Assembly (NCBI GenBank): GCA_025363475.1
Contig: JANYDS010000027.1
Location: 1 to 64,000 of the forward strand
Direction of reading: 5' to 3'
From: Terriglobia bacterium
Lineage (GTDB): Bacteria > Acidobacteriota > Terriglobia > Bryobacterales > Bryobacteraceae
Length of the DNA stretch: 64,000 bases
Positions within the stretch are counted from its first letter, which is position 1. Each line of letters begins with the position of its first letter. The position numbers and the translations under genes are program-made. The notes beneath the pieces were generated by a model, which ran no database searches, was not told the DNA's origin, and was given only the letters and a program-made list of their open reading frames with translations. Below are positions 1-64,000 of the stretch, piece after piece.

Positions 1-33
1 TTGTATGAAAATCTCGACAGCGGCGAGGCCTGA
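1..33 (+). CDS. possible C-terminal tail of a gene cut by the window edge
   Basis: Frame 1 reads about ten codons (ending in DSGEA) to a TGA at 31-33. The codons look ordinary, but ten residues cannot identify a family. It may be the end of a rightward gene that begins outside the window, or chance. The rest of the stretch up to 233 shows no gene, hairpin or promoter that I would defend. Confidence 0.3.
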   Translation: MYENLDSGEA

Positions 34-233
34 TCCCCCCAAAACCCCTCTGCGCTTTCCGCAGAACCCTCCGTGCCCTGCGAGAAAGCATTTGACCTCA
101 CCTTCCTCAACATAAAGGGAAGGTAGTCAGAATTCATTCACGTCTCAAGAAACTTTATATCCACCCCAAAATCAACAACATAAAAAAATTAACCCCCAGA
201 ACCCTCAACCCCATACCCCAAAATACGGCCATC

Positions 234-827
234 ATGAGAATAGACCGTCGCCTCTTCACCTCCCCCCTCAACGCCCGCAAATCCCGCGGCCCCACCACCC
301 CCGAAGGTAAAGCCCGTTCCGCCGCAGGCAACAACCTCCGCCACGGCCTCCTCGCCCACAACATCGTCCTCGACGAAGAGTCCACTGCCCGTTTCGCTAC
401 CCATGCCGCCCGCTTCCAGCACCAGCTCGAACCCCGCGATTTCGTCGAACACACTCTCGTCGAATCCCTCATCACCATCCGCTGGCGCCAGCTCCGTGTC
501 TGGAACGCCGAAAAGGTCACACTCTCCGAAGAAATGCGCAATCAGGCCGCCGGACTCCCCTCCATCCCCAAATCCGTCCGCGCCGCTTTTGCCTTCCGCT
601 CCCTCGCCGAAAAATCCCGCTCCCTCGAACTCATCGGACGTTTCGAAGCCCGCTTCGAACGCCAGTTCACCCGCACCCTCAACCGTTACCTCCAACTCCG
701 CGCCAGAGAAACAGTAAATTCGCTGTTCGATCCTAATTCTTCCGACCTTGAAACAGCCGCAAATAATTCAAAACAAGATACTTACCCAACATTAAACCAG
801 CCGGACGAAGAACCAAAACCATCCTAA
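234..827 (+). CDS. TPEGK-motif protein of unknown function
   Basis: 197 residues with no signal peptide or membrane segment. Near the N-terminus (about residues 12-40) it carries the pattern NARKSRGPTTPEGKARSA followed by a LRHGLL block. I recall this pattern from many paralogues in Acidobacteriota and Planctomycetes genomes. The remainder is charged and probably helical. Function is unknown; the Arg/Lys-rich N-terminus would suit nucleic-acid binding, but that is inference. It ends just before a short repeat array and the dnaE2 start, so co-transcription with dnaE2 is possible. The ATG at 234 is the only start that keeps the motif at the N-terminus. Confidence 0.75.
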   Translation: MRIDRRLFTSPLNARKSRGPTTPEGKARSAAGNNLRHGLLAHNIVLDEESTARFATHAARFQHQLEPRDFVEHTLVESLITIRWRQLRVWNAEKVTLSEEMRNQAAGLPSIPKSVRAAFAFRSLAEKSRSLELIGRFEARFERQFTRTLNRYLQLRARETVNSLFDPNSSDLETAANNSKQDTYPTLNQPDEEPKPS

Positions 828-884
828 AAAATCCTAATCCGATCCTAATCCGATCCTAAAAACTGCTAAACTGATCCTACTTTA
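821..884 (+). repeat. ATCCTA repeats with 10-11 bp period upstream of dnaE2
   Basis: The hexamer ATCCTA occurs at 821, 831, 842, 853 and 874. Two adjacent copies are extended to the 11-mer ATCCTAATCCG (831-841 and 842-852). Four copies therefore sit about one helical turn apart, between the stop of the TPEGK gene and the dnaE2 start at 906. This could be an operator for the polymerase gene or a small slippage-born tandem repeat. There is no obvious LexA-type palindrome in it. Confidence 0.5.
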
Positions 885-905
885 GATGGCGAACAAAAGG
901 CGAAT

Positions 906-3900
906 ATGAAACCCGCAACTTCCCAAACCTACACCGAACTACACGCCCGTTCCGCCTTCAGCTTCCTCCGCGGCGCCAGCACACCAGACGACTACGCCAT
1001 AGCCTGCGCCACCCTCGGCTACCACTCCATGGCCCTAACCGATATCGATGGCTTCTACGGCACCGCCCGCTTCCACACCGCCACCAAAAAACTAGGCCTT
1101 CAGGCCCATATAGGTTCCGAAATCACCTCGACAGACGGCAGCCGCTGGCTCCTCCTCGTAGAAACCCAAACCGGCTACCGCAACCTCTGCCGCCTCATCA
1201 CCCGCATGAAAATGCGCGCCGGCACCAAAAACGCCAAACCCAATTTCGCCCCCGCCGCCAACCTGGCCGATTTCGAAGAGTTCTCCCCAGGCCTCATCTG
1301 CCTCACTGGAGGTGAAGAAGGCCCCCTGGCCCGATCCCTCAACAAACAAACCCTAAACCGCCTCACCGGCATCTTCGGCCCCCAAAACGTCTACCTCGAA
1401 CTCCAGCGCCACTACAACCGCGAAGAAGAAGCCCGCAACCAGGCCGTCATCGAACTCGCCCGCTCCACCAGCCTCCCCCTCGTTGCCACGGGCGGCGTCT
1501 GCCACGCCTCCAAACTCCAGCGCGAAGTCTTCGATGTCTTCACCTGCCTGCACCACAAAACCACCCTCGCCGCTGCGGGCCGCCTGCTCGCCAAAAACTC
1601 CGAACGCCACCTCAAAAGCGCCCGCGAAATGGCCCAACTCTTCGCCGATTACCCCGAAGCCATCGCCAACTCACAGGAAATTTCTCAGCGCCTCAAATTC
1701 ACCCTCAACGATCTCGGCTACCAGTTCCCCGAATACCCCCTCCCCCCCGGCGAAACCGTCTCTTCCCTCCTCTATAAACTCACCGACGAAGGCGCACGCG
1801 GCCGCTACCGCCCCTATCACGACCGCGCCCGCCAGCAAATCGCCAAAGAACTCGCCCTCATCGAAAAACTCCAGCTCGGCGGCTACTTCCTCATCGTCTG
1901 GGACATCGTCCGCTTCTGCCGCCAGCAGGGCATCCTCTCTCAGGGACGCGGTTCCGCCGCCAACAGCGCCGTCTGCTACTCCCTCGGCATCACCGCCGTC
2001 GACCCCGTTGGCATGGACCTCCTCTTCGAACGTTTCCTCACCGAAGAGCGCGGCGAATGGCCCGATATCGATATCGACCTCCCCAGCGGCGAACAGCGCG
2101 AACGCGCCATCCAGTACGTCTACCAGCGTTACGGCGAGCACGGCGCAGCCATGACGGCCAACGTCATCACCTACCGCGGCAGAATGGCCGCCCGTGAAGC
2201 CGGCAAAGTCCTCGGCTTCGATGTCGCCACGCTCAACCAGGTCGCCAGGCTGGGTGTCTCAGACGCGCCTGTTAGTGACCCCAAAGCCCGCAAATTTCTC
2301 GACATCGTCAACGCCCTCCAGGACATGCCGCGCCACCTCGGCCAGCACTCCGGCGGCATGGTCATCTGCCAGGGCCGTCTCGACACCATCGTCCCCCTCG
2401 AACCCGCCTCCATGCCCGGCCGCGTCGTCGTCCAGTGGGATAAAGACGATTGCGCCGACATGAAAATCATCAAGGTCGATCTCCTCGGCCTCGGCATGAT
2501 GGCGCTATTGAAAGATTGCGTCGGTCTCATCCGTGACCACTGGCGCGAAGAGATTGACCTCGGCCAGCTTCCCGCCGATGACCCAAAGGTTTACAAGACC
2601 CTCCAGGCCGGCGACACCATCGGCATGTTTCAGGTGGAAAGCCGCGCCCAGCAGGCCACTCTCCCGCGTCTCAAACCCAAAAATTTCTACGACATCGTGG
2701 TCGAAGTCGCGCTCATCCGCCCCGGCCCCATCGTCGGCCAGATGGTGCATCCCTACCTCAACCGCCGCGCAGGCCGGGAACCCGTTGACCCCCTGCACCC
2801 GCTGCTCGAACCCGTTCTGCGCCGCACTCTCGGGGTGCCGCTCTTTCAGGAACAGCTTCTGAAAATGGCCATGATCGCAGCTAATTTCACCGGTGGAGAA
2901 GCCGAAGAATTGCGCCGCGCCATGGGCTTCAAACGTTCCGAACAGCGCATGCAAGAGATTGAAGTCAAACTGCGTCTCGGCATGACGAAAAACGGCATCA
3001 GCGCCAAACAGCAGGACGTCATCGTGCAGTCCATCACCTCCTTCGCGCTCTATGGTTTTCCTGAATCCCACGCCGCCAGCTTCGCCCTCATCGTCTATGC
3101 CAGCGCTTACTTCAAGTGCCACTACCTCGCGGCTTTTACCTGCGCCCTGCTCAACAATCAGCCCATGGGTTTCTACTCGCCAGCCGTCATCGTGAAAGAT
3201 GCCCAGCGCCACGGTCTGCGCGTCCTGCCCGTTGACGTCAACGTCTCCGAATGGGAATGCACCATCGAAAGCGACCAGCGGCACCTTCGCCTCGGCCTCT
3301 GTTACGTTCATGGCCTGCGCAGCCTCGCCGGAGCCGCCGTCGCCAAAGCCAAACCCTTTCGCGATGTGGATGACCTTGCTCACCGCGTACCTCTGTTGAA
3401 CAAGGCCGAGCTCGAAGCCCTCGCAGGCATTGGCGCACTGGCCAAACTGCAAACCGTGCACCGCCGCGACGCATTGTGGAAAGCCGGTCGCGCCGGACGC
3501 CGCACCGGGCCATTGCTTGCAGAGGTTCCCGAAACTTCTCCCGAAGCCCCGCTTAAGCAGATGACGATTGATGAGCGCCTTGCAGCGGATTACCAGGGCA
3601 CCAGCCTCACCATCGGACCCCACCCTCTGCACTACCGCCGGGAGCAGTTGAACGCGATGGGAGTCACTGCCGCCGCCGCACTCCCCCAGCTCCGCAACGG
3701 CAGCAATGTGCGGATAGCGGGAGGCGTCGTCGTACGCCAGCGCCCAGGCACCGCGAAGGGAGTGCTCTTCCTCAGCATGGAAGATGAAACCGGCATAGCG
3801 AACGCAGTCGTGATGCCGGACCAGTTCGAAGATTTCCGCCACACCATCCTGACCGCGCCGTACTTACTGATCGAAGGCAAAATCCAAAACGTAGACAACG

Positions 3901-3977
3901 TAATCCACGTCCTCGCCAAACGGATTGACCCCCTCGAAGCAAAGCTCCCCGCAATGCCCTCCCACGATTTCCATTGA
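906..3977 (+). CDS. dnaE2: error-prone DNA polymerase III alpha subunit DnaE2
   Basis: 1023 residues, close to the usual DnaE2 length and shorter than replicative DnaE1. The N-terminal PHP domain starts at once (TELHARSAFSFLRGAS, residues 10-25). The polymerase core has GRGSAANSAV near 348 and the catalytic aspartate motif PDIDIDLPSGEQ from residue 386. A C-terminal OB fold (about 930-1000, around VVVRQRPGTAKG) ends the protein. DnaE2 carries out SOS-induced translesion and mutagenic synthesis in the cytoplasm, usually with ImuA/ImuB. Neither partner is encoded next to it. The upstream ATCCTA repeats may be regulatory. Confidence 0.96.
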   Translation: MKPATSQTYTELHARSAFSFLRGASTPDDYAIACATLGYHSMALTDIDGFYGTARFHTATKKLGLQAHIGSEITSTDGSRWLLLVETQTGYRNLCRLITRMKMRAGTKNAKPNFAPAANLADFEEFSPGLICLTGGEEGPLARSLNKQTLNRLTGIFGPQNVYLELQRHYNREEEARNQAVIELARSTSLPLVATGGVCHASKLQREVFDVFTCLHHKTTLAAAGRLLAKNSERHLKSAREMAQLFADYPEAIANSQEISQRLKFTLNDLGYQFPEYPLPPGETVSSLLYKLTDEGARGRYRPYHDRARQQIAKELALIEKLQLGGYFLIVWDIVRFCRQQGILSQGRGSAANSAVCYSLGITAVDPVGMDLLFERFLTEERGEWPDIDIDLPSGEQRERAIQYVYQRYGEHGAAMTANVITYRGRMAAREAGKVLGFDVATLNQVARLGVSDAPVSDPKARKFLDIVNALQDMPRHLGQHSGGMVICQGRLDTIVPLEPASMPGRVVVQWDKDDCADMKIIKVDLLGLGMMALLKDCVGLIRDHWREEIDLGQLPADDPKVYKTLQAGDTIGMFQVESRAQQATLPRLKPKNFYDIVVEVALIRPGPIVGQMVHPYLNRRAGREPVDPLHPLLEPVLRRTLGVPLFQEQLLKMAMIAANFTGGEAEELRRAMGFKRSEQRMQEIEVKLRLGMTKNGISAKQQDVIVQSITSFALYGFPESHAASFALIVYASAYFKCHYLAAFTCALLNNQPMGFYSPAVIVKDAQRHGLRVLPVDVNVSEWECTIESDQRHLRLGLCYVHGLRSLAGAAVAKAKPFRDVDDLAHRVPLLNKAELEALAGIGALAKLQTVHRRDALWKAGRAGRRTGPLLAEVPETSPEAPLKQMTIDERLAADYQGTSLTIGPHPLHYRREQLNAMGVTAAAALPQLRNGSNVRIAGGVVVRQRPGTAKGVLFLSMEDETGIANAVVMPDQFEDFRHTILTAPYLLIEGKIQNVDNVIHVLAKRIDPLEAKLPAMPSHDFH

Positions 3978-4032
3978 GGCATGTCCTCTTTTTCCAAACT
4001 CTTGCGCTTCTAAGAAACGAGGAACAAACTTC

Positions 4033-4380
4033 ATGACCAAAATCGAATTCGACCAGTTTAGAATTGCCGCCGCCGAAACCATTTCCGTCCGGATCACCAA
4101 GTCACTTGCTCCTTACAGTGCAGTCGTCAGCGACTTGACGGGCAGCAGCTGGGCCCCCAAACCTGCAGACAAAATCATCGGCACCTTTACTGCCCCCCCG
4201 GTTGCCGGCCCACACATCAGCTTCGGTATCCTCTTCAACTTCATCCCCGCACCTGCGGTTGTGGACCTAACCACCGACTTCTATACCGTGACCATTTCCG
4301 GCACCAGCGGGACTCCGTTTTCAGAGCAGATCTTCGGCCCCGGCTTCACCACCCGAACTTACTTATTTACCGTCATCTAG
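4033..4380 (+). CDS. small beta-rich protein, first gene of a four-gene cassette
   Basis: 115 residues, not recognised. The ATG at 4033 is chosen because a GAGGAAC ribosome site lies just upstream; a longer in-frame start at 3925 would lie inside dnaE2. The sequence has no signal peptide and is rich in short alternating hydrophobic and Thr/Ser segments, suggesting an all-beta fold. The C-terminus ends in TRTYLFTVI. It lies 55 bp after dnaE2 and 14 bp before the exported barrel-like protein, so it is probably co-transcribed with the following genes. No catalytic motif is visible. Confidence 0.7.
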   Translation: MTKIEFDQFRIAAAETISVRITKSLAPYSAVVSDLTGSSWAPKPADKIIGTFTAPPVAGPHISFGILFNFIPAPAVVDLTTDFYTVTISGTSGTPFSEQIFGPGFTTRTYLFTVI

Positions 4381-4394
4381 AAAGAGGCCAGCAA

Positions 4395-5873
4395 ATGAAA
4401 AAAAGCATTCTCACCCTATTGATTTTGGCCGGCCCCGCTATTCTTTTCGCACAAACAGACGCGGAAATCGATACGCTGATGCAACCCAAAGCGGCGCGAC
4501 TCCGGGTTGGCCGGCTCGCCAATGCCTCCGATGATTCCATCACCAGAGAGGCCACCGAGCTTACACCGTACCTGCAACGCTCCTCGTTTGAAAAAGGCTA
4601 TCGGTCACTTCTCTCCGAACTCGAAGAATCGCGCCTGAACATACAAACGGGCGCTGGTTCGGGCGCTGCGGGAACCACCTCGGTTGTCAGCAAAGGCAGT
4701 GTCCCGGCGTTATTGGGCCTTGCTGTTGAGAACGGTGCCCTCACGCGTACCGCCAGCGGTACCACGGTCACATTCCGCACCTCACCCGCTAACGTGTACT
4801 CAGCGCTGGCCAAAGGCGGGTATTTCGCGGCAGGCGCGGCTGTCCCGGAACTGGATGGTTCCTTCCTTCCACTCGCCAAGCGGATGTCAGTCTATGTTTC
4901 CTTCGACACCAGTCGCGGGAACTCTGGCACGACAAACACACTGACCGGAGATAAACAGCAACTGGCTGCCTGGGGAACGCGCGTCGAGCTGTTCAACAAA
5001 CGCGATCCGCGCCGCAAGGAATACCAGCCCAAGTGGCTGAGCCTCATGGACAATCAGGGAAGCGCGTACATCACCGCCATAGTCAAACTCACAGCGGAGT
5101 TACAGATGATGCCGGAGTACGAAGTCTGGCGTCGAAAGGTCGAAGCCGACGTGCTCGCGGCGAAAGATGACGATATACCCGGCAAATTAAGGGACGCTTT
5201 CAAATCATTCCAGCTGGTCGCCGCAAAATTTGCGAATCCGGGCCTGATCGGACAAGCAACTGCCTCCGGAAGCGATTTTTCCAATGATCGCGCCAAACTC
5301 ATCAACAGCATCACGAAGAGCTGGACCTCAGCCATCGAATACAACTTCACCAAACAGGCCAACACCACAGCCCAAACCACCCAGTCCGCTACCGGCGCCG
5401 CCGCAGCGGCACCCTCCGCCCTCCCCGACCTCGGCAACATCAACTTAATCCTCTCCAAAGGCTTCACAGACGGCCCTGAATTCACCTTCAACGCCGGCCT
5501 CACCTGGTTTCAGTCCAACCCGTCCAATCTCAATATCGGCAAACTGCGCGATGTTCAGGCCTCCGCCCAACTCGATTTTCCCCTCAAAGAAATCGACAAA
5601 ATCGGCAAGCCCATATTCACCCTCGCCGGTCAGTTCCTGTCACTGCGCGAAGAGCCACTCGGCGCCAAAGTCATCATCAACACCGTGCCCATAACCACCA
5701 AAGGCAACATCGGTCTCTTCCAGGCCAAACTCACCGTCCCCACCAAAAGCTCGGGCGTGAACATCCCGATATCCGTGACCTGGTCCAACCGCACCGAATT
5801 AATCAAAGAGAAAGATGTCCGCGCCAACATCGGTATCAGTTTCGACATGGACAAACTCTTCGCCAAACCCTAA
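4395..5873 (+). CDS. exported, possibly outer-membrane beta-barrel protein
   Basis: 492 residues with a clear signal peptide (MKKSILTLLILAGPAILFAQ, cleavage after about residue 19) and an AAAGAGG ribosome site. The first part of the mature protein is mixed. From about residue 350 to the end the pattern is alternating strands with aromatic belts and polar turns, and the last strand ends in phenylalanine-containing segments (GISFDMDKLFAKP). This suits an outer-membrane barrel or a surface beta protein, though I recognise no family. A low-complexity Ala/Thr linker sits around 320-340. It is sandwiched between the small beta protein and an inner-membrane protein in one tight unit. Confidence 0.7.
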   Translation: MKKSILTLLILAGPAILFAQTDAEIDTLMQPKAARLRVGRLANASDDSITREATELTPYLQRSSFEKGYRSLLSELEESRLNIQTGAGSGAAGTTSVVSKGSVPALLGLAVENGALTRTASGTTVTFRTSPANVYSALAKGGYFAAGAAVPELDGSFLPLAKRMSVYVSFDTSRGNSGTTNTLTGDKQQLAAWGTRVELFNKRDPRRKEYQPKWLSLMDNQGSAYITAIVKLTAELQMMPEYEVWRRKVEADVLAAKDDDIPGKLRDAFKSFQLVAAKFANPGLIGQATASGSDFSNDRAKLINSITKSWTSAIEYNFTKQANTTAQTTQSATGAAAAAPSALPDLGNINLILSKGFTDGPEFTFNAGLTWFQSNPSNLNIGKLRDVQASAQLDFPLKEIDKIGKPIFTLAGQFLSLREEPLGAKVIINTVPITTKGNIGLFQAKLTVPTKSSGVNIPISVTWSNRTELIKEKDVRANIGISFDMDKLFAKP

Positions 5874-5902
5874 GCCCAACGGCAAGTTAAAGGACAACCA
5901 AT

Positions 5903-6598
5903 ATGAGTGACTATATTCAGGCGTTTTACAGCGACGTGGCCAACAACACGGCCCGCTATGTGGCTGTCCTCAGCATAATCGGCGGCGTAAGTATGGCTCT
6001 TCTTGAAACCCTCAAAGACCTCTTCCCGGTCAGACAGTGGTTCCAGCGTTACTACCTCAACAAATGGATGAACGCCGGCGCCGCCGAAGCGGGCCTTCCC
6101 GCCGGCGCTGCGATGAACGCCGAAAAAGATCTCCTCAGACTCGCTGTCGACGGAGATGCCGGCGCACTCTATGACCTCCAGATCGAGCAAATGTGCGGCC
6201 AGTTTACCGCCGCCATTCAAATTGTGCTCGAGTTCCCCGCACTCCACGCCGACCTCCTGAAAATAACCGCCTCCCAGGCACGCACCGCGGATTTGGCCCT
6301 CGTAATCGCGGGTCCGTCCAACCCGCTGACTCAGGATTTTCTCGACGCCCGAAACCGTGTCACCCACCAGTGCCAGAGGGCGATTGACGCCTTCCAGATC
6401 ACAGCCGGCTTCCGCTGGAAATGGATCTTCAAGATCGCCTCCATCTCGCTCAGCGTCGTGCTCGTCTGGGTCGCAATGGCCATGCGCGGCAAAGGTCTAA
6501 ACGCGGTCAGCATCATCGTAAGCGCTCTCCTCGCCGGCTTCCTCGCACCCGTAGCCAAAGACCTGCTCGCCGTACTCGACAAAGCTCGCGGAAAATGA
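5903..6598 (+). CDS. membrane protein of unknown function
   Basis: 231 residues with an AAAGGA ribosome site. One hydrophobic segment lies near the N-terminus (about 19-38) and two adjacent ones near the C-terminus (about 178-220). They enclose a mostly helical soluble part of about 130 residues. The arrangement resembles membrane-anchored proteins with a cytoplasmic domain, but no family is recognised. Its stop overlaps the start of the hydrolase gene in an ATGA arrangement, indicating translational coupling and probably matched amounts of the two products. Confidence 0.72.
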   Translation: MSDYIQAFYSDVANNTARYVAVLSIIGGVSMALLETLKDLFPVRQWFQRYYLNKWMNAGAAEAGLPAGAAMNAEKDLLRLAVDGDAGALYDLQIEQMCGQFTAAIQIVLEFPALHADLLKITASQARTADLALVIAGPSNPLTQDFLDARNRVTHQCQRAIDAFQITAGFRWKWIFKIASISLSVVLVWVAMAMRGKGLNAVSIIVSALLAGFLAPVAKDLLAVLDKARGK

Positions 6599-7482
6599 GC
6601 GACCCCATCATAGTCTCTGTCCGCAGCCAGTCTTCACCAGCCGGGGGCCCGGTCGTTCCGTATCATTTCACGGGTCAGTTGAATGGTGCGCGGGAACTGC
6701 TCGTCCTGGTTCATGGCTTCAACGATAGTTATGATTATGGTCTTAAGGTATACAAGGCATTCCTTGAAAAACTGAACAACCAGTTCAGTACCGGCACTTC
6801 ACAGGTCGTGGAATTTCTCTGGCCAGGCGATGAGCCAAACAAGCTCCTCTCCACCGTGGCCTATCCGCTCCAGATCGCTAAGGCTCGGCAATCGGCTGTC
6901 GAGCTCGATAAATTCCTCTGGGCCTTCCCTGGTTCCGGTCAGACCACAATCCATTTCGTCGGCCATTCCCTCGGCTGCCGCATCATCATGGAAATCCTCA
7001 CGCGATGGGCAAACGCCGGCCCGCCCCCGAATATGAATTTGCGCACGGTAGTGCTTATGGCAGGGGCTGTGGTCGTAAAGCATGTCGACATCGGAGGGCG
7101 CTTCCGCCCCGGGGCCACCCTCTGCAACAACAATCCTGTTCTCTATTCCAAAGGCGACCATGTCAATCAATGGGCTTTTCCTGCCGGCGAAACAGCCGGC
7201 GGAGAGGGCTTCTTCCCCACCGCAGTCGGCCGCACCGGCGGCCCGCCCAATACATGGCACACACCGCAACCGATGGCCACACCGGACGGCAATCCTTACG
7301 GTCACAGTAACTACTGGTTCGGCACTGAATCTGCCGCCTCCGTCGCTTTCGCACTCGGAGGTGCGCCACCCCGCGCCACGCCACTAAACGCAATCACCTC
7401 CAATCCCGCCCCCGAAGCCAGCGATCTGCCAGACCGGGAAATCCCCCCCGGATTTCTCATCGCTCGCCCGGCGTTCGCGTGA
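6595..7482 (+). CDS. alpha/beta hydrolase, DUF900-like
   Basis: 295 residues, starting at the ATG that overlaps the previous stop (ATGA). The alpha/beta-hydrolase fold is shown by LLVLVHGFNDSYD (oxyanion region, near residue 35-47) and the nucleophile elbow GHSLG at 123-127, with Ser125. The region between (VVEFLWPGDEPN) resembles DUF900 esterase/lipase-like proteins. There is no signal peptide, so it is likely cytoplasmic or held at the membrane by its coupled partner. Substrate unknown. It closes the 4.0-7.5 kb cassette. The long Gly/Pro-rich C-terminal third is unusual for a plain lipase. Confidence 0.82.
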   Translation: MSDPIIVSVRSQSSPAGGPVVPYHFTGQLNGARELLVLVHGFNDSYDYGLKVYKAFLEKLNNQFSTGTSQVVEFLWPGDEPNKLLSTVAYPLQIAKARQSAVELDKFLWAFPGSGQTTIHFVGHSLGCRIIMEILTRWANAGPPPNMNLRTVVLMAGAVVVKHVDIGGRFRPGATLCNNNPVLYSKGDHVNQWAFPAGETAGGEGFFPTAVGRTGGPPNTWHTPQPMATPDGNPYGHSNYWFGTESAASVAFALGGAPPRATPLNAITSNPAPEASDLPDREIPPGFLIARPAFA

Positions 7483-7521
7483 CCCTGGGAATAATCCGCC
7501 CGCCTCGCGTGATACACGGAC

Positions 7522-8217
7522 ATGAAGTGGATACTCGTCACCCTCGCAACAGGCGCGTTGTTCGCAGCCGGCCCCGAGCCGCCCCGGCACCATCCGGTTC
7601 TTGTGGAACTCTTCACCTCAGAGGGTTGTTCCAGTTGTCCGCCGGCTGACGCGCTGCTCGAAAAACTGGACTCTCCCGAAGTCATCGTCCTCAGTGAGCA
7701 CGTCGATTACTGGAATGACATCGGCTGGAAAGACCAGTATTCATCGCCCGTATACAGCGAGCGCCAGAAAAAGTATGCGCAGCAGTTTTACCTGAACTCG
7801 GTCTATACGCCGCGGATGGTGATCGACGGGGTCGCGGAAGTGGTCGGCAACGACAACCGTGCAGTCCGCGCTCGGATCGCCGCCGCCGGACAAAGGGAAA
7901 AGATCCCGGTCCGTATGAGTTCTACAGGCCCCGACCGAATCCGGATTGAAGTTGACGCCAACAGCAACAGCAACGCCGATGTCATGCTCGCCGTGGCCTC
8001 GAACGAAGCTGTAACCGACGTACGCAGTGGCGAGAACGGCGGCAGCAAGCTCCACCACGTCGCCGTGGTGCGCAGCATCACCAGCATCGGCACCATCCGT
8101 AACGGAGAAGTTTTCAGTAAAGAAATTCCGCTCAAACAGGAGCCAGGCCAGCGCATCATCGCCTGGGTTCAGGTGCGCGGACAGGGCCCCGTATTGGGTT
8201 CCGCCATTAAACACTAA
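7522..8217 (+). CDS. exported DUF1223 thioredoxin-fold protein
   Basis: 231 residues with a short signal peptide (about 1-17). The start of the mature protein reads VLVELFTSEGCSSCPPAD, the hallmark of DUF1223, with a CxxC pair at Cys36 and Cys39 in a thioredoxin-like fold. These proteins are secreted and their reaction is not established; a thiol-disulfide role is a reasonable inference from the CxxC. It follows the hydrolase by 39 bp and precedes the MXKDX peptide gene by 15 bp. Confidence 0.9.
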   Translation: MKWILVTLATGALFAAGPEPPRHHPVLVELFTSEGCSSCPPADALLEKLDSPEVIVLSEHVDYWNDIGWKDQYSSPVYSERQKKYAQQFYLNSVYTPRMVIDGVAEVVGNDNRAVRARIAAAGQREKIPVRMSSTGPDRIRIEVDANSNSNADVMLAVASNEAVTDVRSGENGGSKLHHVAVVRSITSIGTIRNGEVFSKEIPLKQEPGQRIIAWVQVRGQGPVLGSAIKH

Positions 8218-8232
8218 GGAAGAGGAAAACAA

Positions 8233-8421
8233 ATGACAAACAAAACGCTTCTCACCATGACTCTGGGCCTTGCCGTTCTCGCCGCTCCGGCAGCTTCGTT
8301 CGCGGGGCCGCAGGACAAGATGGACAAAATGGACAAGATGGAAACAAAGAAAAAGAAGAAAGACAAGAAATCTGACGGCAAGATGGACAAGAAGATGGAC
8401 AAAATGGAAAAGAAGATGTAA
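8233..8421 (+). CDS. exported MXKDX-repeat peptide
   Basis: 62 residues: a signal peptide (about 1-24, ending SFAG) followed by a mature part almost entirely of Met, Lys and Asp built from MDK repeats around a KKKKKDKK core. It matches the 'pentapeptide MXKDX repeat' family of small exported proteins of unknown role. Met-rich, highly charged peptides of this kind could bind metal ions, but that is inference. It has a GGAAGAGG ribosome site and is probably co-transcribed with the DUF1223 gene. Confidence 0.85.
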   Translation: MTNKTLLTMTLGLAVLAAPAASFAGPQDKMDKMDKMETKKKKKDKKSDGKMDKKMDKMEKKM

Positions 8422-8435
8422 GCTCTTCCCCCTGG

Positions 8436-8464
8436 TGGGGCGGTGCCGGCTGGGTTCCGCCCCA
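8436..8464 (+). terminator. GC-rich hairpin between MXKDX and haloacid dehalogenase genes
   Basis: Arms TGGGGCGG (8436-8443) and CCGCCCCA (8457-8464) pair perfectly across a 13-base loop. There is no T-run after it, so a rho-independent terminator is only one option; a transcript-stabilising or attenuating hairpin is another. A second small inverted repeat (CGCTA/TAGCG, 8466-8480) follows and contains TATACT, a possible -10 for the next gene, although that gene starts only 10 bases later. Confidence 0.35.
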
Positions 8465-8485
8465 ACGCTATATACTAGCGGCTGC

Positions 8486-9268
8486 ATGAACCGCAGATCC
8501 TTTTTCTCCACCGCAGCTCTTGGCCTTTCGGCAATCGCTCTGCCCCGCGCACGCGCTGCCACCACAGCGCCCAAAGCCCTGGTCTTCGATACCTTCGGAA
8601 CAGTGGTTGACTGGCGCGGCTCCATCGCCGCTGAAGGCGCCGAATGGGGTAAAGCCAAAGGCCTCACAATCGACTGGGCTCACTTCGCCGATCGCTGGCG
8701 CGCAGGCTATGGACCCTCCATGGAAAAGGTTCGCAAAGGCCAGCTCCCCTGGACCAAACTCGATGACCTGCACCGCATGGTGCTCGAAGAACTGTTAACC
8801 GAATTCAAGATCACCGGTCTCTCCGAAGACGAGAAAATCCACTGGAACCGCGTCTGGCACAGACTCAAACCCTGGCCCGATTCCGTCGCCGGACTCACTC
8901 GCCTCAAGAAGAAATTCACCATCACACCGCTCTCCAACGGCAACGTCGGCCTGCTCACGGATATGGGTAAATTTGCCGGACTCCCCTGGGATGCCATCCT
9001 CTCCGCGGAACTCACGCACCACTACAAACCAGATCGCGAAGTCTATCTGGGAGCAGCCGAAATCCTTGGCCTCAAACCAGGCGAAACCATGATGGCCGCC
9101 GCCCACGCCGGGGACCTCAAAGCCGCCAAAGCGCTCGGCCTGCAAACCGGCTTCATCTACCGGCCCAATGAATACGGCCCCGGCGGTCGCGCCGATAAGG
9201 CCAGTCCCGGTGACTTCGACATTGTCTCCGACAGCATCACAGACCTCGCAACCAAACTCGGAGCCTGA
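8486..9268 (+). CDS. Tat-exported haloacid dehalogenase type II
   Basis: 260 residues. The ATG at 8486 begins a twin-arginine-like leader (MNRRSFFSTAALGLSAIALP, cleavage near 24). The HAD fold follows: motif I FDTFGTVVDW with nucleophile Asp35, motif II LSNG near 150, motif III Lys in HYKPDREVY, and motif IV AHAGDLKAAKALG. This order and spacing fit the (S)-2-haloacid dehalogenase group, which hydrolyses the carbon-halogen bond of 2-haloacids; the actual substrate is not shown. An exported copy is less usual than the cytoplasmic enzymes. Confidence 0.9.
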   Translation: MNRRSFFSTAALGLSAIALPRARAATTAPKALVFDTFGTVVDWRGSIAAEGAEWGKAKGLTIDWAHFADRWRAGYGPSMEKVRKGQLPWTKLDDLHRMVLEELLTEFKITGLSEDEKIHWNRVWHRLKPWPDSVAGLTRLKKKFTITPLSNGNVGLLTDMGKFAGLPWDAILSAELTHHYKPDREVYLGAAEILGLKPGETMMAAAHAGDLKAAKALGLQTGFIYRPNEYGPGGRADKASPGDFDIVSDSITDLATKLGA

Positions 9269-9276
9269 TCCCCCTC

Positions 9277-9666
9277 TTGCGAAACCTGTCTTTATTCTTT
9301 GTTCCTGCCTTCGCACTCGTTACCTGTGCCTGCAAGGAATTGAATCCGCCGCATCCGAAACCTTACGAAGTGGTCTGGGTAAAAGTAGACTCCTGGTCCG
9401 GTCGCGGTTCAACACAGACTGATTCCTTTGATCTGTCGGTTTCCACCTGGCGAGTGAAATGGAAGACCACCAACGGTACAGGCCCGTTCGTGCTCACGGT
9501 CCACAGCGCGATCAGCGGACGGCCACTGTCTGAGATCGTCAACACCTCCGGCCCCGGCGAAGGCATCGCGCCCGTAACTGACGACCCCAGGCTTTATCAC
9601 ATGGTCATCGACTCAAAAGATATTGACTGGACCGTAACAGTCGAGCAACCCGTCACCAGACACTGA
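9277..9666 (+). CDS. small exported protein, possible lipoprotein
   Basis: 129 residues, read from a TTG at 9277, 8 bp after the dehalogenase. Residues 1-19 form a hydrophobic leader ending in cysteines (LVTCAC). This could be a degenerate lipobox, which would make it a lipoprotein, or a plain signal peptide. The mature part is beta-like and unrecognised. No strong ribosome site is seen and the start codon is weak, so the exact start is uncertain. Confidence 0.5.
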   Translation: MRNLSLFFVPAFALVTCACKELNPPHPKPYEVVWVKVDSWSGRGSTQTDSFDLSVSTWRVKWKTTNGTGPFVLTVHSAISGRPLSEIVNTSGPGEGIAPVTDDPRLYHMVIDSKDIDWTVTVEQPVTRH

Positions 9667-9707
9667 GAATTAATACCGCGAACACTCTGCTGTATTCTGA
9701 AACCTGA

Positions 9708-10664
9708 ATGCGTCACCCCCCGGCAGCATTGGCTCAGACCGCTTCCGCAGCCACGCTCCGGCAACTCGAAGCCGCGATAGAATCGAGTCTCCGCGGCAAG
9801 AATGAGACGGTCCGGATGGCGCTGGTGTGCCTTCTTGCACGCGGGCATCTGCTGCTCGAAGACGTCCCCGGTGTGGGAAAAACTACGCTGGCCCAGGCGC
9901 TGGCCCGTGCGGCTGGAGGCACGTTCCACCGCCTGCAGTTCACCAGTGATCTGCTCCCGTCAGACGTGCTCGGCGTTACTGTTTACAACACGCAGACTGC
10001 GGAATTCGAATACAAGCCCGGGCCGGTGTTTACCAACTTTCTGCTGGCGGATGAAATCAACCGCACAACGCCCAAGACGCAGTCCGCACTGCTCGAAGCG
10101 ATGAATGAACAGCAGGTTTCCGTGGAAGGCCGGAGTCTGCCCCTGCCGGATCCGTTCATGGTGATCGCGACACAGAACCCTGCGGGGCATCAGGGTACGT
10201 ATCCGCTTCCAGAATCCCAGCTGGACCGTTTTCTCATGCGCCTGCGCATCGGCTATCCGGATGCGAAGAGTGCGCGCGAAATTATTCGTCAGACAGATGC
10301 GCTGCACGGCGAACACACGTCGCGCGTGATCAGTCTGGAAGAACTGATTGAGCTGCAGGATGCCGTCAAACAGGTGGTTGTAGATGATGCGATTGTCGAT
10401 TACATGCTTGTGATTGTCGAGCGTACCCGCGCTCATGATGCACTGGCTCTTGGTGTTAGTCCGCGCGGCTCGCAGGCACTCTACCGAGCCGTGCAGGCGC
10501 ATGCGCTGATTGAAGGCCGTGCTTACGCATTGCCCGATGACGTGAAACTTGTTGCGGCGAAAGTTCTGGGCCACCGCGTCATGTCAGCGCGCCGCGGCCT
10601 GAATGAAACTGCCGGAGAACGCGTGATTGCAGACATTCTTACCGAAACGGAAGTGCCCCTGTAG
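9708..10664 (+). CDS. MoxR-family AAA+ ATPase
   Basis: 318 residues. Walker A is GVGKTT at 55-60 inside LLLEDVPGVGKTT, Walker B is DEINR at 115-119, and sensor 1 is in VIATQNPAG. The MoxR C-terminal lid includes SPRGSQALYRAVQAHA. These ATPases act as chaperones that activate partner proteins, normally encoded next to them as DUF58 and VWA-domain proteins. Neither is present here: upstream is a small exported protein and downstream a Fic protein after a 113 bp regulatory gap. It is therefore an orphan MoxR, and its client is unknown. Confidence 0.93.
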   Translation: MRHPPAALAQTASAATLRQLEAAIESSLRGKNETVRMALVCLLARGHLLLEDVPGVGKTTLAQALARAAGGTFHRLQFTSDLLPSDVLGVTVYNTQTAEFEYKPGPVFTNFLLADEINRTTPKTQSALLEAMNEQQVSVEGRSLPLPDPFMVIATQNPAGHQGTYPLPESQLDRFLMRLRIGYPDAKSAREIIRQTDALHGEHTSRVISLEELIELQDAVKQVVVDDAIVDYMLVIVERTRAHDALALGVSPRGSQALYRAVQAHALIEGRAYALPDDVKLVAAKVLGHRVMSARRGLNETAGERVIADILTETEVPL

Positions 10665-10681
10665 GGTACCAATTTAGAACT

Positions 10682-10771
10682 GTTTTTCACGGAAACAGTG
10701 ATTTTTGTATAGTTTTTCACGGGTTAGGTTCGTTTTTCATGGTAGGGTGTTAAAAGTTACTGTTTTTCACG
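10682..10771 (+). promoter_or_regulatory. phased GTTTTTCAC repeat array upstream of fic
   Basis: GTTTTTCAC occurs at 10682, 10712 and 10762, and a one-base variant GTTTTTCAT at 10732. Start-to-start distances are 30, 20 and 30 bp, so all four copies lie on the same face of the helix. The last copy ends 7 bases before the fic start codon and overlaps its ribosome site region. TATAGT at 10708-10713, partly within the second copy, could be a -10 element. The layout suits cooperative binding by a repressor, perhaps autoregulation by the Fic protein or another DNA-binding protein; that part is inference. Confidence 0.65.
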
Positions 10772-10777
10772 AGAGAC

Positions 10778-12310
10778 ATGGCAAAGATCCGATTCCCGGG
10801 GCCGGTGAAATTCTTCCATGAACGGCGTCTGCCGGAGGAAGGTACACCTGCCGGATATGCCGCAATCATTGGTGCATATAAGCTAAAGGTGCCGTTGCCG
10901 CGTGTGCTTTCCGCAGTGGGTGAACGGCACAGAGTTTGGGAAGAGGGAGGGTGGCGGATGCTCACGCCAAGACACGCTCCTTCAGCAACACTCGAAAGCC
11001 ACCTTACGTTCGCGTTGAAACATGAAGGGTTGGATCTGGCGGTTTTGAAGCGGTTGTTTCTGGCTGCGGGGCCACTCGAAATTGCCGCACTGGTGCGCAG
11101 GAAACCGACAGGGGCATATCCGCGGCGCATCTGGTTTCTCTATGAATGGCTCACGGGACAGCGTCTGAAACTGCCGACCGCACGGTCTGGAGCGTACGTG
11201 GACGTTGTGGATACAGCGCAGCAATGGTCTGTTGCGGGCGAAACTTCGGCGCGACATCGCGTGCGGAATAATCTGCCCGGCACGCCCGGTTTCTGCCCTA
11301 TGTTTTTCCGGACGAAAGCACTGGAAGATTTTGCGCAGAACGACCTGGCCAGCAGGGCGCACGAAGCGGTGGCGGCGGTGCCGCGCGATCTTCTGGCACG
11401 GACTGCAGCGTTCCTGCTGCTGAACGATTCGAAGGCAAGTTATGCCATTGAAGGCGAGCGCGTACCGCAGGACCGCATTCTGCGCTGGGGCAGAGCGATT
11501 GGCCAGGCGGGCCAGCACCCCATTTCAGCGGATGAACTGCTGCGTCTGCAGGAGATTGTGATTGGCGATGCGCGCTTCTCTCCACTCGGCCTTCGTGAGG
11601 AAGGCGGGTTTGTGGGAGAACATGACCGTCATTCAATGCTGCCGCTCCCGGACCATATTAGTGCCAGGGAGCAGGACCTGCATTCTCTGATTGAGGGACT
11701 GGTGGCGTTTGACCGCGGCCCCGCGACCGGTCTTGATGCCGTGCTGGCGGCTGCAGCGCTGGCGTTCGGATTTGTTTATATCCACCCGTTCGTGGATGGC
11801 AACGGACGGCTGCACAGGTATTTAATTCATCACGTTCTGGCACAGCGCGGATTCACTCCGGCAGGTGTTGTGTTTCCGGTTTCGGCTGCGATTCTGGAAC
11901 GGATTCAGGATTACAAGAAAGTGCTGGAAGATTATTCAAAGCGCCTGCTGCCTGTGATTGAGTGGGTTCCCACGGCCAAAGGCAATGTCAGGGTTGTGAA
12001 CGATACGGCGGATTTCTATCGTTTCTTTGACGCGACATCGCAAGCCGAATTTCTCTACTCCTGCGTGCGCAAAACTATCGAAGAGGATCTGCCGCGCGAG
12101 ACAGATTTTCTGGCTCGTTTCGACCGCTTTCGCGCAAGCGTTGAACAAATTGTGGATATGCCAGGGCGCACGATGGACAGGCTCTTTCGTTTCCTTCGGG
12201 AGAACGCAGGCCGGTTGTCGAAGCGCCGGCGGCCAGGTGAGTTTTCAACGCTGACCCCTGAAGAGGCGAAGGCTGTTGAAACCGCCTATGCAGCTGCGTT
12301 TGGCAGTTAG
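10778..12310 (+). CDS. Fic-domain protein (probable AMP transferase)
   Basis: 510 residues. The Fic active-site motif HPFVDGNGR starts at His336. An inhibitory-helix motif of the S/T-x-x-x-E-G type, SYAIEG, lies at 221-226, ahead of the Fic core, so this is a class II Fic enzyme held inactive by its own N-terminal part. Fic proteins transfer AMP from ATP to hydroxyl groups of target proteins and some reverse the reaction. The C-terminal region (LRENAGRLSKRRRPGEFSTL) is conserved in related large Fic proteins. No antitoxin gene is adjacent. The upstream repeat array suggests tight control. Confidence 0.93.
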   Translation: MAKIRFPGPVKFFHERRLPEEGTPAGYAAIIGAYKLKVPLPRVLSAVGERHRVWEEGGWRMLTPRHAPSATLESHLTFALKHEGLDLAVLKRLFLAAGPLEIAALVRRKPTGAYPRRIWFLYEWLTGQRLKLPTARSGAYVDVVDTAQQWSVAGETSARHRVRNNLPGTPGFCPMFFRTKALEDFAQNDLASRAHEAVAAVPRDLLARTAAFLLLNDSKASYAIEGERVPQDRILRWGRAIGQAGQHPISADELLRLQEIVIGDARFSPLGLREEGGFVGEHDRHSMLPLPDHISAREQDLHSLIEGLVAFDRGPATGLDAVLAAAALAFGFVYIHPFVDGNGRLHRYLIHHVLAQRGFTPAGVVFPVSAAILERIQDYKKVLEDYSKRLLPVIEWVPTAKGNVRVVNDTADFYRFFDATSQAEFLYSCVRKTIEEDLPRETDFLARFDRFRASVEQIVDMPGRTMDRLFRFLRENAGRLSKRRRPGEFSTLTPEEAKAVETAYAAAFGS

Positions 12311-13755
12311 CCGGCTTTGAGTTCTGCCGCACTCATCGTATCGATTTTGTGCAGCACCTTCGCGAAGACCTGGATCTGGCTGTGCATGAGCGGGGCGCTT
12401 AGTTTCTCGATGCAGCCGTTGGCGGGGCCGGCCAGCAAATAGCTGGGCATGGGCATGTAGCCGATTGTGGGGATCCCGGCGCGCGCGAGGGCGCTGCCCT
12501 CTCCGAGGAAACCTCCCTTCACCGGATTCGCTACCGCGATGTTGTGAACTTTCGAGCCTTTGATGGCTTCGAGCATGGCATTGCCGGTAGATTTGTGCGG
12601 CGAAATGGCGATGCTCCATTCGTCTTCACCTGTGGCTTTGTAGTTGAGTTTGTCGTCGTCCACCCACTCTTTACAACCGAGGTGTTCGATGGTGACGGCA
12701 GCCACGGCCTTCTTCACCAGATCAGGATGCTGCTCAATCACGCCACGGATGGAAGGAACATACGGCGCGGCGAAATGGCCGGTGGTCAGAATGAAAACCA
12801 TGGTCCGTTTGCGTTCACTCTTCGGAATCTGCGAGAAATATTTCGCCAGCGCGACAATCCCCACGCCACCGTTTTCTTCCGTGGCATTGGGTCCATCGGT
12901 ATGAGTGTTGACGATGATGACTTCGTCCGACGTCATGCCGGGCAGGGTTGCGATCAGCGTATCTGTCGAGGTGTCAGGGGTGAGGTCGGCTTCGAGCGTT
13001 ACGGTAGCCTTCGCGCCGCTGGCTGCAAGGGCTTTTAGTTTTGCGCCTGTTTCGTGGCCCACCCAGACCCCCGGTATATTTTGCAAAGGACGGGAGAAGG
13101 GCGCGTACTGATCCTGCGCGTTGGCGTCGGAGACATTGGTCCAGACGAGCACAACACCCAAAGCGCCGGCCTTTTGAAAAGGTGTGAGGTCGCTGACGGG
13201 AGAGCGCGCCGGATGCACTTCATGCGGCAGTTTCTTTTCCGGCGGATTGATGCCCAGCACTTCATACCATTCGCCCCAGGGGCGTGGAGTGATCGGACAA
13301 TCGAGCAGGACGATCTTGCCTTTGATATCCGACATATCAAACTTCGGCGAAGTACCGCAGTATTTGAGTTCGCCGGTTACTCCCGCGGCCGGCGTCTGAC
13401 CCGAATAAGGAAAGTAAGACGTCACAGGCGCGACGAAACTCTTGCCCGAGGCAGGGTTGATGGTGAGGCCCCATTTGCGCGCGGTCCAGCTGGTGAAGCG
13501 GTGATTTTCACGGGCGACATCGAGCCCGCTTTTCTGAAGGTTCTTCGCAAGCCAGTCAACGAATGTGACATGGGCTTTGTTGCCTGTGTATTTGGGGCCG
13601 AGCTGCGCCATCCAGACCTGCCAGTCCCAGACTTCTTTTTGGGTGGGCAGAGCGGCAGGGGCCGCTTGAGCAGAGCCTGCAAGGTTGGTACCCAGAAACG
13701 GAATCAGCTGCGCGGAAGCAGCCCACTTCATCAGATCGCGGCGGGTAGGGGACAT
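12307..13755 (-). CDS. exported M28-type zinc metallopeptidase
   Basis: 482 residues with a twin-arginine-like leader (SPTRRDLMKWAASAQ, cleavage near 32). A protease-associated (PA)-like insert lies around 140-250. The M28 metal site begins with HTDGPNATEENGG at 285-297, giving His285, Asp287 and Glu293/Glu294. The family removes amino acids from peptides using two zinc ions; here it would act outside the cytoplasm. It is convergent with fic, the two ends overlapping by 4 bp. Confidence 0.85.
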   Translation of the reverse strand: MSPTRRDLMKWAASAQLIPFLGTNLAGSAQAAPAALPTQKEVWDWQVWMAQLGPKYTGNKAHVTFVDWLAKNLQKSGLDVARENHRFTSWTARKWGLTINPASGKSFVAPVTSYFPYSGQTPAAGVTGELKYCGTSPKFDMSDIKGKIVLLDCPITPRPWGEWYEVLGINPPEKKLPHEVHPARSPVSDLTPFQKAGALGVVLVWTNVSDANAQDQYAPFSRPLQNIPGVWVGHETGAKLKALAASGAKATVTLEADLTPDTSTDTLIATLPGMTSDEVIIVNTHTDGPNATEENGGVGIVALAKYFSQIPKSERKRTMVFILTTGHFAAPYVPSIRGVIEQHPDLVKKAVAAVTIEHLGCKEWVDDDKLNYKATGEDEWSIAISPHKSTGNAMLEAIKGSKVHNIAVANPVKGGFLGEGSALARAGIPTIGYMPMPSYLLAGPANGCIEKLSAPLMHSQIQVFAKVLHKIDTMSAAELKAG

Positions 13756-13763
13756 CGGCTAAA

Positions 13764-13860
13764 TCATATCCGACAGGGTGGGAGTTTGTCAGGATTGCGC
13801 ATGATGAAGATCGAAGCGATACGACCGGAGCCATCGAAATCAAGGGAGCGGGAGCAGGTA
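13764..13860 (-). pseudogene. possible remnant of a sigma-factor C-terminus
   Basis: The leftward frame ending at 13764 finishes with GSGRIASIFIMRNPDKL. I associate this pattern with the extreme C-terminus of SnoaL-tailed ECF sigma factors (SigJ/ECF41 type, '..RNPDKL'). Upstream of it in the same frame the sequence no longer resembles such a protein, and the reading frame begins only at 14045. I read it as a decayed fragment. The rest of the 13756-14016 gap shows nothing else. Confidence 0.35.
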
Positions 13861-14016
13861 CGCAAACGAATCAGTGCGGTTAGGATTTCGCGGGCAGCGC
13901 CCAGGTAGTCCCACCGGAAACGGACTAGCTCGAAAGGACTCGGCCAAAGCCCGGACACCAGCCAATGCCGGCCAATGTAATTAATATGATTGCGGCCCGG
14001 TTTGCGACATGAAAAA

Positions 14017-15795
14017 TCATACAGCAGCATTGGCGACTGTGGCACTGGCGCGGCAGGCGCGGGCGATCAGGTCCCAGCCTCCTGTCCAGCCGCGTTCCAT
14101 TTCAAATGCTATGTCCACGGCCTTTGCGTCGCGCAGTTCTTCGGCGAGTTCGGCCATCCCCCAGCCCTTCAGCAAGAGCGTCCGGGTGCCCTGTTTTACG
14201 ATGAGGCGCATGTGCTTCTCTTTCCAGACCTGCGGTGGTCCGGCGAGTGCCACGTTGCGGGCCGCGAAGAGCACTTTCGGATTGTCCATGCCGAACGGAG
14301 CGATTTGTTCGAGTGCCAGCCAGAGAGGGTCGTCCAGTTCATGCAGGTGGACCAGTGCGTCCACTGCCACGACGCGCTGACGGTCTTCCGGCGTGAGCCG
14401 GGCCGCAGCCCAGGCTCGCAAACGAGTGCGGAATTTTTCCAGTGCAGCTTCGGGTAAGGTGAGACCTGCCGCATGCGAGTGACCGCCGAATTTCGTGAAC
14501 AACTCACGCATACTTTCGAGAGCATCGAGCAAATGAAATGAGCCGAGGCTGCGGCCCGAACCCTGCGCCACACCATTCTCAACGCCCAGGACAATCGCAG
14601 GCCGGTGGAATTTTTCCACCACACGACTGGCCACGATACCAGCCACGCCACGATGCCAGCCTTCGCCCCAGAACACGAGAGCCGCGTCGTCAGCGGTAAC
14701 GGGCGTCTGTGCGCAGAGCTCAAAAATCTCGCTGACCACGGCGCGTTCGGCGGTTTGCCGTTCCTTGTTCAATACAAAGAGTTCGCGTGCGATTTGGGTA
14801 GCTTCTTCCTCATCGGCAGTGAGGAACATACGCACAGCCTGACCGGCGCTATCCATGCGTCCGGACGCATTGATTGCCGGAGCGATACGAAAACCGACTT
14901 CAGTGGCGTTGGGAATTCCCTTCAGACCGGACTCGCGGAGCAAAGCACGGAGACCGGGATTACGCACGTCGCCGAGTCCGCTCAGACCGTGTTTGACGAT
15001 GATACGGTTCTCGCCAGTGAGCGGAACGATATCCGCCACGGTAGCGATGGCCACCAGCTTGAGGAACGATTCGAGGATACGGAAAAGTCTGGCTTCAGGC
15101 CAGCCGACACCCAGCAAGAGGGCATGCGCGAGCTTGAAAGCAACGCCCGCGCCGCAGAGGTTGGGGTTGGGATATGTGCAATCGGTACGGTTGGGATTGA
15201 TGATGGCGAGCGCGGGAGGAAGGTCTGTTTCGGGAAGGTGGTGATCGGTGACGATGACGTCGATACCCAGTTCACCGGCCCGCTTTATGGCGGCCCCGGC
15301 CCGAATGCCGTTATCGACGCTGACGATGAGTTTAACGCCGCGCGCCGCGGCTTCCTCAATGGCTGCCGGTTGCATTCCATAGCCGTCGCGGAGGCGGTGG
15401 GGAATGTGCCAGCCAGCGTCCAGGCCGAGTAACTCCAGCGCTTTCTTGAGAACCACCGTGGAGGTGACACCATCCACATCGTAATCACCGTGGATTTCAA
15501 TGGCTTCGTTTTGCGCAATCGCTGTGCGCAGGCGGGCGACCGCGATATCCATATCACGCAGCAGGAAGGGATCGTGAAGGTCTTCGATACGCGGATTGAG
15601 GAAGGCTGAAGCCGAAGTGGCGTTACGGAAGCCGCGCGACCAGAGGATGCGCGCTGCAACAGAGGGCAGACGCAGTTGTCCGGCGAGTGCCGCGACGGCA
15701 TCTTCATCAACAGGCTGGGGAAAGACCCAGCGGCTGTCAGTTTTTGGAGTAATAGCCGCCGAGGCCTTCGGTTCCTTCGTCTTCGATTTCGTCAC
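14017..15795 (-). CDS. recJ: single-stranded-DNA-specific exonuclease RecJ
   Basis: 592 residues, normal for RecJ. DHH-family motifs are present in order: GDYDVDGVTS (Asp104, Asp106), the DHH triad at 184-186 (VTDHHLPETD), CGAGVAFKLAHAL, and the DHHA1 motif FGGHSHAAGL. RecJ degrades single-stranded DNA 5' to 3' with Mn/Mg and feeds RecF-type recombination and mismatch repair. The start at 15795 lies inside the preceding gene on the same strand, a 59 bp overlap. No later in-frame ATG, GTG or TTG precedes the conserved region, so the overlap seems real and suggests coupled translation. Confidence 0.96.
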   Translation of the reverse strand: MTKSKTKEPKASAAITPKTDSRWVFPQPVDEDAVAALAGQLRLPSVAARILWSRGFRNATSASAFLNPRIEDLHDPFLLRDMDIAVARLRTAIAQNEAIEIHGDYDVDGVTSTVVLKKALELLGLDAGWHIPHRLRDGYGMQPAAIEEAAARGVKLIVSVDNGIRAGAAIKRAGELGIDVIVTDHHLPETDLPPALAIINPNRTDCTYPNPNLCGAGVAFKLAHALLLGVGWPEARLFRILESFLKLVAIATVADIVPLTGENRIIVKHGLSGLGDVRNPGLRALLRESGLKGIPNATEVGFRIAPAINASGRMDSAGQAVRMFLTADEEEATQIARELFVLNKERQTAERAVVSEIFELCAQTPVTADDAALVFWGEGWHRGVAGIVASRVVEKFHRPAIVLGVENGVAQGSGRSLGSFHLLDALESMRELFTKFGGHSHAAGLTLPEAALEKFRTRLRAWAAARLTPEDRQRVVAVDALVHLHELDDPLWLALEQIAPFGMDNPKVLFAARNVALAGPPQVWKEKHMRLIVKQGTRTLLLKGWGMAELAEELRDAKAVDIAFEMERGWTGGWDLIARACRASATVANAAV

Positions 15796-16237
15796 CAGCA
15801 GGGAAAACGGAGGTGACTTCTTCGCAGGCGTCGAGAAATTCTTCGTACCAGTCGGGACGGGCCTCGTAGACGTAGAGGTACGAGTTGTGACCGAAGGCGA
15901 GTTCGATGGCGCAGGTTTCGCCTACGTGGCGTTTGGCGTTTTTGATGGGGCGTTCGAGGTCACGGCGCTCATCGCGTTCGAGTTCCAGTTCGTCCAGTTC
16001 CTCGGTGACGTCGGTTATCTCTTCTTCCGCGAGTTCACGACAGGCGAACAGCACCATGTGCTCGCCCGCTTTGGTGGCGGCTTCGAGGAACTGGCGATAG
16101 TCGGGAAAGCGATCCGTGTCCCAGGTAATGATCTTCGATTCCTCAAGTCCGCCGGGGTGACTGCGGAAGATGCCGAAGTCGGACTTCTCAAGGTAATCGA
16201 GGATTTCGCTTTTCAGGGCTTCGAGGTTGATATCCAC
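15737..16237 (-). CDS. acidic protein of unknown function upstream of recJ
   Basis: 166 residues, strongly acidic, with a Glu/Asp/Arg-rich helical stretch in the middle (about 70-105). There is no signal peptide and no known motif. The N-terminal part (LDYLEKSDFGIFRSHPGG) is globular in character. Its 3' end overlaps the first 59 bases of recJ, so the two are almost certainly co-transcribed. I do not recognise the family. Confidence 0.75.
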   Translation of the reverse strand: MDINLEALKSEILDYLEKSDFGIFRSHPGGLEESKIITWDTDRFPDYRQFLEAATKAGEHMVLFACRELAEEEITDVTEELDELELERDERRDLERPIKNAKRHVGETCAIELAFGHNSYLYVYEARPDWYEEFLDACEEVTSVFPAGDEIEDEGTEGLGGYYSKN

Positions 16238-16289
16238 TATTTTTAATCCTCAGGATAACAGCGTCTAATCGGTTCAAAACACGGGGTGC

Positions 16290-16748
16290 CTATTTTCTAA
16301 AGACGAATTCCCGCTGGAGGGCGAAATTGGTGATAAACAGAAGAGTTTCCACTATGATTTTGGCGAGAGGAACGCTGATGGTGGTGAAGCTGTGGACGAG
16401 GCGAATTCCAGCGTAGGAAAGCAGGGCGTTCGCCAGCGCCAGCGCGAGGTAACGCGGTAACAAGGCGGAGTGGCTCTGGCCAGACGTGAAAACCGACCGG
16501 CGGACCAGGTTGTAGTTGAAGAAAACCGAACACGCGCGGCCCACGAACTGAGCGCCGGCGATGGTGCCTGAGGCACGAAAGACGAAGTAAAAAATCAGAT
16601 TATCAATGGCTGCGGAGGCCAGAGAAATGAAACCAAAACGCAGCATAACGAAATGCGTGCGCATGGAGTGGCGCAATGAAGACGAGCGCGCAGGAACGGT
16701 TTGTGAGTTGCTTTCCACGGGGTAAGCGATTTTCCGCCCTTCAATCAT
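16290..16748 (-). CDS. GtrA-family membrane protein
   Basis: 152 residues with four hydrophobic segments. The first reads RFGFISLASAAIDNLIFYF and the last ends near REFVFRK, both characteristic of GtrA-like proteins. The family includes flippase-like proteins that move polyprenol-linked sugars across the inner membrane for surface-polysaccharide decoration. The start at 16748 gives about 30 extra residues before the family core; an internal ATG (MRTHFVMLRFG) is an alternative. Confidence 0.88.
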   Translation of the reverse strand: MIEGRKIAYPVESNSQTVPARSSSLRHSMRTHFVMLRFGFISLASAAIDNLIFYFVFRASGTIAGAQFVGRACSVFFNYNLVRRSVFTSGQSHSALLPRYLALALANALLSYAGIRLVHSFTTISVPLAKIIVETLLFITNFALQREFVFRK

Positions 16749-17016
16749 ATACGGGCGAACTCGAGGTTTTTTTAGCGAAGGTGTCCGGGAGTCCAGCGAA
16801 GTTTCCAGCCAGGCTGCTTGCGCAAAGTCAGGTTGACCTCTTCGAGCGAGCCGTAAAATCCGGCAAAAGAGTTTTCCAGGTGACCAGGGCGGCGACGGGT
16901 TTGGGTGAAGTCGCGGTGGTGAAACTGGCTGGCGCGGGCGATCACCGCAGTGCCCATGGGACGGTATTCATGCGTTCCCTGCGCCCAGACGGTGCCTGCG
17001 GACTGGTCAAGCCAAA
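16749..17016. other. non-coding or decayed stretch beside a tandem repeat
   Basis: This 268 bp stretch has one leftward open frame of 85 codons (16772-17029) whose product shows no recognised motif and has no clear ribosome site. Its beginning overlaps the 24-bp tandem repeat. It may be a gene remnant or simply open by composition. I see no RNA gene or hairpin. Confidence 0.3.
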
Positions 17017-17088
17017 GTGCGAACCCCATACGTGTTTAAAATGGGAACCCCATACCTGTTTAAAGTGCGAACCCCATGCCGGTTTCCA
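17017..17088. repeat. three tandem copies of a 24-bp repeat
   Basis: Units lie at 17017-17040, 17041-17064 and 17065-17088. The shared core is GAACCCCAT followed by a GTTTAAA-type end in the first two copies; the third is diverged at its end (GGTTTCCA). Because 24 is a multiple of three, the block stays open in several frames on both strands, giving spurious repetitive peptides (e.g. NRYGVPILNTYGV leftward). It sits between gtrA and a small coiled-coil gene. Confidence 0.85.
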
Positions 17089-17121
17089 GTAAAACACACC
17101 GCCTGCATCACAATAGGGAAC

Positions 17122-17325
17122 ATGGCTTCAGAGAAAGAACTCACCGCCCGCATCCGCCAGCTGGAGGAGATGAACAGCGCATTACAGGACAAGCTGGACA
17201 TGATCTATTCGATTATTGCCCCGGAGTTTGAGGAAGTGGATGGGGACGAGGCCAGTGAAGGCGACCAAGAAGAGGGTGCTGGCTTTGTGCAGATTCAAGG
17301 CGTAAAGCCGCCGAAGTCAAATTAA
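17122..17325 (+). CDS. small coiled-coil protein
   Basis: 67 residues from the ATG at 17122, which has an AGGGAAC ribosome site; longer in-frame starts would run through the tandem repeat. Residues 5-35 (ELTARIRQLEEMNSALQDKL) form a heptad-like helix, followed by an acidic middle and a polar tail. No function is known. It ends overlapping the 3' end of the convergent dedA gene by 4 bp. Confidence 0.6.
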   Translation: MASEKELTARIRQLEEMNSALQDKLDMIYSIIAPEFEEVDGDEASEGDQEEGAGFVQIQGVKPPKSN

Positions 17326-17912
17326 GGGATTTGTTTACGGCGGCGCAGCAGCCAGATAATGACGCCGACCACAGCGACGGCGATGGCTGCGATTAGAGCC
17401 CCGCGATCCAGGGCATGGCCGAAGTGCTCCCACTGATCGCCAAGAAAATAGCCGATGGCGATGAAGCAGGTGACCCAGATGATGCCGCCGGGCCAGGCCC
17501 ACAGTGCGAAGGTGCGGAAGTCGAGCTTGCTCATGCCGGCGGTAAGCGCAGTGAAGTGGCGCAGCCCGGCAATGAAATAACCGAAGAACAGGGTCCAGGT
17601 GCCATAACGGTGGAACCAGGCATCCACTTTTGGCTGATGACTGCCAATTTGTTTGTTAAACCATGCCGAGCGTTCCAGCAGGAAGACAACTCCTGAGCGA
17701 CCCAGCCAGTAACTGAGGGTGATGCCGCAGAGACTACCCGCGCAGCCACTCAAAATGGTGGGGATGAGGCCGAGTTTGCCATTGTGTACGGCGACGCCCG
17801 CGAGTACGAGAATGGTTTCGTCGGGGATCAGCGGGCCGACGATGCCCAGCATCAGCAGGCCGAAGATGGCGAAGTAGCCGTAGTTCGCGAGGAAGGAATC
17901 GATGTGTTCCAC
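17322..17912 (-). CDS. DedA-family inner-membrane protein
   Basis: 196 residues with the DedA/SNARE-associated fold. It has an early re-entrant region (GPLIPDETILVLAG), a central Arg motif (FFGYFIAGLRHFTALTAG) and a final pair of transmembrane helices. DedA proteins support membrane-lipid recycling (undecaprenyl phosphate or phospholipid flipping in characterised members) and proton-motive force. The short length and the motif place it in the usual bacterial subgroup. It lies 5 bp after pyrF on the same strand. Confidence 0.92.
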   Translation of the reverse strand: MEHIDSFLANYGYFAIFGLLMLGIVGPLIPDETILVLAGVAVHNGKLGLIPTILSGCAGSLCGITLSYWLGRSGVVFLLERSAWFNKQIGSHQPKVDAWFHRYGTWTLFFGYFIAGLRHFTALTAGMSKLDFRTFALWAWPGGIIWVTCFIAIGYFLGDQWEHFGHALDRGALIAAIAVAVVGVIIWLLRRRKQIP

Positions 17913-17917
17913 TCGGG

Positions 17918-18598
17918 TTAAGCCAGCTCGGCGCGAATGGCAGCCAGAGCGGCGGCCGGGTCCGGCGCGCGGGAAACCTGGCGTCCGATGACGACATAAT
18001 CGGCGCCATCATCCACAGCTTCACGCGGGGTGGCGACACGCTTCTGGTCTCCGGCGGCGGCACCGCGCGAACGCACTCCGGGAGTGACGATAATGGCACT
18101 GGGGCCAGCCTGTGCACGTATGGCACGGGCTTCCAGTGGCGACGCGACTACACCGTCAATGCCAATTTTCATGGCCTGGTCAACACGCTGCGCTACGAGG
18201 TCAGGGATGGTGCCGCTATAACCCTGTTCGCGCAAGTCATCCTGATCGAGGCTGGTGAGAACGGTAATGGCGATGAGTTTCAGAGGGGAATCGCCCCGGC
18301 CTTCGACAGCCGCACGCATGACCTGGCCAAGGCCGTGAACGGTGAGAAAAGTGGCTCCGGAACGGGCAGCGACTGCGACTGCGCGTTTCACGGTTTCACC
18401 GATATCGTGGTGCTTCATATCGAGGAAGACGCTCTTGCCGCGACCGGTGAGGGAGCGCACATAATCCATACCAGCGGCGGCGAAGAGTTCCATGCCTACT
18501 TTGTAGATTTTGGCGGAGCCACCGAGCGCTGCAACGAGATGGTCAGCGTCACGGGCGTTGTCGAAATCGAGGGCGATGATGACGGGGTCTGGTTTCAT
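17918..18598 (-). CDS. pyrF: orotidine-5'-phosphate decarboxylase
   Basis: 226 residues. The beta strand IIALDFDNARDA begins the protein and the catalytic DxKxxD region is VFLDMKHHDIGETV (about 58-71). A phosphate-binding VTPGVRSRG motif lies near 172, followed by VIGRQVSRAPDP. It catalyses the last step of UMP synthesis in the cytoplasm. It overlaps the end of selD by 4 bp and precedes dedA by 5 bp. Confidence 0.97.
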   Translation of the reverse strand: MKPDPVIIALDFDNARDADHLVAALGGSAKIYKVGMELFAAAGMDYVRSLTGRGKSVFLDMKHHDIGETVKRAVAVAARSGATFLTVHGLGQVMRAAVEGRGDSPLKLIAITVLTSLDQDDLREQGYSGTIPDLVAQRVDQAMKIGIDGVVASPLEARAIRAQAGPSAIIVTPGVRSRGAAAGDQKRVATPREAVDDGADYVVIGRQVSRAPDPAAALAAIRAELA

Positions 18599-19632
18599 AT
18601 CAGGCGGATGGGTTTGGCGGCGCGGGGCAGGACGCGGCCGATACGGGTAGCGTTGGGAAGGATCTGTTCGAGTTGTGCTGCGTCGGTTGCGGAGAGTGAG
18701 ATGAGCAGGCCACCGGAAGTTTGCGGATCGTAAAGAAGGTCAAGAAGTGCAGGCTCAATCAGCGTCTCGTTTTCGACCACACAGTCGGCAAAATTGCGAT
18801 TGTTGACCAGGCCGGCGGATATTGCGCCGGCGCGGATGGCGTCGAGTGCTCCGGTCAGAAGGGGAATTTTCGCAGGTTCGATTTCGAGCGTGACATTACT
18901 GGCGAGGGCCATTTCGCGGGCGTGGCCGATCATCCCAAAACCACTGACATCGGTGCAGCCATGGATGTCGAAGGGGAGCATGGCTTCGCAGGTGGCGCGA
19001 TTGAGGGTGAGCATGGAGGCTGTGGCCGCTTCGATAGCGGCGGCACTGGCGATGCCCTTCTTGAGCGCGGTGGTGATGGCACCAGTGCCGAGGGCTTTGG
19101 TAAAGAGCAGGATGTCACCCGGTTGTGCTCCGGCATTGGCAAGTACGCGGTTGGGATGGATGGTGCCCGTGACCGCGTAGCCGAATTTGATTTCAGGATC
19201 ATTGACGCTATGGCCGCCGATCACGGCACAGCCCGCTTCGCGCATTTTTTCGAGCCCGCCGCGCATGATGGCAGCGAGGTCGTTGAGTTCTCCGGTGGCG
19301 GGGAAGGCAACGATGGTGAGAGCCGAAATGGGAGTGCCGCCCATAGCCCAGACGTCACTGAGGGCATTGGCGGCGGCGATGGCCCCGAAGGTGTAGGGGT
19401 CATCAACCATGGGAGTGAAGAAATCCACGGTCTGGACCAAGGCAAGGTCGGGGGACAGGCGATAGATTCCGGCGTCATCAGCGGTGTCGAAACCGATCAT
19501 GACGTTGGGGTTGGGGATGTGCGGCAGGGTCGCCAGAACCTGACTGAGAAGGCCCGGGCTGAGTTTGGATGCACACCCGCCGGCTTTTACCTGAGCGGTG
19601 AGGCGCGGAGCTGCTGGTTTAGTTTCCGTCAC
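18595..19632 (-). CDS. selD: selenide, water dikinase
   Basis: 345 residues. The N-terminal active-site loop is KAGGCASKLSP with catalytic Cys20 and Lys23; it is the cysteine form, with no in-frame TGA. The ATP-grasp-like body shows DDAGIYRL, GGHSVNDPEIKFG and the FGMIGHAREMA motif. SelD makes selenophosphate for selenocysteine or 2-selenouridine. Neither selA, selB nor mnmH is in the window, so the end use here is unknown. Confidence 0.96.
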   Translation of the reverse strand: MTETKPAAPRLTAQVKAGGCASKLSPGLLSQVLATLPHIPNPNVMIGFDTADDAGIYRLSPDLALVQTVDFFTPMVDDPYTFGAIAAANALSDVWAMGGTPISALTIVAFPATGELNDLAAIMRGGLEKMREAGCAVIGGHSVNDPEIKFGYAVTGTIHPNRVLANAGAQPGDILLFTKALGTGAITTALKKGIASAAAIEAATASMLTLNRATCEAMLPFDIHGCTDVSGFGMIGHAREMALASNVTLEIEPAKIPLLTGALDAIRAGAISAGLVNNRNFADCVVENETLIEPALLDLLYDPQTSGGLLISLSATDAAQLEQILPNATRIGRVLPRAAKPIRLI

Positions 19633-19652
19633 GGCGTCTTACAATCATAGCG

Positions 19653-20318
19653 ATGCAAGTATGCCTCATCGAACCGGCGGCGGAAGAGTTTGGTGCCGCG
19701 CTGGAGACTCTGTATGGTCGGGTACCGGATCCGCTGCTGCAGCCGGCTCTGCCTTACTCGGTGATCGTGAGGAACGTTGGGCAACAGGCTATTGCGCTGC
19801 TGGGGATTCGATTCGATATGACCGGAATGAAGGGCAATAAATATTCGGTGGTGCATTACGCGGATACTCTGCGGCATCCGGAAAAGGCGGCACTGAAGCC
19901 GGGTGCGATGCGTTTTGTGTGCGCCGAGCCGGCTTACACGGAACTGGTTTTGCGCGGTGAGGGCGGCGTGAATGCGCGGGCCCGGATGAACCTGGAAAAT
20001 TTGCGGCGGGTGCTGCGGATAAAAGCGTCAGTGGATTGCGTGGCGTTTGACGACGGGCGGTTTGAAGGAGTGGATTCGCGCGGGGCGTTTGATCGGCTGG
20101 AGTGCGAGCGGCTTGCGGAAATCGCGTTTGTGGATGAAGTGCTGGCGGGGAAGGTGGGTCTGGAGGCGCTGCTGCTGCAGGCATTGGAAACGGATGAACG
20201 GAAACTGCTGGCCCGCCGGTTTTATGAAGGCTTTGTCGCGGGCGGAGCGGCCGAAGTGGTCTCCTTCGCCCGCAATCACAAATGCCGGATCAGGCTGATT
20301 CGCGCTGACGCGATTTAA
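19653..20318 (+). CDS. protein of unknown function
   Basis: 221 residues, divergent from selD with a 20 bp gap. No signal peptide or membrane segment. The first part has a beta-like pattern (YSVIVRNVGQQAIALLGIRFD, shortened here) reminiscent of Ig-like folds. The second half is helical and Arg/Glu-rich. It shows normal codon use and ends in a 29 bp tail-to-tail overlap with the PEP-CTERM gene. I do not recognise a family. Confidence 0.65.
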   Translation: MQVCLIEPAAEEFGAALETLYGRVPDPLLQPALPYSVIVRNVGQQAIALLGIRFDMTGMKGNKYSVVHYADTLRHPEKAALKPGAMRFVCAEPAYTELVLRGEGGVNARARMNLENLRRVLRIKASVDCVAFDDGRFEGVDSRGAFDRLECERLAEIAFVDEVLAGKVGLEALLLQALETDERKLLARRFYEGFVAGGAAEVVSFARNHKCRIRLIRADAI

Positions 20319-20994
20319 TGAATATCCGACGGCCGCCAGCGAACAGAAGGGCCGAACTCAGGAGCAGCACGGTACCCGGCTCGGGAGCCCCGGATGCACC
20401 GCCATCCACGCTGTCCAGAATCTGAAAATAGTTGCCGGTTTGAATATCGCCCTGAGGTCCGCCCCACTGCGGGTAAGTAGCAAAGCTATAAACAGCCCAG
20501 CCGACAGAAGTGCCGCCGGGGATTTGTTCCCAGTACTGCTGTGAACTTGTGGTGGCATAAGATGTCGAGAGGTTCAGATAGTAAGTATCACCGCCCGTAA
20601 GTGCGGCCGTGACTCCGGAAATGGTATTGCCGTAAATGCCATAGCTGCTGTAGCCGCCTGTAGCCTGATGCAGGTAGGTACTGTTCAGCGTTCCCGCACC
20701 CGACGCAGCAGTCCCGGAGGCGACTACGGTTCCGGTGTCCGGTCCTGTCGTAATGGACCAGTTCACAGAGGTGAGCGGGTCTGATGCGAAGCCACCTTCT
20801 CAGCTGCGGAAATAGATGCCGAGGGCAACGGAATCAGCCGCGACGCTGAATGAATCACTGGCGACTGCACTGGCACCGTGATAAAGGTTTACGGCACCGT
20901 AACTGTCAGACGGCGGGCCGTTGGTATAGATGGCACCTGCGAATGCCGGCGAAATCGCAAGCAGGCAGGTGCCGATCAGGGCAGCAATTTTCAA
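20290..20994 (-). pseudogene. PEP-CTERM exported protein interrupted by an in-frame TGA
   Basis: Read leftward from a TTG at 20994 with a GAGGAGG ribosome site, the frame encodes a signal peptide (KIAALIGTCLLAISPAFAG) and a beta-rich secreted domain. It ends in a PEP-CTERM sorting tail (PEPGTVLLLSSALLF, then Arg-rich). A TGA at 20802-20800 interrupts the frame, with matching sequence on both sides and no frameshift: GIYFRS, stop, EGGFASDPLTSVNWS. A Trp-to-stop change (TGG to TGA) is the simplest reading. Selenocysteine is a remote alternative despite selD nearby. An upstream ATG at 21048 is in frame but less likely. Confidence 0.75.
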
Positions 20995-21103
20995 GGTGGT
21001 TCCTCCTCGCGTGTCTAAAGTTTGTTCCCGCGTTTCGATCAATTCCAAGAGAACCGCCGTCAGGAATCTAAATGCCAGGTACCGGTACTACGTTCTTACG
21101 TTT

Positions 21104-21724
21104 TTATAACGCCGCGGGGCCATCGAGGTGCCGCCAGAGATACCAGCAGGCGACTGTTGACCAGGGTTTCCAGGCTGCGGCCAGCTTTTCCATATCCGCC
21201 GGTTTGGGAAGCTCTTCGAGTGCCCAGGCGCGCTTCATAGCGGTGCGGATGCCGAGGTCTCCCGTGGGCAGAACATCCGGGCGGCGCAGGGCGAACATGA
21301 GGAACATCTGGGCCGTCCAGACGCCGATACCTTTTACCTGGGTGAGGTGTTCGATGACGGTGGCATCATCGGCATCAGACAGGGTTTCAAAAACCACCGA
21401 ACCCTTTTTTGTATGTTTCGCCAGTTCGCGAATATAGAGTGTCTTGGCGGCGGAAAGGCCTGCTTTGCGCATTCGCTCTGACCGTAACTTCATGATGGAG
21501 GCCGGAGTTAAATGCTCACCGCCGGCGGCGGTCTGCAGGCGTCCGTAAATCACGCTGGCTACCCGGCCACTGAGCTGCTGATAGACAATAGAGCGAACGA
21601 GTGTTTCAAAAGAAGGCTCGCTGTACTCCATGGTGCAAGGACCAACGTCGGTGATGATGCGCGACAAAACCGGATCGGCTTTCTTCAGGTGCTGGATGGC
21701 TTTGCGCATGCGGGATTCCCTCAT
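21104..21724 (-). CDS. AlkA-type DNA-3-methyladenine glycosylase
   Basis: About 207 residues from the ATG at 21724; a second ATG at 21709 is equally possible, while upstream in-frame starts lie inside the divergent gene. The HhH-GPD fold is shown by QVKGIGVWTAQMFLMF followed by LPTGDLGIRTA, in which the aspartate is the catalytic residue. The first half carries YQQLSGRVASVIYGRL. It removes alkylated purines from DNA in base-excision repair. Confidence 0.92.
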   Translation of the reverse strand: MRESRMRKAIQHLKKADPVLSRIITDVGPCTMEYSEPSFETLVRSIVYQQLSGRVASVIYGRLQTAAGGEHLTPASIMKLRSERMRKAGLSAAKTLYIRELAKHTKKGSVVFETLSDADDATVIEHLTQVKGIGVWTAQMFLMFALRRPDVLPTGDLGIRTAMKRAWALEELPKPADMEKLAAAWKPWSTVACWYLWRHLDGPAAL

Positions 21725-21727
21725 TCT

Positions 21728-22717
21728 ATGAAAACTCTCTGTCTTACGCTTGCCGGTCTGCTGGCCGTTCCCCTGATCCTTATGCCGCTGGCGGCGCAGC
21801 AGCAAAAGCCGCTGGATGATATCGATACGCCGATTACGGTGGACGTGAATATCGTCAACCTCTATTGCTCGGTGCGGACGAAGCAGAACGGCTTGATCAA
21901 TAGTCTGACGCAGAACGATTTCGATCTGGCGGAAGACGGGACGAAGCAGACGATTAAATACTTCACGAAAGAAACTGATTTGCCGCTGACGATCGGGCTG
22001 CTGGTGGATGTGTCTAATAGTCAGCGCAATCTGATCGAGATTGAACGGCGAGCGGCGGGGTCTTTCTTTTCGAGCGTGCTGAAGAAGAAAGATGTCGCGT
22101 TTCTGATCAGTTTTGGGGCGGATTCGGAATTGCTCCAGGATACGACGGGGTCGCCACGCACGCTCCAGGAAGGTCTGAGCCGGATGAAACTGAACGGCGG
22201 TTTTTCAGGGATTAATTCGGGTCCGGTTCCAACCGCCAACAGGCCGAGAGGAACGGTGATGTACGACGCCGTTTACGTGGCAGCGAACGACATGCTGGCG
22301 AAGGAAGTGGGCCGCAAAGCCATCATTCTGATTACGGATGGGGAAGATCAGGGGAGCCGCGAAACTGAAAAAGCTGCGATTGAAGCGGCGCACAAATCAG
22401 ATGCGATCATCTACGGAATCCTTTACGTGGACCGGCAGTTTTACGGGGGCTTTGGTGGCGGTTACAGCGGTGAAGGAACGCTGAAAAAAATGGCCGAAGA
22501 AACGGGCGGGCGACTCTTTCAGGTAGACCGGAAGACTACGCTTGAGAATATTTTCGATCAGATTCAGCAGGAAATGCGGACGCAGTATGCGATCGGGTAT
22601 ACGCCGACGAACGGCAAGCGGGACGGGTCTTATCGCAAGATTGATTTGCGGACCAGCATTAAGGATTTGAAAGTTCAGGTCCGCAAAGGCTACTACGCGA
22701 TGGCTGCGCAGCAGTAG
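21728..22717 (+). CDS. exported VWFA-related protein
   Basis: 329 residues with a signal peptide (MKTLCLTLAGLLAVPL.., cleavage near 24). The pattern VNIVNLYCSVRTKQNGLINSL is followed by a von Willebrand A domain with MIDAS motif DVSNSQ and ITDGEDQGS. This is the acidobacterial VWFA-related architecture, common in many copies in that phylum. Such domains bind protein partners through a metal ion; the ligand here is unknown. Its start is only 3 bp from the chosen start of the divergent glycosylase gene. Confidence 0.92.
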   Translation: MKTLCLTLAGLLAVPLILMPLAAQQQKPLDDIDTPITVDVNIVNLYCSVRTKQNGLINSLTQNDFDLAEDGTKQTIKYFTKETDLPLTIGLLVDVSNSQRNLIEIERRAAGSFFSSVLKKKDVAFLISFGADSELLQDTTGSPRTLQEGLSRMKLNGGFSGINSGPVPTANRPRGTVMYDAVYVAANDMLAKEVGRKAIILITDGEDQGSRETEKAAIEAAHKSDAIIYGILYVDRQFYGGFGGGYSGEGTLKKMAEETGGRLFQVDRKTTLENIFDQIQQEMRTQYAIGYTPTNGKRDGSYRKIDLRTSIKDLKVQVRKGYYAMAAQQ

Positions 22718-22728
22718 CCGGACCGATT

Positions 22729-23601
22729 TTACAGGTATACTTTGCGGGCTTCGAGGTACGCTTCCACGGCTTCGGCCAGCGGAGGCATTGGGGCGATTCC
22801 GCATTCGCGCATGCGGGCGTTATCGAGGGCAGAGAACTGAGGGCGGCGTGCGGGCGTGCGGTATTCGCGTTCGTTAGTCGGGGTCAGGTCTGCTGTAAGG
22901 CCGGCTTTGTTGAAGATAAGGCGAGCGTAGTGGAACCAGGAAATGGGTTCTCCGCCGCCGATGTGGAAGATGCCGTGGAGATCGCGTTCCAGCAGATCAA
23001 TCGACCGGCTGGCCAGCAGTGGAGCGTAAGTCGGGGAGGCCACGTGATCTTCCACGACCCGGATGGGTTTGCCTTCCCTTGCCATTCGCATCATCAATTC
23101 GGGGAAATTACCGCGGGCGGTTTTGAGGGCGCCGGGGCCGAAGACGCCGGATGTGCGGACGATCAGGGGCCGGTCGAGATAGGCCTGTGCGTAGAGTTCA
23201 CCGGCTAGTTTGGAGACGGCGTAGGCACCGAGGGGATGGGTTGGATCGGTCTCGGCGTAAGGCCTGCCGAGCATGCCGTCAAAGACGTAATCGGTGGAGA
23301 AATGGATCAGACGTGCATCGTTCTGACGGCACGCCAGCGCAAGGTTGCGAACGCCCAGGGCATTGGCCTCATAGGCCGCCAGGGGTTCGCGTTCGGCGAT
23401 ATCAACCTGGTTGTACGCGGCGGCGTTGAAGACGGCGGTGGGGCCGAATTCACCGAAAGCGCGTTCCACTTTTTCCCAGTTGCAGATGTTCAGCGCTTTG
23501 CGTTCATAGGCGCGAACTTCATAACTGCGGCGGCGCAATTCCGCGCACAACTCCACGCCCAGTTGACCGTGCGCGCCCAGTACGATCGCTTTCTTTTCCA
23601 A
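22729..23601 (-). CDS. rfbD: dTDP-4-dehydrorhamnose reductase
   Basis: 290 residues, short-chain reductase fold. The NAD(P)-binding motif is GAHGQLG (9-15) and the YxxxK pair lies in GAYAVSKLAGE. Further family marks are NAAAYNQVDIAE and FSTDYVFDG. It catalyses the last step of dTDP-L-rhamnose synthesis for surface polysaccharide. The other rfb genes are not in the window, so it stands apart from the rest of the pathway. Confidence 0.93.
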   Translation of the reverse strand: MEKKAIVLGAHGQLGVELCAELRRRSYEVRAYERKALNICNWEKVERAFGEFGPTAVFNAAAYNQVDIAEREPLAAYEANALGVRNLALACRQNDARLIHFSTDYVFDGMLGRPYAETDPTHPLGAYAVSKLAGELYAQAYLDRPLIVRTSGVFGPGALKTARGNFPELMMRMAREGKPIRVVEDHVASPTYAPLLASRSIDLLERDLHGIFHIGGGEPISWFHYARLIFNKAGLTADLTPTNEREYRTPARRPQFSALDNARMRECGIAPMPPLAEAVEAYLEARKVYL

Positions 23602-23610
23602 GCCGCTAGT

Positions 23611-24081
23611 TTACCAGCGCAGGCCGAAAAACAGAGAAAAGAAGGCGGCGAGGGCGAGAACGGTGAGGAATCCCACCCATGCCAGCCAGGAGATGCGCCT
23701 GATGTTGGCAGGTTGCTGACGGCCGGGAAGGGAGGCGGGTGCGCCGGGTTGAGGTGACGCGGCGGCGGACAAGGCCCGCGTGGCGCTTTCAATGCTGCCT
23801 TCAAGGCGGCGCGCCATCACCTGAGTGAGTTGTTCCTTGCCCGCGCGGTCGGCGATTACGATGGTTCCGGCGTTCCGGCTGGAAGTGGATTCCAGCAGAC
23901 GGCGGCGGAGCGCTTCGGGGACTTCCTGGACTGAAGAGTAGAAGTTATTGTCGTCGCCGGTGGAGATCATAACCACGGACGTTTTTACTACTCCTGAGAC
24001 ATTGCGATAGAGACTCAGGCCGCATTCCGGGCAGGTTGCACCTGCGGGGTCGAGATCGGAAAAGCAGCGGGGGCAGGTCAT
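23611..24081 (-). CDS. zinc-ribbon membrane protein of unknown function
   Basis: 156 residues. An N-terminal zinc ribbon has CxxC pairs at Cys3/Cys6 and Cys17/Cys20. A charged middle with a Pro/Ala-rich linker follows, then one C-terminal membrane helix (about 131-152, WLAWVGFLTVLALAAFF). It would be anchored with the ribbon in the cytoplasm. Its start overlaps the stop of the LysR gene by 4 bp (ATGA), so the pair is translated together. Confidence 0.75.
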   Translation of the reverse strand: MTCPRCFSDLDPAGATCPECGLSLYRNVSGVVKTSVVMISTGDDNNFYSSVQEVPEALRRRLLESTSSRNAGTIVIADRAGKEQLTQVMARRLEGSIESATRALSAAASPQPGAPASLPGRQQPANIRRISWLAWVGFLTVLALAAFFSLFFGLRW

Positions 24082-24977
24082 GCGGGCTTGTGATGACTGC
24101 CGAACTGGCCGAGAATCACATCGATAAAGCCGAGGGCGGCTTTGGGCAGAGCCTTGTCTTTGCGGTAAATCAGGCCCAGTTTGCGGATCATGGGTTCAGG
24201 CGCGAGCGGAATCGCTTTGAGGATGCCTTCATCCACTTCGCGTTTGAAATTGGAGGCCGCAAGGAAACTGACGCCGAGGCCCGCCATGACAAAACGCTTC
24301 ATGGTTTCGGAAGAATCAAGCTCCATGGATACACGGATTTCATTCTCCACGGTTTCGAACCAGGCATTGAGGCGCGTGCGCGTGATACCGGTCTGGGGCA
24401 ACAGCAACTGGTAGGGAATCACATCTTCACATGTCACGCTTTCCTTGTTGGCCAGGGGATGGCTTGCGGGCACGACGGCGCGGATTTCGTCGCGATGAAT
24501 TTCGACGATCTGGACACGCTTTTCCATCACGGGAAGCTGAGTGAGGCCGAAATCCGCCACGTTTTCCATGACGGCTTCCACGACGCGAGAGCCATATGCC
24601 CTGTTGACCTGGAGCTGAACTCCGGGGAACTGTGTTTTGTATTCCGCGAACACGGAGGGCAGAACGTAAATGCAGGTGGCTTCGTTGGCGGCGATGACCA
24701 GTTCCCCGCGCGGCGAAGTTTCGAGTTCATTGAGCGCGTTCTGCGCCTGGCGGCGGATATCGAGCAGCTTTTCAGAGTATTCGGCGAAGATGCCACCGGC
24801 TGTGGTGAGGGAGATGCGGCTGCCAAAGCGCTCGAAAAGTTCGGCTTTTAATTCATGTTCGAGCTGGCGGATTTGCGCACTGATCGCTGGTTGCGTGCGG
24901 TAACAGGTCTGCGCGGCCTTGGAAAAGCTTTTGAGCCTGACGATTTCGAGAAATGTGTGGAGCTGGTCAAAATCCAT
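24078..24977 (-). CDS. LysR-family transcriptional regulator
   Basis: 299 residues. The N-terminal winged helix-turn-helix covers about 1-60 (LHTFLEIVRLKSFSKAAQ.., TQPAISAQIRQLE), and a periplasmic-binding-like effector domain follows from about 90. LysR proteins often control a divergent gene; here the divergent unit, 146 bp away, is the MoxR plus ChaN-like pair. Control of that pair is therefore plausible but unproven. It is coupled to the zinc-ribbon gene by an ATGA overlap. Confidence 0.95.
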   Translation of the reverse strand: MDFDQLHTFLEIVRLKSFSKAAQTCYRTQPAISAQIRQLEHELKAELFERFGSRISLTTAGGIFAEYSEKLLDIRRQAQNALNELETSPRGELVIAANEATCIYVLPSVFAEYKTQFPGVQLQVNRAYGSRVVEAVMENVADFGLTQLPVMEKRVQIVEIHRDEIRAVVPASHPLANKESVTCEDVIPYQLLLPQTGITRTRLNAWFETVENEIRVSMELDSSETMKRFVMAGLGVSFLAASNFKREVDEGILKAIPLAPEPMIRKLGLIYRKDKALPKAALGFIDVILGQFGSHHKPA

Positions 24978-25123
24978 GGGCGCGCGGGACTACAGGCAAA
25001 ACAAAATCACCTTAACTTTAACAGAGACAAATTGTGAGCAGCCCTCAATTATGGGCCACTCGGCTGCGGCGGCCGATGTGAGAACGGCAGGTTTGGCCGG
25101 ATGCCGTTACAATTGGAACACTC

Positions 25124-25966
25124 ATGACAGCCGAAATCGAGGGAGTTACTCTCCACCTTGCGCACCCTGATGAATTGCCGGTGCGATGGGTAGGCCAGGA
25201 AGAACTGATGCGACAGCTTCTGGCCTCCTGGATGGTGGTCTCGGAGCAGGATGTTCCGATGAATCCGCGGCTGATCGGCAAGCCAGGCGTCGGGAAAACT
25301 ACCCTGGCGTATGCGGCGGCCAAACGGCTGGGGCGGGATGTTTTCATCATGCAGGCAACGATGGATACCCGGCCGGAAGATCTGCTGGTTACGCCGGTAA
25401 TTGAAGGCGCGGGCCGGTTGCGTTACGTGGCTTCGGCGCTGGTGAGCGCGATGATTCTGGGCGGCGTGGTGATCCTTGATGAAGGCAACCGGATGAGCGA
25501 AAAGAGCTGGGCCAGTCTGGCTCCGCTGCTGGATAATCGCCGCTATGTGGAAAGCATTGTGGCGGGCGTGAAGATTCGGGCGCACAAGGAATTCCGCCTG
25601 GTCACGACGATGAATGATGACGCTTCCACGTTCGAGTTGCCTGAGTATATTCACTCGCGGCTGCAGCCGCAAATTCTGATCGACTTCCCGGAAAAAGATG
25701 AGGAGATGCAGATCCTGAGGGAGAATTTGCCGTTTGCAGAGGAATATGTTCTGCAATATGTGACCGATTTTCTGCAACTGGCACATGCGGCGGATGAACG
25801 GTACAGCGTGCGCGATGGAATCAACGCAGCGCGGTTCGCCATCAAGCTGAAGACGTTTGCCACCGAACCGGAGCATGAACGCCAGGCGCTTGAAACCTCG
25901 CTGCTCGAGACGCTGGGTGAGGAGGCGCTTCGGTATGTCCGGCGCACCAGGCCCGCTACTTCCTGA
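25124..25966 (+). CDS. MoxR-type AAA+ ATPase, first gene of a two-gene unit
   Basis: 280 residues. Walker A is GKPGVGKTT (52-60) and Walker B is LDEGNR with Asp119 and Glu120. Sensor residues lie in LVTTMNDDASTF. It is more divergent than the MoxR at 9.7 kb and closer in style to the YehL-like ATPases that pair with dedicated partners. It overlaps the next gene by 32 bp, pointing to an obligate two-protein machine in which the ATPase remodels or regulates the large partner. A LysR gene is divergent upstream. Confidence 0.88.
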   Translation: MTAEIEGVTLHLAHPDELPVRWVGQEELMRQLLASWMVVSEQDVPMNPRLIGKPGVGKTTLAYAAAKRLGRDVFIMQATMDTRPEDLLVTPVIEGAGRLRYVASALVSAMILGGVVILDEGNRMSEKSWASLAPLLDNRRYVESIVAGVKIRAHKEFRLVTTMNDDASTFELPEYIHSRLQPQILIDFPEKDEEMQILRENLPFAEEYVLQYVTDFLQLAHAADERYSVRDGINAARFAIKLKTFATEPEHERQALETSLLETLGEEALRYVRRTRPATS

Positions 25967-27815
25967 TTCGCCGATTCCTGATTCGGGGAGCCTCGAACGC
26001 GGCCGGTTCACTTACCTTCCGGTAGTGCCGGGGCGGCTCGAATTTGCGGCGGAAGTGCGTCGGCGCATCCTCACGGAAAGGCCTGCGGTTGTTGCGGTGG
26101 AATTGCCGGAAACACTGGAAGATCTTTATCTCGACGCTATTCGGCGGCTGCCGCAGATTTCAGTAATTTTCTATCATGACAATGCGTTCCGGCGCGATGG
26201 CAGCGAGCCGGAGCAGGCTGTCTACGTGCCTGTGGAGCCGACTGACCCTTTTGTGGAGGCTATCCGCAGCGCCCTGGAGATTGGAGCGGAGGTTGTGTTT
26301 GCCGACCCTGATGCGGGGGAGCGTCCCCACCTTCCTGATATTTATCCTGATACTTATTCGCTGACCTCGATTCCGCTGGGTGAGTACGTTGAGGCGTACC
26401 GTGTTTATCCGCAGGAACGCACGACGGAGCTGGAGCAGTTCGCGCGCGGTATTGCGTGGAAGTTGCAGGGTGCTGATCCGTTTGGGCGTGTACTGGTTGT
26501 GCTTTCGCTCAATCTGCTGGACCCCGTCCTGGATGCGATGGAAGAGCCACAGCAGGAACCGAAACGGCGTCGGCGCGAGGAATTGCAGCTGGTGAATCCG
26601 CATCCGGAATGTCTGGGTGAGATTCTTTCGGAATATCCGTTCCTGCAGGAGCGTTATGAGACCTTTCGCACGGGTAGTGTGGAAGAGTTGGTAGTGCGCG
26701 GTTCCGCTATGGTTGACCGGCGGCGTGCCCAGGTGGCGCTCTACCGGGAGGCCGAAGAACTGTATCTGGTGAACACCGGCGAAGTGATGCATTCGTGGCA
26801 GCGCCGGACGCTGGCGCGGTATACCCGCAATCTGGCGCGGACGCAGAATGATCTGGTGGCCTCGCTGTTTGATTTGACGGTGGCGGCGCGGTCGATTGTA
26901 GATGAGAACTTTGCCTGGGATGTTTGGGAAACGGCGTCGCAGTATTCGCCGCAGGAATCGTCCAGTGATCTTGAGACGGTGAATATTTCGGGTGAAGAGA
27001 TCTGGCTGCATACGAAGCGGATTCGGTTGCGGCGGCGTCTGCCCAGCACGAAACGGCGCATGGGGAACTTCGGGCTGAAGCGGAGGAAGAAAGAGAAGGT
27101 TCCGGGTGAATGGGCGAAGGAACTGAATGGTGCCAGTATTTGTTCCTATCCTCCCGAAGATATGGTGATTGAGGATTTCGGGCGCTTTCTTAAGAAAAAG
27201 GGCAAGAGTGTTTTGTCGGAAGAGCGTTCCACGGTTGAGCCTTTTACGGCTTCGCTGCTCGATGGGATTGACCTGCGGGAGACGATTCGCAACTGGCATG
27301 ACGGCAAGATTTTCGTTCGTAATATTCAGAAGATTCACGGCGAAGTGGGGTCGGTTGTGGTGATTTTTGATGATGACCGCGATGGCCGCTACGACTACAT
27401 GACGACTTGGCTGGGCGAGCATCAGAATGAATCGGATATGGCGTTCTATTCCACCGCGCCGTTTGAACATTTGATCGGGCCGGGGATTGGCAGGGCGGAG
27501 TACGGCGGGTTTCTGATGAGCCTGCCGGCGCGGCGCATGTATGACGTGTGGGCTGATCCGGATTACGATTTTGCGGAGACGAAAGCGGAGCGCCTACTGC
27601 TGGCGGGGCTGGATTACTCGATCCAGAAGTACGTGGTTTATGTGGCGGCTAAGCCTCCCCGGTCTGTGTTTCGCAATATCGCTTCGCAGTATGGGCGGAC
27701 CATTGTTTATGTGCCGATCGGGCAGCTTTCACCGGTGACGATGAAAAAAATTCGCGTGGTGCATGTGCTGGATGGCTATGACAAACGCGAAGGTGCGAAG
27801 GAGTTTATCTGGTAA
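25935..27815 (+). CDS. large partner protein with EreA/ChaN-like N-terminus
   Basis: 626 residues from the ATG at 25935, which has a GAGGAGG ribosome site. An upstream in-frame ATG at 25857 would extend much further into moxR. The N-terminal about 190 residues follow the pattern RPAVVAVELPETLEDL, then ISVIFYHDN, then AVYVPVEPTDPFVEAIRSA, then VVFADPD. I match this to the DUF5682/TraB-like EreA/ChaN group. A basic middle (RLRRRLPSTKRRMGNF) and a C-terminal domain with VVIFDDDRDGRYDYM and YVVYVAAKPPRSVFRNIA are unrecognised. No VWA or SWIM domain, usual companions of such MoxR pairs, is adjacent. Confidence 0.72.
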   Translation: MSGAPGPLLPDSPIPDSGSLERGRFTYLPVVPGRLEFAAEVRRRILTERPAVVAVELPETLEDLYLDAIRRLPQISVIFYHDNAFRRDGSEPEQAVYVPVEPTDPFVEAIRSALEIGAEVVFADPDAGERPHLPDIYPDTYSLTSIPLGEYVEAYRVYPQERTTELEQFARGIAWKLQGADPFGRVLVVLSLNLLDPVLDAMEEPQQEPKRRRREELQLVNPHPECLGEILSEYPFLQERYETFRTGSVEELVVRGSAMVDRRRAQVALYREAEELYLVNTGEVMHSWQRRTLARYTRNLARTQNDLVASLFDLTVAARSIVDENFAWDVWETASQYSPQESSSDLETVNISGEEIWLHTKRIRLRRRLPSTKRRMGNFGLKRRKKEKVPGEWAKELNGASICSYPPEDMVIEDFGRFLKKKGKSVLSEERSTVEPFTASLLDGIDLRETIRNWHDGKIFVRNIQKIHGEVGSVVVIFDDDRDGRYDYMTTWLGEHQNESDMAFYSTAPFEHLIGPGIGRAEYGGFLMSLPARRMYDVWADPDYDFAETKAERLLLAGLDYSIQKYVVYVAAKPPRSVFRNIASQYGRTIVYVPIGQLSPVTMKKIRVVHVLDGYDKREGAKEFIW

Positions 27816-27846
27816 TGTCCCCCCGGGTGTAACGGGATCCCGCCCC

Positions 27847-28965
27847 TTAGACCAGAACGGTAAACGCGGTTTCCGTGCGAACCACAGGCCGGTAGAGCGT
27901 GTCGCGTTCCACCGGTGTACGGCCCGCGAGTTTGATCAAACGGAGCAGTTCGCCGCGCCGCAGGCCCTGCGTCACAGTGGAACCGGCATCGTGATAGATC
28001 TTTTCTTCCACTACCGTGCCATCAATATCGTCGGCTCCAAAACGCAACGCCACCTGCGCGATGCGCGGTGTCATCATCACCCAATAAGCTTTGATGTGCG
28101 GGATGTTGTCGAGCATCAGGCGGGCCACGGCGATGGTTTTCAGATCGTCGAATCCCGACGTTTTCGCGATATGCGAAAGCGCTGTATTATCCGGGTGAAA
28201 TGCCAGCGGAATGAAAGTGACGAAGCCGTTCGTCTGGTCCTGCAGGCCACGCAGTCTCACCAGATGATCTACCCGGTCCTCTTCATTTTCGATGTGACCG
28301 TACAGCATGGTGCAATTCGAACTCAGGCCCAGTTCGTGCGCCGTGCGAGCCGTCTCGAGCCATTCATCGCCGGTCAGTTTGTGGTCGCAGATGATGCGGC
28401 GCACACGTTCACTGAAAACTTCCGCACCGCCGCCTGGGAGCGAATCCATCCCGGCCGTGCGCAGTTGTTCCAGCACTTCACGAATCGACATTTTTTCGCG
28501 CCGGGCGAAGTAGCCGATTTCCACCATCGTGAACGCTTTGAGGTGAACTTCGGGATACCGTTCTTTCAAACCGCGCAGCATCTGACAGAACCAGTCGAGA
28601 GTAAGTTCCGGATGCAGGCCGCCCACAATGTGAAATTCCGTTACTGCTTCTGTCAGGCCTTTGCCGGCTGTTTCCCAAACCTGTTCGAGCGACATCGTGT
28701 AGGAATTGGGGTCGCGCTTCTGCTTGCCGAAAGCGCACAGACGGCAGCTTGCAACACAAACATCGGTGGGGTTGATATGGCGATTTACGTTGAAATAAGT
28801 GAGGTTGCCGTGCTTGCGTTCGCGCACGATATTGGCCATGTAGCCAAGTCCCAGCAGATCGTTCGAACGGAACAGCGTCACGCCATCTTCATAAGACAGC
28901 CTTTCACCCGCTTCCACTTTCTTGCGGATGGGTTCCAGACGACGGTCTTCAAAAGTGACGTTCAT
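27847..28965 (-). CDS. mqnE: aminodeoxyfutalosine synthase (radical SAM)
   Basis: 372 residues. The radical-SAM cluster is C70-x3-C74-x2-C77 (CVASCRLC). The sequence EFHIVGGLHPELTLDWF and the downstream HIKAYWVMM region are typical of MqnE rather than MqnC. It joins S-adenosylmethionine and 3-[(1-carboxyvinyl)oxy]benzoate to start menaquinone synthesis by the futalosine route. It lies 13 bp after the UbiA-type gene, and mqnB is found at 61.4 kb. Confidence 0.94.
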   Translation of the reverse strand: MNVTFEDRRLEPIRKKVEAGERLSYEDGVTLFRSNDLLGLGYMANIVRERKHGNLTYFNVNRHINPTDVCVASCRLCAFGKQKRDPNSYTMSLEQVWETAGKGLTEAVTEFHIVGGLHPELTLDWFCQMLRGLKERYPEVHLKAFTMVEIGYFARREKMSIREVLEQLRTAGMDSLPGGGAEVFSERVRRIICDHKLTGDEWLETARTAHELGLSSNCTMLYGHIENEEDRVDHLVRLRGLQDQTNGFVTFIPLAFHPDNTALSHIAKTSGFDDLKTIAVARLMLDNIPHIKAYWVMMTPRIAQVALRFGADDIDGTVVEEKIYHDAGSTVTQGLRRGELLRLIKLAGRTPVERDTLYRPVVRTETAFTVLV

Positions 28966-28978
28966 AGTTGGGGGACTC

Positions 28979-29866
28979 TCAGATGTGCTGGCGGGCTAAG
29001 AGTACATCCGCCGCCCAAAACACGAAGAATAACACGCTCACCCAGCCGTTCATGGTAAAAAATGCCGCATTCACGCGGGAGAGATCAGTCGGTTTGACCA
29101 GACCGTGTTCGTAAATCAGCAGCGCCGCGATGCCTGCGATGCCCACCACACTCAGGATTCCAAGTTCCAGCTGCCAGACCAGAACCAGCAGGCACAGGAT
29201 CATGCCGACATGCAGCAAACGGGCGATCATCAGAGCTTTCGCGATCCCGACAACGGCGGGGATGCTGTGCAGTTGCAGGTCGCGGTCAAAGTCGTAGTCC
29301 TGGCAGGAGTAGATGATGTCGAAGCCGCTGGTCCAGAAAGTGACGGCAGCGGTGAGCAGCAGAATGCGCGGATCGAGCGAACCTCGCACCGCAATCCATG
29401 CAGCAGCCGGGGCGATACCGAGCGCGAAGCCAAGCACGATATGCGCAAAGTGCGTGAAGCGTTTAGTGAAGGAATAACCGAAGACCACGGCGAGTGCGAG
29501 CGGAGCCAGGCGGAAACAAAGGGTATTCAGTTCCCATGCCGCGAACAGGAAAACAACGCTTGAAACTGCGGTAAAGCCCCAGCAAAAAGTTCGCGTCAGC
29601 AGGCCCGCCGGGATGTGGCGGATCTTCGTACGCGGATTGCGGGCATCGATTTCAGCATCCACCAGACGGTTGAAAGCCATGGCTGCGGAACGCGCGCCCA
29701 CCATGGCGACAACGATCCACAGCACGATCCACCAGACAGGGCTGCTCGCCGTGAAATCACCCTCGCGGAACGCCAGCAAAGCACCCGTCAGCGCGAACGG
29801 AAGCGCGAACACGGAGTGCTCGAACTTGATCATATCGAGCGTAAGCAAAATGCGTTTGAAAGGCAT
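28979..29866 (-). CDS. mqnP: UbiA-type prenyltransferase, probably MqnP
   Basis: 295 residues from the ATG at 29866; an ATG at 29887 is also possible, and neither has a clear ribosome site. Eight or nine membrane helices are visible. The two Asp-rich motifs are [12 protein letters not shown] (about 67-78) and the DYDFDRDLQ loop. These bind the prenyl diphosphate through Mg ions. Its position directly before mqnE supports a role in attaching the prenyl tail of menaquinone to the naphthoate head group. Confidence 0.9.
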
Positions 29867-29893
29867 GAACGGGGCGGAAGGTACCATTTTAGC

Positions 29894-30640
29894 TTGAGCG
29901 AAGATCAAATCCGCGCCCTTCTTGAGGATGTCCGTACCGGCGCTTCCGATGTGGATTCTGCATTGCACCGTATCCGGCACCTGCCGTTTGAGGATCTGGG
30001 GTTCGCCAAGATCGATCACCACAGGGCTCTGCGCCACGGCATGCCGGAGGTCATTTTCGGGCTGGGCAAGAGCGCCGGCCACGTGGTGGCGATTGCCGAA
30101 AGGCTGCTGGCACGCGAAGGCAATGTGCTGATTACGCGGGCAACTCCGGCGATGGCGGAACGGGTAGTAGCGGAACTGCCTGATGCTGAATATTTCCCGG
30201 TGTCTGGCGCGATCCGGTTCTGGCGCAATCGGGTGAAGACCGGTAAAGGCAAGATTGCGGTGGTTTGCGCGGGCACCAGCGACATTTCCGTTGCTGAAGA
30301 AGCACAGGTCACGGCTGAGGTGATGGGCAACGAGGTTGAGGCTATCCACGATGTTGGGGTTGCGGGGATTCACCGCCTGCTCGCCAGCAGCGAACGCCTG
30401 GCTCAAGCACGGGTGGTGATTGTCTGCGCGGGGATGGAAGGTGCGCTGCCGAGTGTGGTGGGCGGTATGGTTTCGGTGCCGGTGATTGCGGTTCCTACCA
30501 GCGTTGGTTACGGCGCAAGCTTCCATGGACTGGCGGCGTTGCTGGGGATGCTGAACAGTTGCGCCAGCAATGTGACGGTGGTCAATATCGATAACGGTTT
30601 TGGAGCGGGCTACGTGGCGAGCCTGATTAACCGGCTATGA
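29894..30640 (+). CDS. larB: LarB-type pyridinium carboxylase
   Basis: 248 residues from a TTG at 29894; upstream in-frame starts would lie inside the divergent prenyltransferase gene. The C-terminal AIR-carboxylase (PurE-like) domain shows [14 protein letters not shown] and [14 protein letters not shown]. LarB carboxylates and hydrolyses nicotinic acid adenine dinucleotide as the first step of the nickel-pincer cofactor. larC, larE and lactate racemase are not adjacent, so the pathway is split or the protein has another role. The stop overlaps the next start (ATGA). Confidence 0.9.
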
Positions 30641-31173
30641 GTATGATCGTCGCGGTGATGATCTGCTGGGGCATCTTCGGCGTGGTCTGGGTGGTGGGCA
30701 TCGCCGGCAATAAACGGGTCGTCCGTATGGAGAGCCTTGCGGATCGGGCGCTGCACATTTTCGGAACTTTTCTGGCGTTTTCGCTGTTGTTTCGTGACCC
30801 CCCGGCGCCGCAGCCTTTCGGAGGCTGGCTTGGTTTGGTGCTTACGGCCACGGGGGCGGCTGTCGCCATTTGGGCACGCTTCACGCTGGGCCGCAACTGG
30901 AGTGCTTCAGTGACGGTGAAAGCGAATCACGAACTGGTTCGCCGCGGTCCCTACAGGATGGTGCGGCACCCGATCTATGCGGGAATGCTGCTGGCGATTC
31001 TCGGAACAGGTCTCGCCTTCGGGCACGCGCAGGGGCTGCTGGCGTTTCTGGTCGCGCTGTTTACCTGGAAACGGAAATCCCTAACCGAAGAAAAATTCAT
31101 GGTGGAACAGTTCGGCGAGCAGTATGTACAGTACAAGCGCGACGTTAAGGCTTTAATACCGTTTCTGCTGTAG
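30637..31173 (+). CDS. isoprenylcysteine carboxyl methyltransferase-like membrane protein
   Basis: 178 residues with four or five membrane helices. The family signature [16 protein letters not shown] (about 108-123) and the C-terminal [16 protein letters not shown] pattern place it among ICMT/phospholipid methyltransferase-like proteins that use S-adenosylmethionine at the membrane. The substrate in bacteria of this type is unknown. Translation is probably coupled to larB by the ATGA overlap. Confidence 0.9.
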
Positions 31174-32560
31174 CCTCCGCTGTAGTAAGAGGTTTGCGCT
31201 TCCAGCCTTCCTTGTTCACCTGACGTGACCGGCCCACGGCCATCGAGCCCGCCGGAACCTTGTGGGTGACCGTGCTGCCTGCGGCGATGTACGCGGTGCT
31301 TTCGATTTCGAGCGGCGCCACAAGCGTGGAATTGCTGCCGACAAAAACGCCGTCGCCGATGAAGGTCTGGTGCTTGCGGTGGCCGTCGTAATTACAGGTG
31401 ATGGTGCCTGCGCCGATGTTGACTTTATCGCCGAGGGTGGAATCCCCCAGATAGGCGAGGTGCATGGATTTCGAGCCTTTACCCATGCGTGTTTTCTTCA
31501 GTTCCACGAAGTTGCCCACGTGCGCACCTTCCAGCAAATGCGCTCCCATGCGGATGCGTGCAAAAGGGCCGGCGTGGGCCTTTGCATCCAGCTGCGAAGC
31601 GGTGATCAGCGAGAAAGGAAAAACCTCTACTTCATCGCCCAGTTGCGAATCGGCAATGATGGAACAGGCTCCGATGCGGCAATTTTCACCCACCACGGAA
31701 TGCCCGGTGATTTGCGCGAACGGCCCGATGATGGTGTCCATGCCGATCTGTACCTGCGCGTCGATCGTGACAGTTTCCGGCTTTTCAATGGTTACGCCGT
31801 CGAGCAGTAATTGATGGATCTTGCGGTCGCGAATAATTCGGTCTGCCGCAGCCAGTTCCACGCGGTTATTGATGCCGAGGACTTCATTGCTGTCGGCGAC
31901 TTTGAGCGGTACTACGCTGAGGCCTGCGCGGATGAAAATGGCCACCATGTCGGTGAGGTAATACTCGCCGCTCTTTTCATTGGCGCGGATTTCACCGGCG
32001 TGTTTCCAGAACAGTTCCGCGTTGAAGCAGAAGATGCCGGAATTGATTTCGCGAACCGCGCGCTGTTCGGGCGTGCAATCCTTCTCTTCCACAATTTCGG
32101 CCAGGCTGCCGGCGGCATTGCGGATCATACGTCCATAGCCGGTGGGGTTAGCCACTTCCGTGGTGATGACGGTGGCGACGGCAGCGCTGGAGAGTTGCAG
32201 TTCTGCCAGCGCCAGAAGCGTTTCAGTGCGGATGAGCGGGCAATCGCCGACAGAGACAATCAGACGGCCGCCCAGATGTTCCAGTTGATCCCGGCCGCTT
32301 AGAACGGCGTGCCCGGTGCCAGCCTGCACAGTCTGGCGGATGATACCTGCGCCTGTAGGCTCAGTCTCAGCTTCAACCTTCTCTGCCTGATAGCCGACCA
32401 CGACAAACACCCGCTCAACCGGGGCGACTTGAAACGCGGTATCGATGGAATGCCGAATGAGCGGCTTGCCTCCCGCGCGGTGAAGGACTTTAGGCAGGCG
32501 AGACTTCATTCGGGTACCCTGCCCGGCGGCAAGGATTACGACAGCGGCATCAGTGAGCAT
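31145..32560 (-). CDS. glmU: bifunctional GlmU (uridyltransferase and acetyltransferase)
   Basis: 471 residues. The N-terminal pyrophosphorylase begins with VVILAAGQGTRMKS (8-21). The C-terminal left-handed beta-helix (about 260-450) consists of hexapeptide repeats and ends with the SRQVNKEGW tail. It acetylates glucosamine-1-phosphate and converts it to UDP-GlcNAc for peptidoglycan and polysaccharide. Its start overlaps the end of the yvcK-like gene by 11 bp. It is convergent with the ICMT gene with a 29 bp overlap. Confidence 0.97.
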   Translation of the reverse strand: MLTDAAVVILAAGQGTRMKSRLPKVLHRAGGKPLIRHSIDTAFQVAPVERVFVVVGYQAEKVEAETEPTGAGIIRQTVQAGTGHAVLSGRDQLEHLGGRLIVSVGDCPLIRTETLLALAELQLSSAAVATVITTEVANPTGYGRMIRNAAGSLAEIVEEKDCTPEQRAVREINSGIFCFNAELFWKHAGEIRANEKSGEYYLTDMVAIFIRAGLSVVPLKVADSNEVLGINNRVELAAADRIIRDRKIHQLLLDGVTIEKPETVTIDAQVQIGMDTIIGPFAQITGHSVVGENCRIGACSIIADSQLGDEVEVFPFSLITASQLDAKAHAGPFARIRMGAHLLEGAHVGNFVELKKTRMGKGSKSMHLAYLGDSTLGDKVNIGAGTITCNYDGHRKHQTFIGDGVFVGSNSTLVAPLEIESTAYIAAGSTVTHKVPAGSMAVGRSRQVNKEGWKRKPLTTAEATAETVLKP

Positions 32561-33572
32561 TCGCCTTTAGTTTCGCAAGTCGGCGGAGCCGTTGCCCGCG
32601 AACGGCAAGGTCCACGGCGACGCGGGCAATTGCTGCGGGGTTGTGGCGGACTTTAGGGCCTTTCATGAGCAGGTCGGCTTCGATGACTTCGAGGCCCAGG
32701 CGCGCGATGGCGTCAAAATCATTTTCGATGGGCGCAGAATCCTGCAGGGCATAACCGCGGCGCAGGGCCGGTGAAACGCGGGAGGTGCTGATGATGGCGT
32801 AGTCGAGGAAGCGTCCGCCGGCATGGTCGCAGATAGCGGATATGTGGTCTGAGGCGGCAAACGCGGTGGTCTCGCCGGGTTGCGACATGAGATTGACGAA
32901 GTAAGCTTTCAGCGCCCTGGAGCGACGAATCGCTTCCGGAATGCCGGAAACCAGCATGTTGGGTATCACGCTGGTGAAGAGCGAACCGGGGCCGAGCGTA
33001 ATCAGATCCGCAGCGGCTATGGCGGCGAGGGTTTCCTTCACGGGCTTCGGACGATTCGGGATGATTCGCACCGTGCGAATGCGGCTTTGGCTGCGGCTGA
33101 TGCGGGTTTCCCCTTTGACGACGCGGCCGTCATCGAGCACGGCTTCGATTGAAACATTGGCTGCGGTGGAAGGGAAAATCCGCCCCGCGATGTTGAGTAC
33201 TTCGGAAGACTTGCGAACGGCTTCGGGGAAATCACCCATGATGTGAGTCATGGCGGTGAGGAAAAGGTTGCCGAAGCTGTGTCCCTTTAAGCCGTGGCCG
33301 GATTCGAAGCGGTATTGAAACAGGCGGGAGAGCAGGGCTTCGTCTTCGCACAGAGCCACCATGCAGTTGCGAATATCGCCGGGTGGCAGGACGTCAAATT
33401 CACGGCGCAGACGACCGGAACTGCCGCCGTCATCAGTGACGGTGACGATGGCTGTGATGTCGACAAGCGGTTCGCCGCCTTTGGCATCGTGAGTGTATTT
33501 TTTGAGGCCGTTGAGCAGCGACGAGAGGCCGGTACCGCCGCCGATGGCAACGATCCTGAGCGGTCCGATCAT
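32550..33572 (-). CDS. yvcK: YvcK/CofD-like protein (gluconeogenesis factor)
   Basis: 340 residues. The glycine-rich nucleotide site is IGGGTGLSSLLNGL (10-23), followed by the CofD-like ITAIVTVTDDGGSSGRLRRE block (shortened sense) with DDGG. The middle contains LGPGSLFTSVIPNM. YvcK proteins bind UDP-GlcNAc and help set carbon flow and cell-wall synthesis, which fits its overlap with glmU. Confidence 0.94.
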   Translation of the reverse strand: MIGPLRIVAIGGGTGLSSLLNGLKKYTHDAKGGEPLVDITAIVTVTDDGGSSGRLRREFDVLPPGDIRNCMVALCEDEALLSRLFQYRFESGHGLKGHSFGNLFLTAMTHIMGDFPEAVRKSSEVLNIAGRIFPSTAANVSIEAVLDDGRVVKGETRISRSQSRIRTVRIIPNRPKPVKETLAAIAAADLITLGPGSLFTSVIPNMLVSGIPEAIRRSRALKAYFVNLMSQPGETTAFAASDHISAICDHAGGRFLDYAIISTSRVSPALRRGYALQDSAPIENDFDAIARLGLEVIEADLLMKGPKVRHNPAAIARVAVDLAVRGQRLRRLAKLKANAH

Positions 33573-33593
33573 GCGGGTTGTCCCGGCGTGGCG

Positions 33594-34172
33594 TTAGCGC
33601 TGAGCAGCCAGCATGTCTTTGAGCGACGGCAACTGGGCAGCGAGGGCGCTGAACTCGGGATCTTGTCGCGCGAGGACGCGGTTGCGTGGCTCCAGGTCGA
33701 TGGCACGTCTTAAATTTTCACACGCACCGGCTGCATCACCGTCCAGACCGTGGCACAGGGCGAGTGTATAGAGGATGTGATCGCCTGCCGGTTCCAGTTC
33801 CAGCGCACGCGCGAGGTGGCGTTTGGCGAGCCCGATATCGCGTGCATTCAGGCGCTCCACTCCATAGTTAAAGTGGTCTTCAGCGGTGTGGAGTTTAAGG
33901 TCGAAGGTGGTGGCGCGGCGCAGGCAAACCTGTTCATAAGAGCGCGCCTTGTCCGCGACAGGCGCAGAGGGTCCGGCGGCGGCTTTATGAAAGCGGTCAC
34001 GCGCTTCGGCAAATTTGCGCTGCGCGAACAGTGCCACAGCCGATTCATAAACGCTCAGTTGAAGCTCTTCCGGACCTGGCGCGTGCGGTGTGTGAACCCG
34101 GGGCGCGGAGGCGGTGCTTTCGGGTGCGGCAGTTTTAGTTGTCTTGCCCGGTGCTGTGGTTTTCTTGGTCAT
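33594..34172 (-). CDS. tetratricopeptide-repeat protein
   Basis: 192 residues from the ATG at 34172 (MTKKTTAPGK); the frame extends upstream but without conserved sequence. A low-complexity Ala/Thr/Pro N-terminus (1-35) is followed by TPR-like helix pairs (AVALFAQRKFAEARDRFHKA; FNYGVERLNARDIGLAKRH; YTLALCHGLDGDAAGACEN). It probably mediates protein contacts in the cytoplasm. No specific partner can be named. Confidence 0.8.
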   Translation of the reverse strand: MTKKTTAPGKTTKTAAPESTASAPRVHTPHAPGPEELQLSVYESAVALFAQRKFAEARDRFHKAAAGPSAPVADKARSYEQVCLRRATTFDLKLHTAEDHFNYGVERLNARDIGLAKRHLARALELEPAGDHILYTLALCHGLDGDAAGACENLRRAIDLEPRNRVLARQDPEFSALAAQLPSLKDMLAAQR

Positions 34173-34211
34173 AGTCGGCGGCCTGTCGTGGGCCACAGGT
34201 GTACGTGGATT

Positions 34212-34217
34212 TATAAC
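34212..34217 (+). promoter_or_regulatory. possible -10 element for the serine hydrolase-NamZ gene
   Basis: TATAAC, one mismatch from consensus, lies 64 bases before the ATG at 34281 in a short AT-rich spot. No convincing -35 box is found at 16-18 bp spacing. Confidence 0.3.
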
Positions 34218-34280
34218 AGAATGCTGGATGCTACCGCAACTCATGCTGATACCCTCAAAATGGATCACAAGGAAAATGCC

Positions 34281-36554
34281 ATGAAAACGCGTGTTTCTGT
34301 AATTGTTCTTGCAGCGCTGACTGCGGGCGCGGCGTTTTGTCAGACGACATTTCGCGGCGCGACTGATTTGGATGCGGTCCTCAATCAGGCCGTTCGCGAC
34401 GATAAAATTCCTGGTGCTGTGCTGCTTGTGGGGCATAAAGGTCAGGTCATTTATCGCAAGGCGTATGGTTCGCGCGCGCTGGTTCCGGTGAAAGAAGCGA
34501 TGACAGTAGACACGGTTTTCGACATCGCTTCACTGAGCAAGATTGTGGCCACTACCAGCGGCATGATGAAGCTGTTTGAGCAGGGCAAGGTCCGAATGAG
34601 CGATCCGGTGACCGCTTACCTGCCCGAATTCCAGGGAGGCGAGAGTGCGGTGACGGTCCGCGATCTAATGACCCATTTTTCGGGCTTGCGGCCGGATCTG
34701 GATCTGGAGCCTGTCTGGAGCGGGTATGACTTGGGGATTCGCAAAGCACTGGGTGACAAACCAGCAGGGCCTCCGGCGGTTAAGTTCGTCTACAGCGATA
34801 TCAATTTCATTCTTTTGGGTGAGATCATCCACCGCCTGAGCGGCCAGCCTGAGAACGAATACGTGAAGAAGCTTCTTTTTGAGCCGTTGGGTATGAAAAA
34901 TACCGGCTATCTTCCCGCATCCAGTATGATGGCGCGGATTGCGCCGACGGAAATGCAGAAAGATGGCAAGATTCTGCGCGGTGTGGTGCATGACCCGACT
35001 TCCCGGTTTATGGGAGGAGTGGCGGGCCACGCGGGCGTATTTTCAACGGCAGATGATTTGGGAAAATTCTGCCAGATGATTCTCGATGGCGGCCAGGGGT
35101 TGTTTAGTCCGGGGACGATTCGGGCGTTTACACAATCGGCTTCGCCGGCCGGGCAACCGATACAGCGGGGGCTGGGCTGGGATATTCAGTCCGCATATTC
35201 CGGCGTGCGCGGGGAGATTTTTCCGGTGGGTTCGTTTGGTCACACCGGCTTTACCGGAACTTCGATTTGGATTGATCCGGCCTCGCAGACCTATGTTGTG
35301 CTGCTGGCCAATGCTGTGCACCCTCATGAACGCAAGGCGATTACGCCGCTGCGGGCTAAGGTGGCGACGATCGTTGCCGCCGCTGTTAGCTATGAACAGA
35401 CTGTTGTCGGGGTGGGGGAAACAAAGAAAGCGGAAACCCAGACAGGTCTTGATGTTCTGGCACGCGATAATTTCCGGATGCTGCAGGGTAAAAAGGTCGG
35501 GTTGATTACCAATCAGACCGGAATCGACCGGGCCGGGCGGCGGAATATCGACGTGATGCGCGCGGTGGGAGTGAATCTGGTGGCTTTGTTTTCTCCGGAG
35601 CACGGGTTTGCCGGGGTGGAAGATCACGAAAACATCGGCAACACGACCGACCCCGCGACCGGGCTTAAGGTCTGGAGCCTTTACGACAAGACACGCCGCC
35701 CGACGCCGGACATGCTGAAGGGGCTGGATGCGCTGGTGTTCGATATTCAGGATCTCGGCGTGAGGTTTTACACCTACGAAGCCACCATGATTTACGCGAT
35801 GGAAGAAGCAGCAAAGGCGAAAGTGCCGTTTTACGTGCTGGATCGGCCGAATCCGCTGACCGGTGGTCATGTGGAGGGTCCGATGCTTGATCCGGACAAG
35901 CTTTCATTCACCGGGGCGTACCCGCTGCCATTGCGGCATGGTTTAACGATTGGCGAACTGGCGAGGCTGGTGAACGGGGAACGGAAGCTGGGGGCTGATC
36001 TGCATGTGGTGGAAATGGAGGGGTGGAACCGGGCGCAATGGTTTGATACGACGGGGCTGCCCTGGGTAAACCCGTCGCCGAATATCCGCAATATCAACCA
36101 GGCGCTGCTGTATCCTGGGCTGGCATTACTGGAAGGATCAACTAACTATTCGGTGGGCAGGGGAACGGAGGCACCCTTTGAGCAAATCGGCTCAGACTGG
36201 ATTCAGAGCGCGGAACTGGCGCGGCGTTTGCGGCTGAGGGAGGTGCCTGGAGTGCAGTTCTATCCGGTGCATTTCACGCCCTCGTCGTCAAATCTGAGTG
36301 GTAAACAACTGGAAGGACTGGGTTTTGTCGTGACTGACCGGGAGGCGTTTTCATCCGCAAGGCTGGGGCTCGAAGTAGCGGCGGCGCTGGGTGCGCTCTA
36401 TCCGAAGCAGATGAAATGGGAAGCGAACCGCAGGCTGCTGGGGAATGACGGAGTCGTAAGCGCGTTAATGAAAGGCGGGGATTCGGTGGCTGCCGCGAAA
36501 ACAGGCTTGGTAGATTTCCTGGTAATCCGCCAGAAATATCTGATCTATCGGTAA
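34281..36554 (+). CDS. exported serine beta-lactamase-like hydrolase fused to NamZ-type muramidase
   Basis: 757 residues from the ATG at 34281 (AAGGAAA site upstream). A signal peptide (1-19) leads into a class C beta-lactamase/esterase domain with SxxK at Ser84-Lys87, the YSD motif near 173 and HTGFTG near 320. From about residue 390 a DUF1343 domain follows (VGLITNQTGIDRAG, SPEHGFAG, DRPNPLTGG). DUF1343 members include NamZ, an exo-beta-N-acetylmuramidase. The fusion would combine peptide- or ester-cleaving and muramic-acid-releasing activities on cell-wall fragments in the periplasm. Confidence 0.93.
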   Translation: MKTRVSVIVLAALTAGAAFCQTTFRGATDLDAVLNQAVRDDKIPGAVLLVGHKGQVIYRKAYGSRALVPVKEAMTVDTVFDIASLSKIVATTSGMMKLFEQGKVRMSDPVTAYLPEFQGGESAVTVRDLMTHFSGLRPDLDLEPVWSGYDLGIRKALGDKPAGPPAVKFVYSDINFILLGEIIHRLSGQPENEYVKKLLFEPLGMKNTGYLPASSMMARIAPTEMQKDGKILRGVVHDPTSRFMGGVAGHAGVFSTADDLGKFCQMILDGGQGLFSPGTIRAFTQSASPAGQPIQRGLGWDIQSAYSGVRGEIFPVGSFGHTGFTGTSIWIDPASQTYVVLLANAVHPHERKAITPLRAKVATIVAAAVSYEQTVVGVGETKKAETQTGLDVLARDNFRMLQGKKVGLITNQTGIDRAGRRNIDVMRAVGVNLVALFSPEHGFAGVEDHENIGNTTDPATGLKVWSLYDKTRRPTPDMLKGLDALVFDIQDLGVRFYTYEATMIYAMEEAAKAKVPFYVLDRPNPLTGGHVEGPMLDPDKLSFTGAYPLPLRHGLTIGELARLVNGERKLGADLHVVEMEGWNRAQWFDTTGLPWVNPSPNIRNINQALLYPGLALLEGSTNYSVGRGTEAPFEQIGSDWIQSAELARRLRLREVPGVQFYPVHFTPSSSNLSGKQLEGLGFVVTDREAFSSARLGLEVAAALGALYPKQMKWEANRRLLGNDGVVSALMKGGDSVAAAKTGLVDFLVIRQKYLIYR

Positions 36555-36581
36555 AAAAGGCGCGACAAGTAACGTCGCGCC
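36553..36581 (-). terminator. intrinsic terminator of the AT-hook gene
   Basis: Read leftward, arms GGCGCGAC and GTCGCGCC (36559-36566 and 36574-36581) form a perfect 8-bp stem with a 7-base loop, followed at once by six T. It lies 20 bases beyond the stop of the leftward 71-residue gene. It also touches the stop codon of the rightward hydrolase gene. Confidence 0.75.
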
Positions 36582-36601
36582 CTGCAAATAATATCCCGCG
36601 T

Positions 36602-36817
36602 TTAGACAGCAGCGGAGGCTGTTTTTGTTGAAGCAGCCTTAGTTGTCTTATTCTTGCTGCCGACGGGCCTGCCGCGCTTTTTGGCCTCAACCATCCATGA
36701 TGGTGGCCTGCCGCGACGCCGGCCGCGTCCGCGCGCCAGCCTTTCCAGGCTGAGGATTGCTTCCTCAAGCTGTACCCGTTCTTCCCGCAGTTCTTCGAGA
36801 ATTTTTGTGACGTCCAA
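36602..36817 (-). CDS. small AT-hook-like protein
   Basis: 71 residues. The N-terminal helix (TKILEELREERVQLEEAI) could form a coiled coil. It is followed by Arg/Gly-rich stretches including GRRRGRPPSW and KKRGRPVGSK, which are AT-hook-like and suggest DNA minor-groove binding. The C-terminus is Lys/Thr/Ala-rich. I recall similar short proteins in many copies in Bryobacterales. It has its own terminator and two perfect inverted repeats upstream, so it appears to be a separately controlled gene. Role unknown. Confidence 0.8.
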   Translation of the reverse strand: MDVTKILEELREERVQLEEAILSLERLARGRGRRRGRPPSWMVEAKKRGRPVGSKNKTTKAASTKTASAAV

Positions 36818-36849
36818 TGGTCTGCTCCTGTTATTTATTCCGGTGGATT

Positions 36850-36866
36850 CCGGTTTTGAAAACCGG
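36850..36866. promoter_or_regulatory. 17-bp perfect palindrome upstream of the AT-hook gene
   Basis: CCGGTTTTGAAAACCGG: two 8-base arms around a single G, 33 bases upstream of the start codon at 36817. The size and position fit a dimeric regulator's operator. It is too short-looped to be a terminator. Confidence 0.5.
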
Positions 36867-36960
36867 TGCCGTTATCCCGCCGTTCCAGATCTGGAACAAA
36901 ACCAGACCCCAAGCGGGTATCTTCAGTTAAGATTTTACCCAATCCAGGCAGCAATGCAAG

Positions 36961-36988
36961 CAGTTTGTTCTGTATTCAGAACAAACTG
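36961..36988. promoter_or_regulatory. 28-base perfect inverted repeat between AT-hook and permease genes
   Basis: Arms CAGTTTGTTCTG (36961-36972) and CAGAACAAACTG (36977-36988) are perfect over 12 bp around TATT. Read rightward, a run of seven T follows after GTGA, so it could be a terminator, but no rightward gene ends near it. Read leftward it lies 32 bases past the permease stop and 144 bases before the AT-hook start. It may end the permease transcript or be an operator for the small gene. The half-site GTTC-N8-GAAC does not match a LexA box that I know. Confidence 0.6.
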
Positions 36989-37019
36989 GTGATTTTTTTA
37001 CGGGACGGTTTGTTGCGCT

Positions 37020-38357
37020 TTAGGCCGCGGAGCGGCGTTTCCAGTAGAAATAGAAGGGCAATCCCATTAAAATCAACACAATTCCAGCGATTGATTCGAA
37101 GGGTTTGGTCACCAGTGTGCTGACTTCGAGCAGTACGGCCCCTGTCAGAAATAATAGCGGAACCACCGGGTAACCGAGGGTTTTGTAGGGGCGGACCAGG
37201 TCTGGCCGCTTGCGCCTGAGCACGAAAACAGACGCGGTTGCCATGGCGTAAAGGATCCAGCTGCCGAAAATAACGAAGTCGTAAAGCTGTTCGTATTTCC
37301 CGGAAAGCACCAGAATGGATGACCAGGCAGTGAGCATCAGGATGGAGACGCCGGGGGTGTGAAAGGCTGGGTGCACGCGGGCGGCTGAGCGAAAAAAGAG
37401 GCCGTCGCGGGCGGCAGCGTAAGGAACACGGCCCCCGGTGAGAATGGAACCGTTGAGCGCCGCGAAGATAGAAATCATGGCGGCAATGGAGACGGCGCTG
37501 GCACCTGCGGGGCCTTGAATGCGCTGCATCATTTCCGCCGCCACCAGTTTATGGGCGCCGACTTCTGCAGGGGAAAGTACCCGGAAATAAGCCCAGTTGG
37601 CCAGCATGTAGATGGCGATGACGCCCGCGGTGCCCAGAATCAGGGCCAGGGGCAGATTGCGCTGTGGATTCTTCACTTCAGAAGCCACCATGCCGACGTT
37701 GTTCCAGCCGTCATAGGCCCAAAGCGCGCCCACCAGCGCCGCAATGAAACCGGTAAATAGAGGCGGTACGGAAGCGGGGGGCAGAGCCCCGCCAGAGGCC
37801 GGATGCGAATAAAACAGGCCAGCAAGGATGACAAAAGCGATGAGGGCAACTTTAATGGCAGTCACAGCCACCTGAACGCCGCCGCCCACTTTCACGCCGA
37901 AGTAATTCAGGCCGCCCAGCGCGAGGATCAGCAGCATGGCGAAAACCTGTCCGTATTTCACGGACAGCGGTCCGGCGGTAAACCAGACGTGTTCAAATTC
38001 CGGGATAAAATGCGCGGTGTATTCGAAGAACGCAGTGGCAAGGGTGGCGATGGAGCCGCTTTTGGCAACCCACATCTGGGTCCAGCTATAAAGGAAGCCC
38101 CAAATGGGCCCGTAGGCTTCGGTGAGGTAGACGTATTCGCCACCGGCCCCGGGCATGGCTGCGGCGAGTTCGGCGTAGGTGAGGGCACCGGCGAGGGAGA
38201 GGACGCCGCCCACGATCCAGACCAGAAACACCATGGGCACGGTGCCGACGTTCATGATCATGGTCTGGGGCACACGGAAAATGCCGCTGCCGATTACGGT
38301 GCCCACGACGATGGCGAGGGCGGCCCAGAGGCCGAGATCGCGGCGTAATTCGGTCAT
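37020..38357 (-). CDS. APC-superfamily amino acid permease
   Basis: 445 residues from the ATG at 38357 (MTELRRDLGLWAA). Twelve membrane helices are expected. Helix 1 carries VVGTVIGSGIFRVPQ, the unwound substrate-binding motif of APC permeases, and AAAMPGAGGEYVYL follows helix 2. It imports or exchanges amino acids; the substrate cannot be read from sequence. Its start overlaps the stop of the symporter gene by 4 bp, so the two transporters are made together. Confidence 0.93.
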   Translation of the reverse strand: MTELRRDLGLWAALAIVVGTVIGSGIFRVPQTMIMNVGTVPMVFLVWIVGGVLSLAGALTYAELAAAMPGAGGEYVYLTEAYGPIWGFLYSWTQMWVAKSGSIATLATAFFEYTAHFIPEFEHVWFTAGPLSVKYGQVFAMLLILALGGLNYFGVKVGGGVQVAVTAIKVALIAFVILAGLFYSHPASGGALPPASVPPLFTGFIAALVGALWAYDGWNNVGMVASEVKNPQRNLPLALILGTAGVIAIYMLANWAYFRVLSPAEVGAHKLVAAEMMQRIQGPAGASAVSIAAMISIFAALNGSILTGGRVPYAAARDGLFFRSAARVHPAFHTPGVSILMLTAWSSILVLSGKYEQLYDFVIFGSWILYAMATASVFVLRRKRPDLVRPYKTLGYPVVPLLFLTGAVLLEVSTLVTKPFESIAGIVLILMGLPFYFYWKRRSAA

Positions 38358-39802
38358 GAAGTCTGTTTCCTTTCCTTGCCCGGACGTTCTTTCACTACAA
38401 ATGCGGCCAGCCAGCCGACGGTAAATGTGCAGGAACTGCCAATCAGTACCCACCATGTGAACGGGATCTTTGTTTCAAGTTTGATGAAGAGCATGAGCGC
38501 GGCGCCCGCGATCACGCCTGCGATGGCGGCATTTTCGCCCGGGCGTTTCGTCAGAATGCCGAGCAAAAACACGCCCAGCAGGATTCCCAAAGTCACTGAT
38601 GCGATAGACAGGCCGGATTCCAGGACTGAACCCCAGTGGCTGGCGACCACGCCAATGGCTGCCAGTACGACGCCCCAAGCCACTGTTGACCAGCGCGAAA
38701 CCTTCAAATAGTGCTCTGCCGTGTGGCGGGAGCGGGTCAGCGGCTGGTAGAAATCGATCACAGTAGCAGAAGCCAGGGAATTCAAAGCGGCGGAAAGGTT
38801 GGCCATGGCTGCGGCGATGATGGCGGCCATCACTAAGCCCGCAATTCCAATCGGCAAAGCCTCCCACACGAAAGACGGATAGAGGCGGTCCAGCTGATCT
38901 TTCGGGAAAGCGCGGCCGTTGTTGCGCACCCAGAGCAGAATGCCGATGGTGAGGAACAGGGAGAACTGGAAGAAGATGACGAACCAGCTGGAGAGCAGGG
39001 CCAGACGGCTTTCGCGCTGTGATTTGGCGCTCAGAAGGCGTTGAACCACCAGCTGGTCAGTCCCATGGCTGGCGGTGGTGAGGAAACAGCCGCCGATGAT
39101 GCCCGCCCAGATGGTGTAAGGCTGGGTCCATGACCAGTGGAAATCGAAGACCTGAAACTTGCCGGCCGCACCGGCGACATCAATAACATGGTTCATACCG
39201 CCGGGTATGCCGCCCAGCAGCACGAAGAAACTGACGGCTGCACCTAAAACGTACATGCCCATCTGGATTACGTCGGTCCAGATCACGGCTGTCATGCCGC
39301 CTTCGAAGGTATAGAAAAGCGTGATGGCGATGATGACGAAGATGGAAGCCGGGCCGCTGGTGTGCAGGATAATTCCTAAAACAATCGAGATGGCGAAGAC
39401 GCGGACCCCTTCGGCGAGCGACCGGGTGACCATAAAAATGGCCGCAGTGACTTTTCGGACGCGTGGTCCGAATCGGCGCTGCATTAGTTCATAGGCGGTA
39501 AAAAGCTGGCCCTGAAAATATGCCGGCAGGAAAAGCGTGGTAATGACGACGCGGGCCAGCAGATAGCCGAAGACAATTTGCAGAAAGACATAGCTGCCCG
39601 CGTAGGCCAGGGGAGGCGTGCCGATGATGGTAAGTGTACTGGTTTCAGCGGATACGATGGAAAGGGCGATGGCCCACCAGGGGGCTGTGCGACCGCCCAG
39701 AAAGTACTCTTTGAGCGAAGTCTGCTTCTCTTTGAAGCGTGCTCCGAACCAGGTGACGAGGGCGAGATAGGCGAGAATTACAGCGAGATCGAAAAAGCGC
39801 AC
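38354..39802 (-). CDS. sodium:solute symporter family protein
   Basis: 482 residues from a GTG at 39802. The frame continues upstream, but the conserved start (FFDLAVILAYLALVTWFG) is here; no good ribosome site is seen, so the start is uncertain. About thirteen helices, with EYFLGGRTAPWWAIALS and SHGTDQLVVQRLLSA, mark the SSS family (sugar, proline or vitamin type). The close coupling to an amino acid permease suggests uptake of related nutrients, which is inference. Confidence 0.92.
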   Translation of the reverse strand: MRFFDLAVILAYLALVTWFGARFKEKQTSLKEYFLGGRTAPWWAIALSIVSAETSTLTIIGTPPLAYAGSYVFLQIVFGYLLARVVITTLFLPAYFQGQLFTAYELMQRRFGPRVRKVTAAIFMVTRSLAEGVRVFAISIVLGIILHTSGPASIFVIIAITLFYTFEGGMTAVIWTDVIQMGMYVLGAAVSFFVLLGGIPGGMNHVIDVAGAAGKFQVFDFHWSWTQPYTIWAGIIGGCFLTTASHGTDQLVVQRLLSAKSQRESRLALLSSWFVIFFQFSLFLTIGILLWVRNNGRAFPKDQLDRLYPSFVWEALPIGIAGLVMAAIIAAAMANLSAALNSLASATVIDFYQPLTRSRHTAEHYLKVSRWSTVAWGVVLAAIGVVASHWGSVLESGLSIASVTLGILLGVFLLGILTKRPGENAAIAGVIAGAALMLFIKLETKIPFTWWVLIGSSCTFTVGWLAAFVVKERPGKERKQTS

Positions 39803-39996
39803 CGGGTTGGGAGGATTGTAACAAGACAGTCCGAAAAAATGCCAACTCCTGTTTTCCCGAGGTATGTTTCTCCCGGCCGTTTCTCCTGTAATTTTCTTTG
39901 TTGCAAAGGGCTTGACAGTTCGTTTACGCTTGACTAAGTTCCAGAGGCGGAACCACGGAAGCATGACCGGAGTCAAACATTCCAGAGAAGTATGGA

Positions 39997-40025
39997 TTGC
40001 TGGAGCGGTTCTGGTTAGATATACT
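39997..40025 (+). promoter_or_regulatory. predicted sigma-70-type promoter for the TPR-like gene
   Basis: TTGCTG (39997-40002), a 17-base spacer and TATACT (40020-40025) precede the GTG at 40107 by about 80 bases. A second candidate upstream has TTGACA at 39912-39917 with TAAGTT 17 bases on, a perfect -35 but poor -10. The remainder of the 39803-40106 gap holds no gene. Confidence 0.45.
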
Positions 40026-40106
40026 CCGCTTTGTCTCTGGTGACGCAAGTTTCATCTGGATTCAGGCAAAGGCCGCAGCAGCAATAGAGCGGGGAGGCTA
40101 AGGAAC

Positions 40107-41354
40107 GTGTTTGATCGTCTGTCTAAAAAGCTAACGGGAAGCCTGATTATGGCTGTGATGGTGACGGCTGTATGGGCGCAGGCTCCGGCAAAAGCGCCGG
40201 CTGTCAAAGACCAGGGAGAGTATGACCTGACGGTCGCGATTGGCAAAGAAGCCGATTTGCAGAAAAAACTCGACCTGCTCAACCAGTGGGATCAGAAGTA
40301 TCCCGAGTCCGAGTTTAAGAGTTCGCGGGCGCTGATGATGATGCAGGCGGAAAGCGGCCTGGCGATGAAAGTGATACAAGGCGGAGCCACCGCTGGTGAT
40401 ATGGATGCGGGGCAGAAGGCCGCACAGCACCTGATCGATAACAGCGACAAGTATTTTTCAGATGAAAACAAGCCTGCCACAGTACCGGCGGAGCAATGGA
40501 AAGACATCAAGCTGCAGATCAGCATCCAGGCGCATTCCACGCTTGCCACCGTGGCGATGAGCAAGAAGACGCCGGCGATGGATGCGGCAGCGGAAGGTGA
40601 ATATAAGAAAGTGCTTGAGCTGGCACCGATGTCGGCATCCACCTCTTATACTCTCGGCACACTTATTCTGCGGCAACGGAAAATTGAGCGGTACCCGGAA
40701 GCTCTGTATTTGATTGCACGCGCCGTGACGGATTCCGGGCCTTTGGCGCTGGCTCCGGCCGGCAAGAAAGCGGCTGAAGATTATCTGAAAAAAGCCTACA
40801 ACGGGTATCACGGCAGCGATGAGGGTCTGGACAATGTAATGAAGGCAACAGCCTCTGGTCCTCTGCCTCCTGCTGATTTCAAAATCAAGAGCATTACGGA
40901 AATCGACAAAGAGAAGGAGGGCGACCTTGCCACCTTCAACGCTGCGCATCCTGATATCGCTTTCTGGCGGATCCTGAAGGTTGGACTGACGGACGCTGGC
41001 GGTGACGCTTACTTCGCTAACATCAAAGGCTCGGAAATTCCTCCGCAAGACGGACCCTTCAAGCTGTTCAAGGCTAAGGTTCTCTCTCAGCCCGCGCCCA
41101 ATTCACTGCTGGTCAACATCGACAGCATTGCAGGCGATGCGACCATCACGTTTGAGAGTCCGCTGAAGGGCACGATTGAGGCCGGGACGGAAATTTACTT
41201 CAAAGGCGTGATCGATTCAGTGGTGAAAGACCCTTATATGCTGACGTTTGCCGGGCTGGCAAAAGAAGATACGGATGGCATTCCGGCCGCGGCATTTGCG
41301 GCGGATAAACCGAAGGCGCTGGCCCGTCCGCGTCCTCCGGCCAAGAAAAAATAG
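40107..41354 (+). CDS. exported TPR-like protein of unknown function
   Basis: 415 residues from a GTG at 40107 with an AAGGAAC ribosome site. Signal peptide about 1-25 (ending AVWAQ). Helical repeats in the first two thirds (EYKKVLELAPMSASTSYTLG resembles a TPR) are followed by a beta-rich domain of about 120 residues. The tail is Pro/Arg/Lys-rich (ARPRPPAKKK). I associate this layout with acidobacterial secreted proteins of unknown role. A strong terminator follows, so it is probably a single-gene unit. Confidence 0.8.
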   Translation: MFDRLSKKLTGSLIMAVMVTAVWAQAPAKAPAVKDQGEYDLTVAIGKEADLQKKLDLLNQWDQKYPESEFKSSRALMMMQAESGLAMKVIQGGATAGDMDAGQKAAQHLIDNSDKYFSDENKPATVPAEQWKDIKLQISIQAHSTLATVAMSKKTPAMDAAAEGEYKKVLELAPMSASTSYTLGTLILRQRKIERYPEALYLIARAVTDSGPLALAPAGKKAAEDYLKKAYNGYHGSDEGLDNVMKATASGPLPPADFKIKSITEIDKEKEGDLATFNAAHPDIAFWRILKVGLTDAGGDAYFANIKGSEIPPQDGPFKLFKAKVLSQPAPNSLLVNIDSIAGDATITFESPLKGTIEAGTEIYFKGVIDSVVKDPYMLTFAGLAKEDTDGIPAAAFAADKPKALARPRPPAKKK

Positions 41355-41376
41355 CTGTTCGCGGTTGGGGTGTTTT

Positions 41377-41422
41377 AAAAAAGGGGTCCGGAAGGCAGTC
41401 AGCCTTTCAGGCCCCTTTTTTT
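41377..41422 (+). terminator. strong intrinsic terminator
   Basis: An A6-GGGG-T-CC arm (41377-41389) pairs with GG-CCCC-T7 (41410-41422), leaving one bulged T and a loop of about 20 bases that can form a small inner stem. The U-run makes it effective rightward, and the A-run would serve leftward. It separates the TPR-like gene from the FmdB gene. Confidence 0.85.
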
Positions 41423-41448
41423 GATAACTGCTAGAATACAAGTGCCTA

Positions 41449-41793
41449 ATGCCGCTGTATGAATACAAATGCCACGCTTGTGGCCAGACGTTTGAAGTAC
41501 TCCAGAAGTTCTCAGATGAACCTCTGACGACACATGCCGCCTGTGGGGGCACTGTAGAGAAATTGATTTCGGCACCCGCTTTTCATTTGAAAGGTACGGG
41601 CTGGTACGTGACCGATTACGCGAAGGGTAGTGGAGCCTCGCCGAAATCGGACGAAGCCAGGAGCGACTCGAAAAGCGACACCAAAACCGAGACGAAAGCC
41701 ACCGAGAGTGCCTCCCCCGCGCCTGCTGCGGTTGCTGATTCCAAACCTGCCGGTACTAATTCTGCCGCTCCGGCAACTACCGAATCGAAATAG
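41449..41793 (+). CDS. FmdB-family zinc-ribbon protein
   Basis: 114 residues. The N-terminal MPLYEYKCHACG zinc ribbon has Cys8, Cys11 and Cys32, with His29 standing in for the usual fourth cysteine (HAAC instead of CxxC). The second half (about 62-114) is a low-complexity Ser/Ala/Thr/Lys tail. FmdB proteins are named from an amidase regulator, but their function is not established. Confidence 0.9.
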   Translation: MPLYEYKCHACGQTFEVLQKFSDEPLTTHAACGGTVEKLISAPAFHLKGTGWYVTDYAKGSGASPKSDEARSDSKSDTKTETKATESASPAPAAVADSKPAGTNSAAPATTESK

Positions 41794-41827
41794 TTTTTTG
41801 AACACCCGTACACGCGGACGAAAAATC

Positions 41828-43102
41828 ATGCCTGAACCGCATCGATCAGCCGCTTGCACGGTCCGCGACTTTTTTCGTGATCTCGGCCCGGGCCTGATCA
41901 CAGGCGCGGCTGACGATGATCCATCCGGAATATCCACCTACTCGGTAGCAGGCGCGACTTTCGGCCTTATTCCCCTCTGGACGGCGCTATTCAGTTTCCC
42001 GCTGATGGTGGCGGTGCAATTGATGTGCGCGCGTCTGGGAATGGTGACAGGGCGCGGCCTGGCAGGCAATATCCGGCGACGGTTTCCGCGCTGGGTGATG
42101 TGGAGTGCGTGCGGAATCCTGCTGGCGGCCAATATTTTCAACATCGGCGCTGATCTGGCCGGGATGGGCGATGCGATGCAGTTGATGACCGGGGTATCCG
42201 CCCTGGTATGGTCTCCACTGTTCGCGCTGGCGACGGCGGGGATGGTGATTTTCGCCTCCTACAAACGGGTGGCTGGAATCCTCAAATGGCTTACCCTGGT
42301 GCTGTTTGCGTACGTGATTACGGCGTTTCTCGCCAAGCCGGATTGGGGGCATGTACTGAAGGCTACGCTGGTGCCTGAGATCCCCTGGTCGAGTGATTTC
42401 TTCGCGGTACTGACCGGAATCCTCGGTACGACCATTTCGCCCTACCTGTTCTTCTGGCAGAGCTCGCAGGAGGTAGAGGAGGAGCGGGAAATGGGGCGGA
42501 CTACGGTTGCGCAGCGGCAGGGTGCCACCGACGGGGAACTTTCGGCGGCACGGAAGGACGTTGTAACCGGCATGTTCTTTTCCAACGCGGTGATGTTTTT
42601 CATCATCCTGACCACGGCGGCTACGTTACATGCACACGGGATGACCAAAATCTCTACGGCCAGGCAAGCGGCGGAAGCGTTGCGGCCTTTGGCTGGCGAT
42701 GGTGCTTATTTGCTGTTCACTCTGGGGATTGTGGGGACCGGGATGCTGGCTGTACCGGTGCTGGCGGGTTCCTGCGCGTATGCGGTGGCGGAATCTGCCA
42801 ACTGGAAGTCATCCTCGCTCGACAAGCCATTCCGGCTGGCACCGAAATTCTATGGGGTGCTGGCGGCTTCTGTGGGCGTGGGGATGATATCCACGCTGGT
42901 GGGTTTGGATGCGGTGAAGATGTTGTTCTGGTCGGCGGTCTTGAATGGAGTGCTGGCTCCGCCGTTGATTGTCCTTGTGCTGCTACTAACCAGTGATTCA
43001 GCCGTGATGGGTCAGCGGAAAAACTCGTGGCCGATCAAGACATTGGGGTGGCTTTGCGCCGGTTTGATGACTGCGTGCGCGGCTGGTACTTTTATTGGCT
43101 GA
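41828..43102 (+). CDS. Nramp-family divalent metal transporter
   Basis: 424 residues from the ATG at 41828. About eleven helices. The helix-1 metal motif reads GAADDDPSGISTYS, a DPSG variant in place of the DPGN of classic Mn/Fe transporters. The helix-6 region (GTTISPYLFFWQSSQE) also departs from the usual MPH motif. It therefore belongs to a divergent Nramp clade, and metal choice cannot be assumed. It is convergent with modA, 12 bp apart. Confidence 0.9.
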   Translation: MPEPHRSAACTVRDFFRDLGPGLITGAADDDPSGISTYSVAGATFGLIPLWTALFSFPLMVAVQLMCARLGMVTGRGLAGNIRRRFPRWVMWSACGILLAANIFNIGADLAGMGDAMQLMTGVSALVWSPLFALATAGMVIFASYKRVAGILKWLTLVLFAYVITAFLAKPDWGHVLKATLVPEIPWSSDFFAVLTGILGTTISPYLFFWQSSQEVEEEREMGRTTVAQRQGATDGELSAARKDVVTGMFFSNAVMFFIILTTAATLHAHGMTKISTARQAAEALRPLAGDGAYLLFTLGIVGTGMLAVPVLAGSCAYAVAESANWKSSSLDKPFRLAPKFYGVLAASVGVGMISTLVGLDAVKMLFWSAVLNGVLAPPLIVLVLLLTSDSAVMGQRKNSWPIKTLGWLCAGLMTACAAGTFIG

Positions 43103-43114
43103 TCATTGGCTGAA

Positions 43115-43900
43115 TCAACGGACGGGAACCCGATAGCCTGAGTTGGCGAGGATCTCCCGGCCTCTGCCCTTGAGCAGGTAATCGACAAACAGGCGGGCCT
43201 CTGGGTGGTGTTTCGAAGCGGCGACGATTCCGAGGGCCTGGTCAATGGGAAGGTGAAGCTTGTCCTTCACCGGAATTACCTTACCCTTTTCCTTCATAAC
43301 CAGTGAGTAAGCGGTGAAAACCGCGTCGGCGTTGCCGGTCACGCCGTACTGTTTCGCCATACTGATATTGTCGGCGTAGACGATTTTCGGCTGCAGCTGG
43401 TCCCACAAGCCGAGTGCCCGCAGGGTGTCGCGCGCGGCGTCGCCGTAGGGTGCCAGTTCGGGTTTCGCCAGTGCGATGATTTTCACGCCTGGTTTGGCCA
43501 GATCTTCGAGCTTTTCGATGCCGACAGGGCGGCGAGGGGGAATCCAAAGGGCCAATATTCCGGTAGCGTAAATGGTGCGGGAGCCGGGAACCAGAAGGTG
43601 TTTTTTCACCAGGGCATCAACATGCTGCTTGTCTGCGGCTACATAAACGTCATACGGACCGCCATTTGTAATCTGAAGCGCCAGTTGGGCCGTTGAAGCG
43701 AAGCTGAATATGGGGTGAATACCGGTGGCGGCTTCAAACTGCGGGCCGAGGGTAGCGAAGACCTGATTCAGGTTGGAGGCTGCGGCAATCGTCACCTCAC
43801 GCCTTGCGGACTTGCCGCTCATGCAGCCGCAAACTGCGGTTATGGCAAACACGACGCGAACAATCAGACGCCGCAACTGTTGTCTACATCCAACTACCAT
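43115..43900 (-). CDS. modA: molybdate-binding protein ModA
   Basis: 261 residues from the ATG at 43900; an ATG at 43915 is also possible. The hydrophobic leader ends with Cys-Gly-Cys (AVCGCMSG), perhaps a lipoprotein site. The mature part begins EVTIAAASNLNQVFATLG and contains TAQLALQITNGGPYDVYVAA, both ModA marks. It delivers molybdate to a ModBC transporter, which is not encoded here. The divergent neighbour is a molybdoenzyme operon, a meaningful pairing. Confidence 0.92.
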   Translation of the reverse strand: MVVGCRQQLRRLIVRVVFAITAVCGCMSGKSARREVTIAAASNLNQVFATLGPQFEAATGIHPIFSFASTAQLALQITNGGPYDVYVAADKQHVDALVKKHLLVPGSRTIYATGILALWIPPRRPVGIEKLEDLAKPGVKIIALAKPELAPYGDAARDTLRALGLWDQLQPKIVYADNISMAKQYGVTGNADAVFTAYSLVMKEKGKVIPVKDKLHLPIDQALGIVAASKHHPEARLFVDYLLKGRGREILANSGYRVPVR

Positions 43901-44044
43901 TCGACTTGTTAACATTACAGCATCGAAAGAGACTCGACACAGGCGGAAAAATGTTATACCATCCTTACCGATTGGCAAAAGTATTCTTAGCAGCGCCGCA
44001 CGCCCAGACTCCGCGTGTGCAACAGTAATTTGAGGTGATCCCGA

Positions 44045-44647
44045 ATGACAGACACTAAAGTAACAAGACGAAACGCCATCAAAGGGGTAATCGCCGCAGG
44101 AGCGGTCTCCTCCGCGGGCTACCTGTTCCGAACGAACACTGTAATGGGTCAGTCTTCTGCCCCTGGTTCGGTCGAACGGCTGATTACACTCGAAGTGAAC
44201 GGTACAACCCGGCGCGTCGATGTCATGAAGCAGGAAACACTTGCCATGACGCTGCGCTACAAGCTGGGCCTGACCGGCACCAAACTCGGCTGCGATCGCG
44301 CCGAATGCGGAGCCTGCACCGTCCTGATTGACGATGTGCCGCACTACTCGTGTTCGGTGCTCACCCACACCGCGCGCGGCAAGAAGATTCAGACCGTGGA
44401 AGGCCTTGCCAGTGCAGACGGCAAGCTGCATCCGGTCCAGCAGGGTGTTGTTGAGGAACAGGGCTTCCAGTGCGCGTTCTGCATGTCAGGCTTCCTGATG
44501 GCGACCGTGGGCTTCCTGAAGACCAACCCCAATCCTACTCGCCAGGAAATGGCGCATGGCGTATCCGGCAACCTTTGCCGATGCCAGGACTACGACAAGA
44601 TTCTCACTGCCCTGATGCGCGGCGCTGAGCTTTCGAGGAGCGCGTAA
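44045..44647 (+). CDS. Tat-exported [2Fe-2S] subunit of a xanthine dehydrogenase-family enzyme
   Basis: 200 residues with a GAGGTGAT ribosome site. A twin-arginine leader (TKVTRRNAIKGVIAAGAVSS) precedes a plant-ferredoxin-type domain with Cys83, 88, 91 and 103, and a second all-helical domain with Cys143, 146, 178 and 180, giving two [2Fe-2S] clusters. As in the periplasmic aldehyde oxidoreductase PaoA/YagT, the small subunit carries the export signal for the whole folded complex. It is the first gene of the operon and is followed by the Mo subunit after 2 bp. Confidence 0.95.
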   Translation: MTDTKVTRRNAIKGVIAAGAVSSAGYLFRTNTVMGQSSAPGSVERLITLEVNGTTRRVDVMKQETLAMTLRYKLGLTGTKLGCDRAECGACTVLIDDVPHYSCSVLTHTARGKKIQTVEGLASADGKLHPVQQGVVEEQGFQCAFCMSGFLMATVGFLKTNPNPTRQEMAHGVSGNLCRCQDYDKILTALMRGAELSRSA

Positions 44648-44649
44648 CC

Positions 44650-47268
44650 ATGCCGATCAATATTAACGGAGCTGCCCCCGCCGGGCTCGTCGTCCCCAAG
44701 CCAACCAATCCGGCTGAACACAAGCTGGTTGGCAAGAACTACATGACGCCGGACCTGATGGCCAAGGTTCAGGGCAAGTCGAAATACGCGGAAGATTACC
44801 GGGCGGACGGCATGCTGTTCGTCAAGCTGCTGTTGAGCCCTGTGCCGCATGGTCGTGTGCGCAGCGTCGATACCAGCGCAGCGCTGGCAATGCCCGGTGT
44901 GAAGGCGATTATTACGGTAGACGATCTGCCGCCACCCGCATCAAGCCTGACCGATGCCGGGGTCGTGATCGCGGCCAACATGAAGGCCAATCGGGGTCTC
45001 ACCAATGAGCCCATGTATCAGGGCGAGCCAATTCTCGCAGTCTGCGCAGAAAGCGAACTCATCGCCGCAGAGGCCATAGAAAAAATCAAAATCGATATCG
45101 AACGCCTCCCGTTCGTGGTTGATCCTTTTGTCAGTCTGCGTCCCGGCGGGCCAAATGCCCGCGTTGAGGGCAATTGCTGGGTTTCGCCTCCTCCTCCTGC
45201 CGCTGTGGCTGGTGCGCCGGCGGGCCGTGGTGGGCGGGGCGCTCCTCCTCCTCAGGCGGAAGTCAAAGAAATCAAGTGGACTGACGCTGACTACGCGGAA
45301 TACGAGAGCGGCAAGATGCCGATGGGGGCGCCGAATACTCCTGAATGGAAGTACGGCAATCTGGATGCGGCGTTCAAGAACGCGGCTCTGGTGCTGGACG
45401 AGACATTCATGTCTCCCAACACCAGTCACCAGTGTCTTGAAACCCGTTCGGCGATGGCTTACTGGCAGAACGGTAAAGTCTTCGTTCACACCGGCACCCA
45501 GAGCACCGCGCAGACGGTTCCCGCAATCGCCCGCTGGCTGGGCATGGTTGACGAAAAGAAACAGCCCGACGTCAGCAAAATCGTTTTCATCAGCGAATAC
45601 ACCGGCGGCGGCTTCGGCAGCAAAATTACCGGTGACATCTCACTGATCATCCCCTGCATTCTTTCGAAGAAGCTGGGTGGTGTTCCGGTGATGATGCGCC
45701 TGACCCGCGAAGAAGAGCATTTCATGGGCAAGGCTCGGCCAGCGGTTACCGGGCGTGTCAAGGTCGCTTTCAATAAAGAAGGCAAAATCCTGGGTATGGA
45801 TATGTACGGCGTCTGCGACAGCGGCTGCTATGACAATCAGGGTGATGCTCAGGCTGCCGGACGAATTGCTTCCCTGCTCTATCAGCCGGAAGCGATGCGG
45901 CTGCGGACCATGACCGTGATCACGAACACTCCTCCCCGTGTTTCCCAAAGCGCCCCGGGCGGTATGCAGGCTGTAGCGATTATCGAACCGCTGCTGGCTA
46001 AAGCAGCTCGCAAGCTGGGGGTTGATCCGGTTGAAATTCACCGCATCAACGCTCCGGAAGGCAAAGCGAAATTCGGTCCTGGAGCAGGTCCGAAACAGGT
46101 TCGCGGTTATGTCACGAGTGCTTATCTGAAGCAGGCTCTGGACAAAGGCGCAGAGGAATTCCGCTGGGCTGAACGCAAGGCAAAATCGCCCCAGGTTCAG
46201 GGCAATAAGGTTCGCGGAATCGGCGTTTCGGTGTCCGGTTACTCGGGTGGTTCGGTCGGTTTCGACGGCCTGCTGTTGATCAAGACTGACGGCACGGTTT
46301 GCTTCCAGTCCGGTATCGGCAATCTGGGTACGGAATCGATGAGCGACGTTCACCGCGTCGCTGCCGAAATGCTGGGTGTGCCGTGGGACAAGTGCGAAAT
46401 CTGCTGGGGTAATACGAACAAGAATCTGCCCTGGACTTGCGTTTCAGGTGGAAGCCAGACAACGCATGCGATGACGCGCTCAGCCTATGCTGTCGCGCTC
46501 GATGCCAAGCAGAAGCTGAAGGAACTGGCGGCGAAGAAATTCGGCGGCACTCCGGAAGGCTACGATGTTGCCAACGAACGCGTCTTCCGCAAGGGCGGCG
46601 GTTCAGGTATGACATTGGCGCAGGCTGCGCAATATGCCATCGAAGTAGGCGGCGTGTATGACGGTCATGAACCGCCAGCCGACGTCAACAAGATGACCAA
46701 AACCTCAATCGCGGCCATGGCCGGACAGGGTCTGGTTGCGGCTGCCCGTGACAAGGCTCCGCATGATGGTCAGACGTACAGCTTCGCGGCCACTTTCGCT
46801 GAAGTTGAAGTGGACAAGGAAACCGGCAAGTTCCACATCACAGACTTCCTTTGCATTGCCGACGTTGGTACTGTGATTCACCCGAAGGCTCTTGGCGGAC
46901 AGGTTCTGGGTCGCTCGACTTTGGGTATCGGTCACGCAATCGGGCAGAAGTGGGTTTATGACCAGCATTATGGTCTGCCGCTCGCCAAGCGCTTCTACAA
47001 CAACAAGCCGCCGACAATTCTTGATGTGCCAGCCGGCAGCGGAAACATGAACTGGGCTGCGCTGGATATTCCCGATCCGGAAACTCCGGTGGGTGCGCGC
47101 GGTATCGGCGAACCTCCTGTCGGTGGTGGTTGCGCGGCGGTTCTGAACGCAATGTCGGACGCTCTGGGAGATGAAATCTTCCGGCGTGCCCCGCTCAGCG
47201 CGGATCTGATTCTGATGTCGCTCGAAACGGGCAAGGCTGCCGGTGAGCATCTCACCGCACACGTTTAA
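44650..47268 (+). CDS. molybdopterin-binding large subunit, xanthine dehydrogenase family
   Basis: 872 residues, no signal peptide of its own. It contains the XDH-family Mo-site segments: EYTGGGFGSKITGD (about 317-330) and the active-site glutamate in ARGIGEPPVGGG near 820. A Pro/Gly/Ala/Arg-rich insert (about 180-205) between conserved blocks is unusual and looks like a flexible loop. It hydroxylates or oxidises an aldehyde or heterocycle at the Mo centre. The substrate is not determined. It would be exported together with the Fe-S subunit. Confidence 0.95.
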   Translation: MPININGAAPAGLVVPKPTNPAEHKLVGKNYMTPDLMAKVQGKSKYAEDYRADGMLFVKLLLSPVPHGRVRSVDTSAALAMPGVKAIITVDDLPPPASSLTDAGVVIAANMKANRGLTNEPMYQGEPILAVCAESELIAAEAIEKIKIDIERLPFVVDPFVSLRPGGPNARVEGNCWVSPPPPAAVAGAPAGRGGRGAPPPQAEVKEIKWTDADYAEYESGKMPMGAPNTPEWKYGNLDAAFKNAALVLDETFMSPNTSHQCLETRSAMAYWQNGKVFVHTGTQSTAQTVPAIARWLGMVDEKKQPDVSKIVFISEYTGGGFGSKITGDISLIIPCILSKKLGGVPVMMRLTREEEHFMGKARPAVTGRVKVAFNKEGKILGMDMYGVCDSGCYDNQGDAQAAGRIASLLYQPEAMRLRTMTVITNTPPRVSQSAPGGMQAVAIIEPLLAKAARKLGVDPVEIHRINAPEGKAKFGPGAGPKQVRGYVTSAYLKQALDKGAEEFRWAERKAKSPQVQGNKVRGIGVSVSGYSGGSVGFDGLLLIKTDGTVCFQSGIGNLGTESMSDVHRVAAEMLGVPWDKCEICWGNTNKNLPWTCVSGGSQTTHAMTRSAYAVALDAKQKLKELAAKKFGGTPEGYDVANERVFRKGGGSGMTLAQAAQYAIEVGGVYDGHEPPADVNKMTKTSIAAMAGQGLVAAARDKAPHDGQTYSFAATFAEVEVDKETGKFHITDFLCIADVGTVIHPKALGGQVLGRSTLGIGHAIGQKWVYDQHYGLPLAKRFYNNKPPTILDVPAGSGNMNWAALDIPDPETPVGARGIGEPPVGGGCAAVLNAMSDALGDEIFRRAPLSADLILMSLETGKAAGEHLTAHV

Positions 47269-47300
47269 GCACCGGTAAAGAAGGAAACAGGAGAACGATT

Positions 47301-48314
47301 ATGGCAGTGATTCGTGATGTTATGCCGGCGTTTGAGCTCTTCCAGCCGGCCACAATTGACGACGCTTTGAATCTGCTGGACAAGCATGGCAGCGAAGCGT
47401 GGGTCATGGCGGGTGGTCTGGACAGTTTCGACTGGCTCAAAGACCGTATCAAACGCCCGTCCGTGGTGGTTGATCTGAGTCAGATCAAAGAATTGACCGG
47501 CGTTAAGGAATGGAACGGCGGAATTGAAATCGGCGCGATGACGACTCTTACTGATGTGGTGCGCAACCCCATCGTGAAAGAGAAGTTCAGCATCCTCGCG
47601 ACCGGTGCGGAATCGGCGGCTTCCCCGCAGATCCGCAATCAGGGTACGATCGGCGGCAACGTATCGCAGGATACGCGCTGCTGGTATTACCGGAGCGGCT
47701 GGAAGTGCTATCGGGCCGGTGGCAACACCTGCTTCGCCGATACACCGACGGCTATCAACCGCGAGCACGCCATTATGGGTGCCAGCCGCTGTGTGGCGGT
47801 AAACCCGTCAGACTCCGCGCCTGCGCTGATTGCGCTCGACGCCAAGATGGTGATCCGCAACAAGAGCGGTGAGCGCGTCGTGGATGCCGAGAACTATTTC
47901 ATTGGACCGGCGCTCGATATCCGTCGCATGACGGTACTCCTGCCTGGCGATCTTCTTGTAGCGATTCGCATTCCGTCCACCTGGGCCGGCGCGAAGTTTT
48001 ACTTTGAGAAAGTCCGCGACCGTCCCGTGTGGGATTTTCCGCTGGTCAACATCGCAGCCGCGATGAAGGTGAACGGCGACAACATCGAAAGCATCCGCAT
48101 GGCAGTCAATGGCGTGGCGGCTCATCCCGTCCGTCTGACGGCCGTGGAAGCTTCACTGGTGGGCAAGCCCCGCAACGCGGCTTCGGCCGATGCGGCTGGC
48201 CAGCTTGCCATTCAGGGTGCCGAACCTCTGCGTCACAACGGTTATAAGGTTCCGCTCCTGCGGAACCTGGTGAAACGCGCAATTCGTGGTGTGGAGGAAG
48301 CTAAGTGGGCATAA
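47301..48314 (+). CDS. FAD-binding subunit with probable extra [4Fe-4S] cluster
   Basis: 337 residues with an AAGAAGGAAA region upstream. FAD-binding motifs are VMAGGLDSFDWL (35-46) and IRNQGTIGGNVSQ (111-123). Between the FAD domains lies an insertion with Cys127, Cys136, Cys144 and Cys164 (RCWYYRSGWKC and GGNTCFAD). The same kind of insertion holds a [4Fe-4S] cluster in PaoB/YagS, so I infer one here. It completes a PaoABC-like trio, although the gene order (Fe-S, Mo, FAD) differs from E. coli. Confidence 0.94.
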   Translation: MAVIRDVMPAFELFQPATIDDALNLLDKHGSEAWVMAGGLDSFDWLKDRIKRPSVVVDLSQIKELTGVKEWNGGIEIGAMTTLTDVVRNPIVKEKFSILATGAESAASPQIRNQGTIGGNVSQDTRCWYYRSGWKCYRAGGNTCFADTPTAINREHAIMGASRCVAVNPSDSAPALIALDAKMVIRNKSGERVVDAENYFIGPALDIRRMTVLLPGDLLVAIRIPSTWAGAKFYFEKVRDRPVWDFPLVNIAAAMKVNGDNIESIRMAVNGVAAHPVRLTAVEASLVGKPRNAASADAAGQLAIQGAEPLRHNGYKVPLLRNLVKRAIRGVEEAKWA

Positions 48315-49123
48315 TCGAATTCGCGAAAAGTCCGTGGGGCCAGGATGTCCCGATTCACATTTTCTTCTATCTGATCTATGTTGCGGTCATTGCCGGGCTG
48401 ACGTTTTTTATCGGCCATGTGATCTGGCTCCGCTACTTCGCGAAGAAGGAAGAATTTGCTGATTCCACACCTCCGGGCGAAGTGGCAAAACTGCCGGCGG
48501 AAATTAAGCGACACTCGCTCCCCGCCCGGTTGTTCCACTGGGTTCAGGCAGGCGCTATGCTCACCCTCCTGTTCTCGGCTTTTCTGCCGAAGGTGGGTGT
48601 TCGCTTTGAATGGCTGCAGTGGCACTGGATTGCCGGTGTTGTCCTGACCGTCTCAATCGTCTTCCATATCATCCATGCATCTTTCTTCATGAACTTCTGG
48701 TCGATCTGGCCGGACAAGATTGATATTGAAGATGCTGGTCGCCGATGGAAACGCTCACAGGGCGAAAAGGCACCTGCACCGCGTCGCTTCGGCAAGTATC
48801 CGATGGAAAATAAGATGTATCATCTTGCCATCGTACTGGCCGGACTGTCGGTTACTTTAACGGGATTTTTCATGTTGTTCCGCATCCGGACCCCGCTATT
48901 CACCCGCAACTCGTATATGTTCGGGGATATGACGAATGGCCTGATGTATACGCTGCACGGGCTGGCTGGCGTTGGTCTGATCGCACTGATTATGATCCAC
49001 GTCTACTTCGCACTGCGGCCGGAGAAGCTGAAGATCAGCCGTTCCATGGTGTACGGAACGATCAAACGCGAGCATTACGCGGAACATCACGACCCGAAAC
49101 GCTGGGTGGCGGAAGCAGAATAG
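48305..49123 (+). CDS. membrane cytochrome b subunit
   Basis: 272 residues from a GTG at 48305, overlapping the FAD-subunit gene by 10 bp. Five hydrophobic segments and histidines in RLFHWVQAG, WHWIAGVV, FHIIHASFF, TLHGLAGVG and MIHVYFAL resemble the formate dehydrogenase gamma/Ni-Fe hydrogenase cytochrome b group, which holds two hemes b. Its place in this operon suggests that it takes electrons from the exported molybdoenzyme and passes them to menaquinone. Confidence 0.92.
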   Translation: MGIIEFAKSPWGQDVPIHIFFYLIYVAVIAGLTFFIGHVIWLRYFAKKEEFADSTPPGEVAKLPAEIKRHSLPARLFHWVQAGAMLTLLFSAFLPKVGVRFEWLQWHWIAGVVLTVSIVFHIIHASFFMNFWSIWPDKIDIEDAGRRWKRSQGEKAPAPRRFGKYPMENKMYHLAIVLAGLSVTLTGFFMLFRIRTPLFTRNSYMFGDMTNGLMYTLHGLAGVGLIALIMIHVYFALRPEKLKISRSMVYGTIKREHYAEHHDPKRWVAEAE

Positions 49124-49129
49124 CGCTGA

Positions 49130-49612
49130 ATGTTCACGTTTGCAAATCTTGAAGAACGAAGTGACGCGATTGAAGAATGCTACGAGTTCATGCTGGCTTA
49201 CGCCGCGCAGGGGCTCAATGGTAACGAAGGCAGTGCCTCAGGCGGTCAGCTGAGGCACTTTCTCATCCGGGCCGCCGATGCACTTAGCGGCCTGGCTGAG
49301 GCCTGCGGCGATGTGGAACCCCGCGTCAAGGCAGTGCCTTATCTGAAAGTGGTGGAACGCGATGCGGCCGATTCACTGGCCAGCGTGGAACTGGTGCTGG
49401 CGCAGCCTTACATCAGTTCGCAGTTGATTGATAATTTGAATGCCTCGATGCATCTGCGGGCATTATTGACCGATCTGTTCCTCATCGGTGAAGTGGAAAA
49501 GATTCGGACGAACCCTTCTCCGGATCCGCTTAACTCAGCTCAATCACAGGTGGCACTCGGTATGAACGGCGCGAACGGCCTTATCGAGACCATCGCGCCT
49601 TACAACGATTGA
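49130..49612 (+). CDS. unrecognised last gene of the molybdoenzyme operon
   Basis: 160 residues, soluble, mostly helical, 6 bp after the cytochrome b gene. The N-terminus (FANLEERSDAIEECYEFMLAYAAQG) suggests a helical bundle, and there is no signal peptide or cofactor motif. A role in maturation or assembly of the complex is plausible from position only. The last 69 bases overlap the 3' end of the convergent lysC gene. Confidence 0.72.
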   Translation: MFTFANLEERSDAIEECYEFMLAYAAQGLNGNEGSASGGQLRHFLIRAADALSGLAEACGDVEPRVKAVPYLKVVERDAADSLASVELVLAQPYISSQLIDNLNASMHLRALLTDLFLIGEVEKIRTNPSPDPLNSAQSQVALGMNGANGLIETIAPYND

Positions 49613-50911
49613 AATCGTTAGTTCGCTCGAACCCTGAGCGATGGCGATAATGTTGATTTTCTCTCGGGAGATGGCCGTAAATATACGGCCAGCCATCCCG
49701 GAGAAGCCCCTCATCCCTTCCCCCACTACAGCCAGTAAGCCCACGTTGCGATCAATCTCGATCGGGCGTACGTAGCCGTGCGCCAGCTCGATAGCCAGGG
49801 CTGATTCTACTGCCTGCGTAGCGGTATCGAGTTCTTCGAGGCGGACCAGGAAACAGAAACTCTGGCGGTAGCTGGAACTGGTGAGAGCCAGGACTTCGAC
49901 ATTCGCGGCATCGAGGGCGTCGAGCGCGCGGCCAATGATGTGAATGCCGCTGGCTGGTTCCACTGAGACCAGCGCCACGTTGGCCATGGAGGTGACTGCA
50001 CGTGCGCCGGAATTATCGGCAGAGAGTTCGGGAACGATGCGTGTGCCGGGCTTTTCGGGTGCGAAGCTATTCTTGCTCCAGACCGGAATGCGCTTTTCGA
50101 CCAGCGGGGCCAGCGTCCTCGGGTGAAGGACTTTGGCACCGGCATAGGCCAGCTCTGCCGCTTCACTGTAAGTGATCTCGGTGAGTACTTTTGCGTCGGT
50201 TACCAGGCGCGGATCGGCGGTCATGATGCCATCCACGTCGGTCCAGATCCAGAGTTCAGAAGCATTGAGAGCAGAGGCGATGATGGAAGCGGAGAAATCT
50301 GACCCGCCGCGTCCCAGGGTGGTGGGGCGGCCATCGGCTGTCGCACCGTTAAAGCCGGTGACGATGGGCGTGATGCCCGCGTTCACTAGCGGCATCAATC
50401 GGGCACAGGACTTCGTTTCAGTGGCGGGCATGAGGGGTGAGGCGCTGTTGAAGACGGCATCGGTGACAATGACTTCGGCTGCATTCACGGCTTCGGCTTT
50501 GAAACCTGATTTCTGGAGCGACGCGGCAATCAAGAGAGCGGAAAGACGCTCTCCGATGGCAACGGCCTCATCGATGGCGCGCGGTGGCCGGTGCCCCAGC
50601 ATCAGGATGCCATTCACGATGCGCCGGAATTCGCCCACGAGTTCAGCAATCTGTGGGTAGACGCTGACGCCCAGTCCGTCGGCCGCATCCTGATGGCGGG
50701 TTTCGAGGGTGATCAGGTTGCGGTCAACGCCCGCCTGATCCCCTCCCTCAGCCTGACGTGTGGTTTCGAGCAGCAGGTCCGTAATCTTCGACATCGCCGA
50801 AACCACGGCTACAACCGGGCGTTCCGCGGCAGATTTAGCAATCAGCCCGCAGGCGACCTTGATACGGTCGGCAGAACCAACGGAGGTGCCGCCAAATTTC
50901 ATGACTAACAT
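49544..50911 (-). CDS. lysC: aspartate kinase
   Basis: 455 residues. KFGGTSVGSADRI opens the kinase domain (5-17), and GFNGATADGRPTTLGRGGSDF forms the substrate and ATP region (cut short here by convention). Two ACT domains at the end (about 310-455) bind amino-acid effectors. It phosphorylates aspartate to start lysine, threonine and methionine synthesis. It runs into the operon end at 49612 from the opposite strand. Confidence 0.96.
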   Translation of the reverse strand: MLVMKFGGTSVGSADRIKVACGLIAKSAAERPVVAVVSAMSKITDLLLETTRQAEGGDQAGVDRNLITLETRHQDAADGLGVSVYPQIAELVGEFRRIVNGILMLGHRPPRAIDEAVAIGERLSALLIAASLQKSGFKAEAVNAAEVIVTDAVFNSASPLMPATETKSCARLMPLVNAGITPIVTGFNGATADGRPTTLGRGGSDFSASIIASALNASELWIWTDVDGIMTADPRLVTDAKVLTEITYSEAAELAYAGAKVLHPRTLAPLVEKRIPVWSKNSFAPEKPGTRIVPELSADNSGARAVTSMANVALVSVEPASGIHIIGRALDALDAANVEVLALTSSSYRQSFCFLVRLEELDTATQAVESALAIELAHGYVRPIEIDRNVGLLAVVGEGMRGFSGMAGRIFTAISREKINIIAIAQGSSELTISIVVRRDGLDKAVRAVHTECHL

Positions 50912-51537
50912 AACTTAAGGATCTCTTCTTCTACCTGTAGAGCAGTGAGGCCGGTGGAATCGATATAGATGGCATCTGCTGCCTGAACCAGAGGCGATTG
51001 TACGCGCTGCCGGTCGCGGTCGTCGCGCTCAGCGATATGCGCGGCGAGGGATTCGGGCGCGATATCAGGCTGTTCACCGGAACGGCGGCGGACACGTTCG
51101 GCAGGGTCGGCATCGAGATAGACTTTGACACGCGCATGGGGGAAAACTACCGTGCCGATATCGCGGCCCTCCATCACCACATTCGAATGCTCTGCCATCT
51201 GTTGCTGCCTGGCGACCAGTGCCGCACGAACTCCGGGCAGAGCGGCCACCTTTGACGCGGCTGCGGTTACGGCGGGTTCGCGGATGGCATCGGTTATGTC
51301 CTCGCCATCAAGGCAAACGCGACGGTCCTGCTGCAATTCAATGGCGGCGGCATGGGCTAGTTTTTCCAGACGAACTTCATCGGTAAGGTCGATGCCCTGG
51401 CGGAGCGCACTCAGCGCCACCGCACGGTACATGGCGCCGCTATCGATGTAGACGTAGCCGAGTCGCGCGGCAAGGTTGCGCGCGATGGTGCTCTTGCCTG
51501 CGCCCGCAGGCCCGTCAATCGCGATGACCTGCCCCAT
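50905..51537 (-). CDS. cmk: cytidylate kinase
   Basis: 210 residues. The P-loop is GPAGAGKST (9-17), followed by YVYIDSGAMYRAVAL and the MEGRDIGTVVFPHA motif, all typical of Cmk. It phosphorylates CMP and dCMP in the cytoplasm. It overlaps the lysC start by 7 bp. Confidence 0.96.
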   Translation of the reverse strand: MGQVIAIDGPAGAGKSTIARNLAARLGYVYIDSGAMYRAVALSALRQGIDLTDEVRLEKLAHAAAIELQQDRRVCLDGEDITDAIREPAVTAAASKVAALPGVRAALVARQQQMAEHSNVVMEGRDIGTVVFPHARVKVYLDADPAERVRRRSGEQPDIAPESLAAHIAERDDRDRQRVQSPLVQAADAIYIDSTGLTALQVEEEILKLC

Positions 51538-51557
51538 CTAATTTACTTGCCCATCCG

Positions 51558-52964
51558 CTATTTACCGACGGGAGCTGCGCGATAACCCGCCCGGCCGATA
51601 CCTGCGTAATCGAAACCGGCCTGGCGCGCCCTGTCCGGCGAGAAGAGATTGCGGCCATCGATCAGAACGGGGTTATTCATGCGGCTGGCAAGGTCATCAA
51701 GGCATAGATCGCCGAATTCCGGCCACTCGGTAACCAGCACCAGAGCATCGGCATGTTCGGCGGTGGAGAGGGCATCGTTGCAATAACAGATGCGCAGGTT
51801 GGGGTGCTGCTCACGGCAGGCATCCATCGCAATAGGGTCATAGGCGCGGACGCGAGCGCCCATCTGGATCAGGCGTTCAGCAATCTGCAGACTGGGCGCG
51901 TCGCGAAGGTCGTCGGTATTCGGTTTGAAAGCCAGTCCCAGCAGAGCTACTGTGCGGCCCTTCAGAATGAAAAGCTTTTCCTGCAGTTTCTGGATCACAA
52001 TGTTGCGCTGCATCTGATTGACGGCGAGGGAGGCTTCGAGGATTCGCGCCTGGTAACCGTATTCATTGGCTGTGTGCAGCAGCGAGCTGACGTCTTTCCC
52101 GAAACAGCTGCCACCCCAGCCGATGCCGGCGTTGAGAAAGCCTGTGCCGATACGGTTGTCGAGGCCGATGCCGGTCATCACTTCCGTAACATCCGCGCCC
52201 ACGCGTTCGCAGATATTCGACATCTCGTTGGCGAAACCGATCTTGAGCGCCAGGAAGGCATTGGCGGAGTATTTAATCATCTCCGCGCTGGTCAGCGTGG
52301 TGGTCACCATGCGCGAGTGCTTCGTAGTTTCGGGGCGGGGCGCGAAAGAAGGGTCAGCGAAGGTCTGGTCGATCAGCGGCAGGTAAAGCTCAGTCATGAT
52401 CGCGAGCGTGGTGGCGTCTTCTGAACCGACAACGATGCGGTCGGGATAGAGCGAATCATGGATGGCGGAACCTTCGCGCAGGAACTCAGGGTTGCTGGCA
52501 ACGCCGAATTTCACGTCATCAGCAAGTTCGGGTTGAACCTCACGAAGGCCTTCGCGCACCAGTGTTTCCACCAGGTTGCCCGAACCTACCGGCACCGTGG
52601 ATTTATTGACCACAACGCGGTGACGCCTGCCATCCATTGCAGCGCCGATGCCGCGGGCGGCGGCTTCAAGGTAGGTAAGGTTAGATTCTCCGGAAGGCAG
52701 CGGAGGCGTGCCCACGGCGATGAAGATGACGTCGCTCTCGCGAACTGCCGGGGACAGATCTGTCTCGAAATTGATACCGCCATTCTGGTGGGCGAGCGCG
52801 ATCAATTCTTCGAGGCCCGGTTCGTAGATGGGCGTCTGGCCCAGGCGCAGTTTTTCAATCTTGGCAAGATCCGTATCAACGCAGGTGACTTTGTGGCCGA
52901 GGTAGGCGAGGCAGGCGCCGGTGACCGTGCCAACGTAGCCGGTCCCGATAACAGTAACTCTCAT
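51558..52964 (-). CDS. ugd: UDP-glucose 6-dehydrogenase
   Basis: 468 residues. The NAD site is GTGYVGTVTGACLAYLG (7-23). The catalytic cysteine lies in GIGWGGSCFGKD, and the C-terminal NAD/UDP-sugar domain has LGLAFKPNTDDLRDAPS. It oxidises UDP-glucose to UDP-glucuronate for surface polysaccharide. It is not in a polysaccharide cluster here. Confidence 0.96.
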   Translation of the reverse strand: MRVTVIGTGYVGTVTGACLAYLGHKVTCVDTDLAKIEKLRLGQTPIYEPGLEELIALAHQNGGINFETDLSPAVRESDVIFIAVGTPPLPSGESNLTYLEAAARGIGAAMDGRRHRVVVNKSTVPVGSGNLVETLVREGLREVQPELADDVKFGVASNPEFLREGSAIHDSLYPDRIVVGSEDATTLAIMTELYLPLIDQTFADPSFAPRPETTKHSRMVTTTLTSAEMIKYSANAFLALKIGFANEMSNICERVGADVTEVMTGIGLDNRIGTGFLNAGIGWGGSCFGKDVSSLLHTANEYGYQARILEASLAVNQMQRNIVIQKLQEKLFILKGRTVALLGLAFKPNTDDLRDAPSLQIAERLIQMGARVRAYDPIAMDACREQHPNLRICYCNDALSTAEHADALVLVTEWPEFGDLCLDDLASRMNNPVLIDGRNLFSPDRARQAGFDYAGIGRAGYRAAPVGK

Positions 52965-52979
52965 AGATATCCCTCAATT

Positions 52980-53894
52980 TTACGGCATAGGGTTGAAGTG
53001 ATCGTAGCCTAGTGCGGGGAGAGGGGAATCGCCCAGGAAAACCGTGCCCGGGATACCCCTTGTAATGACGCCGATCCGGGTGAGTGGCAGGCCATCGAAA
53101 AGGGCGGGGACGCTGGTGCCCGGCTTGACCGTGAACAGAAGTTCGTAATCCTCGCCGCCGTGGAGTGCCTGTTCGCTGGTGGCTCCGGGGAAGCGCGGCG
53201 GTTCGGAAATTACTGACGCACAACCGGAAGCGAGACAGAGTCGCTGCAGGTCAAGGGAGAGGCCGTCACTCAGGTCCATCGCTGCGGTGGCGCGCAGCTT
53301 TTCGCGGATCAAGCGACCAAGTTCCAAGCGGGGTTCCGGATGTTTGTGCCGTGTCCAGGCCTTGCCTTTTTGAGTCGTCAGGCCGAGGGCTGCACCGCCC
53401 AGAAGACCGGACACATAAATTTCATGACCGGCGCGTGCGCCGTCCCGACGAAGCGCATTACCGCGCGGGACTGCACCGCAGACGGTCACGTCGCAGCTTA
53501 GAATTTCTCCGTGGGAAAGGTCGCCGCCTGCGAGGATAGTACCGGTTGCGGCGGCCAGTTTCAGGATGCCGTCAAAGAACTGGTCAGTCCATTTCGGCGA
53601 GGCCCAAACGGGGACGCACAGCGAGACCAGAGCGAACCGGGGTTCACCGCCCATCGCGGCGATGTCGCTCAGACTTCGGGCCAGTGCTTTGCGGCCGAGT
53701 TCCGCGGGTTTTTGTGTATCGCGGATGAAGTGCGTACCCTCGACCAGCATGTCGGTAGTAAATAAGAGATCGTCAGCGGAGCCGCGCGGGCGGTAGATGG
53801 CGCAGTCGTCGCCGATGCCCAGTTCAACGGGCGAGCCGGGGGGAATGGTGGCGAGTCTGCGCAGGCGTTCGGTGATGGTGCTTTCGGCGGGCAA
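52980..53894 (-). CDS. thiL: thiamine-monophosphate kinase
   Basis: 304 residues. LGIGDDCAIYRPRG (about 24-37), ARSLSDIAAMGGEPRFAL and the central AMDLSDGLSLDLQRL motif identify ThiL. It makes thiamine diphosphate from the monophosphate. It is adjacent to a small exported cupin with only 1 bp between; no other thi gene is present. Confidence 0.95.
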   Translation of the reverse strand: MPAESTITERLRRLATIPPGSPVELGIGDDCAIYRPRGSADDLLFTTDMLVEGTHFIRDTQKPAELGRKALARSLSDIAAMGGEPRFALVSLCVPVWASPKWTDQFFDGILKLAAATGTILAGGDLSHGEILSCDVTVCGAVPRGNALRRDGARAGHEIYVSGLLGGAALGLTTQKGKAWTRHKHPEPRLELGRLIREKLRATAAMDLSDGLSLDLQRLCLASGCASVISEPPRFPGATSEQALHGGEDYELLFTVKPGTSVPALFDGLPLTRIGVITRGIPGTVFLGDSPLPALGYDHFNPMP

Positions 53895-53895
53895 G

Positions 53896-54357
53896 TCAGT
53901 TTGCCGGGAATTTTAGAAGAACGTAGGTGATGTGCTTTCCGGGTGTGACACTGAAGCTGTGCGGGATGCCTGCGGGGATGTGAACGATGTCACCGGCGTC
54001 CAGTGGATGAATGTCGCCGCCATCCAGCCTGCTGCCTGTGAATTCACCGGTTGCGGTGCTGCCTTTTTTGTCGCGCAGGGTGCCGCCCATGATGAGTGAA
54101 CCCTCGCCGGAATGAACCATCACCACGTCGACAATTTTGTCGTGCTGTTCCGGGAAGCCATCCGCATCGCGGTAGAGCAGGCGAAAGCGGTGGTCACCAT
54201 AATCGGCCAGGGTTTCACGGGAGGAATGGTCGGGGCCCACGGTTTTCTTGAGTACCACCTCGCGTTGCTGGATCGTGGCCGGAGTCCAGAGATTAAAGCT
54301 GGATCTTTCGGCTGCGAACAGGGGAGCAAAGGCGAGCAGGAGAGCAACCAGGCGCAT
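53896..54357 (-). CDS. exported cupin-domain protein
   Basis: 153 residues from the ATG at 54357. Signal peptide about 1-16 (LVALLLAFAPLFAAE). A single cupin barrel is visible: VMVHSGEGSLIMGG followed by AGDIVHIPAGIPHSFSV, which provides probable metal-binding histidines. The ligand or reaction is unknown. It lies between mrp and thiL on the same strand. Confidence 0.85.
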   Translation of the reverse strand: MRLVALLLAFAPLFAAERSSFNLWTPATIQQREVVLKKTVGPDHSSRETLADYGDHRFRLLYRDADGFPEQHDKIVDVVMVHSGEGSLIMGGTLRDKKGSTATGEFTGSRLDGGDIHPLDAGDIVHIPAGIPHSFSVTPGKHITYVLLKFPAN

Positions 54358-54367
54358 GTTTGAAACC

Positions 54368-55195
54368 TCAGTCTGAGATGGTAATGGTGGGGCCGGCAAC
54401 CGCCGCGGCTTCGGCGGCCTTTTCCACGATCAGTTTGGCGATGGTGTAAAACTCCGCAGCGCGCTTGTCGTCCGGGCCGTAGGTGGCTACCGGATGCCCG
54501 GTATCTCCACCAATCCGAACCTGCGGATCCAGCGGGAGAACACCCAGGAAATTTGCGCCCATATCGGCTGCCATGCGGCGTCCCCCACCTGTACTAAACA
54601 CATCAATGCGTTCGTCACAGTGGGGGCACATCAGATAGCTCATGTTCTCGATAATGCCGAGGATGGGAACCTTCACCTGCTCAAACATGCGCACGGCCTT
54701 GCGGGCATCTTCGAGCGACACATCTGAAGGCGTTGTTACAACCACGGCACCGGTTACCGGGGCGGTCTGAATGAGAGAAAGCTGCACGTCTCCGGTGCCG
54801 GGAGGAAGGTCAATCACGAGATAGTCGAGATCGCCCCAGTCCACGCCGCGCAGGAATTGCTGCATCACGCTGTGGAGCATGGGTCCGCGCCAGATGAGGG
54901 GTTTATCGCCAGGACTGAGAAAGCCCATCGACATGAGTTTCACACCGTAATTTTCCAGCGGCTGAATGCGTTCTCCGTGGGCGGAGGGCGTTTGATTCGT
55001 CCCCATCATCAGCGGCACGTTGGGGCCGTAAACATCGGCATCCAGCAGGCCAGTTTTAAAACCCAGACGCGCGAGGGCAATCGCGGTGTTGACGGAGACG
55101 GTGGTTTTGCCCACTCCGCCCTTGCCGCTGCCAATGGCAATCAGGTTGCGAACGCCGGCGATGGGCAGTTTGGGCTGTTGTTGACCAGGACTCAT
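54368..55195 (-). CDS. apbC: Mrp/ApbC-type iron-sulfur carrier ATPase
   Basis: 275 residues. A deviant Walker A GSGKGGVGKTT at 22-32 and DLPPGTGDVQLSL are typical of Mrp/NBP35 proteins. A CxxC pair (LMCPHCDE) near 190 would bridge a [4Fe-4S] cluster in the dimer. It hands clusters to apoproteins. It lacks the N-terminal MIP18-like domain present in some homologues. Confidence 0.95.
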   Translation of the reverse strand: MSPGQQQPKLPIAGVRNLIAIGSGKGGVGKTTVSVNTAIALARLGFKTGLLDADVYGPNVPLMMGTNQTPSAHGERIQPLENYGVKLMSMGFLSPGDKPLIWRGPMLHSVMQQFLRGVDWGDLDYLVIDLPPGTGDVQLSLIQTAPVTGAVVVTTPSDVSLEDARKAVRMFEQVKVPILGIIENMSYLMCPHCDERIDVFSTGGGRRMAADMGANFLGVLPLDPQVRIGGDTGHPVATYGPDDKRAAEFYTIAKLIVEKAAEAAAVAGPTITISD

Positions 55196-55234
55196 GTTGT
55201 ATTCCCAGTTTAGTCTGACCTCCGCCGATATTTA

Positions 55235-55840
55235 CTATTTTCGGGCAGCCGTGAGGCCGATGATGGTGATGCGGTCCGCGTCAGAGATCCCCGAATGCTT
55301 CGGAATGTCATCCCAGGTCTTGAGCAGACGGCGGTACCGCTGGAAGTAATCGAGCACGTCACCGCCATAGCCAAAACTGAACATGATATCCGCGAAGTTC
55401 CGGGTATGCGGCAGGCCAAGGGCATGCCCGCTTTCGTGCAGACAGGTCAGGTAAACGATGGCAGTGCGAAACAGCGGATCCGTGCGGCTGGCTGCGGCGA
55501 TATCATCACCCAGGCCGCGGACGTCAGGCAGCACGTAGATGTTGGCACCTGGTTTGCCGTCCACCATAATCCGCTGTGTCTCGCCGTAAAGATTGGCCTG
55601 ACCGCCGGCCCAGCGAAAGCGAATGCGGGCATGCTCTTCGCTGTCAGCCTTCTTGAAGACGATGGCGTTATTGGTTTCGCGCTGCCAGGCTTCGAGCGCC
55701 CAGCGCCCGAGTTCGGGGTCGCCCGGCTCACAGGCGGTCGCCTTCGCTGCTGCTGGCGTGCAGGGTTCAATCCACCAGGAGTATTCGTCAGCGGCGTGCG
55801 CGGACGCAGTCAGCAGGAGCAAACAGAGCAAAATTCTCAT
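55235..55840 (-). CDS. exported matrixin-like zinc metalloprotease
   Basis: 201 residues with a signal peptide (about 1-16). The zinc site HESGHALGLPH at 135-145 fits the metzincin HExxHxxGxxH pattern, and MFSFG shortly after could be the Met-turn. The short single-domain form resembles bacterial matrixin-like proteins. Its target is unknown; it would act outside the cytoplasm. Confidence 0.87.
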   Translation of the reverse strand: MRILLCLLLLTASAHAADEYSWWIEPCTPAAAKATACEPGDPELGRWALEAWQRETNNAIVFKKADSEEHARIRFRWAGGQANLYGETQRIMVDGKPGANIYVLPDVRGLGDDIAAASRTDPLFRTAIVYLTCLHESGHALGLPHTRNFADIMFSFGYGGDVLDYFQRYRRLLKTWDDIPKHSGISDADRITIIGLTAARK

Positions 55841-55848
55841 AGCCGCCT

Positions 55849-56535
55849 TTAATCATATTTCTCGTAAATGATCCGCTTGCGGTCGTACCCGCGAGCCTTG
55901 AGCTGAGCGCGCAGGTCGTCCACCATTTCCTTCATTCCGCAGATGTAGATGTCAAGATCCTGGCGGTCGCCCAGAGCGTCGAAAGTATGTTGCTGCACGC
56001 GGCCGGTTTTTCCAGTCCAGTCTTCGGGCGGGCGGGTTAGAGTGGGCTGATAAATAAAGTCCGGGTTCCGGTCTGCGAGGGCCTGCAATTCATCGTGATA
56101 AAGCAGGCTGTGGGGGTGACGCACGCCGAAGATCAATGTGATTTTGCGATCCGGTGGCGCATGAAGCATGGAACGAAACGGCGCGATGCCGGTGCCGGTT
56201 GCAACGAAGAGGGAATCGGCGGCCGGACGCCTTAGTGCAAAGGTGCCGAGAGGGCCTTTGAAATCCACCTCGTCGCCTGGCTTCATCCCAAACAGGAAAG
56301 GTGAAAACTTGCCGTCCTGTACCAGGTTGGCGCAGAGTGCGAACCGCCCGCTGCCGGTTTTTAAGTCAGGAGTTAACGAGGGTGGCGAGGCCACTGAATA
56401 GGCCCGTGTAATGCCGTCTTTCGTCAGCGAAACAAACTGGCCAGGCGCAAAATCCAGGGGCCATTCGGCCGATTCAAATTCAAAGTGGCAGATATCCGGT
56501 GCAAGCTCGCGGGCTGCAATCAGGCGGGCTGTCAT
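55849..56535 (-). CDS. FAD-binding oxidoreductase, ferredoxin-NADP reductase-like
   Basis: 228 residues. RAYSVASPPS is the FAD-binding RxYS motif, GTGIAPFRSML the nucleotide-binding loop, and ICGMKEMVDD precedes the C-terminal aromatic residue (YEKYD). There is no iron-sulfur domain, so it would pass electrons between NAD(P)H and a separate carrier. Its start overlaps the cbiX-like gene by 4 bp. Confidence 0.9.
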   Translation of the reverse strand: MTARLIAARELAPDICHFEFESAEWPLDFAPGQFVSLTKDGITRAYSVASPPSLTPDLKTGSGRFALCANLVQDGKFSPFLFGMKPGDEVDFKGPLGTFALRRPAADSLFVATGTGIAPFRSMLHAPPDRKITLIFGVRHPHSLLYHDELQALADRNPDFIYQPTLTRPPEDWTGKTGRVQQHTFDALGDRQDLDIYICGMKEMVDDLRAQLKARGYDRKRIIYEKYD

Positions 56536-56894
56536 GCAGACGCTTCGAGCGCTCTTTCCACTAGAATCCGGCTCAGTTGCGGATGTCCATCAAGAGGCGG
56601 TGTGACGCGGATCGGGAAGTGGTATTTTTCTTCCAGTTCGCTCACGATTTTCGGCAGATCGCGCTGCAAGTGAATGCCAGGGGTGAGGAAATAGGGAAGC
56701 ACCAGAATTTCTTCGGCCCCCGCCGCCGCGAGTTTCGCAATGGCGTCGCTCAACAGGGGGAACACTTCGAGAAAAGCCGTCTCGTAGAGATCCCAGCCGC
56801 CCTGGCGCGCGGCTTCACGGGCAATGACGCAGACAGCTTCATTCGCTGAAGGCACGCTGGAACCATGCCCGAATACAACAATTCCTTTTCGCAC
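56532..56894 (-). CDS. cbiX: small CbiX/SirB-type chelatase
   Basis: 120 residues, the single-domain CbiX-small size. Metal-binding His10 lies in VVFGHGSSVPSAN, and a second histidine lies in PYFLTPGIHLQRDLP. It inserts cobalt, nickel or iron into sirohydrochlorin; the short form would act as a dimer. No other cobalamin or siroheme gene is nearby, so the metal is open. Confidence 0.9.
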   Translation of the reverse strand: MRKGIVVFGHGSSVPSANEAVCVIAREAARQGGWDLYETAFLEVFPLLSDAIAKLAAAGAEEILVLPYFLTPGIHLQRDLPKIVSELEEKYHFPIRVTPPLDGHPQLSRILVERALEASA

Positions 56895-56896
56895 AG

Positions 56897-57547
56897 TTAT
56901 AGGATGATCCGTGGCGCGTCAGGCTCCAAACTATTCTCAGACTTCAAACTGCCCGGGGAGTAGAAACCGCGCAGAAAATCCAGAAAGGCCCGGCAGCGTG
57001 AACGGCCATTGTTGCGGGAGTATTCCAGCCGTTGCAGGAAGACCAGCACGCCCAGCACGTTACGGTCATGCAGGGTCGTCCCGCAGGTGGCTTCGGTTTC
57101 GCGTTTGCGGATTTCTTCGATCCGGCCGCGAATGTGCGCTGCGATGGCGGCGGCATGCGGTCCGTCTGGCGTCACTTCGTAGTAAATACCGCCCTGCAGC
57201 GTCTTCAGGGTCTGAATCAGCGCCTCAAGCGCTGCACGAACATCCCAGTCAGTAGCGTCGGGAATGGGTTCCACGGCGTCCAGCAAAGCCACTGCCACAA
57301 AGGCCAGAAAAACTCCATTCTGTCCCAGGAAATCCTCGCTCACCTCGATATCCTGATTGGGAATTTTCGCGGGGTCGAGCGGAGCTGACTGGCTCTCATG
57401 CATGTGCGCTTCCTGCAGAAAACTGCAATCGCGCGGACAGTGGATGGTTTCTTCACGCCCCATCGCGCAGCAGGTGGTGCAGATGTCGCTGCCAATTGCG
57501 GGGCAGGAACGTCGGGGCTTACGGATCTGGCAGAGGGCGCAGGGCAC
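56897..57547 (-). CDS. cysteine-rich protein of unknown function
   Basis: 216 residues. The first 41 residues hold eight cysteines (3, 6, 15, 23, 26, 27, 37, 41), suggesting one or two zinc sites. The remainder is mainly helical without known motif. It is 2 bp from the cbiX-like gene and likely in the same transcript. I do not recognise a function. Confidence 0.78.
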   Translation of the reverse strand: MPCALCQIRKPRRSCPAIGSDICTTCCAMGREETIHCPRDCSFLQEAHMHESQSAPLDPAKIPNQDIEVSEDFLGQNGVFLAFVAVALLDAVEPIPDATDWDVRAALEALIQTLKTLQGGIYYEVTPDGPHAAAIAAHIRGRIEEIRKRETEATCGTTLHDRNVLGVLVFLQRLEYSRNNGRSRCRAFLDFLRGFYSPGSLKSENSLEPDAPRIIL

Positions 57548-57581
57548 TTAATTAGTATAGGAAGAGAAGAATAAGATCCTG

Positions 57582-57731
57582 ATGCGAACCAACCTGTTTA
57601 TCAAAGTCGTTGTAGAACATGACCCGAAAGAAGAGCCGGAGCGGCTGGGCGCGGAACTCTGCCGCCAGCTGGAGCGCAATTACATTGTGCGTGACGCGGA
57701 GCTGGCTAGCTTTGCGCGGGTGGAAGACTGA
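57582..57731 (+). CDS. 49-residue conserved-looking small protein
   Basis: ATG at 57582, stop TGA at 57729-57731. The product starts MRTNLFIKVVVEHDPKEEPE and continues with a helix RLGAELCRQLERNY and an ELASF tail. Codon use is normal and a purine-rich stretch lies upstream. I recall near-identical short proteins beside dgt in other Acidobacteriota. It overlaps the 3' end of the convergent dgt gene by 26 bp. Role unknown. Confidence 0.65.
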   Translation: MRTNLFIKVVVEHDPKEEPERLGAELCRQLERNYIVRDAELASFARVED

Positions 57732-58821
57732 GCGATTCGTAATAGCGCAGAAAGTAGCGGTCGGTCATGCCGGCAATAAAGTCGCAAACCGTGCGGGGCG
57801 TGTCGCCGCGGGCTACGAGAGTTTCAAACAGTTGCTTCAACCGGGCTATTGAATTGCGGCGGTCTTCGTCGAGCGCTGCCGTGGAATAAACATTACGGAA
57901 CAGAAAAGCTTTGAGTTCGCGGCTGGTGCCGAGGGCTTCAGAAGAAAAGCAGGCGAGTCGAACCGGGTGGCTGCGGACGGCTTCAAAATCGTTCGCGCCG
58001 GAAGCCCGCGCAGCCGCAATGGTGCCTTCGATCAGGCCTGACACCAGATCGTCAATCAGTTGGCGTACAGATTCCTGGAATTGTTCGCGTTCGCTGGCAC
58101 CGGGATACTGCGTTTCAACCGTATCCAGAATTTCCGCCCAGGCGGGTACAGAAGCGGCGATTTGGGCGGGCTGCACAAGACCTGCTTCATAAGCATCGTC
58201 AAGGTCAGCTGTGTTGTAGGCAATCTCGTCGGCCAGGTCAATCAACTGGGCTTCCAGCGGAGGGCGGAAACCAGGCAGGTATTCAGCCAGTTCCGGAAAT
58301 TCGCCGGGCGCGAAATCGCGCGAATGTTTCACCATGCCCTCGCGCAGTTCAAAGGTCAGGTTGAGCCCGGGGAAACGGGGGTAACGCTGTTCCAGGGTTT
58401 CCACAATGCGCAAGGCATGGGTGTTGTGGTTGAAGGTCCCCCCGTAGCGTTGCATCTCGGTGTTCAGGGCGTCTTCACCTGCATGCGCGAAAGGCGGATG
58501 GCCAATGTCATGAACCAGAGCGAGGGCTTCGGTGAAATCTTCATTCAGGCCCAGTACGCCCGCTACTGTGCGCGCTACCTGGGAGACTTCGAGGGTATGG
58601 GTGAGGCGGTTGCGGAAATGGTCTGAAAGCTCAGGCGCAAAGACTTGCGTCTTGTTCTCCAAACGGCGGAAAGCACGGGAGTGAATGACGCGATCACGGT
58701 CGCGCTGAAATACACTGCGGTAGGGGTGGTTCGGTTCGGGGTAACGGCGTCCGCGCGATGCCTCAACCGGAAACCGCAGGTGGGCCAGCAAGGGGTGAGC
58801 CAGCATGGGGTGAGCCAGCAT
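57706..58821 (-). CDS. dgt: dGTPase-like deoxynucleotide triphosphohydrolase
   Basis: 371 residues. RDRDRVIHSRAFRRLENKTQV and the HD-domain motifs RLTHTLEVSQVAR and ALVHDIGHPPFAHAGED identify the dGTPase family, which removes triphosphate from dNTPs. The N-terminus is a tandem repeat (MLAHP MLAHP LLAHL) and contains two possible ATG starts (58821 and 58806). The conserved part begins near SRGRRYPEPNHPYR. Confidence 0.94.
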   Translation of the reverse strand: MLAHPMLAHPLLAHLRFPVEASRGRRYPEPNHPYRSVFQRDRDRVIHSRAFRRLENKTQVFAPELSDHFRNRLTHTLEVSQVARTVAGVLGLNEDFTEALALVHDIGHPPFAHAGEDALNTEMQRYGGTFNHNTHALRIVETLEQRYPRFPGLNLTFELREGMVKHSRDFAPGEFPELAEYLPGFRPPLEAQLIDLADEIAYNTADLDDAYEAGLVQPAQIAASVPAWAEILDTVETQYPGASEREQFQESVRQLIDDLVSGLIEGTIAAARASGANDFEAVRSHPVRLACFSSEALGTSRELKAFLFRNVYSTAALDEDRRNSIARLKQLFETLVARGDTPRTVCDFIAGMTDRYFLRYYESLSLPPAQS

Positions 58822-58823
58822 GG
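58779..58823. repeat. three 15-bp tandem units over the dgt start
   Basis: GGTGGGCCAGCAAGG (58779-58793) is followed by two identical copies of GGTGAGCCAGCATGG (58794-58808 and 58809-58823). The unit length is a multiple of three, and each complete copy supplies an in-frame start codon on the leftward strand, so copy-number change keeps the gene in frame while changing its N-terminus. Confidence 0.9.
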
Positions 58824-58835
58824 GGCGGGCCGGAG

Positions 58836-59540
58836 CTATTTCTGCGGCAACTCAGCAAGTGCGGCGCTGGCGATCGGGCTGATGTCCGTTGGGGGCGTCG
58901 TAAGGGCGGTGAGAAGCTTGCGGGCTTCATCCGGCTTGGTTGCGCCGATGCCTCTGGCGTACGCGATGGTGGCTTCGTTTTTCGAGACCAGAGTGGTCGG
59001 GTGTTCCATCAAATCTTTCAACAGGGTTTCGGCTTCGGCAGCATGATTCTGTGAAAAATCAATCTGGGCGATGGCGAGTTTGGCGAGAGATGCATATCCG
59101 GCGTTAGCATGGTCTGCCACGTCCTGATATTGTTTTTTGGCGTCGTCAAGCTTGCCTTCATCCGCCGCATGACCGGCCAGGATGTAACGCGCCACGTATG
59201 CTTCTTCGGAACCACTATAATCGCTGGTGATTTTGGTGAAAGCTTTGGTGATGGCGTCGTTCTTGGCGGCTTCCGTCGGGTAGCTGGGCGGACCGCCGGG
59301 AGTGCCGGGGCCTACCTGAACATTTGAAAGAGCCATCGCTTCACCGAGCGCCTGATTGCGAGCTGCGATCTGGCCATTGCGGTAGTACATGCCCCCAGTG
59401 ATTACCAGCAAAACAACGGCGGCGATAGAGCCGTACATCGTAAAATTCTTGCGATGACCCGCAAAGTAATCCACCGTGTGTACAACTTCAGCGGCGAACT
59501 TATCTTGTTTTAACTCTTTGCGGGCAATATTGCTGGACAC
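58836..59540 (-). CDS. YfgM-like membrane-anchored TPR protein
   Basis: 234 residues. A basic N-terminus is followed by one membrane helix at about 38-55 (GSIAAVVLLVITGGMYY) and TPR-like repeats in the periplasm (KLDDAKKQYQDVADHANAG). This is the tetratricopeptide_2-like architecture of YfgM, an accessory protein of the secretion and folding machinery. A 14 bp gap separates it from dgt. Confidence 0.85.
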   Translation of the reverse strand: MSSNIARKELKQDKFAAEVVHTVDYFAGHRKNFTMYGSIAAVVLLVITGGMYYRNGQIAARNQALGEAMALSNVQVGPGTPGGPPSYPTEAAKNDAITKAFTKITSDYSGSEEAYVARYILAGHAADEGKLDDAKKQYQDVADHANAGYASLAKLAIAQIDFSQNHAAEAETLLKDLMEHPTTLVSKNEATIAYARGIGATKPDEARKLLTALTTPPTDISPIASAALAELPQK

Positions 59541-59652
59541 GGAAACCTCAGAATGGATTGAAGCTCTATGTTAACACGGGCAGCGATTTCAGGGCTTTTT
59601 GAGAAGACCCGGAGAGAGACAGGGAAAGGCTAAAGGCGAGGGGCAGCAGATC

Positions 59653-59661
59653 TGATAGAAT
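59653..59661 (+). promoter_or_regulatory. extended -10 promoter for the MerR gene
   Basis: TGA-TAGAAT, an extended -10 element with one mismatch in the hexamer, ends 33 bases before the ATG at 59695. No good -35 is seen at the usual spacing, as is common for extended -10 promoters. Confidence 0.4.
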
Positions 59662-59694
59662 TCTAGCTGCACCGGGACACAAAGGCACAGCGAA

Positions 59695-60213
59695 ATGTTC
59701 AAAACAAAAAAAGAACTGCCCGTTTCCACAATCGACCCCGCCACCAGCGGCGAGCGCTATACCAGTGGCGATGTTTCGCGAATTGCCGGTGTCAGCCTGA
59801 GGCAACTGCAGTGGTGGGATGAACGCAACGTGGTTTCCCCGCAGCAGGAAGGCCACCGGCGCGTGTATCGTCCCCAGGAAGTGGTGGAAGTTTCGGTGAT
59901 TGCCGAGCTTCGCTCAAAGGGGTTTTCGCTGCAGAAAATCCGCCGGGTGTTGCGTTTTCTGCAAAAGGAAATGGGCAAGCGCCTGAGTGACGCGGTTGCG
60001 AACGACAGCGATATTCACCTCATCACAGACGGGAAGAACATCTATTTGGAAGAGCAGGCTGATCGCGTAATCGATGTCCTGAAGAACGCGAAACAGCCCA
60101 TGTTCCTGGTTTGTGTCACGGATCAGTTGCGTCGGTTTCAAGCCGGAACGGGTCGCAAGCCGGTGAAATCGGAAGTCGCAGGCGCGGCTCACAGCAAGAC
60201 CAGACTCGGTTAG
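59695..60213 (+). CDS. MerR-family transcriptional regulator
   Basis: 172 residues. A MerR helix-turn-helix (about 21-65) reads YTSGDVSRIAGVSLRQLQWW followed by RRVYRPQEVVEVSVIAELR. The central helix is amphipathic and the C-terminal part (HLITDGKNIYLEEQADRVID) may hold the effector site. No cysteines suited to metal sensing are seen, so it is not a mercury-type sensor. The target is unknown. The gene ends against the decayed 60.2-61.4 kb patch. Confidence 0.92.
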   Translation: MFKTKKELPVSTIDPATSGERYTSGDVSRIAGVSLRQLQWWDERNVVSPQQEGHRRVYRPQEVVEVSVIAELRSKGFSLQKIRRVLRFLQKEMGKRLSDAVANDSDIHLITDGKNIYLEEQADRVIDVLKNAKQPMFLVCVTDQLRRFQAGTGRKPVKSEVAGAAHSKTRLG

Positions 60214-60225
60214 CACAGGCGCGCG

Positions 60226-60342
60226 GAACTGCGTAATGCTGATGGCGAAAGCCAGGGCAACCGCAACGGTGCACGCCACTGCGCGCACTCTCCACCGGTC
60301 CCGTATCCACACGGCAAATTCCACGGCATCGAAGCTGCGCAT
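60226..60342 (-). pseudogene. truncated start of a Wzz-like chain-length protein
   Basis: Read leftward from the ATG at 60342, about 38 codons give SFDAVEFAVWIRDRWRVRAV followed by a hydrophobic segment ending AFAISIT. This is the usual N-terminus of acidobacterial Wzz/chain-length determinant proteins. The similarity then stops and the open frame runs on into the antisense of merR without matching anything. It is most simply a gene fragment left by a rearrangement. Confidence 0.45.
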
Positions 60343-60631
60343 GTATTCCTGTTCCCGTGTCTGCCCTGAAAAGTCTACTCTTTCAGTTGCTCAGCGCTCC
60401 CGCGCGGGTCTGGTAGTTTGGGTGAACCCGCCGGGAACGCTTTATGTCTGTGGGACATGCCCCCGCCAGCTCCCGAAACACGAGTTTGGAAATGAGCGAA
60501 GGGACCATAGGCGTTCGCATTGGAATGTGACATCGCGGTTTGCAGTTAGTGATTCGTTCCTGAAAACAGAGCGACAGAGCCATGACCGCTTGCGACGAAG
60601 TTCACGCTGGATCTAAAATTGAGACGCATCT
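60343..60631. other. non-coding stretch in the decayed patch
   Basis: No convincing gene, RNA or hairpin is visible. Short open frames on both strands (e.g. leftward 60383-60583) have no ribosome site or motif. Base composition is lower in G+C than the flanks, as judged by eye. Confidence 0.4.
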
Positions 60632-60874
60632 TTACTCCGAAATTCGCTCGTACAGATACTGCACTTTAAAGCGTTTTGGCCTGTTCCCATTGACCCCTGC
60701 GACAAGGGATTTCCAAGTGTTCTGATGAACGTCCCAATTTGCCAACCGCTCGGGCCGCATGCCGCACAAAGCCGGTCCCTGATTTCTGAATGGAACAAAC
60801 ACCAACTCGGGTTGATTGTCCTCCTCTACGAAACGCAGGCGGAGATACCACCCAACCATGCGGTCTCTGTTCAT
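60632..60874 (-). CDS. small unrecognised protein, second of a pair
   Basis: About 80 residues from the ATG at 60874, which lies 7 bases after the stop of the preceding small gene. A very strong AAAGGAGG site is embedded in the end of that gene, 17 bases from this ATG. A GTG at 60892 in the same frame lies partly within that site and is less likely as the start. The protein (e.g. GWYLRLRFVEEDNQPELVF) looks globular. No family is recognised. Confidence 0.5.
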   Translation of the reverse strand: MNRDRMVGWYLRLRFVEEDNQPELVFVPFRNQGPALCGMRPERLANWDVHQNTWKSLVAGVNGNRPKRFKVQYLYERISE

Positions 60875-60881
60875 CCAAGGG

Positions 60882-61136
60882 TTAATTTTCACCTCCTTTC
60901 GACGTCTGCCAGATATTTGAAGTATCTATGGCTATCAGGGTCACGGGCTTGCTCCATACTTCAGTTTCAGGTTCAGCCCACTCAGCGAGACCCGCTTCCT
61001 TGAGCGCAGCGGCAATCGCAGACTGTTTTTCGGCTTCTTTCTTGCGCGCCGACGCTGACGCGAGTGCGGTTTCAACAGCGGTCTGAATGTTGATATCAGA
61101 AGTCTGAGTCATCTTGCCAATCTGGAGTGTCGTCAT
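60882..61136 (-). CDS. small coiled-coil protein, first of a pair
   Basis: 84 residues from the ATG at 61136, or 76 from the ATG at 61112. The middle (SASARKKEAEKQSAIAAALK) is a charged helix likely to form a coiled coil. The start overlaps the stop of a 17-codon open frame (61183-61133) in an ATGA arrangement. That short frame ends with YIQTTVEPR, resembling NIQTAVET near this protein's own N-terminus, so a small duplication may be present. Function unknown. Confidence 0.5.
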   Translation of the reverse strand: MTTLQIGKMTQTSDINIQTAVETALASASARKKEAEKQSAIAAALKEAGLAEWAEPETEVWSKPVTLIAIDTSNIWQTSKGGEN

Positions 61137-61186
61137 CGCGGTTCAACAGTCGTCTGAATATACGTGTTCGAAATCGTTCCAGCCAT

Positions 61187-61395
61187 AAGTAGTGTCTTTC
61201 CTTTTTTGAACGACTCGGGTATGCCGGACCTAAAATTGTCGACTCTGCATCCATGGGGTCCCATATGGCCCCCCGGTGGCCTCCTGGCCGCTCCCTTCCT
61301 GGTTATGCACCCGACCGCAACCGAAAGCAAATATTTTAATTTGCTTCCTCCGTCTTGTTCGGCAATTCACTCGCTTTAAAAGGGAAAGCCAGAGG
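61187..61395. other. gap upstream of the small gene pair
   Basis: No gene seen. It contains an inverted repeat GCAAAT/ATTTGC (61327-61332 and 61339-61344) in an AT-rich spot that could belong to a leftward promoter region for the small gene pair. Confidence 0.3.
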
Positions 61396-62040
61396 TCAAA
61401 CTCGCAGGGAATCCGCCAAGTCACCGCGCCACAATGCCCTCAGCAGTTCCTCCTGTGCCGCAACCGCCGCGTCCTTCACTCGCCAGGCGCTTCGATCACG
61501 ATTTCCCGCCGGGTTGCTGATTCCCCGAACTTCGCCCGCCGGAATGCCGAACAGCCGGGCAACATGGGCGATAGCCGCGCCCTCCATACTCTCCACGCCC
61601 CCACCAGTCCGTGCCGCCATTTTTATCGCCGCGGCGTTGTCGCCTGTACAGGTGTTTACCGTCACAAAAGGAACCCGCCGCGCCGCGCCGTAAATCTGCA
61701 TCCGCAGCAAATTATAAACCGGGTCATCACCCGCAATCTCATCTCCTGCAATCAAGGGAAACCCCAGCGCCTGCATATCGAGGAAGCCCTCTGCTGAGTT
61801 AGCGCCCAGATCCCCATAGCATTCACTCTCTGCCCAAGCCACGCTGCCCACCGGCAAGTCTGCACCCGCATAAGCGCCACCAATCCCGCACACCACCACT
61901 GCCTCTGCTCTTTCCTTGTCCAGAAATCGCGTCAGCGAGTACGCAGCATTCACCGCTCCCACTCCTGTAACCAGCAACGGAACGTGACCGCGCAGCAGAG
62001 AGCCTTCCAACTCCGTAGCCACACAAACAATCAGATTCAC
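61396..62040 (-). CDS. mqnB: futalosine hydrolase
   Basis: 214 residues from a GTG at 62040, whose GTGA overlaps the stop of the upstream serine hydrolase gene. The nucleoside-phosphorylase fold shows LLVTGVGAVNAAYSLTRFL, VVVCGIGGAYAGADLPVG and the substrate-site VESMEGAAIAHVARLFG. MqnB removes the base from futalosine in menaquinone synthesis; mqnE and the prenyltransferase lie 32 kb away. An ATG-started longer frame (62265) would lie inside the upstream gene and is not used. Confidence 0.92.
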   Translation of the reverse strand: MNLIVCVATELEGSLLRGHVPLLVTGVGAVNAAYSLTRFLDKERAEAVVVCGIGGAYAGADLPVGSVAWAESECYGDLGANSAEGFLDMQALGFPLIAGDEIAGDDPVYNLLRMQIYGAARRVPFVTVNTCTGDNAAAIKMAARTGGGVESMEGAAIAHVARLFGIPAGEVRGISNPAGNRDRSAWRVKDAAVAAQEELLRALWRGDLADSLRV

Positions 62041-63056
62041 CGCCAAGCCTTCATCAACCGTAACCAGAGCTGCTGGTCGAAGCCGCGATCCGGGGCCGCC
62101 TGGCCCGTCCGCACCACGATCAGCTTGCGGCTGCGAACCAGATAAATCTTCCGGTCCTGTGCGCCCAGTGCCGCCACCAGTTCCGCAGGCGCAGCCGGAA
62201 TCAGCGCCGTCTCCGTACGAAACCCGGCGGGGCGCAACGAGTAAGTGGAACCGTTGAGCCACCACAGCCGGCCATAAGCGGGGTTGTTCGGACTGCGCAC
62301 GAACAGCGCTGCCAGTTGCGTTTCCGAAATCACCCGCTTCCCCCGCGCGCCTTTACCCCTGTCAATCACCAGTTGACCCAGCTTCGCCATATCGCGCGGC
62401 GTCGTGTACAGGCCAGTCGGGTTGCCGACATCGCGCAGAGCACCCGAACGCTGACGCCAAAGCGTATCTGCCATTCCCGCAGGTTCAGTAAGCCACAGCC
62501 GGGTGATTTCGTCCAGCGTCTTCCCCGAAGCCTTTTCAAGAACTGGTTTAATCACCGCGTAGGCGGGTGTATTGTAGAAAAACTTCGTCCCGGCCGGAGC
62601 CTCACTTGCCAGCGATTCAGTCAGGCCGGAACTCATCTCCAACAGATTGCGGACGGTAATCAATTCCTCCTGCGCAGGCGCAGCTTTCGACCAACCCGGT
62701 CCGATATAGTCCGACACCGGCTTTGAAATATCCAGCAGCTTCTTATCGCTGGCAACTCCGGCAAGGATCGCAATGAAACTTTTCTGTGCAGACGCCACAT
62801 CCTCCTGCAGAGCACCATGGGAATCAGTCCCATGAGTGAAGTTCGCGGCAAAACGCGCAGCTTCCGCAGGGAGCGGCCAGTTGTGCTCATAAACCACCTT
62901 GCGGTTCTCAATAATCAAAAAGCCAGTGGTCTTCTGCGACTGGACATATGTTGCCAGTTCGTCCAGCGCAGCTGCGGACCAGCCCGCCGCGGCAATGCCA
63001 CTGAACGCCACCACAATCAAGCACGCCAGCCCCGCACGAACCAGTCTCATGGACAC
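62037..63056 (-). CDS. exported serine hydrolase, beta-lactamase family
   Basis: 339 residues with a signal peptide (about 1-24). The nucleophile motif SxxK is Ser89-Lys92 (SAQKSF), and YNTPAYAV supplies the Tyr motif. The architecture is that of class C beta-lactamase-like esterases and peptidases; the true substrate is unknown. Its stop overlaps the mqnB start (GTGA), so the two are co-translated although their functions seem unrelated. Confidence 0.9.
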   Translation of the reverse strand: MSMRLVRAGLACLIVVAFSGIAAAGWSAAALDELATYVQSQKTTGFLIIENRKVVYEHNWPLPAEAARFAANFTHGTDSHGALQEDVASAQKSFIAILAGVASDKKLLDISKPVSDYIGPGWSKAAPAQEELITVRNLLEMSSGLTESLASEAPAGTKFFYNTPAYAVIKPVLEKASGKTLDEITRLWLTEPAGMADTLWRQRSGALRDVGNPTGLYTTPRDMAKLGQLVIDRGKGARGKRVISETQLAALFVRSPNNPAYGRLWWLNGSTYSLRPAGFRTETALIPAAPAELVAALGAQDRKIYLVRSRKLIVVRTGQAAPDRGFDQQLWLRLMKAWR

Positions 63057-63135
63057 ATTCTACTGATCCAGGTTGAATTCCCCGGCCTGCTGTGACAAGA
63101 TATGGCGTCAGTACAAACATTTTTGGAGGAATCAA

Positions 63136-63711
63136 ATGCGAAATCAATTCAATCAGGCAGCCATGGGCTGTGCGGTCGCCATCATCAGTCTGGTGCATGT
63201 CGCGAGTGCGCAAACGCCGGCACCAGCTGCGGCGGCAGCCCCTCTGAGCAACGTGGTCGCCAGTCCCACGTATATTGTCATTCCCATGGAAATCAGCGTG
63301 AACCGCCCCGCTGCTGAAGTCTGGAAGCGCGTAGGCAAGTTTTGCGATATTGGCGAATGGTTCCGCATCCCCTGCACTATCACTTCCGGCAAGGACGGCG
63401 AGTTTGGCTCCGTTCGTTCAGTCGCGGGAGAGATTCTGGTAGGAAAGACGGAACTGTCTTACACCTATACCCAGGCGGTGCGCGCCGGCCGCCCGTATAA
63501 CCTGTATCACGGCACCCTGGAAGCCAGGCCCGTGACAGCAACTACCTCCAAGCTGGTTTACAATCTGGTCTTCGATAACTCAATGCTGGCCGACGACGCT
63601 GCGCGCGAAAAAGATCGTGTGCAAAAGACCGCCCAGTTCAACCAGGCGCTTGAGAACATGAAGATCCTCGCCGAAGGTGGCACACTACCGCCCGCCCCGG
63701 CCCGCAAGTAA
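63136..63711 (+). CDS. exported SRPBCC (START-like) protein
   Basis: 191 residues from the ATG at 63136 with a perfect GGAGGA site. Signal peptide about 1-25 (ending VASAQ). The mature part starts with ISVNRPAAEVWKRVGKFCDIGEW, the first helix and strand of the SRPBCC/polyketide-cyclase fold, which forms a pocket for hydrophobic ligands. An exported copy would bind or process a lipid-like molecule in the periplasm. The specific ligand is unknown. Confidence 0.88.
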   Translation: MRNQFNQAAMGCAVAIISLVHVASAQTPAPAAAAAPLSNVVASPTYIVIPMEISVNRPAAEVWKRVGKFCDIGEWFRIPCTITSGKDGEFGSVRSVAGEILVGKTELSYTYTQAVRAGRPYNLYHGTLEARPVTATTSKLVYNLVFDNSMLADDAAREKDRVQKTAQFNQALENMKILAEGGTLPPAPARK

Positions 63712-63736
63712 CAGGAGGGTGGGTCCCCAGACCCGC

Positions 63737-63758
63737 GCCGGACGCGCCCCCGTCCGGC
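63737..63758. terminator. hairpin between convergent genes
   Basis: Arms GCCGGAC (63737-63743) and GTCCGGC (63752-63758) enclose an 8-base loop. It lies between the ends of the SRPBCC gene and the leftward esterase gene. No T-run follows in either direction, so termination would be weak or factor-assisted. Confidence 0.4.
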
Positions 63759-63773
63759 CTTCTCAGCAGTTGA

Positions 63774-64000
63774 TTAACGCAACACGCAACCGAAATTAGC
63801 GGCCTCATCCGTTGAACCCTCGCCCTTGTATCGGGCAATCGCAGGGTAAGCGCACAGAGGCCGCGTTCGGTCCGCCAATCCATTTACGCGATGCGCGGCC
63901 ATAATCTTGTCGGGAGCATCGCCCTTCTCCACCCACTGTTCCAGCGCCGACATCATATCGAAGCTGCTGGTTCCGTCGCCCCCGCCGCAATGCCCCATAC
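63774..64000 (-). CDS. tannase/feruloyl esterase family protein, C-terminal part
   Basis: The gene is cut by the window end; about 75 C-terminal codons are seen. MGHCGGGDGTSSFDMMSALE contains the C-terminal catalytic histidine and cysteine of the tannase fold. It is followed by WVEKGDAPDKI, DRTRPLCAYPAIARYKG and STDEAANFGC, all family marks. The enzyme hydrolyses ester bonds of plant phenolics and is normally exported; the signal peptide would lie outside the window. Confidence 0.9.
   Translation of the reverse strand, partial: MGHCGGGDGTSSFDMMSALEQWVEKGDAPDKIMAAHRVNGLADRTRPLCAYPAIARYKGEGSTDEAANFGCVLR

Follow-up and report, generated by a model that had tools for sequence, protein, structure and literature searches.

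Direct repeats in a directed 30-20 array precede class II fic genes of several phyla: a candidate autoregulatory operator

What binds the four T-rich repeats that stand directly in front of a fic gene in a Terriglobia bacterium, and to what end? The repeats lie in a stretch of 64,000 nucleotides (contig JANYDS010000027.1, positions 1 to 64,000), which is referred to here as the window. Class II is the largest class of Fic proteins, accounting for 80% of them, and in the accessible part of a study of one member its functions and control are described as nearly all unexplored (PMC9755527). In the open-access literature nothing was found on the regulation of the Fic family studied here, nor any report of the array. 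The explanation that we consider probable is that the repeats form an autoregulatory operator of fic, which a multimer of the Fic protein would bind head to tail, shutting off its own promoter.

The repeat array between moxR and fic

The 9-mer GTTTTTCAC is found on the + strand of the window at 10682-10690, 10712-10720 and 10762-10770, and a copy with a single change, GTTTTTCAT, at 10732-10740 (the longer sites to which they belong are given in Table 1). The start-to-start distances of the four copies are exactly 30, 20 and 30 bp, in agreement with the preliminary description of this DNA. The array fills the 113-bp gap between the stop of moxR at 10664 and the ATG of fic at 10778; moxR (9708-10664) encodes a MoxR-type AAA ATPase. 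The last copy, which had been placed at the ribosome site, does end 7 bases 5' of the ATG, adjoining a purine-rich GAGAG.

It had been supposed that T5 runs at such spacings would not arise by chance, and the counts bear this out. Matches to the 9-mer with at most one mismatch number 22 in the whole window, against 13.8 +/- 3.5 in shuffled sequence (0 of 100 shuffles reached 22); single matches being common window-wide, the unusual part is the cluster. Across the whole genome (4.16 Mb, 96 contigs) there are 99 exact copies of GTTTTTCAY, against 39 of a reversed control pattern, but no second cluster, and outside the array no two copies come closer together than 572 bp. The fic array is also the one place in the genome with two copies of TTTTTCAY separated by 10 to 12 bases (18-20 bp from start to start). 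From the genomic density of GTTTTTCAY, our own arithmetic puts the chance expectation for four copies within 90 bp at the order of 1e-8 per genome. The pattern is 2.5 times commoner genome-wide than its reversed control, possibly owing to the likeness of its complement, RTGAAAAAC, to start-codon contexts.

Table 1. Coordinates of the array, the fic gene and its parts in the window, and of triad arrays in viral contigs
Feature	Record	Position	Strand	Remarks
Site 1, triad 1 (GAACTGTTTTTCACG)	window	10677..10691	+	3' part overlaps predicted -35
Site 2, triad 1 (GTATAGTTTTTCACG)	window	10707..10721	+	30 bp after site 1; overlaps predicted -10 TATAGT
Site 3, triad 1 (GGTTCGTTTTTCATG)	window	10727..10741	+	20 bp after site 2
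Fourth site (TTACTGTTTTTCACG)	window	10757..10771	+	30 bp after site 3; adjoins ribosome site
Sigma-70-like promoter candidate, inside array	window	10684..10713	+	TTTTCA 18 TATAGT, or TTCACG 16 TATAGT; consensus match
fic, 510 aa	window	10778..12310	+	PADLOC PDC-S24 family
N-terminal domain, residues 1-178	window	10778..11311	+	resembles AbiEi antitoxins weakly in fold
Class II inhibitory motif SYAIEG, residues 221-226	window	11438..11455	+	
Fic active-site motif HPFVDGNGRLHR, residues 336-347	window	11783..11818	+	
C-terminal region, about residues 411-510	window	12008..12307	+	aligns with C-terminal part of SoFic/CbFic2; candidate winged-helix DNA binder
Viral triad array	L157	125-183		
Viral triad array	L180	2543-2604		
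Viral triad array	L199	9493-9554		
Viral triad array	L203	11875-11960		
Viral triad array	L246	2141-2226		
Viral triad array	L349	896-951		
Viral triad array	L421	671-732		

The array also appears to contain the fic promoter. Two promoter candidates were found in this region against 0.3 expected from shuffles, with TATAGT at 10708-10713 and the upstream hexamer in site 1. Among relatives, a consensus promoter element stands 3' of the first triad at 7 of 44 loci compared with 6 of 153 other stretches, a modest enrichment for which ten loci were assigned to a ‘second triad’ by hand. As the predicted promoter is inside the array, occupancy of the sites would block it. The layout had been likened to that of cooperative repressor arrays. 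A conserved, non-random, multi-site array over the fic promoter, in a layout typical of cooperative regulators, is what the comparison upholds; repression by Fic stays at the level of a proposal.

Alternatively, the repeats might act in RNA, as a leader RNA, in translational control, or as an RNA antitoxin resembling those of type III toxin-antitoxin systems, in which a ToxN-type endoribonuclease toxin follows RNA repeats. Sites 3 and 4 of the window would fall in the leader, and in some relatives sites reach the first codons. On the other hand, the predicted promoter overlaps sites 1 and 2 of the window, the best triad begins, depending on the locus, anywhere between about -250 and -34 as counted from the aligned protein start, and no Rfam family reaches its gathering score in the window, all of which makes a role in RNA very unlikely. 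Nor does the locus resemble a type III system, the gene here being fic and the window holding no Rfam match.

A directed 30-20 geometry in the family

Apart from the window gene, a search of 41 genomes (the window's own and 40 related ones) brought up members of the Fic family at 38-73% identity. A scan of a genome collection gave at least 80 loci; those numbered L061-L112 belong to the family, in whole or in part, and carry titles from many phyla. In a plasmid collection there were 283 records with matches, and in 255 of these the match covered at least 80% of the protein. Within the window's phylum the family is patchy, being found in 14 of 396 genomes (own included) at E <= 1e-60. Two relatives look broken (G021:C20:6209-7715 and G026:C86:42482-43993), one being split into two frames and one having an in-frame TGA. 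The 62-locus set used below comprises L061-L112, among the matches listed, minus four without a 5' end (L093, L095, L109, L110), and L031-L044. L105, L107 and L112 are 5'-shortened matches, while L068 and L108, which are frameshifted or broken, were kept as DNA and dropped from the protein alignment (A2). From the phylum-sample loci L148, L153 and L154 were left out, and L141 is the window itself. The pairs L161/L163, L168/L169, L104/L105 and L106/L111 are apparent near-duplicates.

Upstream of many of these orthologues the arrays recur, which, with the lack of a second genomic cluster, is the outcome that the preliminary description had required. A plasmid homologue from Mesorhizobium (NZ_CP080523) likewise has T-rich sites upstream, as judged by eye. 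In the 62 upstream regions (-250 to +40; lags measured from 11 up), 10-base similarity is found at lags of 20, 30 and 50 bp at 44, 40 and 43 loci respectively, against 2.1, 13.4 and 4.2 scaled from 88 control stretches of the same loci. The 20-bp lag is absent in 18 of the 62. A lag of 40 bp, in contrast, is hardly enriched (10/62 loci, control 5.6), which led us to reject a generic ten-base phasing. The preliminary description had proposed exact ten-base multiples that would put all sites on one face of the DNA; at 10.5 bp per turn these spacings do not place them on exactly the same face. The spacing rule is a directed triad, 30 then 20 bp and often doubled, rather than any multiple of ten.

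Ranked against all 1,225 two-spacing geometries, 30-then-20 comes first, with 22 of 62 loci at a score of at least 23/30 where the mean geometry has 0.17; the runners-up are 29-20 with 7 loci, 44-30 with 5, and 20-30 and 30-21 with 4 each. It leads again in a hold-out of 22 loci from outside the set in which the rule was found: at a score of at least 22 it has 11 of the 22 (next best 5, mean 0.12), and at a score of at least 23 it has 7 (next best 20-30 with 5, mean 0.05). The former count includes L168 and L169 (scores 24 and 22), the units of which are A-rich and not T-rich, and is 9/20 when both are removed. Four hold-out loci (L167-L170) match only from residue 74, and the stretch analysed still extends above the likely ATG. 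The A-rich TATGTATGAAAAAGTGTGA-type repeats of L168 (2740-2830, above the likely start of this distant relative) and of L169, which score as a 30-20 triad, may reflect a strand switch or chance. At a score of at least 24, in 840-bp regions, the triad is found at none of 25 loci of other Fic families compared with 17 of 43 family members; L122, L129 and L134 were left out of an original 28 control loci. All of these counts come from loci that share descent, and are therefore not independent.

Local duplication could make sites of this kind. However, one geometry with differing letters recurs in hosts that record titles assign to nine phyla, is replicated in the hold-out and is absent at the 25 loci of other Fic families, so that the likelihood of chance, or of a functionless relic of tandem duplication, is close to nil. 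Chance as such is ruled out by the shuffles, the genome counts, the lag enrichment, the geometry ranking and the hold-out.

Locus-specific matrices for 44 loci identified 73 further sites in the forward direction and 6 in the reverse (two of the 73 are one-base shifts of a counted site). Twenty-six of the forward sites follow the third site at 24-30, 54-56 or 74-76 bp, and ten precede the first at 25-30 or 76 bp, in both cases where a second triad would place them; the remainder are scattered. Fuller loci have two triads about 25 bp apart (gap about 24-30), as in the arrays 30-20-25-30-20 of L094, 30-20-26-50 of L089 and 20-25-30-20 of L075. The fourth site of the window probably opens a second triad that has decayed, the other sites of which lie within the first fic codons in relatives. 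Such sites in the first codons are found in several relatives (L078, L079, L092, L062 and others), where they encode an N-terminal stretch resembling FSGPVTVFHE(R) or FSxxxTVFHG/E; a dual constraint on protein and DNA is possible there. At several other loci (e.g. L039, L041, L107, L112) the array is degenerate and too worn to recognise. A different-looking array is seen 260 bp upstream of fic at L044, with direct repeats of about 60 bp (TTCTAAGCGTTTTTGC ... TAATAGAATTTGG) at a spacing of 60-61.

Repeat letters, gene neighbours and viral triads

The repeat unit, first described as a 9-mer, is real, but it is longer than that and its letters differ between clades. Aligned over 44 loci with triad scores of 22 or more (drawn from the 62-locus set, the loci of the window's phylum and L159-L166), it reads about TAAYYRTTTTTCAYG, of which the T-run and a leading TAA are common to the family and the 3' letters vary by clade. 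TTTTTCAYG repeats occur near the window's branch, while other relatives have TTTTCGAC(A/C), as in the clade of L087-L091, GGAGCGTTTTTATG, GCGCACGTTTTTT or TTTTGCCAG, and CGTTTTTATGC is found in Pseudomonas. Over 15 positions, agreement is 10.3 within an array and 7.5 between loci, although within-array likeness was partly used to choose the triads.

T-runs at 20 and 30 bp might simply bend the DNA, as promoter curvature or UP elements, without any specific protein. This is highly improbable, in that the letters beside the T-run (CAYG, CGAC, GCCAG, GCGCAC) repeat within an array and change jointly between loci, some arrays are nearly without T5 (L080, L161), and the extra sites run in one direction, by 73 to 6.

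The 3' letters of the unit follow the Fic protein and not the host phylum. Given host phylum, unit positions 12-15 are related to Fic protein similarity with a partial Mantel r of 0.62 (0/2000 permutations), compared with -0.17 for host phylum given protein; the 5' letters (positions 1-6) have no significant relation to the protein (r 0.09, 172/2000 permutations). The phylum of the window and of L032, L037, L038, L043, L144, L145 and L150 was taken by inference to be Acidobacteriota. Repeating the test on 30 named hosts gave, for 347 between-phylum pairs, an r of 0.58 with the 3' letters and of 0.47 with the unit taken whole (0/2000 each); some of these names come from metagenome bins and are possibly wrong (e.g. 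L084). L084, titled as a Bifidobacterium breve MAG, carries an AT-rich, Bacteroidota-like fic and array, and is a probable case of contamination or of a mislabelled contig. The array is inherited together with the gene, and the covariation is therefore in part common descent.

No neighbour of fic is conserved: within flanks of up to 3 kb at 46 loci, the largest family of ORFs is shared by 3. The adjacent MoxR had been put forward as a protein that might bind, yet the flanks of 65 loci (1.5-3 kb) hold no relative of moxR, and MoxR co-regulation was rejected on this ground; three other window neighbours likewise have no match at the 65 loci. In 22 genomes with fic, exact 20-bp TTTTTCAY pairs number 13. 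Of these, 8 are at fic, spread over 5 genomes, and 5 are elsewhere, as compared with 2 for the reversed control. With no conserved neighbour, and with the pairs mostly at fic, the simplest reading is a dedicated binder that travels with the array, for which fic is the sole candidate gene.

Triads of this geometry also occur in viral contigs. Exact TTTTTCAYG triads at 30-20 are present in two of them (L156, L157), a TTTTCGAC triad at 30-20 in another (L158), and three more (L180, L199, L421) have the family unit TAANYRTTTTTC in this spacing, as against none with that unit in the control order 20-30; L203, L246 and L349 hold related arrays. L180, L203, L246 and L349 look related to each other, as do L199 and L421. 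Short TTTTTC triads are uninformative by count, there being at least 120 in viral contigs for 30-20 and for the control 20-30 alike, and the best-scoring of them, among the matches listed, look by eye mostly like coding repeats. No relative of Fic was found in the records of L156-L158, in a search without a positive control, or in those of L180, L203, L246, L199, L176, L243 and L266, where the positive control L159 was found; many of these records may be fragments. Two viral arrays compared by BLAST with named phages gave no similar DNA, with a low-complexity filter that may hide T-rich DNA. In L158, a contig of 71 kb, the TTTTTCGACA triad (175-232) adjoins long GAGATCCTAAT and GGGTCTT satellite repeats.

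Several of the viral arrays are near tRNA genes, at 6 to about 200 bp in L180, L199/L421, L203, L246 and L349 and at about 430 bp in L157. The tRNA clusters are mostly Tyr/Lys/Leu, with Asn/Trp/Gln in L157; there are no tRNA genes in L156, in the first 8 kb of the record of L158, or in L176. This link was noticed post hoc, and unselected TTTTTC triads, among the matches listed, have a tRNA within 600 bp equally often in either order (6/122 for 30-20, 5/120 for 20-30), three of the five in the latter order (L203, L246, L349) being family-like arrays read in the other phase.

As triads exist where no Fic was found, some other binder may use them. It has thus to be considered that an unlinked regulator of the host or of a mobile element, with its own 30-20 geometry, binds the array and that Fic is merely its target; that Fic itself binds is, after all, something we infer. 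We nonetheless regard an unlinked regulator as unlikely. The motif varies within one phylum and is common across phyla according to the Fic protein, the 20-bp pairs are nearly confined to fic in the 22 host genomes as in the window's own, and no regulator gene is conserved in linkage.

The Fic protein as a candidate autorepressor

Judged by its sequence, the window protein is an intact class II Fic. It matches Pfam PF02661 over residues 248-354 and has the class II active-site motif HxFx(D/E)GNGRxxR, in which H336, P337, D340-R344, H346 and R347 are invariant in 46 aligned sequences. The class II inhibitory motif, (S/T)xxxE(G/N), lies N-terminal to the Fic core; here it is S221-YAI-E225-G226, with S221, I224 and E225 invariant in the same 46 sequences. 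An AlphaFold model of the protein has a pLDDT of 92.1, and its N-terminal 178 residues alone reach 96.0. In this model the Fic core and the C-terminal region align with the class II proteins SoFic (3zcn/3eqx) and Coxiella CbFic2 (8cil) at Z 22-24, up to residue 510, although the chains of these proteins are shorter (353-369 residues compared with 510).

The closest published precedent is CccR, a class II FIC protein of Yersinia pseudotuberculosis (PDB 7XUX), which, according to the accessible part of its description, represses its own promoter via a C-terminal DNA-binding domain and has as its operator a pair of inverted 10-bp repeats at a distance of 26 bp (PMC9755527). The model and 7xux align over residues 171-461 (Z 21.0, rmsd 3.4, 245 aligned), short of the residue 510 that the SoFic and CbFic2 alignments reach, and the CccR half-site AGATAATCAT has TAATCAT in common, by eye, with many of the units described here. 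CccR differs in that its operator is an inverted pair, whereas four to six direct repeats at 30-20 are found here (extra sites 73 forward to 6 reverse), and CccR, with 380 residues, appears to be without the N-terminal domain of about 170 residues, its chain aligning from model residue 171.

For this N-terminal domain, the best matches in a fold search (Foldseek) are AbiEi antitoxins, and these are weak (E 0.8-2.1); there is no match at E <= 0.001, which is no evidence for a new fold. Pfam gave nothing convincing and no DNA-binding domain. The domain aligns weakly with Rv2827c (1zel; Z 7.1, rmsd 5.0, 154 aligned) and with AbiEi (6y8q; Z 3.8, rmsd 4.7, 112 aligned). AbiEi and Rv2827c, of type IV toxin-antitoxin systems, are presented in the available portion of the literature as autoregulators acting on multi-site operators (PMC7319586). 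AbiEi systems differ, however, in having 23-bp inverted repeats, a separate nucleotidyltransferase toxin and no Fic domain. The AbiEi Pfam domain has 0 matches in the window's N-terminal domain and 1 among 46 members, at E 0.12, and a cognate toxin gene is not apparent: among the 46 loci, the flanks of which were compared over up to 3 kb for shared families rather than for toxin domains, no neighbour family recurs at more than three.

The recurrence of the array before relatives in several phyla, despite its changed letters, suggests that Fic binds it and controls its own gene. Because the direct repeats, the 30-20 triads and the extra N-terminal domain depart from CccR and AbiEi, a head-to-tail Fic multimer is proposed as the autorepressor. 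In this model, the self-inhibited class II Fic, with no conserved partner gene, would bind sites of about 15 bp head to tail as a multimer. Contact with the DNA would be made by the C-terminal winged-helix-like region, perhaps aided by the AbiEi-like N-terminal domain. The sites in the window cover the -35, the -10 and the leader, and binding would thus shut the fic promoter in negative autoregulation. The full operator would consist of two triads, 30-20, a gap of about 24-30, and 30-20 again. The letters of the sites would drift along with the protein, while protein-protein contacts held the geometry fixed. Several observations count against Fic as the binder: direct repeats are ill-suited to a two-fold symmetric Fic dimer like that of CccR, many arrays are degenerate, triads occur where no fic was found, the likeness to AbiEi is weak and the promoter enrichment is modest.

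A link of the operator to phage defence may also be imagined. The PADLOC HMM for PDC-S24 matches the window protein along its whole length (residues 22-509, E 6.6e-198), and PDC stands for phage defence candidate in PADLOC naming, as given in the accessible part of the source (PMC11514479). By this HMM the window Fic belongs to that family, the status of which is that of a candidate only for phage protection; the name PDC-S24 was not found in the open-access literature searched. The triads might then be contested between a Fic-based defence gene and phages: the operator would keep Fic silent until infection altered its DNA binding, and the copies that some phages have at their tRNA operons would either titrate Fic as decoys or serve as switches through which phage tRNAs respond to it. 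Such a contest is distinctly unlikely on present evidence, but the viral arrays close to tRNA clusters offer a clue to what the Fic system may react to.

Returning to Fic as autorepressor, the array makes the control of a class II Fic testable: whether the protein is its own repressor, which multimer reads the head-to-tail 30-20 array, and which residues determine specificity. The natural motif switches between CAYG, CGAC and ATGC could show which residues these are. The array is a real, conserved and unusual operator architecture, and probably a variant among autoregulating Fic proteins.
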